A stretch of 49,015 bases of DNA from a virus: IMG/VR virus record IMGVR_UViG_3300030419_004017, positions 1-49,015 of that record. One strand, given 5' to 3'. The first letter of the stretch is position 1. Every line of letters begins with the position of its first letter. Under the pieces are notes generated by a model. It saw nothing but the letters and a program-made list of their open reading frames with translations. It made no database searches and had not been told where the DNA came from. Made by a program: the position numbers and the translations under genes. This document shows, piece after piece, positions 1-49,015 of the stretch.

Positions 1-498
1 AATGCCACATTTGAACTCACAAGAAAGTTTGGTAAATATGGTAGTTACATTCCATACGATTCAGTAATCAATTATGGGACTGCTGGTTCTCGGAAATATA
101 AAAAAGGTAAGTTGGTAGATTGTACTAAATTCATACAACGAGATATGGATGTGACTGGTCTTGGGTTTATGAGAGGTGAAACTCCATTCGAAGGTAATCC
201 TGAACATTTTATCATTGAATCACCTGTAGGTGTATTTAATCCTATTGGTATCGGTGCTACTTGTGGTAGTGGAGATAACTTTGTAGAGGATAAGTCAGAT
301 TATTATGGTGAGGTTGTCGATATGGAAGCATACGCCTTATCGAAAGTTTGTTATCGTTATGATGTACCATTCATATCATTCAAATATATTACTGATGGGG
401 CAGATGGTGATGCCAACAATGATTGGGAAGAGAATGTCGGAAAGGGTATAAAAGTTTTTAATGAAATGGTGTTGAGTAAATTGGATGTATCCTCTTAA
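1..498 (+). CDS. MTA/SAH nucleosidase-like protein (5' truncated)
   Basis: The reading frame is open from base 1 and runs to TAA at 496-498, so the N-terminus lies outside the window. The C-terminal part carries the signature of the PNP/UDP phosphorylase family: DMEAYALSKVC, where the Met-Glu pair contacts the nucleoside ribose, followed by FKYITDGAD and a DW pair. Family members cleave methylthioadenosine or S-adenosylhomocysteine to adenine plus a thioribose product in the cytoplasm. This could relieve SAH inhibition of the phage methyltransferases at 38291 and 45279, which is inference. A TTG at 112 is in frame, but similarity continues upstream of it, so it is not the start. The 3' end overlaps the next gene by 14 bases. 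Confidence 0.8.
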   Translation, partial: NATFELTRKFGKYGSYIPYDSVINYGTAGSRKYKKGKLVDCTKFIQRDMDVTGLGFMRGETPFEGNPEHFIIESPVGVFNPIGIGATCGSGDNFVEDKSDYYGEVVDMEAYALSKVCYRYDVPFISFKYITDGADGDANNDWEENVGKGIKVFNEMVLSKLDVSS

Positions 499-1024
499 AT
501 TTGATATTCTGTCGAATGAAAGGTGTAATGAAGTATCTAATCAATTATTTCACTTGGAGTCTCAAGGAAAGTATAAAATATGGAGAGTTCCGAACTCCCC
601 AGCATTTTATAACCCACCAATAGGAATTCAATTGTTACATGAGTTGAAAGATAAAATATCTAAGGTTATTGGTTTACATTTACAACCAACCTATAGTTAC
701 GCGAGAATTTATCGGAGGGGAGATGAGTTACCTAAACACATTGATAGGAAAGCCTCTGAGTTTGGTGTTAGTATTACCACAGAATCAGACACAGATTGGC
801 CGATGTACTTTGAGGTAGATGGTGATGAAACAAAAGAAGTTTGTGGAATTGGACAGGCTGTAATTTATAAAGGTTCTGAAACTCCACATTGGAGAGATAA
901 ACTAAATGGTGAATTACAGGTTCAATTATTACTATTTTATGTTGATTCAAATGGTGAATATTCCAATTTAGAGAATGACAAGTTTCTTGGTACATATTTA
1001 AATAAACAAATTCCAAATTTATAA
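485..1024 (+). CDS. 2OG-Fe(II) oxygenase family protein
   Basis: This 179-residue protein has the jelly-roll oxygenase metal triad: His85-x-Asp87 in PKHIDRK and a distal His135 in ETPHWRD. Strands YARIYRRGDELP and GQAVIYKGSE surround them, as in prolyl-hydroxylase-like enzymes. Family members hydroxylate a protein, nucleobase or small molecule using 2-oxoglutarate and O2. The substrate is not evident here. The start overlaps the nucleosidase end, which suggests coupled translation. Marine T4-like phages often carry several such genes; a second unrelated one lies at 16263. Confidence 0.8.
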   Translation: MYPLKFDILSNERCNEVSNQLFHLESQGKYKIWRVPNSPAFYNPPIGIQLLHELKDKISKVIGLHLQPTYSYARIYRRGDELPKHIDRKASEFGVSITTESDTDWPMYFEVDGDETKEVCGIGQAVIYKGSETPHWRDKLNGELQVQLLLFYVDSNGEYSNLENDKFLGTYLNKQIPNL

Positions 1025-1037
1025 AGAAGGAAAGAAA

Positions 1038-1967
1038 ATGAAAATATTAGTTAGTGGTGGTGCCGGATTTGTTGGTACTAATTTAATTAAAAAATTATTG
1101 AAAGATGGACACGAAGTTGTATCGGTTGATAATTACTCAACAGGTTTTAAAGAAAATCACCAAAAAGGTTGTTTATATTATGATTATGATTTATCGAGTT
1201 CACATACACTTGGTATATATGTTGACCATAATTCTTATCCAGTTTGGAGAGAGTTAGATTATGATATTATATTTCATATGGCAGCACTAGCAAGGATACA
1301 ACCCTCGTTAGAAAATCCACATAAAACTATTTTGAATAATTTTTACTCAACACTAAATTTAATTGAACTGGCAAGAAAGAATAATACACCATTCGTTTAT
1401 GCAGGTTCAAGTTCACTTCATCATGGATTATGGGGTAGTCCATACGCTTGGTCTAAATTTGGTGGAGAACAACTTTGTGAATTATACAATAAGGTTTATG
1501 ATTTACCAACATCAATTTGTAGATTTTATAATGTTTACGGGCCACATCAATTAGAAGGTGGGGCATATGCCACAGTCTTGGGTATATTTATGAAACAATT
1601 CAAGGAAAACAAACCCTTAACAATCACTGGTGATGGAGAACAGAGAAGAGATTTTACACACATCGATGATATAGTAGAGGGTTTAGAAAAGTGTGGAAGG
1701 TCTTTATTAATCCCTAATGAATTCCACGCAAAAGTTAGTGGTAAAATATTTGAATTGGGTAGAGGGGTAAACCACTCTATTAATGAAGTGGCGAGTTACT
1801 TCGGAAGTGACTATCCAAAAGAACACATACCTAAAAGAGATGGTGAGTACGATGTTACACTTTGTGAATCTGATGAAGCACGAAAATTATTAGGTTGGGT
1901 TCCAAGTAAAAATATCGATGACTATATCAAAGATTTCGTAGAAACAGAAAGGTTTTTAAACGAATGA
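1038..1967 (+). CDS. NAD-dependent epimerase/dehydratase
   Basis: This 309-residue extended short-chain dehydrogenase has an N-terminal Rossmann motif GGAGFVG at residues 7-13, Asp31 for the NAD ribose, and a catalytic Tyr136-x3-Lys140 in SPYAWSKFGGEQ. GEQRRDFTHIDD is the family motif near the sugar site. Such enzymes interconvert or dehydrate nucleotide sugars (UDP-glucose 4-epimerase type). In a phage this would serve sugar modification of virion, host surface or DNA, which is inference. AAGGAAAG provides the ribosome site. The stop overlaps the next start (ATGA). Confidence 0.9.
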   Translation: MKILVSGGAGFVGTNLIKKLLKDGHEVVSVDNYSTGFKENHQKGCLYYDYDLSSSHTLGIYVDHNSYPVWRELDYDIIFHMAALARIQPSLENPHKTILNNFYSTLNLIELARKNNTPFVYAGSSSLHHGLWGSPYAWSKFGGEQLCELYNKVYDLPTSICRFYNVYGPHQLEGGAYATVLGIFMKQFKENKPLTITGDGEQRRDFTHIDDIVEGLEKCGRSLLIPNEFHAKVSGKIFELGRGVNHSINEVASYFGSDYPKEHIPKRDGEYDVTLCESDEARKLLGWVPSKNIDDYIKDFVETERFLNE

Positions 1968-2203
1968 CCTACTATTTATTATTGAGTGGTGATACGAAGA
2001 ATGATTACCACGACACTAATGTTTTAGGAGAAGAAAGTTTTGGTAAGTTTTATACAGGCCAAGGTATGAGAGCCTTTCACAACATAGTAAATAATAAACC
2101 TGAGTTATTAGAGGACATCACTATCTTGGATGACCATAAAAAACACTACACAATAACAGAATTCATGGACATATTGTCCAAACTAAAAATCTATACTAAT
2201 TAA
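1964..2203 (+). CDS. Hypothetical protein, 79 aa
   Basis: The start codon overlaps the epimerase stop (ATGA at 1964-1967), so it is translationally coupled. The protein is soluble, mixed alpha/beta in appearance, with no membrane segment or recognised motif. It has an aromatic N-terminus (MTYYLLLSGDT) and a helical C-terminal third. I do not recognise the family. Confidence 0.65.
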   Translation: MTYYLLLSGDTKNDYHDTNVLGEESFGKFYTGQGMRAFHNIVNNKPELLEDITILDDHKKHYTITEFMDILSKLKIYTN

Positions 2204-2225
2204 CTTTGCCTTATAGGAGAAAAAG

Positions 2226-2375
2226 ATGAATGTTCGAGAATGGGAAAGATATGAAGAAAGATACGAGGAAAAACCAAAGAAGATAACCAAGAAGAAAAAA
2301 ACTTGGAAACAAGTCAAAGAGGAAAAAAAGAATAAAAAACCAAAGTGGAATAAAAAAAGAGGAGTAAAGAAATGA
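2226..2375 (+). CDS. Small Lys-rich protein, 49 aa
   Basis: A strong AGGAGAAAAAG site precedes ATG at 2226. The 49 residues are extremely basic: an N-terminal stretch of mixed charge (REWERYEERYEE) followed by Lys-rich sequence with regularly spaced Trp. The stop overlaps the next ATG (ATGA). A nucleic-acid-binding tail protein is possible, but no family is recognised. Confidence 0.6.
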   Translation: MNVREWERYEERYEEKPKKITKKKKTWKQVKEEKKNKKPKWNKKRGVKK

Positions 2376-2632
2376 AATTCTATTTAGTTGATAAATTAGA
2401 CAACATTAATACAACAGCAGTTCTCGAAAGTGGAGTAGGATTGAGTGGAGCTAAAACATATTTTCTTGGTATGAAAAAATTAGATGAAAAAGAATTCGAC
2501 AAATTATGGAAAGTTATGAGTCAAGAACAATGGGATTTGAGGTTCAAGACCACATTACAAAACAGACAGAACGAAAAGAGAAAATACGAATGGTGGAAAG
2601 ATGATGAATCGTATTTAGACATTGATAGATAG
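2372..2632 (+). CDS. Hypothetical protein, 86 aa
   Basis: The start overlaps the preceding Lys-rich ORF and has AGAGGAG upstream. It is soluble, with a charged Trp-rich C-terminus (KYEWWKDDESYLD). No known domain is evident. It sits directly before phoH with an 8-base gap, consistent with one operon. Confidence 0.65.
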   Translation: MKFYLVDKLDNINTTAVLESGVGLSGAKTYFLGMKKLDEKEFDKLWKVMSQEQWDLRFKTTLQNRQNEKRKYEWWKDDESYLDIDR

Positions 2633-2640
2633 GATGACTC

Positions 2641-3378
2641 ATGGCACAGAAAAAACAAAGGGTATACAAATCACCCATAGGAGCGATTCCTAAAATTGTA
2701 AATAATTTTGAGTCAAAAACTCTCAATCAAAAAATATTCTATGACATAATCGGAGAGGAAGAAACACAACTAATATTATGTCATGGTATAGCAGGAACTG
2801 GTAAAACATATGTATCAATCTACAAGGCACTACAAGATGTTTTGAGAAGAGGTACTGGATATGATAAACTAATAATCATCAATCCAACCGTTGATGTTGG
2901 TAATGAGGATAAGTTAGGATATTTACCTGGTGAATTAGATAAGAAGATACAACAATACAACGAATCAACCTTTACCATATTGGATAAGATAATTGGTAAG
3001 GCAAAAGCGGGTAAGATGATTCAAGAGGGTAAGATAGAAATTGGAGTATTGAATTTCTTAAGAGGAACAAACTTGGAAAATTGTTATGTGATATTAGATG
3101 AGGCACAGAATGTCTCACCTATGCAAATCAAAACCATTATGACGAGAATATCTCACGATTGTAAAATGATAATACAAGGTGATTTATCACAATGTGATAA
3201 GTATAAGACTAATGGTGTGACTAACTATGAGAAAAGTGGATTCTATGATGTATGGAATAGATTGAAAGGTATTGAAGGTGTTAATCATATGGAGTTTAAT
3301 CGTGATGATTGTATTAGACATCCATTAGTGAAAAGAATACTAAAAACATACGAGGATGAACACGAGATAAAGTTATAA
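2641..3378 (+). CDS. phoH: PhoH-like ATPase
   Basis: This 245-residue P-loop ATPase has Walker A GIAGTGKT at residues 49-56 and Walker B VILDEAQ at 150-156. The sequence following it, NVSPMQIKTIMTRI, and the GDLSQ sensor stretch are characteristic of PhoH proteins. The length matches phage PhoH, which lacks the extra N-terminal domains of many bacterial versions. PhoH is a common marker gene of marine phages. Its biochemical role is an ATPase related to RNA helicase/PIN-associated proteins, and a role in phosphate response is only inferred by name. Confidence 0.95.
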   Translation: MAQKKQRVYKSPIGAIPKIVNNFESKTLNQKIFYDIIGEEETQLILCHGIAGTGKTYVSIYKALQDVLRRGTGYDKLIIINPTVDVGNEDKLGYLPGELDKKIQQYNESTFTILDKIIGKAKAGKMIQEGKIEIGVLNFLRGTNLENCYVILDEAQNVSPMQIKTIMTRISHDCKMIIQGDLSQCDKYKTNGVTNYEKSGFYDVWNRLKGIEGVNHMEFNRDDCIRHPLVKRILKTYEDEHEIKL

Positions 3379-3444
3379 TCGCTAAAAATAAGTATTTTTC
3401 AGAAAATTGTATAATATTTACTTACAAGAGATTAGGGCAAAGTT

Positions 3445-3690
3445 ATGTCAGAGTTGACAAAAGAACAGAAAAAAGAATTAGAATTATTGGCATCCGAGAT
3501 TGAAGCGGAAGCAATACAGATGAGATTAGATTATGAGGCAACAGGTTCCCAAGAAAGTGGAAGTGTGGTGTTCATTAATCAAGATAGTCCATTATTAGAA
3601 AGTGAAGATGAGGAGTTGGGTAACACTATGATTGTTAGTACAACTCAACATATAAAAAAGAGATTAGAAGAAGGAGAAGAAAATGATTGA
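3445..3690 (+). CDS. Small acidic hypothetical protein, 81 aa
   Basis: The 81 residues are Glu-rich and predicted mainly helical. A Glu/Lys-rich N-terminal helix is followed by a polar Ser-rich middle and a basic-acidic C-terminal helix. The 3' end overlaps the next gene by eight bases. No family is recognised. Confidence 0.6.
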   Translation: MSELTKEQKKELELLASEIEAEAIQMRLDYEATGSQESGSVVFINQDSPLLESEDEELGNTMIVSTTQHIKKRLEEGEEND

Positions 3691-3919
3691 AACGGCAGAA
3701 TGGGTACTGATTGGAGTACTGATTGGTTCACCTATTGGTTTTATCATATCAAGTGTCTTAACATCAGATAAAATGGAAGACTTAGATACAGAGGTTCAAG
3801 ACTTAAGGACACAGAGACAATTACTCAAAGAAGAAATATTTAGATTGAGTAAGAGTAGAAAACCTCAACCAAGAAAGAAAAGAAATTATAAACCAAGAAA
3901 CACAAGGAAAAAAATATGA
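3683..3919 (+). CDS. Single-pass membrane protein with coiled coil, 78 aa
   Basis: One hydrophobic segment at residues 7-25 (WVLIGVLIGSPIGFIISSVL) is followed by a short coiled coil (DLDTEVQDLRTQRQLLKEEI) and a very basic C-terminal tail of about 20 residues. AGAAGGAGAAGAAA supplies the ribosome site. The arrangement suggests a membrane-tethered protein with a positively charged cytoplasmic tail. Function is unknown; a spanin or holin accessory role is conceivable but not shown. Confidence 0.65.
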   Translation: MIETAEWVLIGVLIGSPIGFIISSVLTSDKMEDLDTEVQDLRTQRQLLKEEIFRLSKSRKPQPRKKRNYKPRNTRKKI

Positions 3920-4056
3920 ATCACTTAGACAAATTCCTTAATGTAATAGACGATGTCACAACATTTATCATCGGTGATAAAAGAAGTGGTGATGAAAGAC
4001 GAGTCAAAGTTAGTAAAAGAAAAAAGACTCGTAGAAAAGTAGTTAGGAGAAAGTAA
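3916..4056 (+). CDS. Small basic protein, 46 aa
   Basis: ATG at 3916 overlaps the preceding TGA. The first 25 residues are neutral and amphipathic (HLDKFLNVIDDVTTFIIGDK); the last 20 are Arg/Lys-rich. It ends at TAA directly before the next ATG at 4057, giving zero spacing. No family is recognised, but overlap coupling and codon use support a real gene. Confidence 0.55.
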   Translation: MNHLDKFLNVIDDVTTFIIGDKRSGDERRVKVSKRKKTRRKVVRRK

Positions 4057-4404
4057 ATGCTTTATGAAAAATACCATAGTATTTACGATAGGGCATTTGA
4101 ATATTTCCAAACCTTTTCGGATAAAGATTCGGAGGGTTTGAGAGATATGTTTTCCGATGATGTAATACTACATGATTGGGATATTATTGCAAATGGTATT
4201 GATGAGGTTGTACAGGCAAATCAAGACATCTTCGATTCAGTAGATACTATTGTTGCGGAACCAATAAAAACATATGTCGATAATAATGTAGTTATAACAG
4301 AACTCAAGATAATTATTAATGAAGAAGAAACACTATTAGTGACAGATGTTATTGAATTCAATGAATCTGGTAAAATCAAATTTGTTCGAGCTTATAAGGG
4401 GTAA
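4057..4404 (+). CDS. NTF2/SnoaL-like fold protein
   Basis: The 115 residues have the layout of the NTF2-like superfamily: an N-terminal helix pair with YFQTFSDKDSEGLRDMFSDDV, then alternating strands ending in DVIEFNESGKIKFVRAYKG. In this family the sequence (L..M..DDV..HDWD) lines a pocket used for ligand binding or isomerase-type reactions. No substrate can be inferred. AGTTAGGAGAAAG is a good ribosome site. Confidence 0.65.
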   Translation: MLYEKYHSIYDRAFEYFQTFSDKDSEGLRDMFSDDVILHDWDIIANGIDEVVQANQDIFDSVDTIVAEPIKTYVDNNVVITELKIIINEEETLLVTDVIEFNESGKIKFVRAYKG

Positions 4405-4406
4405 TA

Positions 4407-5000
4407 ATGGTATTAGATAGTTTATTAGTCGGAGTAATGTTATTTACTTCATTTTCCGCTCGTACACCAAATTCACAACCAAATCCTGATGACTATGAGG
4501 TTAGTATTGGATTTAGTCATGATAACTATTATGTCAATCGTCAATGGGAAAGAGAGTTGGGTGAACATTATATAGATGATTTGTTTTGGTTGAAAGTAGA
4601 TAATGGAGTATATTTTAAACCAGAGTATATGAATAAAGAGAGTCAAGGTGTTAGGTATCTAAAGATTGACTCAAGACGAAGTTGGAAGGGTTTTTCCTTT
4701 GGATTTACAAGTCGTAATAGTGATGAAAATGTACTTAGTAAAAACTTTGAAACATTTGTTTCCTTTGGTGGTAGTAAAAAGAAAAAGTATTATAATGATA
4801 AAATAGAAATTGATTTTTCATTTGATGGTTATTTCCCACCAAGTCAAGATGATGGTAGAGATACATTTGAATTTGAGAACAAGTTTAAAACATCTTGGAA
4901 GGTAACGGATAAACTAAGATTATATAAACTCGGTGAAATATCTAAGTTACAAGGAAAAGAGTTTTACAAGGCAAAAATTGGATTAGAAATTTCTTTATAG
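4407..5000 (+). CDS. Putative exported beta-rich protein, 197 aa
   Basis: It begins two bases after the NTF2-like gene. The N-terminus has a short hydrophobic stretch (LLVGVMLFTSFSA) without a strongly basic n-region, so a signal peptide is possible but weak. The rest is rich in alternating aromatic/polar strands (FSFGFTSR, FETFVSFGG, IEIDFSFDGYF) and ends in a strand (KAKIGLEISL), resembling an outer-membrane beta-barrel or beta-sandwich. It precedes the endolysin, so a lysis or envelope role is possible. The family is unrecognised. Confidence 0.6.
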   Translation: MVLDSLLVGVMLFTSFSARTPNSQPNPDDYEVSIGFSHDNYYVNRQWERELGEHYIDDLFWLKVDNGVYFKPEYMNKESQGVRYLKIDSRRSWKGFSFGFTSRNSDENVLSKNFETFVSFGGSKKKKYYNDKIEIDFSFDGYFPPSQDDGRDTFEFENKFKTSWKVTDKLRLYKLGEISKLQGKEFYKAKIGLEISL

Positions 5001-5009
5001 GAGAAAACG

Positions 5010-5492
5010 ATGTTAACAACATTCGATGAAATAATAGAGGTAACACTACACCACGAAGGTGGATATGTTCACGACCCGTCAGATTTAGGTGGTGAGACTA
5101 ACTACGGTATCGCAAAACGATTCTATCCTGATGTAGATATCAAGAACCTAACGAAAGAAGGGGCAAAAGAAATCTATAAAAAAGATTATTGGGATAAAAA
5201 TAAAGTAGATGATTTGACAGATGATTTAAAACATATATTTTTTGATATGTGTGTGAATCAAGGAAGAGGAACCGCGGTAAAAATACTACAAAGGGCAATT
5301 AATGGAAAGGGTGGAGACCTAAAAGTAGATGGTGGATTCGGTCCTGGTACAAAGAAGGCATTTGAAAAATACAAACCCTCTTTGGAAAGATTAAGATGTT
5401 ATAGACTTAAACACTATTATGATTTAGTCAATAGAAAACCTGAACAAGAAAGATTTTTATTTGGATGGTACAAAAGGGCACTTTCTGTATAA
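5010..5492 (+). CDS. Endolysin, GH108-type N-acetylmuramidase
   Basis: The 160 residues match the phage secretion-activator/GH108 lysozyme family. The N-terminal HHEGGYVHDPSDLGGETNYGI carries the presumed catalytic Glu16 in the EGGY motif. A central DMCVNQGRGTAVKILQRAIN and VDGGFGPGTKKA form the C-terminal peptidoglycan-binding-type part. Length agrees with the family. It would cleave peptidoglycan glycan strands at host lysis. There is no signal peptide, so export would need a holin; the membrane-anchored small proteins nearby (3683, 6029) are candidates by position only. AGGAGAAAACG precedes the start. Confidence 0.9.
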   Translation: MLTTFDEIIEVTLHHEGGYVHDPSDLGGETNYGIAKRFYPDVDIKNLTKEGAKEIYKKDYWDKNKVDDLTDDLKHIFFDMCVNQGRGTAVKILQRAINGKGGDLKVDGGFGPGTKKAFEKYKPSLERLRCYRLKHYYDLVNRKPEQERFLFGWYKRALSV

Positions 5493-5520
5493 TAAAAACT
5501 TTTTACCTTATATTTATATA

Positions 5521-5664
5521 TGAGTTTCACATCGGGTAGAGCTCAAACAGAGGATGGGGAGCATAATTACTACAACCCAGTAGAACTCGGTAGAACGATT
5601 AGACAATTATGTTCTAAAGCAAAATAGAAACCCGCTCTACTCTGTTTCCGATGTGACCAACTCA
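5521..5664 (+). ncRNA. Candidate structured RNA between endolysin and repeat-protein genes
   Basis: The 196-base gap after the endolysin holds complementary arms that enclose about 80 bases. The outer helix pairs 5521-5526 with 5659-5664 and 5527-5535 with 5648-5656, about 15 bp around a CC bulge. Directly inside are two more 7-bp complementary pairs, 5536-5542 with 5634-5640 and 5545-5551 with 5641-5647. They occur in crossed order, so they form either alternative helices or a knotted fold. The interior has a CTAC/GTAG hairpin and a TAGAAC/GTTCTA pairing. I do not recognise a named RNA family. Confidence 0.55.
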
Positions 5665-5688
5665 ATGGGAAGAAAATAGGAGTAAGAG

Positions 5689-6024
5689 ATGGCATTAGTA
5701 GACTTAGTCAAAGGAAAAGACACACCTACACCAAATAAAGGTGCAACAGGTAACATACCAACAGATTCACCACAAGGTGCGGGAGAAAACTTTGTTCCCT
5801 ACTCTTCAAGAATAATAGATGGGGCAAAAGATGTAAACCCAATGGGAAGTCCAAGAGGTAGACATTTAGATAATGGTCGTGATGTATTACCACAAGGAAG
5901 TCCAATAGGTAGACATATTAATAGTGGAAACACTATATTACCACAAGGTAGTCCACAAGGAAGACACACCCAATCCCCACTTGGTGTTGGAACAATTCGA
6001 AAATCACCACTCGCGGGAGAATAA
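5689..6024 (+). CDS. Gly/Pro-rich protein with three 17-residue repeats
   Basis: The 111-residue protein is low-complexity and contains three near-perfect 17-residue repeats at about 50-66, 67-83 and 84-100. Their core is PxGSPxGRHxxxGxxx (PMGSPRGRH, PQGSPIGRH, PQGSPQGRH). Further SPQG/SPLG motifs flank them. It has no hydrophobic core and is probably extended. TAGGAGTAAGAG is the ribosome site. It could be a virion-associated or host-surface-binding element. No family is recognised. Confidence 0.7.
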   Translation: MALVDLVKGKDTPTPNKGATGNIPTDSPQGAGENFVPYSSRIIDGAKDVNPMGSPRGRHLDNGRDVLPQGSPIGRHINSGNTILPQGSPQGRHTQSPLGVGTIRKSPLAGE

Positions 6025-6028
6025 AAAA

Positions 6029-6310
6029 GTGAATCAAGCGGACAGAAAAGAATTTGATTTAATTCACAATAAGATAGACAACATAACAAAGTCTATTGAA
6101 GACTTAAAAGAAGATATGTCAATGGCACATGGTAAGACAGATGAGTCTTTAAGGTTCTTGAAAGAAAACCTATTCAATCCACACGAAGGATTATGGGCGG
6201 AAACAAAACAAAATACTCAATTCAGAGAGTCAACAACCAAATGGAGAAGTGTTATTGGAGTCGGATTCATTGGATTGATAATAGATAAAATTTGGGGTAT
6301 GTTCTCATAA
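6029..6310 (+). CDS. Tail-anchored coiled-coil membrane protein, 93 aa
   Basis: I chose GTG at 6029, four bases after the previous stop with GGGAGA upstream, because the same frame further upstream lies inside the repeat gene. Residues 1-45 form heptad-like helix (IHNKIDNITKSIEDLKEDM), and the C-terminus has one membrane segment (WRSVIGVGFIGLIIDKIWGM). This is the arrangement of XhlA-like or holin-accessory proteins. With the endolysin upstream, a lysis role is plausible but inferred. Confidence 0.65.
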   Translation: MNQADRKEFDLIHNKIDNITKSIEDLKEDMSMAHGKTDESLRFLKENLFNPHEGLWAETKQNTQFRESTTKWRSVIGVGFIGLIIDKIWGMFS

Positions 6311-6344
6311 TTTTTTATTAAAGAAAGAAGTTATAAATAAGGTT

Positions 6345-6608
6345 ATGTGTGATTTATGTATATTAGAAGACAAAACAAATACCTACTTGGAAACAGATAA
6401 GTTCATAATATTAGATTGTGATTCTTGTTTCATTCCTATGGTGGTATGGAAAGAACACACGATGAAAATAGATTCAGAGGACGAAAGACTAATGGAAGAG
6501 TCACTCATAAAAGTTGCAAAAAAATTCTACAAACATGATAATTTTAAGATAGATAAGAACCAAAGAGCGATACCTGACCACCTACATTGGCACTCAAGGT
6601 TGGTATGA
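6345..6608 (+). CDS. HIT-like protein, 87 aa
   Basis: It ends in a histidine-triad motif HLHWH (His79, 81, 83) and starts with a CDLC pair, like HIT proteins that bind zinc at the N-terminus. The central sequence FIPMVVWKEHTM fits the family strand before the helix. HIT proteins hydrolyse nucleoside phosphoramidates or dinucleotides. At 87 residues it is shorter than the usual 110-140, so it may be a minimal or partly degenerate version. The next gene overlaps its stop. Confidence 0.65.
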   Translation: MCDLCILEDKTNTYLETDKFIILDCDSCFIPMVVWKEHTMKIDSEDERLMEESLIKVAKKFYKHDNFKIDKNQRAIPDHLHWHSRLV

Positions 6609-7183
6609 GTAAGGTATTCTTAGATTGTGGTTCAAATAAAGGTCAATCATACGATTGGTTCATGGAAAATAAAGGTTCGGATGAATGGGATGTTCATTGT
6701 TTTGAACCCTCACCAGAATTTTCCTCATCCTTATCAAGTAAACCTATAACTTATCATCAAAAAGCGGTTTGGGTAGAAGATGGTACAGATACTTTTTATG
6801 TTAGAGGTGGTTTAAGTTCTACACTATATAAAAACAAACAAGATAATATTCAAAAACAACCTAAAGAAGTACAAGTTGATACAATAGATTTTTCACAATT
6901 CGTAATAGATAACTTCAATAAAGAAGATTACATAATTCTCAAGATGGACATAGAAGGTGGAGAGTATAAAGTTATAGATAAGATGTTAGAAGATAAAACA
7001 TTCGATTATATAGATGAGTTCTATGTGGAGTATCATGGTGCAAAAATACAAGATTTGTACCCTTACTTTGACGAGGTATACGAAAGAGAAGGAGTTGATG
7101 CAAAAACATATCAACTCAATCAAATAAATGAGTATGATTTAAAGTGTGAGGTATACCCTTACAAAACATGGGTGAAATTCTAA
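6605..7183 (+). CDS. FkbM-family SAM methyltransferase
   Basis: The start is ATG at 6605, overlapping the HIT stop as ATGA. The in-frame sequence upstream lies within the HIT gene. The 192 residues begin with motif I (VFLDCGSNKGQSYDWF), followed by CFEPSP, the second SAM-binding acid, then ILKMDIEGGEYKVI, the hallmark of FkbM-type methyltransferases. Members O-methylate sugars or small molecules. The substrate is unknown. With the epimerase at 1038 it could act on glycans, which is inference. Confidence 0.85.
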   Translation: MSKVFLDCGSNKGQSYDWFMENKGSDEWDVHCFEPSPEFSSSLSSKPITYHQKAVWVEDGTDTFYVRGGLSSTLYKNKQDNIQKQPKEVQVDTIDFSQFVIDNFNKEDYIILKMDIEGGEYKVIDKMLEDKTFDYIDEFYVEYHGAKIQDLYPYFDEVYEREGVDAKTYQLNQINEYDLKCEVYPYKTWVKF

Positions 7184-7509
7184 TGATACATAAAGAAGAT
7201 ATTAAAAGAGTTAATGAAAAAGACTTTGATGAACTAAGAAAAGAATCACCAAAAGGGTGGTGGTCGGAAAAAAACGCAACACACAAAAAGACGCGTAAAA
7301 AAGACGACTCACACAGAAATACGCATCACACTCGTCAAGGTGGACGGACAGACCTTTCGACTTCGTCTCAAGGACAGGTCCCGTCCCACACCGACAGAGT
7401 CATGAGGGTTCTGAGGGACATAGGTGTGGTGACATGGGGGTATTCGGGTTTGGTCGCGGATTCCCTTATAAAAGAAGTAAAGATAATAAGAGATACGATA
7501 TGGAAATGA
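7183..7509 (+). CDS. Hypothetical protein with a GC-rich internal segment
   Basis: ATG at 7183 overlaps the previous TAA. Residues 1-30 look like ordinary phage protein. Residues 31-90 are His/Arg/Thr-rich and come from a stretch with more than 55% G+C (about 7321-7440), in contrast to its surroundings. The end (GVVTWGYSGLVADSLIKEVKIIRDTIW) is helical and partly hydrophobic. The GC-rich part also contains RNA-type pairing (CCACACC near 7386 with GGTGTGG near 7424). The ORF may have acquired a foreign insert. No family is recognised. Confidence 0.5.
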   Translation: MIHKEDIKRVNEKDFDELRKESPKGWWSEKNATHKKTRKKDDSHRNTHHTRQGGRTDLSTSSQGQVPSHTDRVMRVLRDIGVVTWGYSGLVADSLIKEVKIIRDTIWK

Positions 7510-7586
7510 TAGATTACTCTGTAATACTTTCATTCTTTTTGATGGGATGGAGTTTGGTAAAGTGGATAGATACACCAAACAATTAA
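7500..7586 (+). CDS. Tiny membrane protein, 28 aa
   Basis: This short ORF overlaps the end of the previous gene; an internal ATG at 7506 is an alternative start. It encodes one hydrophobic helix (YSVILSFFLMGWSLVKWI) and a short polar tail. It is the first of a run of very small single-pass membrane ORFs reaching 8260. Support rests on coupling, membrane character and the repeated pattern, so individual confidence is moderate. Confidence 0.45.
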   Translation: MEMIDYSVILSFFLMGWSLVKWIDTPNN

Positions 7587-7594
7587 TCATCTCC

Positions 7595-7657
7595 ATGATT
7601 CCAAAATGGGTAGGATTAGGGCTGTTAATCTTAATAATAATATACTATATAAAATAA
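7595..7657 (+). CDS. Possible 20-residue membrane peptide
   Basis: ATG at 7595 opens a 20-codon frame that is almost entirely one hydrophobic helix (WVGLGLLILIIIYYIK). No clear ribosome site is visible upstream. It lies eight bases after the preceding tiny ORF and may simply be AT-rich chance sequence. Confidence 0.25.
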   Translation: MIPKWVGLGLLILIIIYYIK

Positions 7658-7674
7658 AGTAATGGAGTAACATA

Positions 7675-7830
7675 ATGATAGGTGAGATAATCTTTTGGTT
7701 AATCACAATAATGGTGGTGTGGAGATTCAACAAGGATTTACACAAGGATATATTCCCACCAAGAGAATGGAAATTCATATCAGAGGTGGATGGTCAAGAA
7801 TACACAATCATAGAGGATAAGAAATGGTAG
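7675..7830 (+). CDS. Small membrane protein, 51 aa
   Basis: TAATGGAGTAAC provides a ribosome site for ATG at 7675. Residues 2-17 form a hydrophobic helix (IGEIIFWLITIMVVWR), followed by a charged cytoplasmic-type tail with a PPREWKF segment and a beta-like end. The next tiny ORF starts inside its last codons. Family unknown. Confidence 0.55.
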   Translation: MIGEIIFWLITIMVVWRFNKDLHKDIFPPREWKFISEVDGQEYTIIEDKKW

Positions 7831-7919
7831 AGGTGATGGTTATGTTGTTGTGGATGGTTGGATTGGGAATGATAAATTTAATCATGATAATAAGGAATTA
7901 CGATGAAAGAAACATATAG
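7824..7919 (+). CDS. Tiny membrane protein, 31 aa
   Basis: ATG at 7824 overlaps the preceding stop; the ORF ends inside the next gene. Most of it is a Met-rich hydrophobic helix (MVMLLWMVGLGMINLIMII). It is part of the overlapping tiny-ORF chain. No function is apparent. Confidence 0.4.
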   Translation: MVEVMVMLLWMVGLGMINLIMIIRNYDERNI

Positions 7920-8085
7920 TGAGAGAACCATACTACTGAAGTTAAAACAAATGGAAAAGATACAAATAAAGACTATGGAAATACTACATAGGATTGAAAA
8001 GTTATTAGACTTGGAGGAAGAGATGGAAGTAAAAAAACCTTTTCAAGATAAACCACCCTTTTATTATCATCCTGATAAACGATGA
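7903..8085 (+). CDS. Small coiled-coil protein, 60 aa
   Basis: ATG at 7903 is preceded by AAGGAATTAC. The protein is a single charged helix (LLKLKQMEKIQIKTMEILHR) with heptad spacing, ending in a Pro/Tyr-rich tail. It is soluble, unlike its neighbours, and might bind one of the small membrane proteins. The start overlaps the previous ORF and the stop overlaps the next. Confidence 0.55.
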   Translation: MKETYSERTILLKLKQMEKIQIKTMEILHRIEKLLDLEEEMEVKKPFQDKPPFYYHPDKR

Positions 8086-8159
8086 ATTACTTCTACATAA
8101 TGATATTGAGTGTTTTTGTCATATGGATGATATTGGAATACTATAAGGTTGGAAAATGA
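8082..8159 (+). CDS. Tiny membrane protein, 25 aa
   Basis: The start overlaps the previous stop (ATGA at 8082). The ORF is one hydrophobic helix (YIMILSVFVIWMILEYY) with a short Lys tail, and its own stop overlaps the next start. Function unknown. Confidence 0.4.
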   Translation: MNYFYIMILSVFVIWMILEYYKVGK

Positions 8160-8260
8160 ATTACAAGGAAGTAATGGATTTGTGGTTTGTTTGGATTCCA
8201 ATCATGATAATTGTTTTCAAATACATCAAGGGAGTCATGGATACTTGGAATGAAGATTAG
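8156..8260 (+). CDS. Tiny membrane protein, 34 aa
   Basis: Coupled by ATGA to the preceding ORF. It contains one Trp-rich hydrophobic segment (LWFVWIPIMIIVFKYI) and a short acidic end. Its last bases overlap the Smr-domain gene start at 8250. Function unknown. Confidence 0.4.
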   Translation: MNYKEVMDLWFVWIPIMIIVFKYIKGVMDTWNED

Positions 8261-8474
8261 AATAAATACAATTGATTTACATGGATGGAAACACGAGGAA
8301 GTCAAGTCAAAACTATTGAGTGATGTTATAATGAGGGTGAATGAAGGAATGGTTCCGTTGTACATCATAACAGGAAATAGTATTGAAATGAAGAAAATAG
8401 TAGAGGAAATACTCATTCCTCAAGACTTTAAGGTTGAGTCAACCCCCAATAGTGGAATGGTGAAAGTATACTGA
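8250..8474 (+). CDS. Smr-domain protein, 74 aa
   Basis: I start at ATG 8250 rather than further upstream because it gives the exact domain boundary and overlaps the previous ORF. The sequence follows the small MutS-related (Smr) domain: DLHGWKHEEVKSKLLS, then LYIITGNSIEMKKIVEEIL. The usual second motif TGxG/HS is altered here to TGNS. Smr domains nick or cleave nucleic acids or rescue collided ribosomes. A free-standing 74-residue version is near the minimum size. The role in the phage is unknown. Confidence 0.75.
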   Translation: MKIRINTIDLHGWKHEEVKSKLLSDVIMRVNEGMVPLYIITGNSIEMKKIVEEILIPQDFKVESTPNSGMVKVY

Positions 8475-8650
8475 TAAAACGGGTCGTTCCGCCCCGAAAT
8501 CCACTCAATTCATAAATCCCCAAATCCCCAAATAAACCCTACTGAATACACATCTACGGCCATAGAGACACCAACTTTATGGTTTTTTCACAAACAAATA
8601 TTTATATACACGAGATGTTAATGGTTTTCTTTTTCAAAGGAGAAAACTAA

Positions 8651-8770
8651 ATGAACTTTTTAGAAAATATATTTTATCAAATAATAGAATGGATAGTTTT
8701 TCATTCGATGGAACTCATATTGATTGGAGTTCTACTTTCACTATGGAAATTATTTTGGGAGATGTCATAG
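8651..8770 (+). CDS. Small membrane protein, 39 aa
   Basis: A strong AAAGGAGAAAAC site precedes ATG at 8651. The ORF is an aromatic amphipathic N-terminal helix followed by a hydrophobic helix (MELILIGVLLSLWKLFW). Its end overlaps the next gene. It is the first gene after the 176-base gap at 8475-8650, which contains C-rich sequence and a weak CGGG/CCCG hairpin but no convincing promoter. Confidence 0.5.
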   Translation: MNFLENIFYQIIEWIVFHSMELILIGVLLSLWKLFWEMS

Positions 8771-8985
8771 ATAAACTTAACCAACTCAAGAAACCTATAA
8801 ATCTTGAGAAGGATATAAAAACAATAAAGAAAATTATAACTCACCCAAATCGTGTATATGGACATGGTCTCATTTCTGTAAAAGATTTTGAGAAGGTTAT
8901 AACGAGATTAGAAGTATTGGAAGAAAAAGTTAGAGAGATTAGAATACATCTCAAACTAAATGATAATATGGATTTACTCAAATGA
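8743..8985 (+). CDS. Hypothetical helical protein, 80 aa
   Basis: I take ATG 8743 as start because an earlier ATG at 8689 would lie deep inside the overlapping membrane ORF. The protein is charged and helical, with probable coiled-coil repeats (EKVITRLEVLEEKVREIRIHL) at the C-terminus. No family is recognised. The stop overlaps a further tiny ORF. Confidence 0.5.
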   Translation: MEIILGDVIDKLNQLKKPINLEKDIKTIKKIITHPNRVYGHGLISVKDFEKVITRLEVLEEKVREIRIHLKLNDNMDLLK

Positions 8986-9065
8986 TACCATTAACGATAG
9001 AAAATATATTACTATTCCTAATTATATTATGTGTCTTGGATAACATAGTTCAAGAGATATTCTAA
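8982..9065 (+). CDS. Tiny membrane protein, 27 aa
   Basis: The start overlaps the previous stop (ATGA). It is one hydrophobic helix (IENILLFLIILCVLDNIV). It is the last ORF before an 850-base intergenic region. Function unknown. Confidence 0.4.
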   Translation: MIPLTIENILLFLIILCVLDNIVQEIF

Positions 9066-9346
9066 CCACCTTACCCCACACTAACCCACAATTAACCATA
9101 TCAAACCTATCAAGAGATAAAATAAGTTCCTCATCTTTGTCTCTTTGTCAAGGTTTTTTTTGCACTGAACTAAATAATCTGTCATAGTGTCATATCGGTA
9201 TTATGTCGGTACTGATAGATTTATTTTATCGCTCGTTTCGGGTCTTGGATTGGTCACTCTGACACTCTGTCACACCCAAATTACCCCATTTTATTGCACT
9301 TTTCCGTGTGTCATTATGTCATGTGGATAACTTTATAAAAAAAGAC

Positions 9347-9375
9347 TTGACATTGTCATATATTCTTCGTATATT
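9347..9375 (+). promoter_or_regulatory. Sigma70-like promoter 1
   Basis: TTGACA at 9347-9352, 17-bp spacer, TATATT at 9370-9375 followed by C, with an upstream A-tract. No ORF follows directly, so the transcript would be a short RNA or a long leader. Confidence 0.75.
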
Positions 9376-9452
9376 CTTAATGTCGAGAAGTGCCCTTTTT
9401 GTCCAAATCGACAATATCGGGGCGGATTATCGAAAAAAAGATGAAAAAAGAC

Positions 9453-9482
9453 TTGACTCGTATGGTATTTTATGTGTAAATT
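9453..9482 (+). promoter_or_regulatory. Sigma70-like promoter 2
   Basis: TTGACT at 9453-9458, 18-bp spacer, TAAATT at 9477-9482, followed by AGGGGGGG where transcription should start. A-tract upstream. Confidence 0.7.
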
Positions 9483-9589
9483 AGGGGGGGACTATATATA
9501 AAAAAACCCGTACTACATAATATAGGGTGATTTTGCACTATCATCGGAACAAAACCCGAAAATTATTTTAAAAAAAGTGAAAAAAACAC

Positions 9590-9619
9590 TTGACTTGTAT
9601 AGGTTTTTATGTGTAAATT
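9590..9619 (+). promoter_or_regulatory. Sigma70-like promoter 3
   Basis: TTGACT at 9590-9595, 18-bp spacer, TAAATT at 9614-9619, again followed by AGGGGGGG. It is nearly identical to promoter 2, including the upstream AAAAAGTGAAAAAA tract. Confidence 0.7.
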
Positions 9620-9683
9620 AGGGGGGGAATAATAATAAAAAAACCGTCCATTGAAATTATTTTAAAAAAAGTGAAAAAAGTAC

Positions 9684-9712
9684 TTGACTTTGTGGTTTTT
9701 TTGTTGTAAGTT
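9684..9712 (+). promoter_or_regulatory. Sigma70-like promoter 4
   Basis: TTGACT at 9684-9689, 17-bp spacer, TAAGTT at 9707-9712, preceded by AAAAAAAGTGAAAAAAG. Confidence 0.65.
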
Positions 9713-9777
9713 ATGGTATGAATTATATGATTATTATTATTGGTTTGTACTTTTATTTAAAAATCGGAAAAAAGTAC

Positions 9778-9807
9778 TTGACACATATAGGAATTGTTTA
9801 GTATATT
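9778..9807 (+). promoter_or_regulatory. Sigma70-like promoter 5, for the 9918 gene
   Basis: TTGACA at 9778-9783, 18-bp spacer, TATATT at 9802-9807 plus C. The expected start lies near 9814, leaving a leader of about 100 bases before ATG 9918. The leader includes a tiny ATG ATG TGA frame behind AAGGAGAG. Confidence 0.75.
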
Positions 9808-9917
9808 CTACCATGAATAAGGAGAGAAAAAAAATGATGTGAACAAAACCCGTCTCGAACTGAGATAAAAGTGACTAAGGGTCAGTCACACGAACTAACT
9901 AAGTAAAAGGAGTCATC

Positions 9918-10139
9918 ATGACTATCAAAGAAATCATAATTGAAGCTTTACACGACCCTCAGAATAGGAATGAGGATGGTTCGGTCAAATGGAATTGGGT
10001 TGATTCAGACCTATGGTTACATCCCGAATCCAAGAAGTTCTCCGATAAGGAGAAGATAGATGGATTGGATAACTTTCCTGATTCGGAAGTTCCTGTATGG
10101 GGTACATTTACTCCAAGAGTAACACATCCCTTACCTTAA
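9918..10139 (+). CDS. Small early protein, 73 aa, paralogue of the next gene
   Basis: AAGGAGTCATC precedes ATG 9918. It is a soluble, acidic, Trp-rich protein. Residues 17-36 (NEDGSVKWNWVDSDLWLHPE) align loosely with NGVHHEWSNFDLELLPS in the next gene, suggesting the two are diverged paralogues. Having its own promoter and a small size fits an early host-takeover protein, which is inference. Confidence 0.6.
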   Translation: MTIKEIIIEALHDPQNRNEDGSVKWNWVDSDLWLHPESKKFSDKEKIDGLDNFPDSEVPVWGTFTPRVTHPLP

Positions 10140-10167
10140 AATAATTTAAAATAATTGAAAAAAAGAC

Positions 10168-10196
10168 TTGACTTTGTCGTTTTTTCTTCGTAAGTT
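10168..10196 (+). promoter_or_regulatory. Sigma70-like promoter for the 10223 gene
   Basis: TTGACT at 10168-10173, 17-bp spacer, TAAGTT at 10191-10196, 26 bases upstream of ATG 10223. The leader carries ATAAGGAAT as the ribosome site. Confidence 0.75.
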
Positions 10197-10222
10197 AGGG
10201 TAAGATAAATAAGGAATATATA

Positions 10223-10525
10223 ATGAATTTAAAAGAGTATTTAAAAAGTGGACATACAGACACTAATGGTGTCCATCATGAGTGGAGTAATTTTGATTTA
10301 GAATTACTACCAAGTGTTGGTTGTGTAATCAACAATAAGAATGGTGATACATTCCCATTGATGGGTGATGACTCTATTGGTTTTGATGAACCCATGAATA
10401 TCGTGGAGATGTATAATGACCCATTCAATTCAGAGGAATGGTTCAACTCATTACACACTTGTGATAAACCCATTGTGAACAAGGTACTACACAAATTACT
10501 ACCAAATAAAGCGGAAATACTTTAA
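10223..10525 (+). CDS. Small early protein, 100 aa
   Basis: A soluble acidic protein transcribed from its own promoter. The N-terminal 40 residues resemble part of the gene at 9918 (N-G-x-W-x-D-L-x-P pattern). The rest (PMNIVEMYNDPFNSEEWFN) has no recognised motif. It probably belongs to the set of independently promoted early genes between 9.9 and 11.5 kb. Confidence 0.65.
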   Translation: MNLKEYLKSGHTDTNGVHHEWSNFDLELLPSVGCVINNKNGDTFPLMGDDSIGFDEPMNIVEMYNDPFNSEEWFNSLHTCDKPIVNKVLHKLLPNKAEIL

Positions 10526-10533
10526 AAAAAGAC

Positions 10534-10563
10534 TTGACTCGTATATACTTTTATTAGTATATT
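10534..10563 (+). promoter_or_regulatory. Sigma70-like promoter for the 10588 gene
   Basis: TTGACT at 10534-10539, 18-bp spacer, TATATT at 10558-10563 plus C, about 25 bases upstream of ATG 10588. AAAGGAAAAAA is the ribosome site. Confidence 0.8.
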
Positions 10564-10587
10564 CTAATAACAAATAAAGGAAAAAAA

Positions 10588-10842
10588 ATGGTTACACAAT
10601 CACTATTAAATCAAATCAGTTCAATCGACAATCTTGAAGACTTGATGTACTTAAATGAGTTCGTCATGAATACACGGAATCAACTTGGTAAGAATACCTT
10701 GAGTGTAGGTTCTAAAGTATGGGTTGTACAGAAGACCAAGAGAACCGAAGGTGTCATCACCAAAATGAAGGTCAAAAAAGCTTTAGTTCAGATGAATGGT
10801 ATGTTATACAATGTTCCATTTAGTATGTTGGAAAGTAGGTAA
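10588..10842 (+). CDS. Small protein with SH3/KOW-like C-terminus, 84 aa
   Basis: Residues 1-35 form two helices. Residues 38-84 (VGSKVWVVQKTKRTEGVITK, then a basic turn and a strand ending NVPFSMLE) read as five short strands of an SH3-like barrel, as in KOW or other RNA/ribosome-binding small domains. That fold call is inference. The gene has its own promoter, which groups it with the early set. Confidence 0.65.
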   Translation: MVTQSLLNQISSIDNLEDLMYLNEFVMNTRNQLGKNTLSVGSKVWVVQKTKRTEGVITKMKVKKALVQMNGMLYNVPFSMLESR

Positions 10843-10851
10843 AAAAAGTAC

Positions 10852-10880
10852 TTGACATTCTCATATATTGTTTGTATATT
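10852..10880 (+). promoter_or_regulatory. Sigma70-like promoter for the 10917 gene
   Basis: TTGACA at 10852-10857, 17-bp spacer, TATATT at 10875-10880 followed by AGGG. The start codon lies 37 bases downstream. Confidence 0.8.
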
Positions 10881-10916
10881 AGGGTGTTAATTAAATAGAT
10901 AAAAAAAGGATTTGAA

Positions 10917-11099
10917 ATGAGAGACATATTTGATAAAGAATTCGTAAAGGAAATGGATGACTTCTTCGACTACATCGATGGTATCCTCGATAGGGATGAG
11001 GACGAGGTCGATGTCATCACAGACCATTTGGATGAACCCATGACAGACGAGGAAGTGGAATACCTCGAAATGAAGGCGGAATTACACAATGGTATATAG
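10917..11099 (+). CDS. Very acidic small protein, 60 aa
   Basis: About a third of the residues are Asp or Glu (DRDEDEVDVITDHLDEPMTD is typical) and Lys is scarce, giving a strongly negative helical protein. AAAAAAGGATTTGAA is the ribosome site. Small acidic early phage proteins are often DNA mimics that inhibit host nucleases or regulators. That role is inferred from composition only. A hairpin-rich segment follows the gene. Confidence 0.65.
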   Translation: MRDIFDKEFVKEMDDFFDYIDGILDRDEDEVDVITDHLDEPMTDEEVEYLEMKAELHNGI

Positions 11100-11105
11100 G
11101 GTATA

Positions 11106-11194
11106 GATAAAAAGATTTTATCTCTCAATAACATCCGAGTTAATCACGGATGTATAGTGGGGTGGTTTTTATAATTATTCCTTTTCCACCCCAC
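11106..11194 (+). terminator. Run of three hairpins after the acidic gene
   Basis: Three perfect stems follow in series: GATAAAA/TTTTATC (about 11106-11122), ACATCCG at 11131-11137 with CGGATGT at 11147-11153, and GTGGGGTGG at 11157-11165 with CCACCCCAC at 11186-11194. T-rich loops are present, but there is no T-run right after the last stem. It may act as a terminator, an RNA-stabilising 3' end or a small RNA. Confidence 0.5.
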
Positions 11195-11217
11195 ACTCAA
11201 TTAATTAAAAAAAAGAC

Positions 11218-11247
11218 TTGACTCGTATGGTGATTCATCAGTATATT
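11218..11247 (+). promoter_or_regulatory. Sigma70-like promoter for the 11274 gene
   Basis: TTGACT at 11218-11223, 18-bp spacer, TATATT at 11242-11247 plus C. The leader contains ATAAGGAAAA before ATG 11274. Confidence 0.8.
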
Positions 11248-11273
11248 CTAACATAGAGATAAGGAAAAAAATT

Positions 11274-11507
11274 ATGAAGAAATCCAAAATAAAAAAAATA
11301 ACCAAAGACCTCAAGAATGGATATTCGGATGAACAATTGGGTTACTTCCAATTCATGAATGACATGGATGAGTTCATGACCGATAGTGTGGTGGACAAGG
11401 ATTATGTTGACCACCTATTAGGTGATGTGAACAACTCCTACGATGGAGTCCAAATGGACACGGAGTTCAACGACCTCGATGGTGAATCGGATTGGTTTAT
11501 GGATTAG
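11274..11507 (+). CDS. Acidic small protein, 77 aa
   Basis: It has a short Lys-rich N-terminus (KKSKIKKITKDLKNG) followed by a strongly acidic body rich in Asp, Met and Tyr (DGVQMDTEFNDLDGESDWF). It has its own promoter. Like the 10917 protein, it could be a DNA mimic or a protein inhibitor made early, but no motif proves this. Confidence 0.65.
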   Translation: MKKSKIKKITKDLKNGYSDEQLGYFQFMNDMDEFMTDSVVDKDYVDHLLGDVNNSYDGVQMDTEFNDLDGESDWFMD

Positions 11508-11854
11508 ATAACTCGGACAAGATGTCGGACAAAAAGGTTTCACATCGAGTAGTGGAGATGTAAAGGTTGGGTTCGAATCCCAAACACTCGATGGGTCACA
11601 CCCTCACACCATAACTCGGACACCCTCACACCCAAAGACACACCCACACACCATAACTCGGACCCGGTCAAACACCCAAGTGTGACAACCTGACAGAGGG
11701 GGGTATGGGGTTTGTCGTGAATCGCGAGGTGTGACATTTTGACATGGGCATCTGACTCGAATGCATATCGAGGTCAATTTTTTTTCACAGTAGCTCTTGA
11801 TAGGGCTGGGTTATCTCTAACGAGATAAAAATATTTTAACGAAGGTATATTATA
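11508..11854. other. Non-coding, GC-rich intergenic region
   Basis: No supported ORF occupies these 347 bases. The left part holds the tRNA-like element described separately. Next, 11595-11680 contains CA-rich direct repeats: CACACCATAACTCGGAC occurs twice, and CACACCC recurs. A G-rich stretch follows near 11695-11715. The right end has a CTCTAACGAGA hairpin and AACGAAGG before the HNH gene. Its base composition (over 50% G+C across about 120 bases) contrasts with the AT-rich surroundings. Confidence 0.6.
11541..11593 (+). ncRNA. tRNA-like mini-element (acceptor-type stem plus T-arm)
   Basis: CATCGAGT at 11543-11550 pairs with ACTCGATG at 11586-11593 (8 bp). It encloses a perfect T-arm: TTGGG, loop TTCGAAT, CCCAA at 11567-11583. 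Only 16 bases separate the 5' strand from the T-arm, so there is no D-arm or anticodon arm. This could be a tRNA relic, an integration remnant or a tRNA-mimic RNA. A competing stem (TTTCACATC with GATGTAAA) overlaps it. Confidence 0.45.
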
Positions 11855-12310
11855 ATGGTTATACATCAACATCATTTAATTGAAAACAAAGATGGTCAAA
11901 GGTTTAGAACCGATACCACCATTCCACTATCGGTCAAGGAACACGCCGACATCCATAAACGATACTATGAAACATGGGGATTTCATGAGGACTATGTGGC
12001 ATGGAAAACCTTGAGTGGTCAAATAGGTAAGGAAGAGCTGTTTATCGAAACCTCAAGGATTGGGGGATTGAACAACAAGGGTAAGAAGAAGACTCGTGAA
12101 CATGCTGAAAAGATATCCCAAGCAAACAAAGGTCAAAATGCTTCATTCCCCAAACTCACAAATGAACAAAGGGAAAAACATAGACAAGGATGTATGGGTA
12201 ATAAGAACTTTGATATCAATAAGCCTGGTGTAAGACAAACCCATAGGAATGGAATGTTAAAGTATTGGGAAGATGTGAGAGCTGGAAAGAGAACACGAGG
12301 AGATAAGTAA
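11855..12310 (+). CDS. HNH-type homing endonuclease with NUMOD3 motif
   Basis: The 151 residues begin with the degenerate HNH core HQHHLIENKDG followed by EEH-like KEHADIHKRYYETWGFHEDY and AWKTLSG, as in phage free-standing HNH homing nucleases. EHAEKISQANKGQNAS is a NUMOD3-type DNA-binding motif, and the C-terminus is basic. Such enzymes cut genomes lacking the element and promote its spread. The neighbouring GC-rich non-coding segment may be its target or passenger DNA. Confidence 0.85.
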   Translation: MVIHQHHLIENKDGQRFRTDTTIPLSVKEHADIHKRYYETWGFHEDYVAWKTLSGQIGKEELFIETSRIGGLNNKGKKKTREHAEKISQANKGQNASFPKLTNEQREKHRQGCMGNKNFDINKPGVRQTHRNGMLKYWEDVRAGKRTRGDK

Positions 12311-12311
12311 T

Positions 12312-12389
12312 ATGTTAGGATTTTTAGCTGGAGTATGTATCACTTCAATCGTGGTGTGTATTTACCTCATTACAAGACTCGATGATTAG
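12312..12389 (+). CDS. Tiny membrane protein, 25 aa
   Basis: It starts directly after the HNH stop and is one hydrophobic helix (LGFLAGVCITSIVVCIYLI) with an acidic end. The stop overlaps the glycosylase start. Function unknown. Confidence 0.4.
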   Translation: MLGFLAGVCITSIVVCIYLITRLDD

Positions 12390-12765
12390 ACCACTACTAC
12401 AAGAGATATACCAAGACGACCCATGGCGTATGATGGTCTGTTGTATACTATTGAACTTGACCAAACGACAACAGGTTGATTTGATAAGGGATGAGTTGTT
12501 TACTCTCTACCCTACTCCCCATGATATGATTAATAGTGATGAAAAGATTTTATCTCATTTATTACAACCGCTTGGTCTGTACAACAAGAGAGCACAAACA
12601 TTGAAAAAGTTTTCACAAGATTACATCAATGGTTTTAATGATATTCAAGAGTGTTACGGCGTAGGTCAGTATGGTAAGGACTCATGGAATATATTTCAAC
12701 TCAACAAGCATACCAATCATTCAAACGATAAGGTATTGCACAAGTACTTAAAGGAGATTCAATGA
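12382..12765 (+). CDS. HhH-GPD DNA glycosylase, MBD4-like
   Basis: The 127 residues track the catalytic domain of MBD4-type thymine/uracil glycosylases. They include DDPWRMMVCCILLNLT at 12-27, LLQPLGLYNKRAQTLKKFS, the helix-hairpin-helix CYGVGQYGKDS at 91-101, and a NDKVLHKY segment in which Asp116 aligns with the catalytic Asp of the family (HPEDHKLNKY in MBD4, from memory). This implies removal of mispaired T or U from DNA. The minimal size suggests a glycosylase domain with no additional DNA-binding part. It overlaps both neighbours. Confidence 0.8.
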   Translation: MIRPLLQEIYQDDPWRMMVCCILLNLTKRQQVDLIRDELFTLYPTPHDMINSDEKILSHLLQPLGLYNKRAQTLKKFSQDYINGFNDIQECYGVGQYGKDSWNIFQLNKHTNHSNDKVLHKYLKEIQ

Positions 12766-12896
12766 AATCTAAAAGACAACAGGTTAAACAGCATGGAACC
12801 AAGAAGAAGTATCAACTGCCTTCAAAAACGGAATTCATCATGATATTTATAATCATGACCCTCGTATGGTTCGGATGGGCACAATTTCAATTTTAG
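12762..12896 (+). CDS. Small membrane protein, 44 aa
   Basis: ATG 12762 overlaps the glycosylase TGA, with AAGGAGATTC upstream. The basic N-terminus (KSKRQQVKQHGTKKK) precedes one hydrophobic helix (FIMIFIIMTLVWFGWA), predicting an N-in single-pass protein. Function unknown. Confidence 0.55.
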   Translation: MKSKRQQVKQHGTKKKYQLPSKTEFIMIFIIMTLVWFGWAQFQF

Positions 12897-12905
12897 GAGA
12901 GTAAC

Positions 12906-13274
12906 ATGAATGACTTGGAAAGGGCTGTCATGAGAGTGGGTAGTTTAATCATTATAGGATGTATGATAATACTATACCTACAATTGATTAGTTGTACCGC
13001 TTCCTCTAATGGAGCCTTCAACCATACCCCACCATTGGTTAGTATTGATGGTGAGATAGTAAAGGATTGGCCCAAACACCAACCCATAGATAAACATTAC
13101 ATTAAGGATGTCCGCGACGAAATACACGAGTACAAGTTACCTGTGATTATGCACTCCCATACTGAATTGATACAGTATTGTAAGAAGCACTTTGGATGGG
13201 AAGTCATACGGGCATATTGGAACCCTAAGAAAAATGGTCATGATTACTTCGTGAGCAAACATAAGAAGTTTTAG
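12906..13274 (+). CDS. Putative lipoprotein or membrane-anchored protein, 122 aa
   Basis: A long N-terminal hydrophobic segment (LIIIGCMIILYLQLISC) ends in a lipobox-like LISC at about residues 27-30. The mature part is polar, with a C-terminal alpha/beta module (ELIQYCKKHFGWEVIRAYW) and a basic tail. It is probably exported and lipid-anchored in the host envelope. A superinfection-exclusion type role is possible but unproven. TTAGGAGAGTAAC is the ribosome site. Confidence 0.65.
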   Translation: MNDLERAVMRVGSLIIIGCMIILYLQLISCTASSNGAFNHTPPLVSIDGEIVKDWPKHQPIDKHYIKDVRDEIHEYKLPVIMHSHTELIQYCKKHFGWEVIRAYWNPKKNGHDYFVSKHKKF

Positions 13275-13365
13275 ACGGCGGCGTATTAAAGAGTATTACT
13301 CGTCTTTTTTAGGCGTATCTTTTTTATCTGCGTTTTTTTAGGTGTGGTTTTTTTTAAAATAATAC

Positions 13366-13395
13366 TTGACTCGTATAGGGTTTTAGTGGTAAGTT
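13366..13395 (+). promoter_or_regulatory. Sigma70-like promoter for the 13423 gene
   Basis: TTGACT at 13366-13371, 18-bp spacer, TAAGTT at 13390-13395 plus C. It is preceded by T-runs after a weak GAGT/ACTC hairpin (about 13290-13315) that could end the upstream transcript. Confidence 0.75.
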
Positions 13396-13422
13396 CGAGG
13401 TATCAAACAAAGGAAAGTAAAA

Positions 13423-13626
13423 ATGGATAATACAACTATGATTATGGATTTAGAACTGCTCAATGTTCATTGTGAGAATGTGGATAGCACAATAGACCAT
13501 TTGGGTATAGAAGACACCCCATTCAAATTCGATGATGAGTTGGATAGGATGGAGTTTATGGTAAAGATGTTATACAAACATACCTATTTACTCAAGGACT
13601 CCAAGTGGGTATTGGCAGAGGCTTAG
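13423..13626 (+). CDS. Acidic hypothetical protein, 67 aa
   Basis: AAAGGAAAGTAAAA precedes the ATG. It is a soluble acidic protein with helical segments (DDELDRMEFMVKMLYKHTYL). It is the first gene of a unit driven by the promoter at 13366. No family is recognised. Confidence 0.6.
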   Translation: MDNTTMIMDLELLNVHCENVDSTIDHLGIEDTPFKFDDELDRMEFMVKMLYKHTYLLKDSKWVLAEA

Positions 13627-13797
13627 TTGAGTTGGTATCACATTAAGGCTAGGGACATGGATATTGATTCACCCAAAGGTATGGTTATTACATTTTGGTT
13701 ATGGGGAGATTCCGAGTCAGACATTAGAAAGATATTGGATAATAAAAACATTAAGGATGTTGAGTGGGTAGAGAAAAAGAAACCATCATTTGCGTAG
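13627..13797 (+). CDS. Small alpha/beta protein, 56 aa (TTG start)
   Basis: The frame opens with TTG directly after the previous TAG; ATG at 13657 is the alternative start. Strand-like KGMVITFWLWGDSESDIRKI and VEWVEKKK suggest a compact ferredoxin-like beta-alpha-beta fold. It overlaps the next gene by 34 bases if that gene uses its GTG. No family is recognised. Confidence 0.45.
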   Translation: MSWYHIKARDMDIDSPKGMVITFWLWGDSESDIRKILDNKNIKDVEWVEKKKPSFA

Positions 13798-14303
13798 AGT
13801 GTGATAATACTTTATCAAACCAAAGAGTTCATTTAGGTTATACAAAATGTTTAGAGTGTAGTGAGGAAGAGAAGTATTCTGCTCATCAAGTTTATCCGCA
13901 CAAGACTGGTGGTTATGTTCAACCCATAAAGAAATCACAATCAGATAATCTCAAACGATTGGATAGAAGAAGTACTGGTGGTGGTAAGATGGCCAAGGGT
14001 ATCATGAAGGATAACTCTTGGGATAGGTGGTTGAAACAATATGAGTTGAACAAGAACAAACCCAAACCTCGTAAGGTTGTTTGGAAAACACCGAAGGTCA
14101 ATTACATAAGGATGAGTGAGGCTGAAACTATGGTGAAAGACCATTACGATAATTGGGGATATCAGCCTACATTGGATTATTGTATGGATTTATATAAGGA
14201 TGACAAGATAACATTTGGTATGAAGAACACATTGACCAACATGATTACAAACCAACAGATGTTACCCAAGAGATTACGAAAGTGGGTTCAAAAGATAAAA
14301 TGA
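13764..14303 (+). CDS. Zinc-finger phage protein, 179 aa
   Basis: An N-terminal treble-clef-like zinc site is formed by CVEC and CLEC (ICVECDNTLSNQ and YTKCLECSEEEKYSAHQVYP). A basic middle follows, containing DNSWDRWLKQYELNKNKPKP, then a helical C-terminus. From memory, related proteins occur in marine T4-like phages. The GTG at 13764 is the only convenient start before the first cysteine and is not certain. It may bind nucleic acid. Confidence 0.65.
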   Translation: MGREKETIICVECDNTLSNQRVHLGYTKCLECSEEEKYSAHQVYPHKTGGYVQPIKKSQSDNLKRLDRRSTGGGKMAKGIMKDNSWDRWLKQYELNKNKPKPRKVVWKTPKVNYIRMSEAETMVKDHYDNWGYQPTLDYCMDLYKDDKITFGMKNTLTNMITNQQMLPKRLRKWVQKIK

Positions 14304-14611
14304 TTTACGATAAAGACCAAACAAGAAAATACAGAGTTGGACACATGACTATGGATATTACCTATAGTGATACCACCGATGAGTATTATAAGAAACTAAA
14401 AGTATTATCATCGGTTATGCATAATTGGTCTAAGATAAATAACAACCTACCCATAGATAGTATGTCAGCGAAAAGATTTAGAGAGGATGAGGATAAGGTT
14501 TATGAGATGAAAACCCTACTACAAATATCAACGGATAATTTTGATAAGGGTTCACGAGGTAAGAAACACAAAAGGTTAATGAACGAATTATATAGAAGAT
14601 ACAATGTATAA
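14300..14611 (+). CDS. Hypothetical protein, 103 aa
   Basis: ATG 14300 overlaps the previous TGA, which is why the earlier in-frame start is not used. The protein is Lys-rich and predominantly helical (YYKKLKVLSSVMHNWSKINN, then KKHKRLMNELYRRYNV), with no recognised motif. The basic ends suggest nucleic-acid contact. Confidence 0.6.
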   Translation: MIYDKDQTRKYRVGHMTMDITYSDTTDEYYKKLKVLSSVMHNWSKINNNLPIDSMSAKRFREDEDKVYEMKTLLQISTDNFDKGSRGKKHKRLMNELYRRYNV

Positions 14612-14626
14612 AGGATTATAATAAGT

Positions 14627-14845
14627 ATGAAAAAAATAAGACACAGTAAACTACCGATAACATTGGAGTGTGATGACCTATTGGATTACGATATGTTATA
14701 CACCATACAATTGAACCTTATGTATGATGAACAAGATAGTAGAAATAAAAATCAAGGTTGTTGGAGTACTTGGATTGATGAGTATGGTAATTGGTTCAAT
14801 CCATACAAACCAAACCCTAACCAAATGGAGTTATTCGATGAGTGA
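14627..14845 (+). CDS. Hypothetical protein with C-terminal clamp-binding-like motif, 72 aa
   Basis: The body has no recognised fold. The last residues, NQMELFDE, resemble the QxxLF peptide that tethers proteins to bacterial or phage sliding clamps. That is a short motif and could be chance. Trp/Tyr-rich sequence (GCWSTWIDEYGNWFNPY) precedes it. It overlaps the MazG-like gene. Confidence 0.55.
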   Translation: MKKIRHSKLPITLECDDLLDYDMLYTIQLNLMYDEQDSRNKNQGCWSTWIDEYGNWFNPYKPNPNQMELFDE

Positions 14846-15104
14846 ATTTAAAAGTAAAAGACAAGAACTGATGACCATTACTATGGAAGAGTGTGGAGAA
14901 CTGATACAGGCTTGTAGTAAAGCTATAAGGTGTGGTACATACGAAAAAAACGATGATTTGATTGAAGAATTATGTGATGTCAAATGTATGATAGATTTAA
15001 TGATTGAGAATAAAATAATTACAACTATGGAATTGACCAATGGTTCTAATTTAAAAAAATTAAAATTAATGAAATATTCAAATTTATTTGGAGTGACAAA
15101 ATGA
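14838..15104 (+). CDS. MazG-like NTP pyrophosphohydrolase, 88 aa
   Basis: I start at ATG 14838, inside the previous gene end, because the domain begins there. The sequence has the all-alpha NTP-PPase motifs: TMEECGELIQACSKAIR (ExxE) and ELCDVKCMIDLMI (ExxD). These bind magnesium. MazG-type enzymes hydrolyse (d)NTPs or alarmones. Phage MazG has been proposed to alter host nucleotide signalling, but the substrate here is unknown. Length suits a single minimal domain. Confidence 0.8.
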   Translation: MSEFKSKRQELMTITMEECGELIQACSKAIRCGTYEKNDDLIEELCDVKCMIDLMIENKIITTMELTNGSNLKKLKLMKYSNLFGVTK

Positions 15105-15241
15105 AAGCAGACTTAATTAAAATAATAAGTGAACTCTATTCCATATTGGATGATATGCAGGATAGTGATTCAAATAGTCGAGTACAACTCGAATCCACGA
15201 TTGATGAATTGGAAAGAATGGTATTGAATTTAGATGAATAA
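15101..15241 (+). CDS. Small helical protein, 46 aa
   Basis: Coupled by ATGA to the MazG stop. It is acidic, with two short helices (DLIKIISELYSILDDMQD and VQLESTIDELERMVLNLDE) in coiled-coil style. Its stop overlaps the next gene start. Function unknown. Confidence 0.5.
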   Translation: MKADLIKIISELYSILDDMQDSDSNSRVQLESTIDELERMVLNLDE

Positions 15242-15704
15242 TTTTTCAAAAAGTGAAGAACGAGTATACGACATAGTTGTTGAGAGAATAGAAATTCTTA
15301 GGGACTTGATAACCGATACTCAGCCAGAAGTTATGGGTTATGACCTAAATGACAACTATTTATTTCAACAAGACCAAGTAGATGTTGAGTCGATGATGAG
15401 ACAACTGGCCGAGAGAGACATTCATGATATGTCAGAATTGATGAAAGATGCTAATCGTATCTACAACTTTAGAAAAAGAGTCAAAAACGGTGAGGTTGAT
15501 ATAAAGGACATCGAGGCTGGATACTTGGACGAAGTATTGAAAGAGTTGATTATGAAAGGTCAGAAGATTAACGCTATTAAACACTATCGGAAAAAGATGT
15601 GTGTAACGGATAAGAACGGTGAAGTTAAAGGGCCCTCATTAAAAGAGTCAAAAGAATATGTTGATAATTTACAAGAAAAATTTAAATTAAGAAGTAGATA
15701 TTAA
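15234..15704 (+). CDS. Protein with ribosomal L7/L12-like C-terminal motif, 156 aa
   Basis: The N-terminal 100 residues are helical and acidic with no recognised motif. The C-terminal part (KGQKINAIKHYRKKM, then SLKESKEYVDNL) follows the pattern of the L7/L12 C-terminal domain (GkKieAIKlyRe...LKEAKeaVd). In the ribosome that domain recruits translation factors. A phage protein with this motif might bind translation GTPases or be a generic L12-like fold; this is inference from a short motif. Confidence 0.6.
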   Translation: MNNFSKSEERVYDIVVERIEILRDLITDTQPEVMGYDLNDNYLFQQDQVDVESMMRQLAERDIHDMSELMKDANRIYNFRKRVKNGEVDIKDIEAGYLDEVLKELIMKGQKINAIKHYRKKMCVTDKNGEVKGPSLKESKEYVDNLQEKFKLRSRY

Positions 15705-15706
15705 TT

Positions 15707-15979
15707 ATGAAAATAACATTAGCACAAAGACATTTATTTAACGATTCAAAACCAATGATACAATTAGGTGTTGGGGAAGATTGGGGAAGCTCTGATGAAT
15801 GGGTACAATGGGACAATTGTGATTTGAGTGAATGTCCACCATATAGGTTAAAGGGAACTATGAACGCACATGGTAAGTTTCCAACATACAAGTATGAAGA
15901 ACTACCAGAAACATTTACCGATACGAATGGTGATAAACATAAGGTAGAACATATTATAGCATACAAGAGTAGCAGATGA
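15707..15979 (+). CDS. Hypothetical protein, 90 aa
   Basis: It begins two bases after the previous stop. It is soluble, with Trp-rich acidic centre (EDWGSSDEWVQWDNCDLSEC) and a C-terminal beta-like stretch. The stop overlaps the next ATG. No family is recognised. Confidence 0.6.
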   Translation: MKITLAQRHLFNDSKPMIQLGVGEDWGSSDEWVQWDNCDLSECPPYRLKGTMNAHGKFPTYKYEELPETFTDTNGDKHKVEHIIAYKSSR

Positions 15980-16263
15980 AGAAAAAATTTTTTGAAGATG
16001 ATTTATTGTATGTGGTTGATGGTGAATTAATGAATCAATTAGTTAGGTTATTATCGGCCTTAGAATTGATTGATGAGGGGGCAGAGAAACAAAAGGTACT
16101 TGGTTATTTTATTAAAAGTATCATACAAGTTTCTAATCATCCTACAGGTGAAGTAAAGGGTGAGTTAGATTATATTGAATTTGAAAATTGGTTGTGGAGA
16201 AATGGAATCAGATTACCAAATGAAGAAGACCCCAATAACCCATACCCCAAAGAGGATATGTAA
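15976..16263 (+). CDS. Hypothetical helical protein, 95 aa
   Basis: Overlaps both neighbours by ATGA/TAATG junctions. It is acidic and helical (LMNQLVRLLSALELIDEGAE) with a C-terminal polar, Pro-rich tail. No recognised domain. Confidence 0.6.
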   Translation: MKKKFFEDDLLYVVDGELMNQLVRLLSALELIDEGAEKQKVLGYFIKSIIQVSNHPTGEVKGELDYIEFENWLWRNGIRLPNEEDPNNPYPKEDM

Positions 16264-16826
16264 TGAGAGTAGCAAAGAAATGGAATAACAATAGTCTTTT
16301 GACATTGAATTTTGATTACAATAATATAACATTGGATGAACCAAATAATGAATATCATATCGATGGTATAGATAATGATAAGTTAATACAAGAGGTATTG
16401 GAGAATCAAGATACAAAACTTGATGCTGACCCCACACAGTCTCACTTTGAAGACTCTGCAGTATTGGATACAGAGACTTCGGCACACCTATTGTATGAAG
16501 TGGATTGTATTATTAAAAAGAATGTTGACCCTTTTTTAAAACAAGATGGTCATTGGGCACATATAATACATCCACACCAATCCACTATGTATCATAATCA
16601 TATGAAAAGTGGACTTGGTGTATCTTGGGTTTATTGGTTGAAATATCCTGAATATTCAGGTAAGTTAATTTTTGATTTTCATATTTTAGACTTTAGAGTT
16701 AGTTTAGGTTTTGAACCAAAGGTTGGTACTTTACTTTTATTTCCAACTTGGATTCCACACTATACAACGAGAAATGTTAGTAACGATACAAGGATATCTA
16801 TAAGTGGAAATCACATTCAAATTTAA
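16263..16826 (+). CDS. 2OG-Fe(II) oxygenase family protein, 187 aa
   Basis: The C-terminal half matches the putative 2OG-Fe(II) oxygenase family common in marine phages. It has a proximal metal motif HNH in MYHNHMKSGLGVSWVYWL, a distal His in FPTWIPHYT, and a 2-oxoglutarate-binding Arg in DTRISISGNH. The N-terminal third is divergent. Substrate is unknown. It is not closely related to the oxygenase at 485. The gene ends just before the tRNA cluster. Confidence 0.8.
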   Translation: MRVAKKWNNNSLLTLNFDYNNITLDEPNNEYHIDGIDNDKLIQEVLENQDTKLDADPTQSHFEDSAVLDTETSAHLLYEVDCIIKKNVDPFLKQDGHWAHIIHPHQSTMYHNHMKSGLGVSWVYWLKYPEYSGKLIFDFHILDFRVSLGFEPKVGTLLLFPTWIPHYTTRNVSNDTRISISGNHIQI

Positions 16827-16830
16827 CAAT

Positions 16831-16903
16831 GGGGCTGTAGTTCAGTTGGGAGAACGCCTCCCTTGCACGGAGGAGGTCGCAGGTTCGAATCCTGTCAGCT
16901 CCA
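16831..16903 (+). tRNA. tRNA-Ala (anticodon TGC)
   Basis: A complete cloverleaf: acceptor GGGGCTG pairs with CAGCTCC (one G-T pair), D-arm GTTC/GAAC, anticodon stem CCTCC/GGAGG with loop CTTGCAC, and T-arm GCAGG-TTCGAAT-CCTGT. Discriminator A at 16903. CCA is not encoded. Confidence 0.97.
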
Positions 16904-16906
16904 CTA

Positions 16907-16989
16907 TACAGTAGGCATGGTCGTGACGAAAGAGTCCTATAAAATCCTTAAATCTTTAGATGTCTATGGATACTAAAGAGTCTACTGTA
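16907..16989 (+). ncRNA. Structured 83-nt element between two tRNA genes
   Basis: TACAGTAG at 16907-16914 pairs perfectly with CTACTGTA at 16982-16989, enclosing the spacer between tRNA-Ala and tRNA-Cys. Inside are GAC/GTC (GACGAAAGAGTC near 16924-16935) and CTTTAG/CTAAAG hairpins. The overall size and an 8-bp closing stem recall a tRNA, but there is no T-loop or recognisable anticodon arm. It may be a processed small RNA or a relic tRNA. Family unknown. Confidence 0.5.
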
Positions 16990-16995
16990 ATGTAT

Positions 16996-17066
16996 GTCGT
17001 GGTGTCCGAATGGTTAGGTCGCGGATTGCAAATCCGTTCATGTGAGTTCAAATCTCACCCACGACT
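16996..17066 (+). tRNA. tRNA-Cys (anticodon GCA)
   Basis: Acceptor GTCGTGG pairs with CCACGAC. The D-loop GAATGGTTAGGT, anticodon stem GCGGA/TCCGT with loop TTGCAAA, and T-arm TGAGT-TCAAATC-TCACC are all present. The discriminator is U, as expected for cysteine. CCA is not encoded. Confidence 0.95.
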
Positions 17067-17078
17067 CAAGGAGAATAG

Positions 17079-17552
17079 ATGCCGTTAAGTGGTTGGTCAA
17101 GAAGACACAAACTCACTCATGGTAAGAAGAAAGAAGAGTGGGATGGTAATTTTAGACAACCACCCAAGCCCGATTCATATTGGACTAAGAAGAAAGGTGA
17201 GTGTCGATGGTGTGGAAAGAAAATCACCAAGACACCAACCGAAAGACGAGGTAAGGAAATCAATATGAGGAAATCATGGCATGAAGATTGTGCTACCAAG
17301 TACATGATTATCTACCACTCAGGTGAGGCAAGACGCCATGTTTGGTTACGAGATAGAGGTAAGTGTAATGGTTGTGGAAAACAATGTACGAGAAGAGGTT
17401 GGGACTTAGACCACATCAAACCTTTGTTAGAACAAAAGGGTGTGAAGAAAAGTAAGTTGGATTGGAGTTACTATAGTTTGGATAATATGCAAACCTTATG
17501 TAAACCATGTCATAGAGAAAAAACAAACAAAGATATAAAGAAGAGGAAGTGA
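17079..17552 (+). CDS. HNH endonuclease, 157 aa
   Basis: Zinc pairs CRWCGK and CNGCGKQC surround a canonical HNH core: WDLDHIKPL (with the catalytic His), DNMQTLCKPCHREK. The N-terminus is basic. HNH enzymes of this type nick or cut DNA and in phages serve as homing nucleases, packaging helpers or host-DNA degraders. Its location right after the tRNA genes is a common site for mobile nucleases. Confidence 0.88.
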   Translation: MPLSGWSRRHKLTHGKKKEEWDGNFRQPPKPDSYWTKKKGECRWCGKKITKTPTERRGKEINMRKSWHEDCATKYMIIYHSGEARRHVWLRDRGKCNGCGKQCTRRGWDLDHIKPLLEQKGVKKSKLDWSYYSLDNMQTLCKPCHREKTNKDIKKRK

Positions 17553-18022
17553 TGGATTTTATTAGATTATATGTTAAACCAAATGGAACTAAATTCTACG
17601 AGAGTAAGATAAACCTTGATGGTGATGCTGGTGTGGATTTATTCTTTCCAAATATGGTGAGGATTCCTAAAGGTGAAACCATGTTGGTTGATTTTGAAAT
17701 ACAATGTAAGATGGTTCGAATTTTTGAGTTAGATGATGGGTCACTATTTGAAGAACCATCAAGTTTTATGTTGGTTCCACGAAGTAGTATATTTAGAACA
17801 CCATTGAGACAGGCAAACAATATTGGTATTATCGATAGTGGTTATCGTGGTCACATTATGGTACCTGTTGATAATCATTCCAATGAGGATTATATTATCA
17901 AGAATGGAGAACGATTATTTCAATTAGTCCATCCATCATTAAAACCAATTAGTATAGAAATAGTAGAAGATTTGGATGAAACAAAAAGAGGTAGTGGTGG
18001 GTTTGGTTCGACTGGTAAGTGA
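17552..18022 (+). CDS. dut: dUTP diphosphatase
   Basis: The 156-residue trimeric-type dUTPase has all five motifs: DAGVDLFFP (26-33), PRSSI (76-80), IGIIDSGYRGHI (91-102), GERLFQLV (119-126) and the C-terminal RGSGGFGST arm (146-154). It converts dUTP to dUMP, preventing uracil incorporation and feeding dTMP synthesis. An insertion around 60-72 (acidic loop) lengthens it slightly. ATG 17552 overlaps the HNH stop and has GAGGAAG upstream. Confidence 0.95.
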   Translation: MDFIRLYVKPNGTKFYESKINLDGDAGVDLFFPNMVRIPKGETMLVDFEIQCKMVRIFELDDGSLFEEPSSFMLVPRSSIFRTPLRQANNIGIIDSGYRGHIMVPVDNHSNEDYIIKNGERLFQLVHPSLKPISIEIVEDLDETKRGSGGFGSTGK

Positions 18023-18135
18023 CAAGATAGATTTACTGCGTAAGTATATATTTATGTTTATGTACAAACGACATTTAAAACGGCGTATAGAGAAGAATAA
18101 CTTTGGACGGCGTGAAGAATGGTAGGAGAAACTTT

Positions 18136-18435
18136 ATGTCAGAAGATTGGGAACAAGATATACTTGAATGGGTAGGTGACAAAAAAGTAAAGAAATTACA
18201 AAGTAGTAACTTAATAAAATTTATCATTAGTATCTTTACTGCCATAGGTGGGTTCGGTGGTGGTTGGTATAAGATGGAACAGAGAGTTTCTGCATTAGAG
18301 TCTCAGATGGCAGAAGAACAGAAGATTAAATTAATCGAAATGGAGATAGCCACATTGAGAAGAGACCAAGAACTTGAAGAGCTAAGATTTAAGTGGAAGT
18401 TAGATTCATTGAGAAAAGGAGATGGTAGTAATTAA
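18136..18435 (+). CDS. Membrane-anchored coiled-coil protein, 99 aa
   Basis: TAGGAGAAACTTT marks ATG 18136 as the start. Residues 27-45 form one membrane segment (LIKFIISIFTAIGGFGGGW). It is followed by about 50 residues of charged coiled coil (RVSALESQMAEEQKIKLIEM). This resembles spanin or phage membrane-scaffold proteins, but there is no lipobox. Function unknown. Confidence 0.65.
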   Translation: MSEDWEQDILEWVGDKKVKKLQSSNLIKFIISIFTAIGGFGGGWYKMEQRVSALESQMAEEQKIKLIEMEIATLRRDQELEELRFKWKLDSLRKGDGSN

Positions 18436-18447
18436 CGGAGAAGTTAT

Positions 18448-18885
18448 ATGGGAGCTAAAAAAGGACAAAGTTGGAATGAATATTTTGAGGAGTGTTTCGA
18501 ACAAATATTAGACAAGTTAGACCACATGAAATTTAATGGTGAGGTAACATTTAGTCCACCACATCATATTAGTGGAACCAATGTTCATGTTTCAGCTAGA
18601 CTAACAAGGAAAGGTGAAGACTTTAAGTTACCACCACCTAAACCAGAGGAACCTAAAGAACTAAGAAAATTAACCGAAACAGATTGGTTGAATATTATGC
18701 AGTATTATCAAATGTTATTCGATGGATTCAAAGGTGCAGATTGGAGTCAACAAGAAGTTAGACAGCAAGTAGCTAGTGTTATGATTAAAAAAACAAGGGG
18801 GTTTTTTGAAGAAAACTATCCTGATTTAATAGAGAAAAAGGAAAGACCTATTTTTGATAAAGAAGATTTCCAAAATAATACTTGA
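18448..18885 (+). CDS. Hypothetical protein, 145 aa
   Basis: ACGGAGAAG precedes the ATG. It has an aromatic N-terminal helix, a Pro-rich linker (KLPPPKPEEPKEL) and a helical C-terminal half (DWLNIMQYYQMLFDGFKGAD). It is probably a soluble two-domain protein. The promoter for uvdE lies at its 3' end. No family is recognised. Confidence 0.6.
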   Translation: MGAKKGQSWNEYFEECFEQILDKLDHMKFNGEVTFSPPHHISGTNVHVSARLTRKGEDFKLPPPKPEEPKELRKLTETDWLNIMQYYQMLFDGFKGADWSQQEVRQQVASVMIKKTRGFFEENYPDLIEKKERPIFDKEDFQNNT

Positions 18886-18911
18886 CTTATATACGCTTTT
18901 ATTCGTAAGAT
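18882..18911 (+). promoter_or_regulatory. Sigma70-like promoter for the UvdE unit
   Basis: TTGACT at 18882-18887 overlaps the previous gene's stop; 18-bp spacer, TAAGAT at 18906-18911. The start codon is 28 bases further on, behind AAGAGGTTATAA. Confidence 0.7.
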
Positions 18912-18939
18912 CAAGATAATAAAATATAAGAGGTTATAA

Positions 18940-19920
18940 ATGAGATATGGTTATGCTTGTATTAGTATGAAATTATCGTACCCACAAAAATATGGTGGTA
19001 AGGAAAAAGGTATCAAACCAATTACAACTGGTAGGACAATGATTCGTAGAACATTCGACACTAAAGGTGTGGATTATGCTAGTGAATTGACTTTACAAAA
19101 TGTTAAGGATTTGAACCAAATAGTACAATGGAATGTATTGAATGGTTATGAATTTTACCGAATGAGTAGTGGATTGGCACCGTGGAAGACAGAGTATGAG
19201 TGGGAAGATTTGAAAGACTTAGATGAAATTAAAGCTTACTTTCGTTCCGTTGGTTGGGTAGCTGATACACACAATATAAGGTTGACTTCACATCCTGGCC
19301 CTTTCAATGTATTGGTATCACCTAAAGAAGATGTGGTTGAGAATTGTATTAAAGACTTGACTATACATGGTGATGAGTTTGATATGATAGGACTATCTCG
19401 AACACCATACAACAAGATTAATATTCACTTGGGTGGAGCTTACGGAGACAAGGAAGCTTCCATGAAACGCTTTGTTAAAAATTTCCCAAGATTACCTGAA
19501 AGTGTTAGTAGTAGATTGACACTTGAGAATGACGACAAGGCATCAATGTATTCAGTAAAGGATTTGTATTATGGAATTTACAAACAATGTGGTGTTCCTA
19601 TTGTTTTTGATTATCATCACCACCGATTTTGCGATGGTGGATTATCAGAGAAGGAAGCTCTCGAAATGGCTATCTCAACATGGCCCAAAGGTATTACACC
19701 AGTTGTCCACTATAGCGAAAGTCGGAGTAAGGAACGACTTGACGAATCAATTAGACCCCAAGCACATTCTGATTATGTTTACGACTATATTGATAATTAT
19801 GGTAATGATATTGATGTTATGATTGAAGCTAAACATAAGGAGTTAGCCGTTGACAAATACAAGTCAATTCATTTAGTAGACCATTATAATGATATACCAT
19901 CACCGAGGGCATACATTTGA
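18940..19920 (+). CDS. uvdE: UV damage endonuclease (UvdE/UVDE)
   Basis: The 326-residue TIM-barrel nuclease has family motifs in order: RLTSHPGPF, NIHLGGAYGDK, LTLENDD, PIVFDYHHHRF, VVHYSES, AHSDYVYDY and DVMIEAKHKELA. These supply the His/Asp/Glu metal ligands. UVDE nicks DNA 5' of UV photoproducts and abasic sites, starting alternative excision repair. In a surface-ocean phage this would repair sunlight damage independently of host UvrABC. The full length and intact motifs suggest an active enzyme. Confidence 0.92.
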   Translation: MRYGYACISMKLSYPQKYGGKEKGIKPITTGRTMIRRTFDTKGVDYASELTLQNVKDLNQIVQWNVLNGYEFYRMSSGLAPWKTEYEWEDLKDLDEIKAYFRSVGWVADTHNIRLTSHPGPFNVLVSPKEDVVENCIKDLTIHGDEFDMIGLSRTPYNKINIHLGGAYGDKEASMKRFVKNFPRLPESVSSRLTLENDDKASMYSVKDLYYGIYKQCGVPIVFDYHHHRFCDGGLSEKEALEMAISTWPKGITPVVHYSESRSKERLDESIRPQAHSDYVYDYIDNYGNDIDVMIEAKHKELAVDKYKSIHLVDHYNDIPSPRAYI

Positions 19921-20306
19921 AGAAGATAGACCATATAGCTTTACAAGTAGATAATATAGAAGAATCCGTAAAGTGGTATCGAGAAAATTACGGATGTTCT
20001 GTTATCTATTCAGATGATTCTTGGGCCATGTTACAATTTGATAATATTAAAGTTGCACTTGTGGTTGAAGATGAACACCCATACCACATAGCATTCGAAA
20101 TAGATGGAATACAAGGTAATGGAAAGAATTGGAAATATCATCGTGACAATACAATTAGCAGATACATCGATGACCCAAGTGGTAATAAGGTGGAATTGAT
20201 ATGGTATCCAAAGTGGGATGGAACTATTCATGATATACATGGAAAGGAATATGACCCAAAAAAGGCAACAAATAATGAACAGCACGATTTTGTTGAAGAT
20301 AATTAA
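19917..20306 (+). CDS. VOC-superfamily (glyoxalase/dioxygenase-like) protein, 129 aa
   Basis: It starts at TTG 19917, overlapping the uvdE stop. It has the paired beta-alpha-beta-beta-beta modules of the vicinal oxygen chelate fold: DHIALQVDNIEESVKWYREN at the N-terminus, YHIAFEIDG starting the second module, and YIDDPSGNKVELIWYP ending it. His6, His77 or nearby, and Glu in VELIW would bind metal. Substrate cannot be told. Confidence 0.8.
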   Translation: MKKIDHIALQVDNIEESVKWYRENYGCSVIYSDDSWAMLQFDNIKVALVVEDEHPYHIAFEIDGIQGNGKNWKYHRDNTISRYIDDPSGNKVELIWYPKWDGTIHDIHGKEYDPKKATNNEQHDFVEDN

Positions 20307-20322
20307 TACATAGGAAAGGTAT

Positions 20323-20550
20323 ATGAAGGAAATTAAAAAGAATAGTCAAGAGATTATTAGAGTAGAAAGTAAAGAATACAAAGGAAATAAATTCCTTGAT
20401 TGTAGGGTTTACTTTTTGGATAAGGTAACACAAGAATACAGACCAACTAAAAAAGGTATTTCTTTTAATCATGGTGTAGCTAAAGAAGTAATTGAGGCAC
20501 TACTAGCAGAAATGGAACAAGATAGTTGGGATAATTTCGAAACGAATTAG
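20323..20550 (+). CDS. PC4-like ssDNA-binding protein, 75 aa
   Basis: Residues 10-60 follow the PC4/p15 transcriptional coactivator fold: EIIRVESKEYKGNKFLDCRV, then YRPTKKGISFNHGVAKEVIEAL. The PTKKGISF stretch is the family signature. Bacterial and phage homologues bind single-stranded DNA and can act in transcription or replication. Length fits one domain. AGGAAAGGTAT is the ribosome site. Confidence 0.72.
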   Translation: MKEIKKNSQEIIRVESKEYKGNKFLDCRVYFLDKVTQEYRPTKKGISFNHGVAKEVIEALLAEMEQDSWDNFETN

Positions 20551-20558
20551 GATTTGAT

Positions 20559-20747
20559 ATGAGTAGTCAAAGGGGCACATATTACGAGATAGAACAATTA
20601 AGAAAACGAGTCGAAGAGTTAGAAAATACTTTGAAGAAGTTTTTAGATAATTGGGGACCAGATGTTCAGAAAAGAAGAGATGAAAGAGATGCTAAGTGGG
20701 ACGAGATGGTCAGAGTTTTAACAGTTCAGCAAAGGAAGAGTAAATGA
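20559..20747 (+). CDS. Coiled-coil protein, 62 aa
   Basis: A highly charged helix with heptads (YEIEQLRKRVEELENTLKKF) followed by a basic-acidic helical tail. Soluble. The stop overlaps the nucleotidase start (ATGA). Function unknown. Confidence 0.6.
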   Translation: MSSQRGTYYEIEQLRKRVEELENTLKKFLDNWGPDVQKRRDERDAKWDEMVRVLTVQQRKSK

Positions 20748-21337
20748 AATACAAAATAGGTGTAGATGTAGATGGTGTAATTAGGAATTTTTCATATGAC
20801 CTATACTCTACAATAAAGAAACATTATCCTAAGTATATAAAACCAGGTTCGGAGAATGTGTATTCTGTTGAGGAAGTAATGAAAGAAATGACAGATTGGG
20901 ATTTGGAAAATAGTTTTGATGCATCAAGGGAAGAAATTAAAAGAATTTATCGAGAAGAACATGCTGATACAATCTTAAGTAATGGAACACCATTTGAAGA
21001 TGAAATCAAAACATTAAAAGAAGAGATAGCCAGAGATGAACATACATTTGTTTGTATTACCTCTCAACATCCAATATGTTCACATCACACATTAACTTGG
21101 TTGGGTAAACAAGGTTTGAATTTCCAAACAGTTTATTTCAGAAAGGGTATGACAAAATGGATGGTGGAGTGTGATTACTTAATAGATGATTCACCAAACA
21201 ATTGGAAACATTGGAAGAATGGAAGGGGTGGTGATAAAAACTTTTTACTCATGAATCAAAAATGGAATGAAAAAGTTAAGTCATCCAGCAGAGTACATAG
21301 TATAAAGGAAGCTATAGAATTAATAAATGCACAATAA
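20744..21337 (+). CDS. HAD-family nucleotidase-like phosphatase
   Basis: The 197 residues have HAD motif I as DVDGVI (catalytic Asp pair, residues 8-13), motif II Thr/Ser in FVCITSQHP, a Lys in MTKWMVECD, and motif IV YLIDDSPNNW. This layout fits the 5'(3')-deoxyribonucleotidase (NT5C) branch, which dephosphorylates dNMPs. In this phage it could tune nucleotide pools with dUTPase and MazG. ATG overlaps the previous TGA. Confidence 0.82.
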   Translation: MKYKIGVDVDGVIRNFSYDLYSTIKKHYPKYIKPGSENVYSVEEVMKEMTDWDLENSFDASREEIKRIYREEHADTILSNGTPFEDEIKTLKEEIARDEHTFVCITSQHPICSHHTLTWLGKQGLNFQTVYFRKGMTKWMVECDYLIDDSPNNWKHWKNGRGGDKNFLLMNQKWNEKVKSSSRVHSIKEAIELINAQ

Positions 21338-21581
21338 ACTTGGACATTATATTTGGAGAAGGATGCAGGCAGATAATATAAAACCTGAGCGTAGAAAAAG
21401 TAAGCCAAGAGATATGATGTCAGGTTTATTTATTGGGCCCAAAGACTTTCAAAGATATGTAAATGATTATTTTGAATTTGGTATAGATTATTTCGGTGGA
21501 GATGACTACTACCAACCTGAAGATTTTGTAGAAGAAAAAATAGATGTCTACTGGGATGAAGGTGAAGGAAGAGAAGAATAA
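21327..21581 (+). CDS. Hypothetical protein, 84 aa
   Basis: Overlaps the end of the nucleotidase gene. The basic N-terminus (YIWRRMQADNIKPERRKSKP) is followed by an aromatic acidic C-terminus (DYFEFGIDYFGGDDYYQPED). No motif is recognised. The stop overlaps the next ATG. Confidence 0.6.
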   Translation: MHNKLGHYIWRRMQADNIKPERRKSKPRDMMSGLFIGPKDFQRYVNDYFEFGIDYFGGDDYYQPEDFVEEKIDVYWDEGEGREE

Positions 21582-22156
21582 TGCCACAAATAGGAAAACA
21601 AGGATTCAATCCTTACTTACATAAACCAATACCCAAACATAAGATTGAAAGGGCTATCCAAGAGAACGATAGTATGACAAAGGCCGCCCAATCACTTCAT
21701 GTTGCATACAATACATTTAAAAAGTATGCCAAACAATATGATTTATGGAAACCCAATCCAAGTAATGCAGGAATTACAAGAGTAAGAAAATTTACTTGGA
21801 ATGGAAAGAAACCATTGGATAAGGAAATAGAATTACAGAAAGAATTGATTAAGGAATTCATCAAACCACAAAGATGTGGTGGATGTGGATATTCTGAATA
21901 CAGAAAATCTGATATGTTGAGTCCTTTGGTGGTTCATTTTATAGATGGTGATGTACAGAATAAAAAACCATCTAACATAAAATTTTATTGTTACAATTGT
22001 TATTTTATAAATTCAGATGTTAAACACCGAGTTCATAATCCTGAGATAGGAGATACATTCGAGGAACAAGAACAAATTACAGAAGACCAAATTACGGGTG
22101 ATGAATTAGCTAAAGAACTCGGTGAGTCTTTGTCAGAATTATTTGGAAAGAATTGA
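21581..22156 (+). CDS. HTH protein with degenerate HNH-like zinc domain
   Basis: The N-terminal half contains a helix-turn-helix (MTKAAQSLHVAYNTFKKYAK), like a homeodomain-type DNA-binding motif. The C-terminal half looks like an HNH nuclease: RCGGCGYSEY, PLVVHFIDGDVQNKKPSNIKF, CYNCYF. The first catalytic His is absent (VHFID in place of HHID) and the last (CxxCH) is replaced by Tyr, so cleavage is doubtful. An acidic tail of about 40 residues follows. It may be a DNA-binding regulator derived from a nuclease. Confidence 0.7.
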   Translation: MPQIGKQGFNPYLHKPIPKHKIERAIQENDSMTKAAQSLHVAYNTFKKYAKQYDLWKPNPSNAGITRVRKFTWNGKKPLDKEIELQKELIKEFIKPQRCGGCGYSEYRKSDMLSPLVVHFIDGDVQNKKPSNIKFYCYNCYFINSDVKHRVHNPEIGDTFEEQEQITEDQITGDELAKELGESLSELFGKN

Positions 22157-22509
22157 TGGATAGTAAAATATACACATTATTTTTAGCATTAGGTATGAGT
22201 TTTTTGGGTAATATTATTGCTTGGTTTCATATGAATGCACAATTTAGATGGGAATGGGCTAAAGGTATTTGGTGGGTAATCTTAGGTGGTATCCCAGTCA
22301 GTATTTTATTTTATTATTCAACAAGAATGTTTTATGAATATTATGGTAACTATTGGGCAGTAAGACCTGTGGGTTTCGGTATTGGTACAATGGCGTTTGC
22401 ATTTTTGACCGCAATATTTTTAAATGAATTACCAAGTCAAAGAATTATAATATCATTGATATTGGCTAGTGTTATCCTTTATATCAATATTGCACCAACA
22501 TTAAAATAG
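22156..22509 (+). CDS. Integral membrane protein, 117 aa
   Basis: ATG 22156 overlaps the previous TGA. Four hydrophobic segments are visible: YTLFLALGMSFLGNIIAWF, WVILGGIPVSILFYY, VGFGIGTMAFAFLTAIFL and IIISLILASVILYINI, joined by short loops. It resembles small multidrug-resistance-size transporters or uncharacterised phage membrane proteins. Function unknown. Confidence 0.65.
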   Translation: MDSKIYTLFLALGMSFLGNIIAWFHMNAQFRWEWAKGIWWVILGGIPVSILFYYSTRMFYEYYGNYWAVRPVGFGIGTMAFAFLTAIFLNELPSQRIIISLILASVILYINIAPTLK

Positions 22510-22512
22510 TTC

Positions 22513-22541
22513 TTGACTTTAATAAAAAAAATTCGTAAACT
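22513..22541 (+). promoter_or_regulatory. Sigma70-like promoter for the 22569 gene
   Basis: TTGACT at 22513-22518, 17-bp spacer, TAAACT at 22536-22541 plus C. The start codon follows 28 bases later behind AAAGAGGTTAC. Confidence 0.7.
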
Positions 22542-22568
22542 CTAACTTAAAATAAAAGAGGTTACAAA

Positions 22569-22961
22569 ATGAAAAAATGGTTATACTTGTTTTTAGTGTT
22601 GGTAGCAACATTAAATGGACAAATCAAAATTAAACCTGTTGATTCGTATGGGTTAAAGAAAGTTGGTAGAAATACTTATGTTCTTAAATTGAATGATTCA
22701 AGACAGACACTCGTGAGATTGACTGGTTTTGTTGAGGATAAAGGATATCACAGAGTAGTTTGGAAAACAGATAAAAAGTATTGGTGGAGTAATGGATTTG
22801 CCAAGGATGAGTTCAAAGTTGTCAATCCATATACATACTCGAAACACAATGGTGAGGTAAATACAATGTTTGGGCCGTTACCTGAGATGAAAGGAAAGAC
22901 TGTTGCTATCACTGCAAGTTACGATGGTGGTTCAGATAAGATTTACATAAAACTCAGATAG
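22569..22961 (+). CDS. Secreted protein, 130 aa; paralogue of the 36898 lipoprotein
   Basis: A clear Sec signal peptide (KKWLYLFLVLVATLNGQ) is followed by a beta-rich mature domain. It shares a spaced pattern with the lipoprotein at 36898: QTLxRLxG, a central VxW, a YW pair, NPxxYS, GEVNTM and a final strand. So both belong to one family, otherwise unrecognised. Here there is no lipobox, so the product should be periplasmic or released. It has its own sigma70-like promoter. Confidence 0.75.
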   Translation: MKKWLYLFLVLVATLNGQIKIKPVDSYGLKKVGRNTYVLKLNDSRQTLVRLTGFVEDKGYHRVVWKTDKKYWWSNGFAKDEFKVVNPYTYSKHNGEVNTMFGPLPEMKGKTVAITASYDGGSDKIYIKLR

Positions 22962-22969
22962 TTATATGT

Positions 22970-23224
22970 ATGGATGAAAAAACAAAAAAAGTTATGGATA
23001 GAGTATCTAAAGGTGACTACGAAGTTAAGCCTCATTTTCCCAAAGAGGTCAGAGTTGCAGTCGAGTCTTTTTTTAAGGCTACAGAAATGATGATTAATGA
23101 AGATTTAGACCATGTACCATCTGAGTATTTAGGAAACTTATTAAAGGCGTTATCTAAATATCCTGAATATAATAATATAACTTTAGATTTAATTAAGTCA
23201 GCGAAAAAAGGAGATATGTTTTAA
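22970..23224 (+). CDS. Hypothetical helical protein, 84 aa
   Basis: A soluble, mainly helical protein with Lys-rich N-terminus and segments EVRVAVESFFKATEMMINED and LGNLLKALSKYPEYNNI. It starts nine bases after the secreted-protein gene and abuts the next gene (TTTTAATGG). No family is recognised. Confidence 0.6.
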   Translation: MDEKTKKVMDRVSKGDYEVKPHFPKEVRVAVESFFKATEMMINEDLDHVPSEYLGNLLKALSKYPEYNNITLDLIKSAKKGDMF

Positions 23225-23493
23225 TGGCTACAAAAGAAGTAAAAACATTAGTGTTAAAAAGAGTCCCACCCGGTGACCAATGGACAGACGCTAATGGTGT
23301 AAGTGATGTATTTGAAAGTTTAACGGATGGTTTAGAATATTCATTTCAAAAATCAGGTGGTAAAGATACGGAGTTTCATTTAAGTGCATTTAAAGGGGAA
23401 ATTTATTCGGTACATACAATAGAAGAACCTGATGCACCACCACCACCAAAACCTCGATACACTATGTATGGTGAAGAGATAGAGCCTCAGTAA
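23224..23493 (+). CDS. Hypothetical beta-rich protein, 89 aa
   Basis: ATG overlaps the previous TAA. Short strands (KTLVLKRVPPGDQW, GLEYSFQKSGG) are followed by a Pro-rich linker (DAPPPPKPR). It may be a small structural or binding module. No family is recognised. Confidence 0.6.
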   Translation: MATKEVKTLVLKRVPPGDQWTDANGVSDVFESLTDGLEYSFQKSGGKDTEFHLSAFKGEIYSVHTIEEPDAPPPPKPRYTMYGEEIEPQ

Positions 23494-23503
23494 GGAGAAA
23501 AAA

Positions 23504-24058
23504 ATGAGCAAAACATTTCAAGTAATTGTAATTATATGGATGTCGTTAACAATAGTAGAAAGTATATATACTATTAAAAATAATGAGGTCTATGTTCAAA
23601 GACAAATTGAATTGGACGAAAGAGATGAAATATTAAATAAACGATTGAAGGTTTATGAAAGATTATCCGACCCCAAGACCGTCCAATTTTATGTTAGTGA
23701 GTTAAATAAGATTGTTGATAATATGCATAGGCTTGGGAAGATAATAGACAATGGAGAAGAAATAAATGTCGTACTTACTCGTATAGAGAAGACACTAAAA
23801 CTTCTTGAAAGTCAATGGGACATCACACTTAGTAATGATTTAGAAATGAAAGAAACTATAAAGGTTGTGAATAATCATATTAAAGATGTTGATAGTAGAG
23901 TTAGAACAGATTTAGAATCGGTCTTGAATAAAGAACTTGAACAGATAGATTTAAAAATTGTTAAACAATTTGACCAAATAGAAAATGACCTACGAGATAT
24001 TAGGAACTTACTAACTCAGATAGAAAATTCTAAGATTGGTAAAAAGATTTTTCAATAA
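23504..24058 (+). CDS. Membrane-anchored coiled-coil protein, 184 aa
   Basis: The N-terminal hydrophobic segment (FQVIVIIWMSLTIVESIYTI) acts as an uncleaved anchor or signal. The remaining 155 residues are almost entirely helical with heptad repeats (NEVYVQRQIELDERDEILNK and later NHIKDVDSRVRTDLESV). The build resembles a periplasmic rod such as a spanin or a membrane scaffold. AAGGAGAAAAAA is the ribosome site. Confidence 0.65.
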   Translation: MSKTFQVIVIIWMSLTIVESIYTIKNNEVYVQRQIELDERDEILNKRLKVYERLSDPKTVQFYVSELNKIVDNMHRLGKIIDNGEEINVVLTRIEKTLKLLESQWDITLSNDLEMKETIKVVNNHIKDVDSRVRTDLESVLNKELEQIDLKIVKQFDQIENDLRDIRNLLTQIENSKIGKKIFQ

Positions 24059-24285
24059 TGAGAGATGATGTGGTGTACAATAAATGGGATAACCAAGTGA
24101 TGGTAAAGACTGCAGGAGACCTAATTTACATCGTATGTCATAAAGAAGAACAACAAGAAAAGGTAATTCAAAAGATGACAACCGATAATTGTTTGTTAGA
24201 GAGTTACGAGGTATGGGAAGATGAAAAGACAATCCTAACCTTTAGAGTTTTAGATAATTATGAAATAACACCTGAGTTAAACTAA
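24058..24285 (+). CDS. Hypothetical protein, 75 aa
   Basis: Overlaps both neighbours by one base (TAATG). It is a soluble alpha/beta protein; the pattern DLIYIVCHKEEQQEKVIQKM then a strand-rich end suggests a small ferredoxin-like fold. No family is recognised. Confidence 0.6.
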   Translation: MRDDVVYNKWDNQVMVKTAGDLIYIVCHKEEQQEKVIQKMTTDNCLLESYEVWEDEKTILTFRVLDNYEITPELN

Positions 24286-24689
24286 TGGATAAGTTAAAGA
24301 AAATAGATTTAAATATAATACCAAAGTGGTGGTCAATTGTAGTTTGGATATTGATTGGATTATTTGTTTTACTACAACCACTTAATGGTCAAATAGTAAA
24401 AGTATTACCCGAAATAGTACCATATAGATTGATTCCATCTGGTGATAATTTCTGTCATATGGAAATAGAAATAATAGAACCTCAAAGTTTTAGATATATG
24501 GTAGAAATACAAAAAGAAGAAACAATTGAGATACTGAAAGAAAGAGCAGCCCATGAGATGATACAATCACACGAAAAGGGAACTATCTTTAGTATTGATG
24601 GTAAAGATTATTTAATGTTCAGATTACCATTCGATGTAACATATTCTGAATGGTATGGACGAGATACAAAGTATGGAGAATACCGATGA
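24285..24689 (+). CDS. Membrane-anchored protein, 134 aa
   Basis: One hydrophobic N-terminal segment (WWSIVVWILIGLFVLLQPL) is followed by a polar domain with strands and a helix (KEETIEILKERAAHEMIQSH). It may be an uncleaved anchor or a signal sequence, since NGQ after the segment echoes the signal end of the 22569 protein. The stop overlaps the selenoprotein-like gene start as ATGA. Confidence 0.6.
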   Translation: MDKLKKIDLNIIPKWWSIVVWILIGLFVLLQPLNGQIVKVLPEIVPYRLIPSGDNFCHMEIEIIEPQSFRYMVEIQKEETIEILKERAAHEMIQSHEKGTIFSIDGKDYLMFRLPFDVTYSEWYGRDTKYGEYR

Positions 24690-24949
24690 AAATAGAAATA
24701 CATTATTGTACATCTTGAAATTATCAACCAAGAGCTCTCAGTTTGAGAGATGAATTAAAAAACCATTACGATGGTGTCTTTGATGAGTTTGAAATAAAAC
24801 TCGTTGAGGCTAGTGGTGGTGCCTTTGAGGTATATGTAAATGATTCTTTAAAGGTATTTAGTAAATTGAATGTAGGTAGGTTTCCTAATAGTACATTTGA
24901 GATTACAAAGACCATTGATGATTCAATACACGAGGGTCGACTCCGATAG
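24686..24949 (+). CDS. SelW/Rdx-family protein with in-frame UGA (candidate selenoprotein)
   Basis: From ATG 24686 the frame runs to TAG 24947-24949 with one TGA at 24716-24718 (codon 11). Read through as selenocysteine, the N-terminus is HYCTSU followed by NYQPRALSLRDEL. This is the CxxU redox motif of selenoprotein W/Rdx thioredoxin-like proteins, and the rest (GGAFEVYVNDSLKVFSK, then GRFPN) matches that family end to end. TGA is a normal stop elsewhere in the window, so this is not a recoded genome. A stem-loop begins 16 bases after the TGA. Alternatives are a broken gene with Cys TGT/TGC mutated to TGA, or translation from downstream only. Family role: thiol-redox protein. Confidence 0.8.
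24735..24749 (+). promoter_or_regulatory. Candidate bacterial SECIS hairpin
   Basis: CTCTCA at 24735-24740 pairs with TGAGAG at 24744-24749 around a GTT loop, 16 bases after the UGA ends. Bacterial SECIS elements lie just downstream of the UGA with a G/U-containing apical loop that SelB recognises. The position and loop fit, but the stem is short and I cannot score it. Confidence 0.5.
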
Positions 24950-25038
24950 TATATACTATTTCCGTCCCAAAGGGTACTTATTAGTAATAATATATAGTAA
25001 AAAAATAAAAAATAAATCAATAAAAATTAAAAAAAGCC

Positions 25039-25068
25039 TTGACTCGTATAGTATTTCTTTAGTATATT
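25039..25068 (+). promoter_or_regulatory. Sigma70-like promoter for the CobT-like gene
   Basis: TTGACT at 25039-25044, 18-bp spacer, TATATT at 25063-25068 plus C, with an upstream A-tract. A 14-bp palindrome (ATAGTATATACTAT, 24946-24959) lies upstream, overlapping the previous stop codon. Confidence 0.8.
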
Positions 25069-25091
25069 CTTATATGAGAAACAGAGGAAAT

Positions 25092-27221
25092 ATGAAAAAC
25101 TTAAAACACTTTAATACTTCACGGAGTTCAATTTCTAACTCCAATAATTATTCGTCTTTTTGGATGGACAATGAATTTGATTTTGATAGGAAAACTTCTA
25201 TCTTTGATGATGAGGAAGTTGTAAAACCAAAAACAGACTTAATCGCTCTTAGTTCTTACAGAAGAGCAATCGGTAACTTTGTTCGTATCGTTACTCAAAA
25301 AGATATTCCTGTTACATTTAAATCAAGTGGTGATTCTTACACCGATGGTAAAAAAGTTGTTATCTCCGCTAAGATGGATGATAAGTCTTTTGACCCGTCT
25401 GTTGGATTAGCACTTCACGAAGGTTCACACATTGTTCTTTCAGATTTCGATTGGTTAAGAGACCTTGAAAACAACACTCCACAAGAGTTATTCCACATTG
25501 GTGAGTCTAAAGGTTATTCAAGACAAGATGTATTAGGTTATGTAAAAAACTTACTCAACTATGTTGAGGATAGAAGAATTGATAATTATATCTTCACTTC
25601 CTCTCCGGGTTACAAGGGTTATTATCACTCTATGTATGACAAGTACTTTCACTCAAAAGTAATTGATAAAGCACTTGGTACTGATGAGTACACCGAAGAA
25701 AATATGGATTCTTATATGTTCCGTATTATCAACCTTACTAACAAGAATACTAATCTTTCAGCACTTAAAGGTCTTCGTAAAATTTGGACTACTATTGACC
25801 TTAAGAATATTTCAAGACTAACAAGTACTGGTCATTCGTTTGAAGTCGCTTGTGAAGTTCTCCACATTATCTTTTCTAATCTACCTGACGCAGAAGTCAA
25901 GGTTGATGAAGAAGGTAATGAATCATATGAACCAGCAAAAGATAGTGGTAGTGGAATGGATAGTTCTACTGGTGGTGAGTCTTCTGATGAACCAATTTCT
26001 GATGAGGATTTCCAAGACCTATTGGATTCACTTGAAAGTGGAGAGATGAAGAGTCAACCTAAAGAAGAAGAAAAAGTTGAGGATACAAAACCTGTTGAAT
26101 CAAAAGATAAGAATTTACTTTCTGATTCTCAGAAGAAACAACTTGAAAACGCTATCAAGAAACAAAAAGATTTCATGAATGGTAAAACTTCTAAGAAGAA
26201 TGTTACCAAGAAAGAACTAAAGGATTTAGAAACAATCGAATCAAGTGGTATGAGTTATGTTGAAGTTGGTGATGGACTTACAACTTGGGATGGTAAGAAA
26301 CAAAGTACCAAGTGTATTGTTGTTCGTGAGTTTACAAAATCACTTATAGATAGTGGTACTGTTTCCATGATAAGTAAATGGAAAGGTGAAAGGTATGGTA
26401 CTGATAATGATTATCGTGAAGAAAGTTACATTGAAGATGGTATCAGACTTGGAACTATCTTAGGTCGTAAACTACAAGTTCGTGGTGAGTCTCGTGAAAC
26501 CAAGTGGACTCGTTTGGATAGTGGAAAGATTGACAAGAGATTAATTAGTGAGTTGGGTTTTGGTAACGATAGGGTTTTTTCTAATAGTTTTATTGAAGAG
26601 TATTCAGACGCTTTCCTTCACATCTCAGTTGACGCTAGTGGTTCTATGGGTGGTTCAAAGTGGTCTAACACAATGACTTCCGTAATCGCTATATGTAAAG
26701 CGATTGACATGGTAAACAATGTTGATGTGGTTGTGAGTTTCCGTACCACCCAAACAAATGGTAATGGTCGTAGAGGTGAAACAACTAAACCACTTATCTT
26801 AATCGCTTATGATTCTCGTAAAGATTCTTTTATCAAAGTAAAAAACTTGTTCAAGTATCTTGATGTCGCAGGTACTACACCTGAAGGATTATGTTACGAA
26901 GCGATAATGAATGAAATTGTACCAACTACGAATGACAGAGATTCTTACTTTCTAAACTTTTCCGATGGGATGCCGATGTTTGGTAACAACGAGGTCGATT
27001 ATCATGGTGATGTCGCACTTAGTCACACTCAGAAAATGGTTAAGGAAATTCGTAATCGTGGTATTAAAGTTTTGTCTTACTTTGTAAGTGATTCAAGTTG
27101 GAGTAGAGATAATGACTCAAGAGCTTTCAACAAAATGTATGGTAAAGACGCTGAGTATATTGATGTAACTTCTGTTCTGTCAGTATCCAAAACTATGAAC
27201 AAGAAATTCTTACAGAAGTAA
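25092..27221 (+). CDS. CobT-like VWA protein with HExxH motif, 709 aa
   Basis: GAGGAAAT marks ATG 25092; the expected transcription start lies near 25075. The N-terminal part has a zinc-protease-like HEGSH (109-113) in LALHEGSHIVLSDFDWL. A Glu/Lys/Ser-rich low-complexity linker spans about 275-370. A C-terminal von Willebrand A domain has the MIDAS DASGSMGGS near residue 512. Marine T4-like phages carry this gene with a CobS-like ATPase. The pair resembles cobaltochelatase or MoxR/VWA chaperone systems that remodel a target or insert metal. The real substrate is unknown. Confidence 0.85.
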   Translation: MKNLKHFNTSRSSISNSNNYSSFWMDNEFDFDRKTSIFDDEEVVKPKTDLIALSSYRRAIGNFVRIVTQKDIPVTFKSSGDSYTDGKKVVISAKMDDKSFDPSVGLALHEGSHIVLSDFDWLRDLENNTPQELFHIGESKGYSRQDVLGYVKNLLNYVEDRRIDNYIFTSSPGYKGYYHSMYDKYFHSKVIDKALGTDEYTEENMDSYMFRIINLTNKNTNLSALKGLRKIWTTIDLKNISRLTSTGHSFEVACEVLHIIFSNLPDAEVKVDEEGNESYEPAKDSGSGMDSSTGGESSDEPISDEDFQDLLDSLESGEMKSQPKEEEKVEDTKPVESKDKNLLSDSQKKQLENAIKKQKDFMNGKTSKKNVTKKELKDLETIESSGMSYVEVGDGLTTWDGKKQSTKCIVVREFTKSLIDSGTVSMISKWKGERYGTDNDYREESYIEDGIRLGTILGRKLQVRGESRETKWTRLDSGKIDKRLISELGFGNDRVFSNSFIEEYSDAFLHISVDASGSMGGSKWSNTMTSVIAICKAIDMVNNVDVVVSFRTTQTNGNGRRGETTKPLILIAYDSRKDSFIKVKNLFKYLDVAGTTPEGLCYEAIMNEIVPTTNDRDSYFLNFSDGMPMFGNNEVDYHGDVALSHTQKMVKEIRNRGIKVLSYFVSDSSWSRDNDSRAFNKMYGKDAEYIDVTSVLSVSKTMNKKFLQK

Positions 27222-27406
27222 TGATTAACTTTATAAGAAAATGGTTACATAATAGAAAACTAAATACACCAATGTGTCCTTGTGGGTGGAGAATGATTCC
27301 ATCCACTCGGAAACATTTTGAACAATATTGGATATGTAAATTTAAAGAATGTACATGGGAAGCATTCGCAACAACAAGTTATAGAATAAGGTTTTGGAGA
27401 AGTTAA
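27221..27406 (+). CDS. Small zinc-ribbon-like protein, 61 aa
   Basis: Overlaps the CobT-like stop by one base. CPCGWRMIPSTRKH and WICKFKECTW supply Cys pairs for a zinc ribbon, with a basic N-terminus and C-terminus. It may be a nucleic-acid-binding accessory of the AAA/VWA unit. Function unknown. Confidence 0.65.
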   Translation: MINFIRKWLHNRKLNTPMCPCGWRMIPSTRKHFEQYWICKFKECTWEAFATTSYRIRFWRS

Positions 27407-27564
27407 TGAATAAGAAAATGAAAGCGTTAGACAAGGCATCTAAGGTAAATTTTAAATTTGAAAACATGGATAGTGAAACACAAGAAGCTATCAAGAGTTT
27501 AATAAATCATCTGATGGTAAAACGAGAAGAAAAAAAACTTAAGAAAAATGAAAAAAAGACTTGA
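27406..27564 (+). CDS. Small Lys-rich protein, 52 aa
   Basis: ATG overlaps the previous TAA. The protein is helical (SETQEAIKSLINHLMVKREE) and ends in a Lys-rich tail. Its stop TGA lies inside the -35 box of the next promoter. Function unknown. Confidence 0.5.
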   Translation: MNKKMKALDKASKVNFKFENMDSETQEAIKSLINHLMVKREEKKLKKNEKKT

Positions 27565-27590
27565 CTCGTATAGGTTTTTAGTGGTATATT
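27561..27590 (+). promoter_or_regulatory. Sigma70-like promoter for the CobS-like gene
   Basis: TTGACT at 27561-27566, 18-bp spacer, TATATT at 27585-27590 plus C. The leader to ATG 27648 is about 50 bases and includes repeated ACTAACAA words. Confidence 0.8.
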
Positions 27591-27647
27591 CGTATATGAA
27601 TAATGAGAGAATAACTAACAAATAACTAACTAATAAGGGTTTTAAAT

Positions 27648-28811
27648 ATGAATAACAAAATCGTAGTAAAAATAGAAAAAAGTGGTAATAGGTTCAACGC
27701 CTTCGATAGGGATGGTAATAAACTTACCTCTGAGATTATCACTTCAACAAGAAAGTCAGCCTTTGAAGCTGGAATGGCACTTGAGAAAAGAAGTGGTAAA
27801 GGTGGTAGAGTTTATTGGTGGAAAGTTCCAATGAGTGAATTTGAACAAGTGATTGTTCCTGATGTTTCATCAGTTGATGTTCCATCAGACCACGCTGAAG
27901 TTCTTAACTTTATCCATAGTTCTTATGACCTCAAACCTAAAGGTTTGGTAATGAAAGAACTTAAGTGGAAATACTTGGTTCGTTCCGCTGTTCGTGGAAA
28001 GAATATTTTGATGACGGGTCCCGCTGGTTGTGGTAAGACAATGGCAGCTAAGTCATTGGTTAACTCACTTGACAGACCTGACTTTTACTTTAACTTAGGA
28101 GCGACACAAGATCCTCGTTCCACTTTGATTGGTAATACTCACTTCGACAAGAAGAAAGGTACTTACTTTTCAGAAGCTCTATTCGTGAAAGCGATTCAGA
28201 CTCCAAACGCTGTGATTCTTCTTGATGAGTTATCAAGAGCCCATCCTGACGCTTGGAACATTCTGATGACCGTTTTGGATAGTGGACAAAGATACTTGAG
28301 ACTTGATGAGTCAACCACTCAAGAAACTATACCTGTCGCCGAGGGTGTTACATTCGTCGCGACCGCTAACATCGGTAATGAGTACACTTCTACTCGTGTT
28401 ATGGATAAAGCACTTATGGATAGATTCATAACTGTTGAGATGGATGTGTTGAACTCTGATGAGGAACATGGTTTACTTAACTATATGTTTCCTCATGTTG
28501 ATTCGGATATGTTAAAGTCTGTTTCAGAAATCGCTTCATCCACTCGTGTCGAGTCAAATAGTGAAAGTGGTAGAATCTCAAGTGGTATTTCCACGAGAAC
28601 TTCTGTCGAAATCGCTGGACTACTCTATGATGGTTTCGGTCTTGATGAAGCCGCTGAGGTTTGTGTTTACCCACAATACTCTAACGATGGTGGTGTTGAG
28701 TCTGAAAGAACTTATGTAAAACAATTGGTTCAAAAGTATGTGAACGATGGTAGTTCAAATGACCTGTTCAACGAAGAAGAAATTGAAAACGCTAATGGGG
28801 ATATGTCTTAA
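27648..28811 (+). CDS. CobS-like MoxR-type AAA+ ATPase, 387 aa
   Basis: Walker A GPAGCGKT lies at 124-131 and Walker B VILLDELSR at 189-197, with a following sensor stretch VTFVATANIGNEY and an arginine-finger region (DRFITVEM). The N-terminal 75 residues are an added domain with aromatic MSEFEQ. It belongs to the CobS/MoxR clade known from marine T4-like phages and acts as a hexameric motor, presumably with the VWA protein upstream. Cobalt chelation itself is not implied by the sequence. Confidence 0.88.
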   Translation: MNNKIVVKIEKSGNRFNAFDRDGNKLTSEIITSTRKSAFEAGMALEKRSGKGGRVYWWKVPMSEFEQVIVPDVSSVDVPSDHAEVLNFIHSSYDLKPKGLVMKELKWKYLVRSAVRGKNILMTGPAGCGKTMAAKSLVNSLDRPDFYFNLGATQDPRSTLIGNTHFDKKKGTYFSEALFVKAIQTPNAVILLDELSRAHPDAWNILMTVLDSGQRYLRLDESTTQETIPVAEGVTFVATANIGNEYTSTRVMDKALMDRFITVEMDVLNSDEEHGLLNYMFPHVDSDMLKSVSEIASSTRVESNSESGRISSGISTRTSVEIAGLLYDGFGLDEAAEVCVYPQYSNDGGVESERTYVKQLVQKYVNDGSSNDLFNEEEIENANGDMS

Positions 28812-28845
28812 TTGACATATCCTTTAATTATAGGAGAATATTAGA

Positions 28846-29070
28846 ATGGCAAAAATGTCAAAACAAACTCAAAGTATGATAGATAGGTTAACCGAATTAG
28901 ATGGTTATGCAAATGAAGATGTAAGGTTAACCATGATTGATTCAATCGTGACCTCATTGAAAAAAGGTATCTATCCAACTAAGGTTTTATCTCGTGTCGA
29001 AACTCTGATTAGAAAACATCAGATTATCAAAGGAAAAAAACAAAGGATTAAAAAGGGTTTTATTAGTTAG
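28846..29070 (+). CDS. Small basic helical protein, 74 aa
   Basis: TAGGAGAATATT precedes ATG. Helices MSKQTQSMIDRLTELDGY and DVRLTMIDSIVTSLKKG precede a Lys-rich C-terminus. It follows the CobS-like gene in the same direction and a terminator-like hairpin comes right after. Function unknown. Confidence 0.65.
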   Translation: MAKMSKQTQSMIDRLTELDGYANEDVRLTMIDSIVTSLKKGIYPTKVLSRVETLIRKHQIIKGKKQRIKKGFIS

Positions 29071-29082
29071 TTCCTCTCTCGC

Positions 29083-29115
29083 GAAGTGGGGTTACCCTTC
29101 CCCACTTCAATTTTT
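29083..29115 (+). terminator. Intrinsic terminator-like hairpin
   Basis: GAAGTGGGG at 29083-29091 pairs with CCCCACTTC at 29100-29108 (9 bp, 8-base loop), followed by AATTTTT. An outer CTCTCG/CGAGAG pairing (29076-29081 with 29116-29121) could compete with or extend it. Confidence 0.75.
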
Positions 29116-29142
29116 CGAGAGAATAATTCAAAGGTACATAGA

Positions 29143-29643
29143 ATGAATATATTAGATTTTACAGATTTTGACTCTGTTGAGATGGATGACTTACCAGCTT
29201 ACAAAAGAGCTGTCGAAAAAAAGATTCGTGAACTTGAGATTTCAAGAGACAATCTAATCAAATTAAAAAATAAAGAACCTATATGGAGTGAACCAGTACC
29301 CCTCGATACAGCAAAGGTGCCAAGTTCAACTATAGGTGTTTATAAAATTATACATAAACCATCAGAAAAAGTAATGAGTATTGGACAAGGTAATGTTGGT
29401 AATCGTAAAGGTCGCCACAAATCTGTTTTTCTTAATGATGGTAGAGATATCACACATAAAGGTGGTACAACAAGTGGTTCTGTAACTGCACAAAAAATGT
29501 ACAGACATGATAATGATTTATCAAATTGGTATTTTAGTTTTTGTAGTGTCGGAGAAAAAACATTAGCTAACGCTTTTGAATCTGAATTACAAAAGAAATT
29601 TAAACCACCATTTAACGCATTACACATGGGGGGTAATAATTAA
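29143..29643 (+). CDS. GIY-YIG nuclease family protein, 166 aa
   Basis: I start at ATG 29143, after the terminator hairpin. An N-terminal coiled coil (KRAVEKKIRELEISRDNLIK) precedes the nuclease: IGVYKII for GIY, MSIGQGNVGNRKGRH for YIG with the catalytic Arg, and AFESELQKKF carrying the metal-binding Glu. Phage members include Seg-type homing nucleases and host-DNA degraders. The next gene abuts it (TAATG) and may be a partner. Confidence 0.75.
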   Translation: MNILDFTDFDSVEMDDLPAYKRAVEKKIRELEISRDNLIKLKNKEPIWSEPVPLDTAKVPSSTIGVYKIIHKPSEKVMSIGQGNVGNRKGRHKSVFLNDGRDITHKGGTTSGSVTAQKMYRHDNDLSNWYFSFCSVGEKTLANAFESELQKKFKPPFNALHMGGNN

Positions 29644-30746
29644 TGAAACATAAAGAATATAGTAAAGGTTGGTGGAAATCTCATTATGATAATGGGGCAC
29701 CATTAAATAAATTATATCTTAATCCACCAATTGATGGGGTTGAAATATTAGAACCAAGATTGATGTGTTCTAATGATTATGATAAAGATATGTTCAATAA
29801 ACAATTTAGAGTCGGAGATGCAACAGATAAACGGAGATTCAGATTACAAAAATCATTCAAAGATTATGATTTTAATGAACATCTACCAACTTGTATTGTA
29901 AGAGATGAGAAACAAATACCCGCAAAATTAGATGGATTTGGTAGAGAGGTATTACTTTCAAATTCAAAAAACTTCTTTATGCACAACATTGTTAAATGTC
30001 GAGACGCAGATGTGGAAGAAAAATTAAGAGGTAGGTTAAATTCAAGGAAGTATAGTAAAGATAATTCTGATGATGATTTAATACATTCATGTTTAAAGGC
30101 AATAAATAAGACTTGGATTTCAAATAGTGAAAGTGATGTTACAAAAAGATTGATAGAGATGGAACCATATTTTATGGATTCAAGTAGGGTAGGTAAACTC
30201 GCAAAAAAGATTTGTAAATTTGCAGCCAAAAAAGGACATAAGAAAATAGTAACTTATCCTGGTAGTTTTTATTCACCATCATCCTATACTCTATTTGAAG
30301 ATTGGATTGAGAACACTTGGGAAAACAAACCAAAACACGGCTGGAAAGTTAGGGGTAATAAAGGGGCACAACCACCTAAATATTTTTTTAATGAAACAGG
30401 ACAATGTTATCAAACCGAGTTACAGCACGATAAAGATTATATAGCAAGATTTTTACGACAAGTTCTTAAAAATTGGCAGAACGGATACCCAACAGAAGTT
30501 CTTACTTACATCCATACAAAAATAGATGATGTAAAGGGTCTGATGAAGAAGAGAATATCATTCAATAACGCCATTAAACAAGAATGTGATTTATGGGATG
30601 ATGCGTACTTGAATGTAAATGGTAATACAAAAGGTTTACCTTGGGATGAAATGATTATCAGAATAGGATGGATACCACAAGATAAACGAAAGGTACACCG
30701 AGGTGGTGAAAAACAAACAAGGTCTATACAAATAGGGAGTATCTAA
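29643..30746 (+). CDS. Hypothetical protein, 367 aa
   Basis: One of the larger unrecognised proteins. It is basic and soluble, with a Trp/Tyr-rich N-terminus, a central FNEHLPTCIVRDEKQIP segment with loose ParB-like flavour, Lys-rich helices (VGKLAKKICKFAAKKGHKK) and a C-terminal region rich in charged residues. It is coupled by TAATG to both the GIY-YIG gene and the next gene, so the three may form one element. A DNA-binding role is possible. Confidence 0.6.
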   Translation: MKHKEYSKGWWKSHYDNGAPLNKLYLNPPIDGVEILEPRLMCSNDYDKDMFNKQFRVGDATDKRRFRLQKSFKDYDFNEHLPTCIVRDEKQIPAKLDGFGREVLLSNSKNFFMHNIVKCRDADVEEKLRGRLNSRKYSKDNSDDDLIHSCLKAINKTWISNSESDVTKRLIEMEPYFMDSSRVGKLAKKICKFAAKKGHKKIVTYPGSFYSPSSYTLFEDWIENTWENKPKHGWKVRGNKGAQPPKYFFNETGQCYQTELQHDKDYIARFLRQVLKNWQNGYPTEVLTYIHTKIDDVKGLMKKRISFNNAIKQECDLWDDAYLNVNGNTKGLPWDEMIIRIGWIPQDKRKVHRGGEKQTRSIQIGSI

Positions 30747-31156
30747 TGAAAGAAATAATAAAAGAAGTATTAGATGGTATGAGTGGTTCTCAAATGAACC
30801 TCGAATCAGAAGGAGCGAGAGAAGTTATAGCGTCCACGATATCATCAGAGTTAAAAAAACGAGGTCGTTATCGTGAATTTCCTACTGATAATAATAAAAC
30901 AAAACATTTCGCAGATGGGTTCCACGAAGGTCGATGGGAAGAAGATGAGAATCGACAAGATGCTTTCCCACATTCCTTTCCTGGTTTAGATGTAATACTA
31001 AAAGAGAAAGATAAATTATCTGAACAGATAAGTGACACAAGACCTGATGGTGATGGAACAGAATGGATTTTCGAATCTTCTGATGGTGGTAAAACTATTA
31101 CTAAAAGAGAAATCGGTAGTGATAAAAGAATTATCGTGAAAGGTAATGAAGGATAA
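30746..31156 (+). CDS. Hypothetical protein, 136 aa
   Basis: Coupled by TAATG. It is a soluble charged protein with an N-terminal helix (EIIKEVLDGMSGSQMNLESE) and a C-terminal beta-hairpin-like end (EWIFESSDGGKTITKREIG). It overlaps the next small gene by eleven bases. No family is recognised. Confidence 0.6.
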   Translation: MKEIIKEVLDGMSGSQMNLESEGAREVIASTISSELKKRGRYREFPTDNNKTKHFADGFHEGRWEEDENRQDAFPHSFPGLDVILKEKDKLSEQISDTRPDGDGTEWIFESSDGGKTITKREIGSDKRIIVKGNEG

Positions 31157-31337
31157 GTGTGTAACTTGTGGTATCGATAGTATTTTCGATTTTACCGAAC
31201 ATATAAAATTTAGAATAGGTTATATCAAAGGTGTTGGACAATTGTGTTTAGATTGCTTCGATAAGATATACTTTAAAAAAGATAAAAAACAAATAGAGGT
31301 TAGTAGTGAAAAAAGAAAGATGGTCAGAGTACGATAA
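31146..31337 (+). CDS. Zinc-ribbon-like protein, 63 aa
   Basis: Two Cys pairs, CVTCG and CLDCF, about 30 residues apart suggest a zinc ribbon. The C-terminal third is Lys/Arg-rich. It overlaps both neighbours. Probably nucleic-acid or protein binding. Confidence 0.6.
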   Translation: MKDKCVTCGIDSIFDFTEHIKFRIGYIKGVGQLCLDCFDKIYFKKDKKQIEVSSEKRKMVRVR

Positions 31338-31605
31338 ATTCGTTGTAATGGGTGATAAAGCAAATCATTATGTACGGAGCGATTATCCAGCATTTTTAGA
31401 TTATAGAGTACTTAAGAGTGTTGTACAAAATGTCGTAAAAGGTCAACCAGCAGATAATTATTACCACAATGGTGTTACACTTGACTTAGGTGTGACTCGT
31501 GGTACAATTGATAAGATTTACGATAAGATGGAAAAATTACTTTGGGATGATAACATTATGATTATTGCCAGAGTACTTGGATTAAGAAATTTAAGAGCAA
31601 GTTAA
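31306..31605 (+). CDS. Hypothetical protein, 99 aa
   Basis: It begins at GTG 31306 inside the previous gene, behind AGAGGTTAGTA. It is a soluble protein with alpha/beta character (RVLKSVVQNVVKGQPADNYY, then GTIDKIYDKMEKLLWDD). Domain unrecognised, but possibly a small winged-helix fold. Confidence 0.55.
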   Translation: MKKERWSEYDKFVVMGDKANHYVRSDYPAFLDYRVLKSVVQNVVKGQPADNYYHNGVTLDLGVTRGTIDKIYDKMEKLLWDDNIMIIARVLGLRNLRAS

Positions 31606-31642
31606 TTTGAATGTTTTTCTCTTATCGTTATGGGAGAAAAAA

Positions 31643-32092
31643 ATGGCAAAAAAACCTGCGTCGTTTGAATATAACGGCACATTAGTTAGAGTTTTAGATG
31701 GGGATACAATAGATTGTTATATTGATTTGGGTTTCGATTTAAAAATTAAAAAGAGAATTCGGTACATGGGTATCGATACTTGGGAATCAAGAACAAGAGA
31801 TTTAGCTGAAAAAGAAAAAGGTTTAGCAGCTAAAGCTCGTAACAAAGAGTTATTAGAGGCTGGTACTTTCAAAATTGTTTCACATGGAACTGGTAAGTTC
31901 GGTAGAGTATTGGGTGAAGTTTTTGTTGAAACAGAAAATGGTTTAGAAAGTGTAAATCAAATTTTAATCAATGAAGGTCACGCTTATGAATACGATGGTG
32001 GTAAGAAAAAGAAATTCATAGCTGAAATCAAGGAAGAAAAAGATGCTAAGAAAAAAGACTTGGTTGATAAACCAGCAGAGGAGAACTCGTAA
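31643..32092 (+). CDS. Thermonuclease (SNase)-like protein, 149 aa
   Basis: GGGAGAAAAAA fixes ATG 31643. The OB-fold nuclease is recognisable by LVRVLDGDTIDCYIDLGFDL, RIRYMGIDTWESR (with the catalytic Arg and Glu) and GKFGRVLGEVFV (second catalytic Arg). A Lys/Glu-rich C-terminal tail of about 25 residues follows. There is no signal peptide, so it would act inside the cell on DNA or RNA, for example in host genome degradation. Confidence 0.85.
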   Translation: MAKKPASFEYNGTLVRVLDGDTIDCYIDLGFDLKIKKRIRYMGIDTWESRTRDLAEKEKGLAAKARNKELLEAGTFKIVSHGTGKFGRVLGEVFVETENGLESVNQILINEGHAYEYDGGKKKKFIAEIKEEKDAKKKDLVDKPAEENS

Positions 32093-32100
32093 GGACAAAT

Positions 32101-32178
32101 ATGGTATATGAAATTATTGTTCCATATAAAACTTCTACAACAACACAGATGTATAGGTATTATAGGTGGGATAAATGA
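32101..32178 (+). CDS. Small protein, 25 aa
   Basis: AAGGACAAAT precedes ATG 32101. The 25 residues are Tyr/Thr-rich (TTTQMYRYYRW). The stop overlaps the next ATG (ATGA). Weak on its own; coupling supports it. Confidence 0.35.
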   Translation: MVYEIIVPYKTSTTTQMYRYYRWDK

Positions 32179-32342
32179 AATACAAGGTTATAAAAGATTA
32201 CCCAACATCAGAGGGTATATTATATAAGGGTGAATTAGTAACCGAGCATGGGAGCAAACCTAATGGTCATATTAGGGTTAAAGACACTATGGGCCGTATT
32301 TGGTTTGTTCCAAAAAATATATTGAAAGAGTATAGAATTTAG
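32175..32342 (+). CDS. Small SH3-like protein, 55 aa
   Basis: Too short for a standard ORF list but coherent: KYKVIKDYPTSEGILYKGEL then HIRVKDTMGRIWFVPKNIL reads as a small five-stranded barrel. Coupled by ATGA. Function unknown. Confidence 0.5.
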   Translation: MKYKVIKDYPTSEGILYKGELVTEHGSKPNGHIRVKDTMGRIWFVPKNILKEYRI

Positions 32343-32430
32343 CAAAAAAAATATGTTTTTTTAAAGTTTAAGTATATATATATTATTGTAAGACATTTAT
32401 ACGCACAAATGTGGTATGGTGTTTTACACT

Positions 32431-32456
32431 TTGTATCGCTCAAGGTGAGGATACAA
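32431..32456 (+). promoter_or_regulatory. Leader hairpin upstream of hsp20
   Basis: In the 148-base leader before hsp20, TTGTATC (32431-32437) pairs with GATACAA (32450-32456), extended by CTCA/TGAG around a three-base loop (11 bp with one bulge). The ribosome site AGGAG at 32479-32483 lies outside it, so it is not a simple sequestering thermometer. Confidence 0.45.
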
Positions 32457-32490
32457 GTTTGACTACAAGTAAACAAATAGGAGAAATAAA

Positions 32491-32964
32491 ATGACTAAAG
32501 TAGTTTTACGCAACCCATTCCCTATAATCGATAGGGATGAATTCTTAACACCATTTGATAGAATGTTTGATAAAATCGTGGAGAGTAATTTTCCTGATAT
32601 TACCAAATCCGTTGGTGTTAAACCATTTCAAGGAACAGCTTATCCAAAGGTAAATGTCTATGAGTACGATGATAAAGTCGGTGTAGTAGCAGAGATACCT
32701 GGTTTGGATAAAAAAGACTTATCAGTAGAAGTCGAGGATGGTGTACTAACTATCTCAGGCGACAAACATGGTTTGTTTGATGATGAGGGAGCAAAGGTTA
32801 TTCGTAGGGAATTGAAACATTCATCATTCAAGCGTTCATTCGAGTTAGGTGAACTATTGGATGGAGATAATATTAAAGCATCTTTCAAGGATGGTTTATT
32901 ATCGATTGATATTCCAAAGGCTGAACCTGAACTTCCAAAGAAGACTTCGGTAAAAATCTCATAA
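32491..32964 (+). CDS. Small heat-shock protein Hsp20
   Basis: The 157 residues contain a full alpha-crystallin domain (about 48-145): YPKVNVYEYDDKVGVVAEIP, GLDKKDLSVEVEDGVLTI, KHSSFKRSFELGE and FKDGLLSIDIPK, plus a short C-terminal tail with a VKIS end. The N-terminal arm is typical. It is an ATP-independent holdase and a core gene of marine T4-like phages, thought to aid virion protein folding. TAGGAGAAATAAA is the ribosome site. A structured leader precedes it. Confidence 0.93.
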   Translation: MTKVVLRNPFPIIDRDEFLTPFDRMFDKIVESNFPDITKSVGVKPFQGTAYPKVNVYEYDDKVGVVAEIPGLDKKDLSVEVEDGVLTISGDKHGLFDDEGAKVIRRELKHSSFKRSFELGELLDGDNIKASFKDGLLSIDIPKAEPELPKKTSVKIS

Positions 32965-32965
32965 T

Positions 32966-33048
32966 TTAATGAGGAGGTGTTTTTCCTTTCTTTTCACTTA
33001 TATCCAAAGCAAAGGGAATCGTGTGTAGCGTTAGGGTGGCCTCATTAA
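32966..33048 (+). ncRNA. Closed hairpin element after hsp20
   Basis: TTAATGAGG at 32966-32974 pairs perfectly with CCTCATTAA at 33040-33048, closing about 65 bases that include a TTTCCTTT/AAAGGGAA pairing. There is no T-run after the closing stem, and a ribosome site (AGGAG) follows within 10 bases. It may be a 3' stabilising structure for hsp20 or a control leader for the next gene. Confidence 0.45.
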
Positions 33049-33066
33049 TACATAGGAGAACTCATA

Positions 33067-33261
33067 TTGGGTAGATTTAACAAATTAATAAAAGTTAATG
33101 ATACCCTATATGAGTGCGTTGGTGTACAATCCGTAGAATCAACCAATGAAAAGGGTACAGAGTATTGGAAAAGGTGTTGGAATGCCGATACCGTACTGAG
33201 AAATGGTAATGATTTTTACTTTGTAAGAACCATTATCGATGCCGAATTTACGGACATTTAA
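33067..33261 (+). CDS. Hypothetical protein, 64 aa (TTG start)
   Basis: TAGGAGAACTCATA places the ribosome site before TTG 33067. It is a small beta-rich protein (KLIKVNDTLYECVGVQSVES) with a closing helix-strand. No family is recognised. It sits downstream of the closed hairpin element. Confidence 0.55.
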   Translation: MGRFNKLIKVNDTLYECVGVQSVESTNEKGTEYWKRCWNADTVLRNGNDFYFVRTIIDAEFTDI

Positions 33262-33297
33262 AGAAAAATCAACTATTTATATACTGAGGAGAATTAA

Positions 33298-33501
33298 ATG
33301 CCAAACAAACGAAATAAATTATTTGATAATTTAATCAAAAAACTCAAAGAAATCGAGATTGAGCCTAAGGTATTGCACGAAACAGACGAAGAACGAATCG
33401 AAGAATATACTTTACCAGTTGAATTTTTTGATGAATTGACAAAAGATGAAAGGGATAGTTTATATTGTTGGTTAAACAAGGATACGATAGCACAGGCATG
33501 A
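33298..33501 (+). CDS. Hypothetical acidic protein, 67 aa
   Basis: GAGGAGAATTAA precedes ATG. It is a charged helical protein (LFDNLIKKLKEIEIEP, EEYTLPVEFFDELTKDERDS). The stop lies just before the J-domain gene. Function unknown. Confidence 0.6.
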   Translation: MPNKRNKLFDNLIKKLKEIEIEPKVLHETDEERIEEYTLPVEFFDELTKDERDSLYCWLNKDTIAQA

Positions 33502-33502
33502 T

Positions 33503-34066
33503 GTGGACTTTCAAGAGGAATTAAATAACAAAAAACTTAAACTAAAATCAGATTATTTAAGAGCGGAACTCGAAGAAACACAATGGATATTTCAAAATAG
33601 TCTTGTTGAATTTCAAAAGGATTTTGGTGAGTATTTAAAAGAATTTGATGAAACCAAAAAAGTATCAAGAGTCGATACTGAGTTAGAATTTGATATTCCA
33701 AAAGAAAAAGTTAATAAAGTATTTAAGAAAATAGCCACAAAAACCCATCCTGATAAAAACATAGGAAATGATGATAGTGATAGGTTAGTGGAACTATATA
33801 AAGAAGCTCAACAATCAGTTGAAAAAAAAGATTGGTCAAGAGTAACTCAGATAGCTAGAGAACTCGAAATTGATGTTACTGATGTTGAGGAAAACGATTC
33901 CGTATTTTTAGAAAAAAGTATAAATGATATGGAATCTAAAATAGGTGAAATAAAACAAACATTCGCGTGGTTGTGGGTTCATTCTGAAAAAGAGAATCGA
34001 CCACAACTTAAGAAACACATATTGGATGTAATCGGAGTAAAGGAGAAAGAAAATGGCGACTCGTGA
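33503..34066 (+). CDS. J-domain-like protein, 187 aa
   Basis: It begins at GTG 33503, two bases after the previous stop. A charged N-terminal helical region is followed by VNKVFKKIATKTHPDKN, which contains the HPD tripeptide of DnaJ proteins, and by a helix LVELYKEAQQSVEKKDW, consistent with helices III-IV of a J-domain at about 70-115. The J-domain stimulates Hsp70 ATPase, so the phage may recruit host DnaK. The C-terminal half (MESKIGEIKQTFAWLW) is helical. It lies near Hsp20. Confidence 0.75.
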   Translation: MDFQEELNNKKLKLKSDYLRAELEETQWIFQNSLVEFQKDFGEYLKEFDETKKVSRVDTELEFDIPKEKVNKVFKKIATKTHPDKNIGNDDSDRLVELYKEAQQSVEKKDWSRVTQIARELEIDVTDVEENDSVFLEKSINDMESKIGEIKQTFAWLWVHSEKENRPQLKKHILDVIGVKEKENGDS

Positions 34067-34235
34067 TGAACTATATGGTCAATTGAATGACCTTTGGGAA
34101 GATTTCCAAGAGAATCATAGAGCAAATACAGAGAAAGGTAACAAAGCTGCTGGTGGTAGAGCTAGAAAAGCTATTGGTGAGATTAAGAAACTTGTTACTG
34201 AGTATCGTAAAGCTTCAGTAGAAGAAAATAAATAA
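34053..34235 (+). CDS. Histone H1-like Hc1-type DNA-binding protein, 60 aa
   Basis: The motif KGNKAAGGRARKAIGEIKKL matches the bacterial Hc1 histone H1-like family, which condenses DNA. Acidic and basic helices flank it. It overlaps the J-domain gene by 14 bases and has AAAGGAGAAAGAAA. In a phage it could compact the genome or coat host DNA. Confidence 0.75.
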   Translation: MATRDELYGQLNDLWEDFQENHRANTEKGNKAAGGRARKAIGEIKKLVTEYRKASVEENK

Positions 34236-34243
34236 AGTAAATT

Positions 34244-34426
34244 ATGTTAAGAAAAGACCAAGTCGAAACTAAACTCGACCAGTTACAAACACAAGTTGAA
34301 AGATTAAAAGCGAATTATATTGGCCCTAATGGTCAAACAATTCCACCTGATATTTTCTTTAGGGAAATGTCAATAATCGAACAACTCGTAGAGAGAATAC
34401 AAAACCTAATAGAAATAGAAGATTAA
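34244..34426 (+). CDS. Small coiled-coil protein, 60 aa
   Basis: Helix VETKLDQLQTQVERLKANYI and a second helix MSIIEQLVERIQNLIEIE flank a turn with GPNGQTIPP. This looks like a helical hairpin that oligomerises. Function unknown. Confidence 0.6.
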   Translation: MLRKDQVETKLDQLQTQVERLKANYIGPNGQTIPPDIFFREMSIIEQLVERIQNLIEIED

Positions 34427-34442
34427 TTAACGGAGAAAAAGT

Positions 34443-35438
34443 GTGGAAACTAAGAATAGTAGGTTATTTCCATATTTAGTTGGACTTGCGGCTTTTTTAG
34501 TTGCTGGTTCGGCAGCGTTTTACTCAGTATTTGGTTTATCAAAACTCTTTAGTGGAGCAGCTTTAGCAGTAGTAATTATGGCTGGTTCACTTGAGTTTGC
34601 CAAGTTGGTAACAGCATCGTTCCTATACAGATATTGGGACGAAATAAATAAGATAATGAAAACTTATCTTGTGGTGGGTGTGGTTACACTCGTGGTGATA
34701 ACGAGTGCAGGTATCTTTGGTTTTCTATCAAATGCTTATCAAGGAGCTACAGCATCTTTTGAAAAGGAATCAACCGCACTATTGTATAAACAAGATAGGT
34801 TAGATCAATTACAAGAGGATAAAAAATTCCTAAAAGAAGAATTGGATGCAGCAGTATCGGAACTACCTGATAATTACCGAACTGCTAAAAGAAAACTCAG
34901 AGAGGAATACCAACCAAAGATTAATGATATCAACACTACAATGATGAACCTAAAACAAGAGATTGGTGATTTGAAGATAGCACTTGTTGAGACAGGTGTT
35001 GATGTCGGCCCAGCTATATTCTTGGCAAGAATATTCGATACTGAGGTTGATACAGTGGTTAAGTATTTCATTTTCATGTTGATAGCTGTATTTGACCCAC
35101 TTGCTGTAGTTTTGGTTATCTCGTATAACCTCACACTACAAGTTAGGATGAGAGATGAGGAAGCTAGCCCTGATGAAAAACAGAAATCAGAAAAGTTTGT
35201 AAGAAAAAAATCACCAAAGAGACTTGGATTATACAAAGAAGGTAAGTCTGTATTAGAAAAGGTGGTTAAAGAAACTTTTAAACCTGATAGGAAAAAGGTA
35301 AAAAAGTCTGAAAAGGTTATAGAACCAGAAGTTGAAGATACACCAAAGATTGAAGAAGAACCTGGTGGTGGAGTTTTTGAGGCAGAAGAAAAACCACAAA
35401 AAACTTTTGGAAGAGGAGCAGTAGTACATAATAAATGA
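34443..35438 (+). CDS. Large membrane protein with cytoplasmic coiled coil, 331 aa
   Basis: It starts at GTG 34443 behind ACGGAGAAAAA. Three or four membrane segments are visible: FPYLVGLAAFLVAGSAAFYS, ALAVVIMAGSLEFAKLV, YLVVGVVTLVVITSAGIFGF and, after a coiled coil of about 90 residues, YFIFMLIAVFDPLAVVLVIS. The C-terminal 90 residues are Lys/Glu-rich and disordered. Similar proteins occur in marine myoviruses without assigned function. It heads a run of membrane genes up to 36500. Confidence 0.75.
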   Translation: METKNSRLFPYLVGLAAFLVAGSAAFYSVFGLSKLFSGAALAVVIMAGSLEFAKLVTASFLYRYWDEINKIMKTYLVVGVVTLVVITSAGIFGFLSNAYQGATASFEKESTALLYKQDRLDQLQEDKKFLKEELDAAVSELPDNYRTAKRKLREEYQPKINDINTTMMNLKQEIGDLKIALVETGVDVGPAIFLARIFDTEVDTVVKYFIFMLIAVFDPLAVVLVISYNLTLQVRMRDEEASPDEKQKSEKFVRKKSPKRLGLYKEGKSVLEKVVKETFKPDRKKVKKSEKVIEPEVEDTPKIEEEPGGGVFEAEEKPQKTFGRGAVVHNK

Positions 35439-35707
35439 TAAATAACATTATTTTATTTTTTATTCAATTATCACATTGGATATTTCTTGTTCTTGCAGGA
35501 GTATCAGTACCATTGGTGTTAATATGTGAACCATTCTATATATCATTTCCAATATGTGCTTGGATTATGCATTTAACATTCAGTAGAACATTGGATTGTC
35601 CTTGGACAAGATTAGAAAACATATATAGAAGTAAATGTGGTAAGCAAGAAATAGGTGGGTTTATCTCACATAATTTAAGAATCTTAGGCTTGAGAAGAAA
35701 AAAGTGA
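35435..35707 (+). CDS. Membrane protein, 90 aa
   Basis: ATGA overlap with the preceding gene. Two hydrophobic segments (IILFFIQLSHWIFLVLAGVS, and LVLICEPFYISFPICAWIMH) are followed by a basic tail (SKCGKQEIGG then HNLRILGLRRKK). Function unknown. Confidence 0.6.
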   Translation: MINNIILFFIQLSHWIFLVLAGVSVPLVLICEPFYISFPICAWIMHLTFSRTLDCPWTRLENIYRSKCGKQEIGGFISHNLRILGLRRKK

Positions 35708-36051
35708 TGAGTGAAGATTTAATTATAAATTTACTTGCAGGTGGTACATTACTATTTGCAATAGTGTTAAGTATATTAATTAGAAATACTAAAGTACACA
35801 AAGTACTAACTTTTATATTTTATCCATTGATAAAATTAAAAGATTGGGTAGACCCAAACTATTGGGCTAGTGAGGTAGGTGAGAGTAGTGGTTTGTATGA
35901 TAAGGCCAGAAACTCCAAGACTCGTAAATGGGTAGATAGTTTGGAAGGTTGGAAATGGTGGACATGGCAATTAGGTGTTGGTTTAATAGGTGTAATAATA
36001 GTAGAGTATATACTTAATATGATTGGTATGACTATGTTGCCTTGGAGATAA
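35707..36051 (+). CDS. Membrane protein, 114 aa
   Basis: I use ATG 35707, overlapping the previous TGA. Hydrophobic segments at about 6-24 (LLAGGTLLFAIVLSILI) and 88-108 (WQLGVGLIGVIIVEYILNM) flank a Trp-rich polar loop (DPNYWASEVGESSGLYDKA). Function unknown. Confidence 0.6.
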   Translation: MSEDLIINLLAGGTLLFAIVLSILIRNTKVHKVLTFIFYPLIKLKDWVDPNYWASEVGESSGLYDKARNSKTRKWVDSLEGWKWWTWQLGVGLIGVIIVEYILNMIGMTMLPWR

Positions 36052-36161
36052 CTATTTTAAGTGACTTTAATCAAATAGGTTATATTTTAAATCAATGTTG
36101 AGATATTTATTATAAGTGGGAATCCCCGCAAGGTCATAAAACCAACAACAGAGGAACTCAA

Positions 36162-36500
36162 ATGGAAGCTCAATTACAAGCCTTAATCGGTGAGTATGGT
36201 TGGTTATTCGCTTCAGGTATCGTGGTCTTATTATTCCAAAACACCATACGAGAAGCCGTTGATGGTATAATGGTTTTTCTTGGAAATGATTACAACGAAG
36301 ATGATGTCGTTGAGGTCGATGGTGAGCCCGGCCGTATCGTGAGAGTCGGTATGTGGAAGACCGTATTTTTTATCTATCATGTTGTCAATGGACAAATAGT
36401 AGGTGGTGCAAAATTGGTTGTAGCAAATTCAAAACTCAAGGATTTAAAAATAGAAAAACCCTTACCTAATTTGGATTTATCAAAATATCAAAAAAAGTAA
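36162..36500 (+). CDS. MscS-like minimal channel-domain protein, 112 aa
   Basis: An N-terminal hydrophobic helix (YGWLFASGIVVLLFQNTI) leads into EAVDGIMVFLGNDYNEDDVV and EVDGEPGRIVRVGMWKTVFF, then LVVANSKLKDL. These match the last pore helix and beta-domain of MscS channels (DxVExxGxxGxVxxI, NSxL). Only one membrane helix is present instead of at least three, so it is a truncated relative that might assemble with host channels or form its own pore. Confidence 0.7.
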   Translation: MEAQLQALIGEYGWLFASGIVVLLFQNTIREAVDGIMVFLGNDYNEDDVVEVDGEPGRIVRVGMWKTVFFIYHVVNGQIVGGAKLVVANSKLKDLKIEKPLPNLDLSKYQKK

Positions 36501-36509
36501 AGAAAGTAC

Positions 36510-36539
36510 TTGACTCGTATATAGTTTTTACCGTATATT
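36510..36539 (+). promoter_or_regulatory. Sigma70-like promoter for the 36567 gene
   Basis: TTGACT at 36510-36515, 18-bp spacer, TATATT at 36534-36539 plus C. ATG follows 28 bases later behind AAAAGGAGTTAAAA. Confidence 0.8.
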
Positions 36540-36566
36540 CTTGTAGAAATTAAAAGGAGTTAAAAA

Positions 36567-36905
36567 ATGAATTATCAAGAAACACTATATGGAAAACAAT
36601 ACTTACTCGGTAAGGATGTCTATGTTGATGGTAAGCACAAGATATTAAATGTTCCACTACTTGACCTAATGGATGAATTAGGTTTTATACCTGAAGGTGA
36701 CTATAACCAGATATTTACCTTATCTGTAGTTTGGTATGAAAACGATGGTGAAGTAATGGTTCATCAAATCTATGACCACGATAGTGGTGTAATTTATTGG
36801 GAAGATAAAACCAATGATGAATGGACAGACAATGATGAACAACTTTTGGATTCACTTTTAATGTATGGTAATTTACAAGAAACAATTGGAGAGTTTTATG
36901 TTTAA
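36567..36905 (+). CDS. Hypothetical acidic protein, 112 aa
   Basis: A soluble, acidic, beta-rich protein (VDGKHKILNVPLLDLMDELG, then DGEVMVHQIYDHDSGVIYW). It has its own promoter and overlaps the lipoprotein gene by eight bases. No family is recognised. Confidence 0.6.
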   Translation: MNYQETLYGKQYLLGKDVYVDGKHKILNVPLLDLMDELGFIPEGDYNQIFTLSVVWYENDGEVMVHQIYDHDSGVIYWEDKTNDEWTDNDEQLLDSLLMYGNLQETIGEFYV

Positions 36906-37458
36906 ATATATTCCAATATTATTTTTATTTTTGATTGGTTGTAGTGATTCAAACTTTATGTTATCACCTGTTGATGAGATTATCGAAACACCAGATGAAC
37001 CGATTTCTCAGACATTTTGGTTTGATGAAAACCCAAGATTGGAACAAGATGAAAATGGTTATTACCACTTAACAATCGATACTACGAATTGGCAAACATT
37101 ACATAGACTTAGTGGTTCTATTGTAGATTCTGCAACAAATCAACCCGTAGTGAGTTGTAGGGTTGAATGGGAATCCTCACACTATTGGACTCTTGGAGAT
37201 ACTTTAGGGTATTGGATTAGACAAGGATTGACCGATGACTTAGAGTGGGTTAGCTATGATACATCCTATGTTGTTGGTTTTGATGGACAGGAAGTACCTA
37301 CAATCAATCCAGCAAGTTATAGTAATTCTGATGGAGAGGTCAATACTATGATAGCACCTGTACAATCTATGATTGGAGATACAATGACCATATGGTATAG
37401 TTGGGGTGGATGGTATACAAGTTGGGAGACAGATTCATTACAAATTATTTTAAATTAA
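36898..37458 (+). CDS. Lipoprotein, paralogue of the 22569 secreted protein
   Basis: ATG 36898 opens a lipoprotein signal (FKYIPILFLFLIGC) with Cys16 as lipidation site. The mature domain shares the spaced pattern of the 22569 protein (QTLHRLSG, VEW, YW, NPASYS, DGEVNTM, final strand). It is longer by an insertion around residues 105-130. It should sit in the host outer membrane or at the periplasmic face. Lipid-anchored phage proteins often block superinfection; that role is inference. Confidence 0.75.
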   Translation: MFKYIPILFLFLIGCSDSNFMLSPVDEIIETPDEPISQTFWFDENPRLEQDENGYYHLTIDTTNWQTLHRLSGSIVDSATNQPVVSCRVEWESSHYWTLGDTLGYWIRQGLTDDLEWVSYDTSYVVGFDGQEVPTINPASYSNSDGEVNTMIAPVQSMIGDTMTIWYSWGGWYTSWETDSLQIILN

Positions 37459-37471
37459 TTTAAAAAAAGAC

Positions 37472-37501
37472 TTGACACATATAGTATTTTCTTCGTATAT
37501 T
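37472..37501 (+). promoter_or_regulatory. Sigma70-like promoter for the restriction-like gene
   Basis: TTGACA at 37472-37477, 18-bp spacer, TATATT at 37496-37501 plus C. Transcription should begin near 37508, which argues for translation from ATG 37525 (behind GAGGTTACA) rather than ATG 37507. Confidence 0.78.
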
Positions 37502-37524
37502 CATATATGATTAATGAGGTTACA

Positions 37525-38307
37525 ATGAAAGATAAAAAACAAGAAGTCAAAGAACTTCTCGAATACCAACTCGGTGATATCGAAAAAGGTATTGAATTCC
37601 ACAAAAGATACAATCAACCTTACGACCCATTAGGAGATAGTTTCACAGAGATGTTACACGCTTGTATGTATGACACTCTATGTATGGGAAGTGGTGGAAG
37701 TGGTTGGGATTCATACGACAAAGGAGAAAGTAAATTCTCAAATCGTCTACAATCAAGGAATTGTAATAGTTGTAAAACTTGGGATGGTCGTGTTACCAAG
37801 AAAGGTAAAAAGATTTGGAACTATAAAAAGGTTATGTTTTTTAATTCTAAATGTCCATATTGTGGTTCAGAAGATTTGGGTAAATACTCAAAAGATTCAA
37901 GATTCGGTATCGCATCAAAGTCTCATCTTGAGTATATTGACGAGATGAAAGGTTATAGATTGACTCTATTAGAACCTGAAACATTCGATTCTGATTGTAG
38001 GGTGTTTCATTTGAGAAGTTGGTTCATCGAAACCAAAGATAAATACTTGACAGAATACGCCACAAGACAATTCAATTCACCAAAAAGTAATGGTATAAAT
38101 TTTATGCCTCTCGGACAAGACTTTTATAGGTCATCTCCTTGTCTTCATCTTGACGCAACTATTTCTGAAGATGGGGTTGAAATAAACTATTTAAATACAG
38201 AAAACAAAGAACCTGAAATTGGTGATGAAAAATTCTACAAACTATCTATGGAAGAAATCATGGACAAAAAATCATTCGGAAAGGAACGAGGTGAACTCAG
38301 TAGATAA
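37525..38307 (+). CDS. Putative restriction endonuclease-like zinc protein, 260 aa
   Basis: No family is certain. The central part has GGSGWDSYDKGE, then zinc pairs CNSCKTWDG and CPYCGSEDLG. A C-terminal alpha/beta part includes FDSDCRVFHLRSWFIETK. The gene overlaps the start of a DNA methyltransferase gene by 17 bases. This arrangement and the overall look suggest a type II restriction enzyme (I have a weak impression of the MamI family), but this is unproven. It has its own promoter. Confidence 0.5.
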   Translation: MKDKKQEVKELLEYQLGDIEKGIEFHKRYNQPYDPLGDSFTEMLHACMYDTLCMGSGGSGWDSYDKGESKFSNRLQSRNCNSCKTWDGRVTKKGKKIWNYKKVMFFNSKCPYCGSEDLGKYSKDSRFGIASKSHLEYIDEMKGYRLTLLEPETFDSDCRVFHLRSWFIETKDKYLTEYATRQFNSPKSNGINFMPLGQDFYRSSPCLHLDATISEDGVEINYLNTENKEPEIGDEKFYKLSMEEIMDKKSFGKERGELSR

Positions 38308-39223
38308 ATATATAAATAAAATACACAACTCTGATTGTATTGAGTTGTTAAACCAACTACCTAACAAGTCGATAGATTGTATTGTCATTGACCCACCATA
38401 TATGAATGTTGTAAATGAAAAGTGGGATAGACAATGGAAAACTATTGATGATTATGTTGAGTGGTGTGAAGAGTGGATAAGTGAATCAAAAAGAGTTTTG
38501 AAACGGAGTGGTTCATTTTACATATTTGGTTTTCCATACCAATTGATGAAACTAATAAATAATTTTGAAAGTAATGGTTTTACATTTAAACAAGATATAA
38601 TTATATGGAAAGGGTTACAAAGTGCAGCTGGTAGGATATCAGATAAGTTAAAGATGTATCCAACCACAACTGAACATTGTAATTTTTATTATGTGGATAG
38701 TAAAAACTATATTAGAGATTTACTACAATCACATAGACAAAGATTAAACCTAACATCAAAAGAAATTAACGAGTATCTTGGGAAGGCTAGTAATGGTGGT
38801 GGTACTTGGAGTAGTATAGCAGGATTAAGACAAAAGACCTTACAAGAACCTACGAAAGTAGATTGGGAAAAATTAAGTACTTTATTTGGTGGATTACCAA
38901 AGTATGAAGACATAGTATACAAATTTAATACACCAACTGGCGTAACTGATGTGTTTGATGATATTAATTTCTATGATAGAGAATACAGAAAGATTAAATT
39001 TCACCCAACACAAAAACCATTAAAATTAATGAATAGGATAATCGAATGTGGTACAAATCAAGGTGATGTTGTATTGGATTTTTTTGGTGGGTCATGTAGT
39101 ACAGCTATAAGTTGTAAAAATCTAAATAGAAATTTTATAGTTGGAGAGTTAGATTCAAAGTTTTGTGACTTAGGAAAAGAATGGTTGGACAATGTAAGTA
39201 ATGAAGATAATAAGTTTTTTTAA
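38291..39223 (+). CDS. DNA methyltransferase (N6-adenine/N4-cytosine class), 310 aa
   Basis: GTG 38291 behind AAGGAACGAG is the likely start. Motif IV IDPPYMNV comes early (about residues 33-40) and motif I DFFGGSCST comes late (about 265), so this is a beta-class enzyme. A target-recognition insert (about 140-225) contains LTSKEINEYLGKASNGGG, resembling an HTH. FHPTQKPLKLM is the motif X region. It should methylate an exocyclic amino group in a short DNA site. It may protect phage DNA from the overlapping restriction-like protein or from the host. Confidence 0.88.
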   Translation: MNSVDKYINKIHNSDCIELLNQLPNKSIDCIVIDPPYMNVVNEKWDRQWKTIDDYVEWCEEWISESKRVLKRSGSFYIFGFPYQLMKLINNFESNGFTFKQDIIIWKGLQSAAGRISDKLKMYPTTTEHCNFYYVDSKNYIRDLLQSHRQRLNLTSKEINEYLGKASNGGGTWSSIAGLRQKTLQEPTKVDWEKLSTLFGGLPKYEDIVYKFNTPTGVTDVFDDINFYDREYRKIKFHPTQKPLKLMNRIIECGTNQGDVVLDFFGGSCSTAISCKNLNRNFIVGELDSKFCDLGKEWLDNVSNEDNKFF

Positions 39224-39230
39224 AAAAGCC

Positions 39231-39259
39231 TTGACTTTAATAAAAATTATTCGTAAGTT
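39231..39259 (+). promoter_or_regulatory. Sigma70-like promoter directly at the SWIM gene start
   Basis: TTGACT at 39231-39236, 17-bp spacer, TAAGTT at 39254-39259 plus C. The expected start of transcription (about 39266) coincides with ATG 39265, implying a leaderless mRNA. Confidence 0.75.
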
Positions 39260-39264
39260 CTAAT

Positions 39265-39504
39265 ATGAATTTGGTAGAATACATAATAGATAAGTTTGAT
39301 GGAGTTATCCTTGATGACTATGACAGAGAGGTTCATAGTATAGAAGGAAAACCATATAAGATTACATTTGACAGAAGTAGAGCTGAATGGAGTTGTAGTT
39401 GTCCAGCATTTACTTTTCGTAGAAGACATAAAATATCTAAATGTAAACATATAATTCATATACAAAATGAAAAATTCAAAAAACTAACTAATAGGAATAA
39501 GTAA
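39265..39504 (+). CDS. SWIM zinc-finger protein, 79 aa
   Basis: The C-terminal half has the SWIM motif CxCx(n)CxH: WSCSCPAFTFRRRHKISKCK followed by HIIHI. SWIM fingers bind DNA or proteins. The N-terminal part is beta-rich. No ribosome site is present because the promoter occupies that place, so it is probably translated from a leaderless message. It abuts the next gene. Confidence 0.8.
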   Translation: MNLVEYIIDKFDGVILDDYDREVHSIEGKPYKITFDRSRAEWSCSCPAFTFRRRHKISKCKHIIHIQNEKFKKLTNRNK

Positions 39505-39848
39505 TGTATTTTAATTCAGCTAAAGCATTTGCTCAAAAATATAGGAGTGAGATATCACCCATAATGAATAAGATGGGTTTTAAAGTTTCCGTAACTACTT
39601 ACAAAGAGTATTACGATGAGGGTAAAGTAGTAGTAAAGGTGACTAAGGTTCCCAAGAATTTTCCAGTATGGTCAAGTGAATATAGTAGATATGATTTCAC
39701 ACCAAACGCAGATAAGATTGTAACTGCGATTACAAATAGATTGGAAGTATTGAGACAAACTGAAGATGAGGATTGGTCAGATTTAGAATATGAGATAATG
39801 TTTGATAGAAAAATACCTTACATAAATTTTAACAAAGAGGAGAACTAA
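39504..39848 (+). CDS. Hypothetical protein, 114 aa
   Basis: Coupled by TAATG. The N-terminal helix SAKAFAQKYRSEISPIMNKM followed by strands (FKVSVTTYKEYYDEGKVVV) is a pattern seen in phage and plasmid accessory proteins, but I cannot name the family with confidence. Confidence 0.6.
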   Translation: MYFNSAKAFAQKYRSEISPIMNKMGFKVSVTTYKEYYDEGKVVVKVTKVPKNFPVWSSEYSRYDFTPNADKIVTAITNRLEVLRQTEDEDWSDLEYEIMFDRKIPYINFNKEEN

Positions 39849-40292
39849 ATGAAACAAAGTCAATTTGAAAAAAATGGTGGTTACTTTATAGATGGAGTAG
39901 CATACATGGATTGTAAAATCACAGGTGAGCCTGTAAAGAATGTGAGTACAGAATGTAAAGAGGTTATTGGTAGTAGGGCCTTGACTGGATTACTACACAA
40001 GAAGTTTCCTGAACAATCAAAACCATCATATGTACCAACTGGTAGACCAGCTGGATGGCATTGGATGAAAGAGTTTGTTGATAAGGATGGAACTGTTTAT
40101 CATTTAGGTAAAGAACAACCTAAGTTAAAGGGTACTTTACCACCTACTAAGGTTAAACCTGTTAAGAGGAAACCTACTAAACGAAGAAGTAAAGAAGAAA
40201 TACTTGTTGAAAGGCACAATAAGAAAAAAGAAGCTTTGAAGAAAGCCGTTAAGAAACAAAAAGACTTTTTGAATCATCAGTTTGGTAAATAA
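39849..40292 (+). CDS. Basic protein, 147 aa
   Basis: It begins right after the previous stop. The N-terminal 95 residues are mixed (with Cys pair region YMDCKITGEPVKNVSTECKE), and the C-terminal 50 are Lys/Arg/Pro-rich (PTKVKPVKRKPTKRRSKEEI), likely to bind nucleic acid. No family is recognised. Confidence 0.6.
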   Translation: MKQSQFEKNGGYFIDGVAYMDCKITGEPVKNVSTECKEVIGSRALTGLLHKKFPEQSKPSYVPTGRPAGWHWMKEFVDKDGTVYHLGKEQPKLKGTLPPTKVKPVKRKPTKRRSKEEILVERHNKKKEALKKAVKKQKDFLNHQFGK

Positions 40293-40447
40293 TGTTTGAA
40301 TCAATAATACATTTCTTCAAACACTTCATAGGATTATGTGGAGAGTCCCACCCAAGTATTTTAGTAAGTGGGTTTGGACTCTTCAGTATTATATCCTATT
40401 ACTTTAACGACATAATACATTATATAAAGGATAAAATAAATGTCTAA
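40292..40447 (+). CDS. Small membrane protein, 51 aa
   Basis: Overlaps both neighbours (TAATG and ATGTCTAA). One hydrophobic segment (SILVSGFGLFSIISYYF) lies between an amphipathic N-terminal helix and a charged tail. Function unknown. Confidence 0.5.
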   Translation: MFESIIHFFKHFIGLCGESHPSILVSGFGLFSIISYYFNDIIHYIKDKINV

Positions 40448-40628
40448 AAAAGAATGGTTGGAACAACAGATAATGTGTGATGAGTGGGGAAGGCCACCAT
40501 CATTAGCTGATGTTCCATTAACTATAATGACAAGAAAAGAAGCACTACTTAAACAAGGTGGTGATATCAAATCAATTAATGAACTTTGGAAATCAGTAAA
40601 GGAGAATTACAATGACAAAGAAGACTAA
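40440..40628 (+). CDS. Hypothetical protein, 62 aa
   Basis: Overlaps the membrane ORF and the next gene. It is a soluble charged protein with helical ends (SKKEWLEQQIMCDEWGRP and INELWKSVKENY). No family is recognised. Confidence 0.55.
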   Translation: MSKKEWLEQQIMCDEWGRPPSLADVPLTIMTRKEALLKQGGDIKSINELWKSVKENYNDKED

Positions 40629-40767
40629 AGGTCAATGGAGTGGTTATAAGAAATGGACAACCGATGAAGGTTATACATTCATGGCAAAGAACAAAGAAGA
40701 TGCACTTGAGTATCTTAAACATATGGAACACGCTGACTTGGGTTCTCTAAAGGAAGTTGTAGAATGA
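40612..40767 (+). CDS. Small alpha/beta protein, 51 aa
   Basis: AAAGGAGAATTAC precedes ATG 40612. The sequence WSGYKKWTTDEGYTFMAKNK then EDALEYLKHM suggests a beta-hairpin and helix, similar to small phage proteins. The stop overlaps the next ATG. Function unknown. Confidence 0.5.
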   Translation: MTKKTKGQWSGYKKWTTDEGYTFMAKNKEDALEYLKHMEHADLGSLKEVVE

Positions 40768-40859
40768 TAATGTTTACCATTATGTTTGTAGGATGTTTAA
40801 TTATGTGGTATCTTATAGATATCGAAGCCAAACGAATACAAAGGAAGAAAGATGTTTGA
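40764..40859 (+). CDS. Tiny membrane protein, 31 aa
   Basis: ATGA-coupled. A Met-rich hydrophobic helix (MFTIMFVGCLIMWYLI) followed by a basic tail (KRIQRKK). It belongs to a second run of tiny membrane ORFs. Function unknown. Confidence 0.42.
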   Translation: MIMFTIMFVGCLIMWYLIDIEAKRIQRKKDV

Positions 40860-40932
40860 GTTTTTAGTGGTGTGTATTTTACTATACATAGCAAATGAGA
40901 TTTCAAAAAATAATAATAACCCAAAATTTTAA
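40852..40932 (+). CDS. Tiny membrane protein, 26 aa
   Basis: ATG 40852 overlaps the previous ORF, with AGGAAGAAAG upstream. One hydrophobic helix (FEFLVVCILLYIANEI) and an Asn-rich tail. Function unknown. Confidence 0.42.
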   Translation: MFEFLVVCILLYIANEISKNNNNPKF

Positions 40933-40941
40933 GGAGTTAAA

Positions 40942-41172
40942 ATGTCACTTAAACCAATGAAACCTATAACCAAACCAGGTGAAGGTAAACCAAGACAAAA
41001 GTATGTTAGTAAGGAACTATACTTAGAAGAAAGATACCAAATCTCAGCAGGACTTCAAGGACCTAAAAGACTTGAGGGTGAAAACTTTGAGGATTATAAA
41101 ACTCGTAGACGAGCCGAAAACGGATTGTTGAAAGAATACCTTAGAGGTGTTTGGGTAAAGAAAGAAGATTGA
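40942..41172 (+). CDS. Basic protein, 76 aa
   Basis: AAGGAGTTAAA precedes ATG. Lys/Pro-rich N-terminus (PMKPITKPGEGKPRQK) followed by a charged helix (YKTRRRAENGLLKEYLRGVW). Possibly nucleic-acid binding. No family is recognised. Confidence 0.6.
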   Translation: MSLKPMKPITKPGEGKPRQKYVSKELYLEERYQISAGLQGPKRLEGENFEDYKTRRRAENGLLKEYLRGVWVKKED

Positions 41173-41459
41173 CAGAAATTCATAAGAAGATAAAACATTT
41201 GAACCATACTATGATTGTATGGGCAGAGGATAACAAATATAAAACTAATCCTGGTAATCCTGGTACTGATTATATCATACCACCACGAACAGAAAATAAG
41301 ATAGTTATGTCTGAATGGAAAGATGATTTAAAATTTGTTACTAAGTTAGATAGGTTGTTATCAGATGGTAAGACCTTGACAAAGAAGGAACTTCAAATGT
41401 GTAATCAATTGTATGAATTTTATAGTAAAATGTCTTTAAAAAATTTACTAAGGAAATAA
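41169..41459 (+). CDS. Hypothetical helical protein, 96 aa
   Basis: TTG 41169 overlaps the previous TGA and is preferred to the GTG upstream at 41151, which lies inside that gene. The protein is helical and basic (EIHKKIKHLNHTMIVWAED, then KKELQMCNQLYEFYSK). The next ATG overlaps its end. No family is recognised. Confidence 0.5.
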   Translation: MTEIHKKIKHLNHTMIVWAEDNKYKTNPGNPGTDYIIPPRTENKIVMSEWKDDLKFVTKLDRLLSDGKTLTKKELQMCNQLYEFYSKMSLKNLLRK

Positions 41460-41567
41460 ATGTACAATATATTTTTACTAATACTTATGTTACAGATGAC
41501 CTCATGTAATGTTCAACAAGAAGAAATTGAATACATTGATGATGTGGACATGGAGTGTTATGCGTAA
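41460..41567 (+). CDS. Small lipoprotein, 35 aa
   Basis: ATG 41460 follows the previous stop directly. A hydrophobic signal ([15 protein letters not shown]) ends in a lipobox-like MTSC (Cys16), followed by only about 19 acidic residues. Such size recalls outer spanins or small phage lipoproteins. It overlaps the deformylase gene by eight bases. Confidence 0.55.
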
Positions 41568-42150
41568 AGTAATTGATTGTACAAAACATAGTAATGATTT
41601 AATTAATAAAAAACTAAAAGAGGTTTCCGTTGAAGAAGGAAGAATTATTGCCACAGAACTATTTCAGATACTTAACAAAAGAGGGGACGGTATTGGGTTG
41701 GCAGCGAATCAAGTGGGAATTGATGCACAAGTGGCCGTTGTCAATGTTCGTGAACCTTTGGTTCTCATTAACCCAAAAATCAAAGACCAATGGGATGAAA
41801 TAGATTATTACGAAGGCTGTTTAAGTTATCCAAAGAGAGGTTTACACACAAAAAGATACAAGAATATAATTATTAAAACAGAACAAGAAGAAAGTGAATG
41901 GTATTTTAGTGGAGTAGAAACTGATAAAGAAGGTAAAGGTAGTTGGGAAAAGGAACAATCGGATAAACAAGACCAAGAACAAAGATTGCTAGAGGCTATA
42001 TGTATTCAACACGAAATAGACCATTTGATGGGCAATACTATTCACGATAGAGAGAATAAACCAAAACCAATAGTGACAAAAAAATCAATTGGTCGTAACG
42101 AACCTTGTTATTGTGGTAGTGGTAAAAAATACAAAAGGTGTTGCTTATGA
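41560..42150 (+). CDS. def: Peptide deformylase with C-terminal SEC-C zinc motif
   Basis: ATG 41560 (196 aa) overlaps the lipoprotein stop. All three deformylase motifs are intact: [10 protein letters not shown] (44-53), EGCLSYP with Cys87, and HEIDH (151-155) for metal and catalysis. It removes the formyl group from nascent N-termini. A short SEC-C motif ([19 protein letters not shown], 177-195) is fused at the C-terminus. SEC-C zinc motifs occur in SecA and bind SecB or ribosomes, so it may tether the enzyme to ribosomes. An acidic/Lys-rich insert occupies about 107-140. Confidence 0.92.
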
Positions 42151-42299
42151 AAACAGTTAGAAAAATAATAAAGGATATGGTTGATAAATACCCTAACGAT
42201 ATGGAACTTGGTGCAAGAGTAAGGTGGTATATCAAGTGGTTATATGACGGTGTCAGTAAAAAAAAAGAATATCAAGATGATAAGAAGTGGAATGTATGA
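42147..42299 (+). CDS. Small basic helical protein, 50 aa
   Basis: ATGA-coupled to the deformylase. Helices [15 protein letters not shown] and [19 protein letters not shown] are strongly basic. It also overlaps the next ORF. Function unknown. Confidence 0.5.
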
Positions 42300-42415
42300 T
42301 TAGAAATATACCAGATGATGAAAAAATACAATATATTGTACTTGGTATATTCATTGGAATAGGATTTGGATATATGATAGCCATGTGGATGGTTTCATTG
42401 GAGCTTTATGGATAA
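42296..42415 (+). CDS. Small membrane protein, 39 aa
   Basis: ATGA-coupled. A charged N-terminus leads to a Gly-rich membrane helix (IVLGIFIGIGFGYMIAMWM). Part of a chain of tiny coupled ORFs 42147-42524. Function unknown. Confidence 0.48.
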   Translation: MIRNIPDDEKIQYIVLGIFIGIGFGYMIAMWMVSLELYG

Positions 42416-42524
42416 AAAAAATAAAAAAGTAACTTTTACAAGAACTGATGAGATGTGGGAGTACTTCAAATTAATAATAATTATTCTCATAGGTTTAGGT
42501 TATATGTATATTTTATGGTTCTAA
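42408..42524 (+). CDS. Small membrane protein, 38 aa
   Basis: Overlaps the previous ORF. A Lys-rich N-terminus (DKKNKKVTFTR) precedes one hydrophobic helix (LIIIILIGLGYMYILWF) reaching the C-terminus. Function unknown. Confidence 0.48.
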   Translation: MDKKNKKVTFTRTDEMWEYFKLIIIILIGLGYMYILWF

Positions 42525-42528
42525 AAAT

Positions 42529-42696
42529 ATGAGTAAAAAAACACAACCAAAACATTCTAACGCCGGCAAGGGTGACAAAAATAGAATAACAAACCACAAA
42601 AAGTATGCCGATAATTGGGAAAAGATTTTCGGTAAAAAGGGAGAAAAGAATGAAAAAACCTCTAATGACAATAGGAGTAAAAGAGATAGAAACTAA
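42529..42696 (+). CDS. Small basic protein, 55 aa
   Basis: A Lys/Asn-rich protein with Trp (KYADNWEKIFGKKGEKNEKT). Its 3' part overlaps the next gene by 47 bases in another frame, more than usual here, so the end may be non-functional read-on. Function unknown. Confidence 0.4.
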   Translation: MSKKTQPKHSNAGKGDKNRITNHKKYADNWEKIFGKKGEKNEKTSNDNRSKRDRN

Positions 42697-42874
42697 ATCA
42701 AAATCACCCATAGATAGTATCCTTGTGGATTTTATAATGGAACATTTTAATATTCAAAGTCTACAAGGTCAAAAAGAATTATTAACAGGAGACCAATTTA
42801 GTGAATTGGTAGAATTGGCAGAAGATTTATATTTTGAAAAACTCACACAAAATAGTGAATTAGGAATGGCATAG
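42650..42874 (+). CDS. Hypothetical helical protein, 74 aa
   Basis: GGGAGAAAAGA marks ATG 42650. The C-terminal part (DFIMEHFNIQSLQGQKELLT and FSELVELAEDLYFEKL) is helical. It ends directly before the IMPDH-like gene. No family is recognised. Confidence 0.6.
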   Translation: MKKPLMTIGVKEIETKSKSPIDSILVDFIMEHFNIQSLQGQKELLTGDQFSELVELAEDLYFEKLTQNSELGMA

Positions 42875-44068
42875 TTGAGAAAATATTTAACATACGATGA
42901 TGTAAATATCATCCCAAAATACTCAGAGGTCAAGTCTCGTGAAGATATCGACCTTTCCACGAGGTTTACAAAAAACACAACAATGAGTATGCCGATAGTA
43001 TCCTCACCAATGGACACGGTCACAGAATATAAGATGGCATCTGAAATGTTAGATAGAGGTGGTGTTGGTGTCATACATAGATTTCAGAGTATTGAAAAAC
43101 AATCCGAACAGATGAAAAGAGTTTGGAAACAATGGGATAGTTGGTACAATATAGGTAATCCTAATAAGGATAGAACAGACCACAACAGAATATTTGACGA
43201 ATGGTACAAAAATATAAGACATTGGAACTCACCACCAACTAAAACTGATTACGAAGATTTACACGAACTACTTTGGTTTGCGGATGAAGCTGAAAAAGAT
43301 GAAAAGTATTGGAGTAAAAGACCTTTGTGTGCGGCAGTTGGTGTTAAGGGTGATTATTTAGAAAGAGCAGAAGAATTGGTTTTAAATGGTTGTAATGTAC
43401 TACTTATTGATGTAGCCCACGGCCATCATAAGAATGTAGGAGAAGCGATTGAGAAAATCAAAAGTAGAATATCAAATATCGAAGTTGTCGCAGGAAACAT
43501 CGCGACAAGAGATGGAGCAACTTTTTTATGCGAGAAAGGGGCTGATGCCATCAGAGTGGGAATCGGAAACGGAAGTTTATGTGAAACAAGAATCAGGACT
43601 GGTGTTGGATTACCTCAGGTTACTACTCTTATTGATGTCTGTTCCGTTGCTGACGATTGGGATATTCCTGTCATTGCTGATGGTGGTGTTCGGAATGTGG
43701 GTGATGTGGTTAAAGGACTTGGTTGCGGAGCTGACACCATCATGGTTGGTTCGTTACTCTCAGGTACCAAAGAAAGTCCGGGTCAGATAGAGAAACAAGG
43801 AGAATGGCCTAACGAAAAGTTATTTAAAAAGTATAGGGGTTCCGCCTCAAGGGACTCAAAAGGAAATGATAAGAATGTTGAAGGGAATCATAAAGTTGTA
43901 CCGTATAAAGGGAAAGTCCATAGATTATTACACGATATTAAAGATGGAATTTCTAGCAGCTTCAGTTATGTTGGTGCTAACAATTTATCTGAGTTTCATA
44001 GTAAAGTAGAATTTGTTGAAGTAACACAAGCTGGTCAAAAAGAGGCAAGACCACACTTGTTAAATTAG
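42875..44068 (+). CDS. IMP dehydrogenase/GMP reductase-like protein without CBS domains
   Basis: TTG 42875 behind AGGAATGGC starts a 397-residue TIM-barrel enzyme. LTYDDVNIIP and SSPMDTVTE mark the N-terminus. GNGSLCETRIRTGVG holds catalytic Cys236. IADGGVRNVGDVVKGLGCGA and RGSASRDSKG follow as in GuaB. The tandem CBS domains are replaced by a different, Trp-rich insert of about 65 residues (86-150). It would oxidise IMP to XMP, or reduce GMP, in purine metabolism. Which reaction it performs cannot be settled by eye. Confidence 0.88.
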   Translation: MRKYLTYDDVNIIPKYSEVKSREDIDLSTRFTKNTTMSMPIVSSPMDTVTEYKMASEMLDRGGVGVIHRFQSIEKQSEQMKRVWKQWDSWYNIGNPNKDRTDHNRIFDEWYKNIRHWNSPPTKTDYEDLHELLWFADEAEKDEKYWSKRPLCAAVGVKGDYLERAEELVLNGCNVLLIDVAHGHHKNVGEAIEKIKSRISNIEVVAGNIATRDGATFLCEKGADAIRVGIGNGSLCETRIRTGVGLPQVTTLIDVCSVADDWDIPVIADGGVRNVGDVVKGLGCGADTIMVGSLLSGTKESPGQIEKQGEWPNEKLFKKYRGSASRDSKGNDKNVEGNHKVVPYKGKVHRLLHDIKDGISSSFSYVGANNLSEFHSKVEFVEVTQAGQKEARPHLLN

Positions 44069-44078
44069 GGAGTAAAAA

Positions 44079-44324
44079 ATGAGTCATTTTTATAAGGCGG
44101 CTGTATCACATTGGACAGCACAAAAAGATGAAGCCATAGCAACTTTAGAGTTGTATTTTCAAAAATCAGTTGGTATAGGTGAACATTCAAAAATATTAGA
44201 AGAGATAAATGATTGGACTTCTAAATTATCAGAGGCAGAAGAGAACCTATTATCTTTGGAAAAACATTTTGAGGATGATGGTTATGTTAGAGATAAACCA
44301 AAAAAAGTTGTCATAAATGGGTAA
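44079..44324 (+). CDS. Hypothetical helical protein, 81 aa
   Basis: AGGGAGTAAAAA precedes ATG. It is a charged helical protein (YKAAVSHWTAQKDEAIATLE, then KLSEAEENLLSLEKHFEDDG). A coiled-coil hairpin is likely. No family is recognised. Confidence 0.6.
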   Translation: MSHFYKAAVSHWTAQKDEAIATLELYFQKSVGIGEHSKILEEINDWTSKLSEAEENLLSLEKHFEDDGYVRDKPKKVVING

Positions 44325-44634
44325 CATTTTAAAAAGTATATTATCTTATGTACTTGCTTTAGTTTTTATATTACTTATATTATTTTGTATAGTATTAGTT
44401 GCGAGTATACCATTTTACCTATTGTGGAATTGGTTAATCCCAAGTATATTTGGATTACCTAATATCACATTAGTCCAAGCATTTGGGTTATGGTTGATGA
44501 TATTTTTTATTCGAAATACCAAGTTTGACTTTAAAGAATTATCAAAATCTATAGAATCAGATGTCGTCAACGACAAAGAAGATATACAATGGAATCAGAT
44601 ATTAAATTCTATAAAGAAAAACTATATGGCATAA
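44317..44634 (+). CDS. Membrane protein, 105 aa
   Basis: Overlaps the previous gene by eight bases. Two hydrophobic segments (YVLALVFILLILFCIVLVAS, and FGLWLMIFFI after a loop with FGLPNITLV) precede a charged C-terminal tail of about 35 residues. Function unknown. Confidence 0.6.
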   Translation: MGNILKSILSYVLALVFILLILFCIVLVASIPFYLLWNWLIPSIFGLPNITLVQAFGLWLMIFFIRNTKFDFKELSKSIESDVVNDKEDIQWNQILNSIKKNYMA

Positions 44635-44666
44635 TACTTATACACTAAGTATTAGGAGATACACAG

Positions 44667-44807
44667 ATGTCAGTAGAAAAAATAATCGAGGCTTTAAGAC
44701 AGGCCCTTGAAAGTAAAGATTGGGATTTAGTTCGTGAACTTATCGAAACCTTACAATACGAGGGAGATGGTGATGATTTCTCAGAGTATTTTGACGAAGA
44801 ACAGTGA
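44667..44807 (+). CDS. Small acidic helical protein, 46 aa
   Basis: TTAGGAGATACACAG precedes ATG 44667. The helix KIIEALRQALESKDWDLVRE is followed by an acidic tail. It lies just before the tmRNA gene. Function unknown. Confidence 0.55.
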   Translation: MSVEKIIEALRQALESKDWDLVRELIETLQYEGDGDDFSEYFDEEQ

Positions 44808-44817
44808 TATTTAATAT

Positions 44818-45224
44818 GGGGGTGACTTGGAAATCGACTGGTATTGGTTGATATTTAAGTGCAGCAGAGTTTGAGTAAGACTCGTTACAAAAGACTCGTC
44901 AAACCTAATTGGCGATGAATCGCTAGACGGGTTGGTGATAGATTGGCATTTAGCTGAGTATGATTACTCGGTTGATTTACCAATTGGTGATTCCCAACCA
45001 TCTTACGCCTACGCGGCATAAGGTACTGAGTTGTCTAACACTCGGTCATAAAATAAGTTAGACATCCACTCGTATGATAGAGTATAATAGTCATCAGTTA
45101 AACTATTCTGAGTAAAATAGGACATGGTGGTTTGTTGATTTCTACCGATTTGAAATCATACTAAGCTGTAAATGACTTGATATGAATAATAGACAGGACT
45201 GGGGTTCGATTCCCCACACCTCCA
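44818..45224 (+). ncRNA. ssrA: tmRNA (one-piece)
   Basis: All hallmarks are present in 407 bases. GGGGGTG (44818-44824) pairs with CACCTCC (45217-45223), leaving A45224 as discriminator; a T-arm TGGGG-TTCGATT-CCCCA sits at 45200-45216. PK1-like pairing of GTTTGA with TCAAAC (44899-44904) precedes the tag. PK2 is a perfect pseudoknot (ACTGAGT 45025-45031 with 45040-45046, and GTCTAAC 45033-45039 with 45057-45063). Smaller PK3- and PK4-type knots follow. Resume codon GGC 44911 is preceded by TAATT, like TAGTC in E. coli. The frame runs 36 codons to TAA 45019-45021, ending QPSYAYAA. The T-loop and CCA-less end fit host tRNA style. Confidence 0.96.
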
Positions 45225-45243
45225 CAAAACAGCAAGAAAGTTC

Positions 45244-45272
45244 TTGTAAATGGTTATAAAAAGTAGTAAATT
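45244..45272 (+). promoter_or_regulatory. Sigma70-like promoter at the 45279 gene start
   Basis: TTGTAA at 45244-45249, 17-bp spacer, TAAATT at 45267-45272 plus C. The expected transcription start coincides with ATG 45279, suggesting a leaderless message like that at 39265. Confidence 0.55.
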
Positions 45273-45278
45273 CTATAT

Positions 45279-46703
45279 ATGAAAAAACACTATTATGAAA
45301 GAAGTAATTTGCTTGAAAGTGATGTAAACATTAACTTTGAGGAATTACTATACATGAATGATGAAGAAACTTCTGAATGGATTGAAAGTCTTAGAAGTTT
45401 TATCATTTCAGAATGGGATGACAAGGGTATCCCACCAACTATCGGTTCCAATACTAAAGATATAAAAAAGAACTTTAAAAAACTACGAGAGTATGATGTT
45501 CATAATAAGTTTTTAATTCATGATGATGATGGTAATAAGAATGTAATTAAGAATTATAATAAACATGCCAGTAGTGTTAATCAATTCTTTCCAACAATGT
45601 TAAAGACTCGTGTACAGAATGGTAGTATTTATGATTGGTTTACTGATGAGTATAAACATAAGTTTGAGAAGGTTATATTGAGAATACTAAAAAGAGATTC
45701 GATGTATAATTGGTCTAAGTGTGTGAAAGATGGAGAAGAATTACCTGAAAACTTTTTTATTGTTCAACACAAACATAATCAAGTTGAAAGTATCTACAAG
45801 ACATTATCAGTTGAAGAGGTGGGGGAGTTGGATGATAAACATAAGACTAATCTACCAAAAGAATTAGATGGTGATACATATAAATTCTTGGTTAGGGATT
45901 TTCAATTAGGACAAAAGTTATTTCCAGCAGGTATTCAAGCATTTAGATTAGGATTAGGACAACCAGCCGTAAACTTTCCACCATTAACTGCCAGATACTT
46001 GTATGAACATTATACAAATCATATTAAACAAGACACACCATTAAATATTTATGACCCATCAAGTGGTTGGGGTGGTAGAATACTTGGTGCTATGTCTTCG
46101 TTAAAAAGAATACACTACATTGGTACAGACCCAAATACAGATAATTTTATTGATGAGTTGGGAATATCAAGGTACGAATATGTAGCTGACTTTTTTAACA
46201 ATGAGGTATTAACGAGTAATCCATTTTGGGAAGAGGATAAAAACACATATCATTATTTCCAAATGGGTTCCGAACACATAGGAGACCACAAAGATTTTCA
46301 ACAATACAAAGGTAAGTTGGATATGGTGTTTACATCACCACCTTACTTTGATAGAGAACAATATTCAGATGACGATGAACAATCATTCAAGGCATATCCT
46401 AAGTATGATGATTGGAGAGATAATTTCTTAAACCCAACATTAACTAATGCATATCAAAGTTTAAGAAAAGATAGATATTTATTATGGAACATAGCCGATA
46501 TCAAAATCGGTAAAGATAAATACCACCCTCTTGAACAAGATAGTATCGATATAATCGAAAACCTCGGTGGTGAGTATCAAGGTAAACTCAAAATGTTGAT
46601 GACTTCAATGGTCGGAGTTGACCAATCTAATGTCAAAAACTCGGTAAAGGTTAATGGAACTTATTTAAAGTATGAGCCTATTTTTATATTTTATAAAAAA
46701 TAG
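45279..46703 (+). CDS. DNA methyltransferase-like SAM enzyme, 474 aa
   Basis: The N-terminal 210 residues are a polar, unrecognised region. The SAM domain then shows motif I YDPSSGWGGRILGAMSS (about 257), an acid in IGTDPNTD, and motif IV FTSPPYFDREQY (about 350), the catalytic SPPY type of N4-cytosine or N6-adenine methyltransferases. LLWNIADIKIG follows. The order I then IV is alpha/gamma-like. The target is probably DNA, possibly in a site-unspecific way. No ribosome site is seen, as the promoter abuts the ATG. Confidence 0.8.
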   Translation: MKKHYYERSNLLESDVNINFEELLYMNDEETSEWIESLRSFIISEWDDKGIPPTIGSNTKDIKKNFKKLREYDVHNKFLIHDDDGNKNVIKNYNKHASSVNQFFPTMLKTRVQNGSIYDWFTDEYKHKFEKVILRILKRDSMYNWSKCVKDGEELPENFFIVQHKHNQVESIYKTLSVEEVGELDDKHKTNLPKELDGDTYKFLVRDFQLGQKLFPAGIQAFRLGLGQPAVNFPPLTARYLYEHYTNHIKQDTPLNIYDPSSGWGGRILGAMSSLKRIHYIGTDPNTDNFIDELGISRYEYVADFFNNEVLTSNPFWEEDKNTYHYFQMGSEHIGDHKDFQQYKGKLDMVFTSPPYFDREQYSDDDEQSFKAYPKYDDWRDNFLNPTLTNAYQSLRKDRYLLWNIADIKIGKDKYHPLEQDSIDIIENLGGEYQGKLKMLMTSMVGVDQSNVKNSVKVNGTYLKYEPIFIFYKK

Positions 46704-46704
46704 C

Positions 46705-46733
46705 TTGACTTTGACTGCTTTTTTTAGTAATTT
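46705..46733 (+). promoter_or_regulatory. Sigma70-like promoter for the 46760 gene
   Basis: TTGACT at 46705-46710, 17-bp spacer, TAATTT at 46728-46733 plus C; ATG 46760 lies 27 bases downstream behind CGAGGTATAA. Confidence 0.7.
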
Positions 46734-46759
46734 CTAATATCAAAACGAGGTATAATAAT

Positions 46760-47308
46760 ATGTTAAACAAAACTATAAGCACAACTACAGCCATCGCGGG
46801 GATGGTGTTTGTAACTTTTATGAATGGGTACATCTCAACAAGTATGATGACCAAACATTCAAGTATGTATAAGGCATCAAGTGATTCCTTATTGGTTATG
46901 AATCAAAAACTACATGCAGAACTTGAACAATTCTATCAGTATGGTATTGAGGTTGATGTGACAATGTATCAACCAAATACTATTCAATGTGATGATACAC
47001 CAAACATTACGGCCGATGGAACAAGAATTCGTATCCATAAGGCAAGTGAGTACAAGTTTGTAGCTCTTTCAAGAAACCTATTGAAAAGGTGGGGAGGCCC
47101 GTTTGACTATGGTGACTTTATTTTAGTCAAGGGTACTAAGAATAAAGATGGAGTATATCAAGTAAGAGATACTATGAATCCCAAATGGGTTAATGTTGTG
47201 GATATTTTAGAATCAGAGAATGTAGTACCATATAAGTATGAAAATGTTCACATCTACAAGATGAATTGGACAGACAATTTACAGTTAATACAAAATAATA
47301 AATCATAA
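46760..47308 (+). CDS. 3D-domain (double-psi barrel) exported protein, 182 aa
   Basis: An N-terminal membrane segment (ISTTTAIAGMVFVTFMNGYI) and a short helix precede a 3D-type domain. VDVTMYQPNTIQCDDTPNIT, then ADGTRIRI and LLKRWGGPFDYGDFI, end in DGVYQVRDTMNPKWVNVVDI with the conserved Asp residues. This fold occurs in lytic transglycosylases (MltA) and RlpA-like proteins acting on peptidoglycan. It may modify cell wall during infection or lysis. Confidence 0.75.
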   Translation: MLNKTISTTTAIAGMVFVTFMNGYISTSMMTKHSSMYKASSDSLLVMNQKLHAELEQFYQYGIEVDVTMYQPNTIQCDDTPNITADGTRIRIHKASEYKFVALSRNLLKRWGGPFDYGDFILVKGTKNKDGVYQVRDTMNPKWVNVVDILESENVVPYKYENVHIYKMNWTDNLQLIQNNKS

Positions 47309-47322
47309 ATAAGGAGTCAAAG

Positions 47323-47538
47323 ATGGCTAAAAGAGGTAGAAAAAAGGCATACAAATATTCAACCGAACCAATTAAGGTTGGAGATTGGGTATACCCTACG
47401 AATGTTCAGATTGGAAAATTTGAACCAGCTTACCAATGTGAAGACATAACAGAAGATGGTAAATTTGTAGTGGTTCAAACAGAAGGTTGTTATCAACATA
47501 GAATGACTGTTGATAAGAAAAAATTGAAAAGGTTATAA
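47323..47538 (+). CDS. Small basic SH3-like protein, 71 aa
   Basis: AAGGAGTCAAAG precedes ATG. The N-terminus is basic (AKRGRKKAYKYS). The rest (VGDWVYPTNVQIGKFEPAYQ, then EDGKFVVVQTEG) reads as a small beta-barrel. It abuts the HD gene. Function unknown. Confidence 0.6.
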   Translation: MAKRGRKKAYKYSTEPIKVGDWVYPTNVQIGKFEPAYQCEDITEDGKFVVVQTEGCYQHRMTVDKKKLKRL

Positions 47539-48324
47539 ATGAAACAATTAACAGAAGAACAATTACTTAGTAATTGGAACAAGCTGTTACAACTCGTAGA
47601 AGATACATTTGAAGGTGACCGAAAGGAAAGACTCCTTGAGATGTATAAACACTTTGAAGATAGGATGGTTGTAGCCCCAGCTAGTGGTAAGGAAGAATAC
47701 CATTATTGTTATGCTGGTGGTTATGTAAATCATGTTCTTCATGTAGTTGAAACGGCACTTGAGGTATCCAAGACCTATGAAAAGGTTGGTGGTTATAAGG
47801 ATTGGACAGATGAAGAACTCATCTTTTCTGCCATGCACCATGACTTGGGTAAGGTTGGAGACTTAAATTCAGAGTATTATATTCCACAAGATAATGATTG
47901 GAGACGAAAGACTCTTGGTGAGGTTTTTACACATAATACAGATATAGATAATATGAGGGTAACGGATAGAGCGTTGTTCATATTACAACACTTTGGTGTC
48001 AAGGTTAATATGAAAGAAACTCTTGCTATCAAGGTATCTGATGGATTGTATGATGAAGCTAACACATACTATATGAAAGTGTTTGACGCTAAGCGTTCTT
48101 TGAAAAATCATATGCCGTACATTGTACATTGGGCTGACCATATGGCCACACAAGCCGAATACGATGAATGGAAACGAGGTGATGAAGATGAGAAAGAAGA
48201 GATGGAAGCTCGTTTAGATAAGATTAAGAGTATTAGCGTAGGAACGGATAAACCAAAACCAAAGAAAGAAGAGAAGAAGTCCAAACATCAAGATTTGTTT
48301 GACGAACTTTTTGGAGATAGTTAA
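47539..48324 (+). CDS. HD-domain phosphohydrolase-like protein, 261 aa
   Basis: The HD motif is clear: GYVNHVLHVVE (first His), MHHDLGKVGD (HD pair), and a later HWADHMA (final His/Asp). These bind divalent metal for phosphohydrolase chemistry on nucleotides. A charged C-terminal tail of about 50 residues ends with DLFDELFGDS. It lies two genes before the late sigma factor. From memory, HD proteins occur in marine T4-like phages. Substrate unknown. Confidence 0.82.
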   Translation: MKQLTEEQLLSNWNKLLQLVEDTFEGDRKERLLEMYKHFEDRMVVAPASGKEEYHYCYAGGYVNHVLHVVETALEVSKTYEKVGGYKDWTDEELIFSAMHHDLGKVGDLNSEYYIPQDNDWRRKTLGEVFTHNTDIDNMRVTDRALFILQHFGVKVNMKETLAIKVSDGLYDEANTYYMKVFDAKRSLKNHMPYIVHWADHMATQAEYDEWKRGDEDEKEEMEARLDKIKSISVGTDKPKPKKEEKKSKHQDLFDELFGDS

Positions 48325-48599
48325 TGATATTAGAAATCTTATTAGGTTTGTTGGTTGTAATTTTTATCATCGAAAGTTATGTGGTTTGGAATTTACTTAA
48401 CAAGGTAGAGTTATTAGAAACTTGGGTCGAGGACTTTAGTGATAGGGTAGCTGGAACTTGGGAAGAAATCAAAACCATAGACTCAACTGGTCATTTCGAA
48501 GCAGATGACGAAGTCGGTAGTATATTTACATCCATCAAACAAACAATTGAAGAATTAAACCAATACATAGAAGAGGATACAAATGCCAAGGAAAGCTAA
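48324..48599 (+). CDS. Membrane-anchored acidic protein, 91 aa
   Basis: TAATG junction with the HD gene. Residues 1-20 form a hydrophobic helix (ILEILLGLLVVIFIIESYVV) followed by an acidic coiled-coil-like region. It overlaps the sigma-factor gene by 18 bases. Function unknown. Confidence 0.6.
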   Translation: MILEILLGLLVVIFIIESYVVWNLLNKVELLETWVEDFSDRVAGTWEEIKTIDSTGHFEADDEVGSIFTSIKQTIEELNQYIEEDTNAKES

Positions 48600-49015
48600 A
48601 AAAGGTTCACCAAGATATTATTTCACACAAAAAACTGAAGATGCTATAATCCGTTACAATAAAGAGGAACGGGCTTACATGAAGGAAAGAATTTATAACG
48701 ACCACATAAGAAGGGCGTTTGATAAGTTATGTGAGAATATTATTCATACATTTAAATTTTATTACTTTGATGTTCCGAGTGAACAAGTAAAACAAGAAGT
48801 GATATCATTTTTGGTATTGAACATGCACAAATTTAAAGAAGGTAAAGGAAAGGCCTTTTCCTACTTTAGTATTGTTGCTAAAAATTATCTGATTCTACAC
48901 AACAACAAAAACTACGCTCACTATAAGTCTCATGACACGATGGATGTATTAGATTGGAATCAAAAGACTAAAGACCAAGAGCTTAAGAAAGAAGAAGATG
49001 AAAGTATAAAAGAAT
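48582..49015 (+). CDS. T4 gp55-like late sigma factor (3' truncated by window)
   Basis: ATG 48582 opens a frame continuing past the window edge (144 codons visible). The sequence has the sigma region 2-like core AFDKLCENIIHTFKFYYFDV, then EGKGKAFSYFSIVAKNYLI and a charged tail, as in T4 gp55 and cyanophage relatives. gp55 directs host RNA polymerase to late promoters with a TATAAATA-type element, usually coupled to the sliding clamp. It anchors the assignment of this genome to T4-like phages. Confidence 0.88.

Follow-up and report, generated by a model that had tools for sequence, protein, structure and literature searches.

SelW-like selenoproteins are found in bacteria such as Bacillaceae (for example Cytobacillus spongiae, L006, in which the gene lies beside selD) and Thermomicrobium roseum (L005), and belong to the Rdx family (PF10262/TIGR02174). 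In the marine GOS data they form the most abundant selenoprotein family, with 427 selenocysteine (Sec) forms against 56 cysteine (Cys) forms (PMC2398784). The papers on marine SelW-like proteins (Sargasso, PMC1088965; GOS, PMC2398784) make no mention of phages or viruses with regard to SelW, viral sequences were reported to be few or absent among the selenoprotein families of a later GOS study (PMC9402790), and the words 'phage' and 'virus' are absent from a 2026 review of the prokaryotic selenoproteome (PMC13188914). The viral selenoproteins known so far are a handful of animal-virus enzymes, including the poxvirus glutathione peroxidases of molluscum contagiosum and fowlpox (PMC8310308), and tRNA-Sec genes have been reported from huge wastewater phages with no selenoprotein gene shown (PMC10747093).

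We analysed a stretch of viral DNA of 49,015 nucleotides (IMG/VR record IMGVR_UViG_3300030419_004017, positions 1 to 49,015), referred to here as the window. It carries a selW-like gene with an in-frame TGA, and we consider it very likely, with a probability of about 0.93, that the window derives from a tailed phage encoding a SelW selenoprotein that is read by the SelA/SelB/SelD of its host.

The selW-like gene and its phage setting

The gene lies at 24686-24949 on the plus strand and is an 87-residue SelW/Rdx frame with a sole in-frame TGA at codon 11 (24716-24718), which we infer to be read as Sec. With TGA translated as U, the product is MKIEIHYCTSUNYQPRALSLRDELKNHYDGVFDEFEIKLVEASGGAFEVYVNDSLKVFSKLNVGRFPNSTFEITKTIDDSIHEGRLR, ahead of a TAG stop, and contains the motifs CTSU (residues 8-11) and GGAFEV (residues 44-49). 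The ATG is preceded, at a distance of 7 nt, by a GGAG ribosome-binding site (24675-24678, plus strand), and both the GGAG and its spacing are identical in a related phage contig of 82 kb (G001; its SelW locus is L001). An upstream gene of unknown function, taken from the list of open reading frames (24285-24689, plus strand) and without a Pfam match above its cut-off, ends in a TGA that overlaps the selW start (ATGA), an arrangement that possibly reflects coupled translation.

The read-through protein matched Pfam Rdx PF10262 (E=1.2e-18, 67.5 bits, cut-off 22.6) and NCBIfam TIGR02174 CXXU_selWTH (6.9e-17, 61.5 bits, cut-off 34.2), and its motifs and predicted structure fit a thioredoxin-like fold. 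An AlphaFold model built from the phage sequences reached a pLDDT of 93.4, and its top PDB matches were all SelW-related. Among these, Cys-type Rdx proteins (2fa8, 2obk, 2p0g and 3dex) have the same fold as the phage model (TM-score 0.77-0.81, probability 1.00); they differ in having CxxC, for which no SECIS is needed, where the phage protein has CxxU. The frame and the family match are thus shown, these independent tests make true SelW/Rdx membership very likely, and redox activity is inferred.

Downstream on the same strand lie the next gene, for a large conserved phage protein without a Pfam family (25092-27221), which served to find relatives, a MoxR-type AAA ATPase that defines the phage family (27648-28811; AAA_5, E=3.1e-17) and an SNase-like nuclease gene (31607-32092; PF00565, E=3.1e-10). 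In many relatives selW lies directly 3' of the SNase-like gene (L149, L153, L156, L159, L173 and others). An intergenic element is repeated at 9559-9619, 25004-25108 and 27530-27621 of the window and at several places in G001; it has a promoter-like core, TTGACT...TATATT, followed by GAGAAACAGAG, and is possibly a recurring phage promoter. Elsewhere the window encodes tRNA-Ala (16831-16904), tRNA-Cys (16996-17067) and a phage tmRNA (44818-45225; tag GDSQPSYAYAA), as well as a 111-aa protein (5689-6024) with tandem GSPxGRH-type repeats (LPQGSPIGRH, MGSPRGRH). It also has several host-like genes, namely those for UvdE endonuclease (18940-19920), Hsp20 (32491-32964), a peptide deformylase with a SEC-C motif (41509-42150) and GuaB/IMP dehydrogenase (42875-44068).

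One alternative is that the contig is bacterial and the gene an ordinary bacterial SelW. In its favor, no structural genes are recognised in the window itself, and marine bacteria commonly have SelW (PMC2398784). Against it, most of the length of G001 can be aligned with genes of the window, and that contig has genes for a baseplate wedge protein and a phage protein of the SbcC type. A further member of the family, G023, whose MoxR is 72% identical to that of the window, has a tail sheath, a major head protein and a phage-type DNA polymerase, and other SelW loci adjoin UvsX, gp32 and DnaB-like genes. A search for the T4 gp23 family was uninformative, as no control matched. We regard the bacterial alternative as very unlikely and hold, with high confidence, that selW lies on a tailed-phage genome and is common to related phages; the gene recurs in the phage family of the window and in a few other T4-type phages. 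The annotated phages in INPHARED contained nothing that matched the protein or 23 kb of window DNA.

A second alternative is a reassigned code, in which UGA would specify a standard amino acid throughout the phage. Phages with recoded stops do exist. In the window, however, TGA is an ordinary stop: of 93 non-overlapping ORFs with 60 aa or more on the plus strand, 26 end in it (9 of the 31 with at least 150 aa), and no in-frame TGA was seen in the conserved genes examined, so that reassignment is all but excluded.

Selection through the UGA codon and the conserved hairpin

The selW of L001, from a contig largely collinear with the window, is 84% identical and has TGA at the same codon. Over codons 12-87 the two genes differ at 42 nucleotides, 27 of them synonymous and 15 non-synonymous, giving a dN of 0.088, a dS of 1.07 and a dN/dS of about 0.08 downstream of the TGA, which denotes strong purifying selection. 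There is no ATG, GTG or TTG after the TGA in L001, and therefore ribosomes that initiate at a standard start codon can translate its downstream part only by reading through the TGA.

Relatives were collected from IMG/VR with the MoxR-type gene, and the best 80 of 185 viral stretches were kept. In a set chosen blind to SelW, which combined these MoxR-chosen loci with loci found through the 25092-27221 gene and was searched with the codon left unspecified, six contigs carried SelW (G001 and those of L115, L080, L082, L119 and L095); in each of the six a stop codon (TGA) occupies the Sec position, and Cys occurs in none. A PF10262 search of 74 phage records gave 25 matches, each with one TGA at the Sec position. 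A DNA pattern containing TGA returned 29 viral loci, all of them SelW genes that have the TGA, and the control pattern with TGY returned a single locus that was not SelW. This control was modelled on the Sec forms and would overlook Cys-type SelW of the usual kind, which has CxW; because of this bias, the claim that the phages have only Sec forms rests on the SelW-blind set and on the PF10262 searches, and a Fisher value subject to the same bias was left out of account.

In bacteria the picture depended on the group sampled. Matches were present in 80 of 399 Pseudomonadota genomes, 79 of them without a stop and one with TGA, and a stop occupied this codon in 49 of 51 bacterial loci dominated by Bacillaceae. 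An alignment of six sequences was too diverse as a collection query; one of three sequences worked and skewed the bacterial matches towards Bacillaceae, and because of that bias these matches are no host prediction. In a tree of 65 sequences the phage proteins formed one group (support 95/87) beside the Bacillaceae selenoproteins, a placement that is possible and no more than suggestive given 85 columns and limited bacterial sampling.

Could the TGA be a sequencing error, or the gene a pseudogene, with TGC or TGT misread or mutated in a gene that is in truth Cys-type or dead? The finding did come from a single contig. The same TGA, however, occupies this codon in about 30 viral contigs, whose proteins represent 22 distinct sequences, and the purifying selection after the TGA and the paired changes in the hairpin described below also speak against this explanation, which is all but excluded.

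The SECIS-type hairpin (24735-24749, plus strand) has a 6-bp stem, CTCTCA/TGAGAG, and a GTT loop with an A-U closing pair (N1-G-U-N-N2). It starts exactly 16 bases past the TGA (19 nt from its T), with the loop G 22 nt after the TGA. The published bSECIS geometry asks for a loop of 3-9 nt, a stem of 4-16 bp, a G within the first two loop bases and a distance of 16-37 nt from the UGA (PMC13188914), and the hairpin meets it with a 3-nt GUU loop, 6 bp, G first and 22 nt. Folding of the 46-50 bases from the TGA onwards gives this hairpin as the minimum-energy structure; its energy of -6.5 kcal/mol (40-50 nt from the UGA) misses the published cut-off of -7.5 (PMC13188914). In L001 a competing fold is slightly better (-7.3, against -5.8 for the hairpin). 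Of the 2143 TGAs of the window, 34 (1.6%) are followed by a Watson-Crick stem of 6 bp whose first two loop bases include G, and because of this chance level the hairpin alone is weak evidence; at the exact offset, a Watson-Crick stem of 6 bp, whatever its loop, follows only 1 of the 2143.

Among the relatives, all 21 distinct phage sequences have the stem at the same place, with a GUU loop (GGU once) and the A-U closing pair. Standard pairs make up 99.2% of their pair cells, double changes occur in three of the six pairs, and the window and L001 differ at two of the pairs, each by a compensatory change (U-A to G-C, C-G to U-A). The covariation score of these sequences was 0.325 against 0.190 when shuffled (0 of 500 as high), with no slid version close, and rose to 0.801 against 0.244 (0 of 500) with the Bacillaceae SelW-U genes added; RNAalifold independently gave the same six pairs. 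Selection through the UGA, the conserved UGA and the conserved hairpin are shown by these data, and we are confident that family match, selection and conservation across relatives together go far beyond chance.

There remains the possibility of a leaky or suppressed UGA, at which a near-cognate tRNA such as tRNA-Trp would insert a standard amino acid without selenium. It is favored by the absence of direct evidence for Sec and by the unverified Sec genes of the host. Against it, the UGA stands exactly at the Rdx redox Cys/Sec position, none of the relatives found has TGG, TAA or TAG in its place, the register and loop of the hairpin match those of Sec-SelW genes in Bacillaceae whose genomes carry tRNA-Sec, and a related phage carries tRNA-Sec itself. 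We judge it very unlikely.

These results bear out most of an earlier note on the window, made from the sequence alone. The frame, the TGA at codon 11, the CxxU motif and the hairpin at 24735-24749 were correct to the base, and the statement that TGA is not reassigned held. Independent tests, including a match of the 87 read-through residues to PF10262 and the folding of the hairpin, supported SelW/Rdx membership, Sec as the second redox residue, the SECIS type of the hairpin and the location on a phage. Of the three outcomes that the note had named as refuting it, Cys-type homologues in related phages and a sequencing error were not borne out, since the related phages found with the gene all keep the TGA and it recurs in about 30 different contigs; the third was a host without Sec genes, on which the tRNA-Sec gene of a phage of the same family has a bearing.

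tRNA-Sec and further candidate selenoprotein genes

The related phage G023 (IMGVR_UViG_3300030099_006395) carries a full tRNA-Sec gene with a UCA anticodon at 103633-103723 (L178:1501-1591), scoring 69.4 bits against a gathering score of 47. It also encodes a thioredoxin (L208:15279-15623; TGA at 35187) whose WCGPC site reads W-TGA-GPC and which, with read-through, matches Pfam Thioredoxin at 5.6e-22. Its hairpin, GTTTAGTA-GTG-TACTAGAC, has the loop G at offset 25, as in SelW, in a region where the two genes are unrelated. This WUGPC thioredoxin is likely a second phage selenoprotein family, with Sec insertion again inferred; the thioredoxins of further phages in the family have CGPC. A sequence resembling the repeated intergenic element of the window was also seen 3' of this gene.

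A third candidate is in G019, which has SelW-U together with a ResA/TlpA-like protein containing W-TGA-GPC (L217, minus strand, TGA near 1599; about 24100 in G019). Its hairpin, ATCGGA-GGC-TCCGAT, was identified by eye; its loop comes 5 nt earlier, and the minimum-energy fold predicted for the region is a different one.

A scan of the phage loci for UGA, hairpin and redox motif together returned SelW, the G023 thioredoxin and one match in the window (44108, minus strand), the last being an antisense chance match. Matches in the phage loci with UGA and hairpin and no redox motif yielded no further selenoprotein. Weak tRNA-Sec matches in several phages were identified by ARAGORN as tRNA-Tyr, Cys or Gly in those checked; some sub-threshold matches lay outside this check.

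Decoding, significance and comparison with known systems

In the mechanism we propose, the ribosome would start at the GGAG-preceded ATG at 24686 and meet the UGA at codon 11, where host SelB with Sec-tRNA-Sec, bound to the hairpin that lies 16 nt further on, would insert Sec without termination. The phage would borrow SelA, SelB and SelD from its host, and usually tRNA-Sec too. The predicted protein, a small oxidoreductase of thioredoxin fold with a Cys-x-x-Sec site, would probably serve as a redox aid while the phage infects its host, and analogy with SelW-like proteins suggests glutathione or thioredoxin as a possible partner. It is conjecture that the protein helps to keep redox balance or supports ribonucleotide reductase during infection; G023 has a gene for the ribonucleotide reductase large subunit, as does the SelW phage contig of L166 (B12-type by Pfam). 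That Sec is inserted, that SelA/SelB/SelD of the host are used and that the protein acts in redox chemistry are inferences made without any protein or selenium measurement and with the host unidentified.

The supply of SelA/B/C/D by the host, as the earlier note had proposed, likewise remains an inference, although G023 carries its own tRNA-Sec. Apart from that gene, no tRNA-Sec, SelB or SelD was found in the window or the relatives searched, all of which are partial records; SelB and SelD were absent from 17 phage records in a search that did not cover selA. Among bacteria, tRNA-Sec was present in all four Bacillaceae genomes with Sec-SelW that were checked and was not found in a Caulobacteraceae MAG with Cys-SelW, yet it was present in Cytobacillus eiseniae, which has a Cys-type copy. 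The ResA-like protein of G019 combines a dockerin domain with a sorting tail for type IX secretion (TIGR04183). This combination generally points to the Bacteroidota/Fibrobacterota/Marinimicrobia side, and we treat it only as a lead to the host.

The UGA-Sec codon and SECIS have been kept across wide divergence, even though Cys would remove the need for a Sec-decoding host, and therefore selection for selenium chemistry during infection appears to be strong. Viruses thus appear to contribute to microbial selenium proteins, and part of the marine SelW pool may, as a tentative inference, be viral. On a bolder reading, towards which we lean only slightly, a broad group of T4-type phages has a small viral selenoproteome (SelW, thioredoxin and ResA-like), with some members supplying their own tRNA-Sec, so that the marine SelW pool would be partly viral and host selenium metabolism would be used in infection. 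Three questions become testable: does Sec decoding limit the range of hosts that a phage can infect, do phages use the selenium of their hosts, and what share of ocean SelW is viral? The findings also expose a concrete annotation error, in that such genes are truncated or missed by standard gene callers. On the Thermomicrobium roseum plasmid (L005, 458-640) the public annotation is truncated: the Rdx it gives begins only past the Sec codon, and the true gene has its start further upstream and includes an in-frame TGA.

The bacterial SelW-like selenoproteins are among the closest known systems and share with the phage gene the CxxU motif, the UGA codon, the SECIS register and the predicted fold, and in Bacillaceae the AGUUU apex as well; most of these Bacillaceae proteins are 41-44% identical to the window protein. 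Unlike them, the phage gene adjoins phage genes, without selD, selA or selB. The poxvirus glutathione peroxidases resemble phage SelW in being virus-borne and host-decoded, but they belong to eukaryotic viruses, use a eukaryotic-type SECIS and represent another enzyme family. The huge wastewater phages have in common with G023 a phage-borne tRNA-Sec. The earlier description of the gene as rare for a phage needs to be changed, as it recurs in a phage family, yet we found no phage selenoprotein in the open-access literature searched. What is known, then, is the protein family and the decoding mechanism, and what is new is a phage lineage as the carrier, one that keeps Sec and has a member with its own tRNA-Sec.
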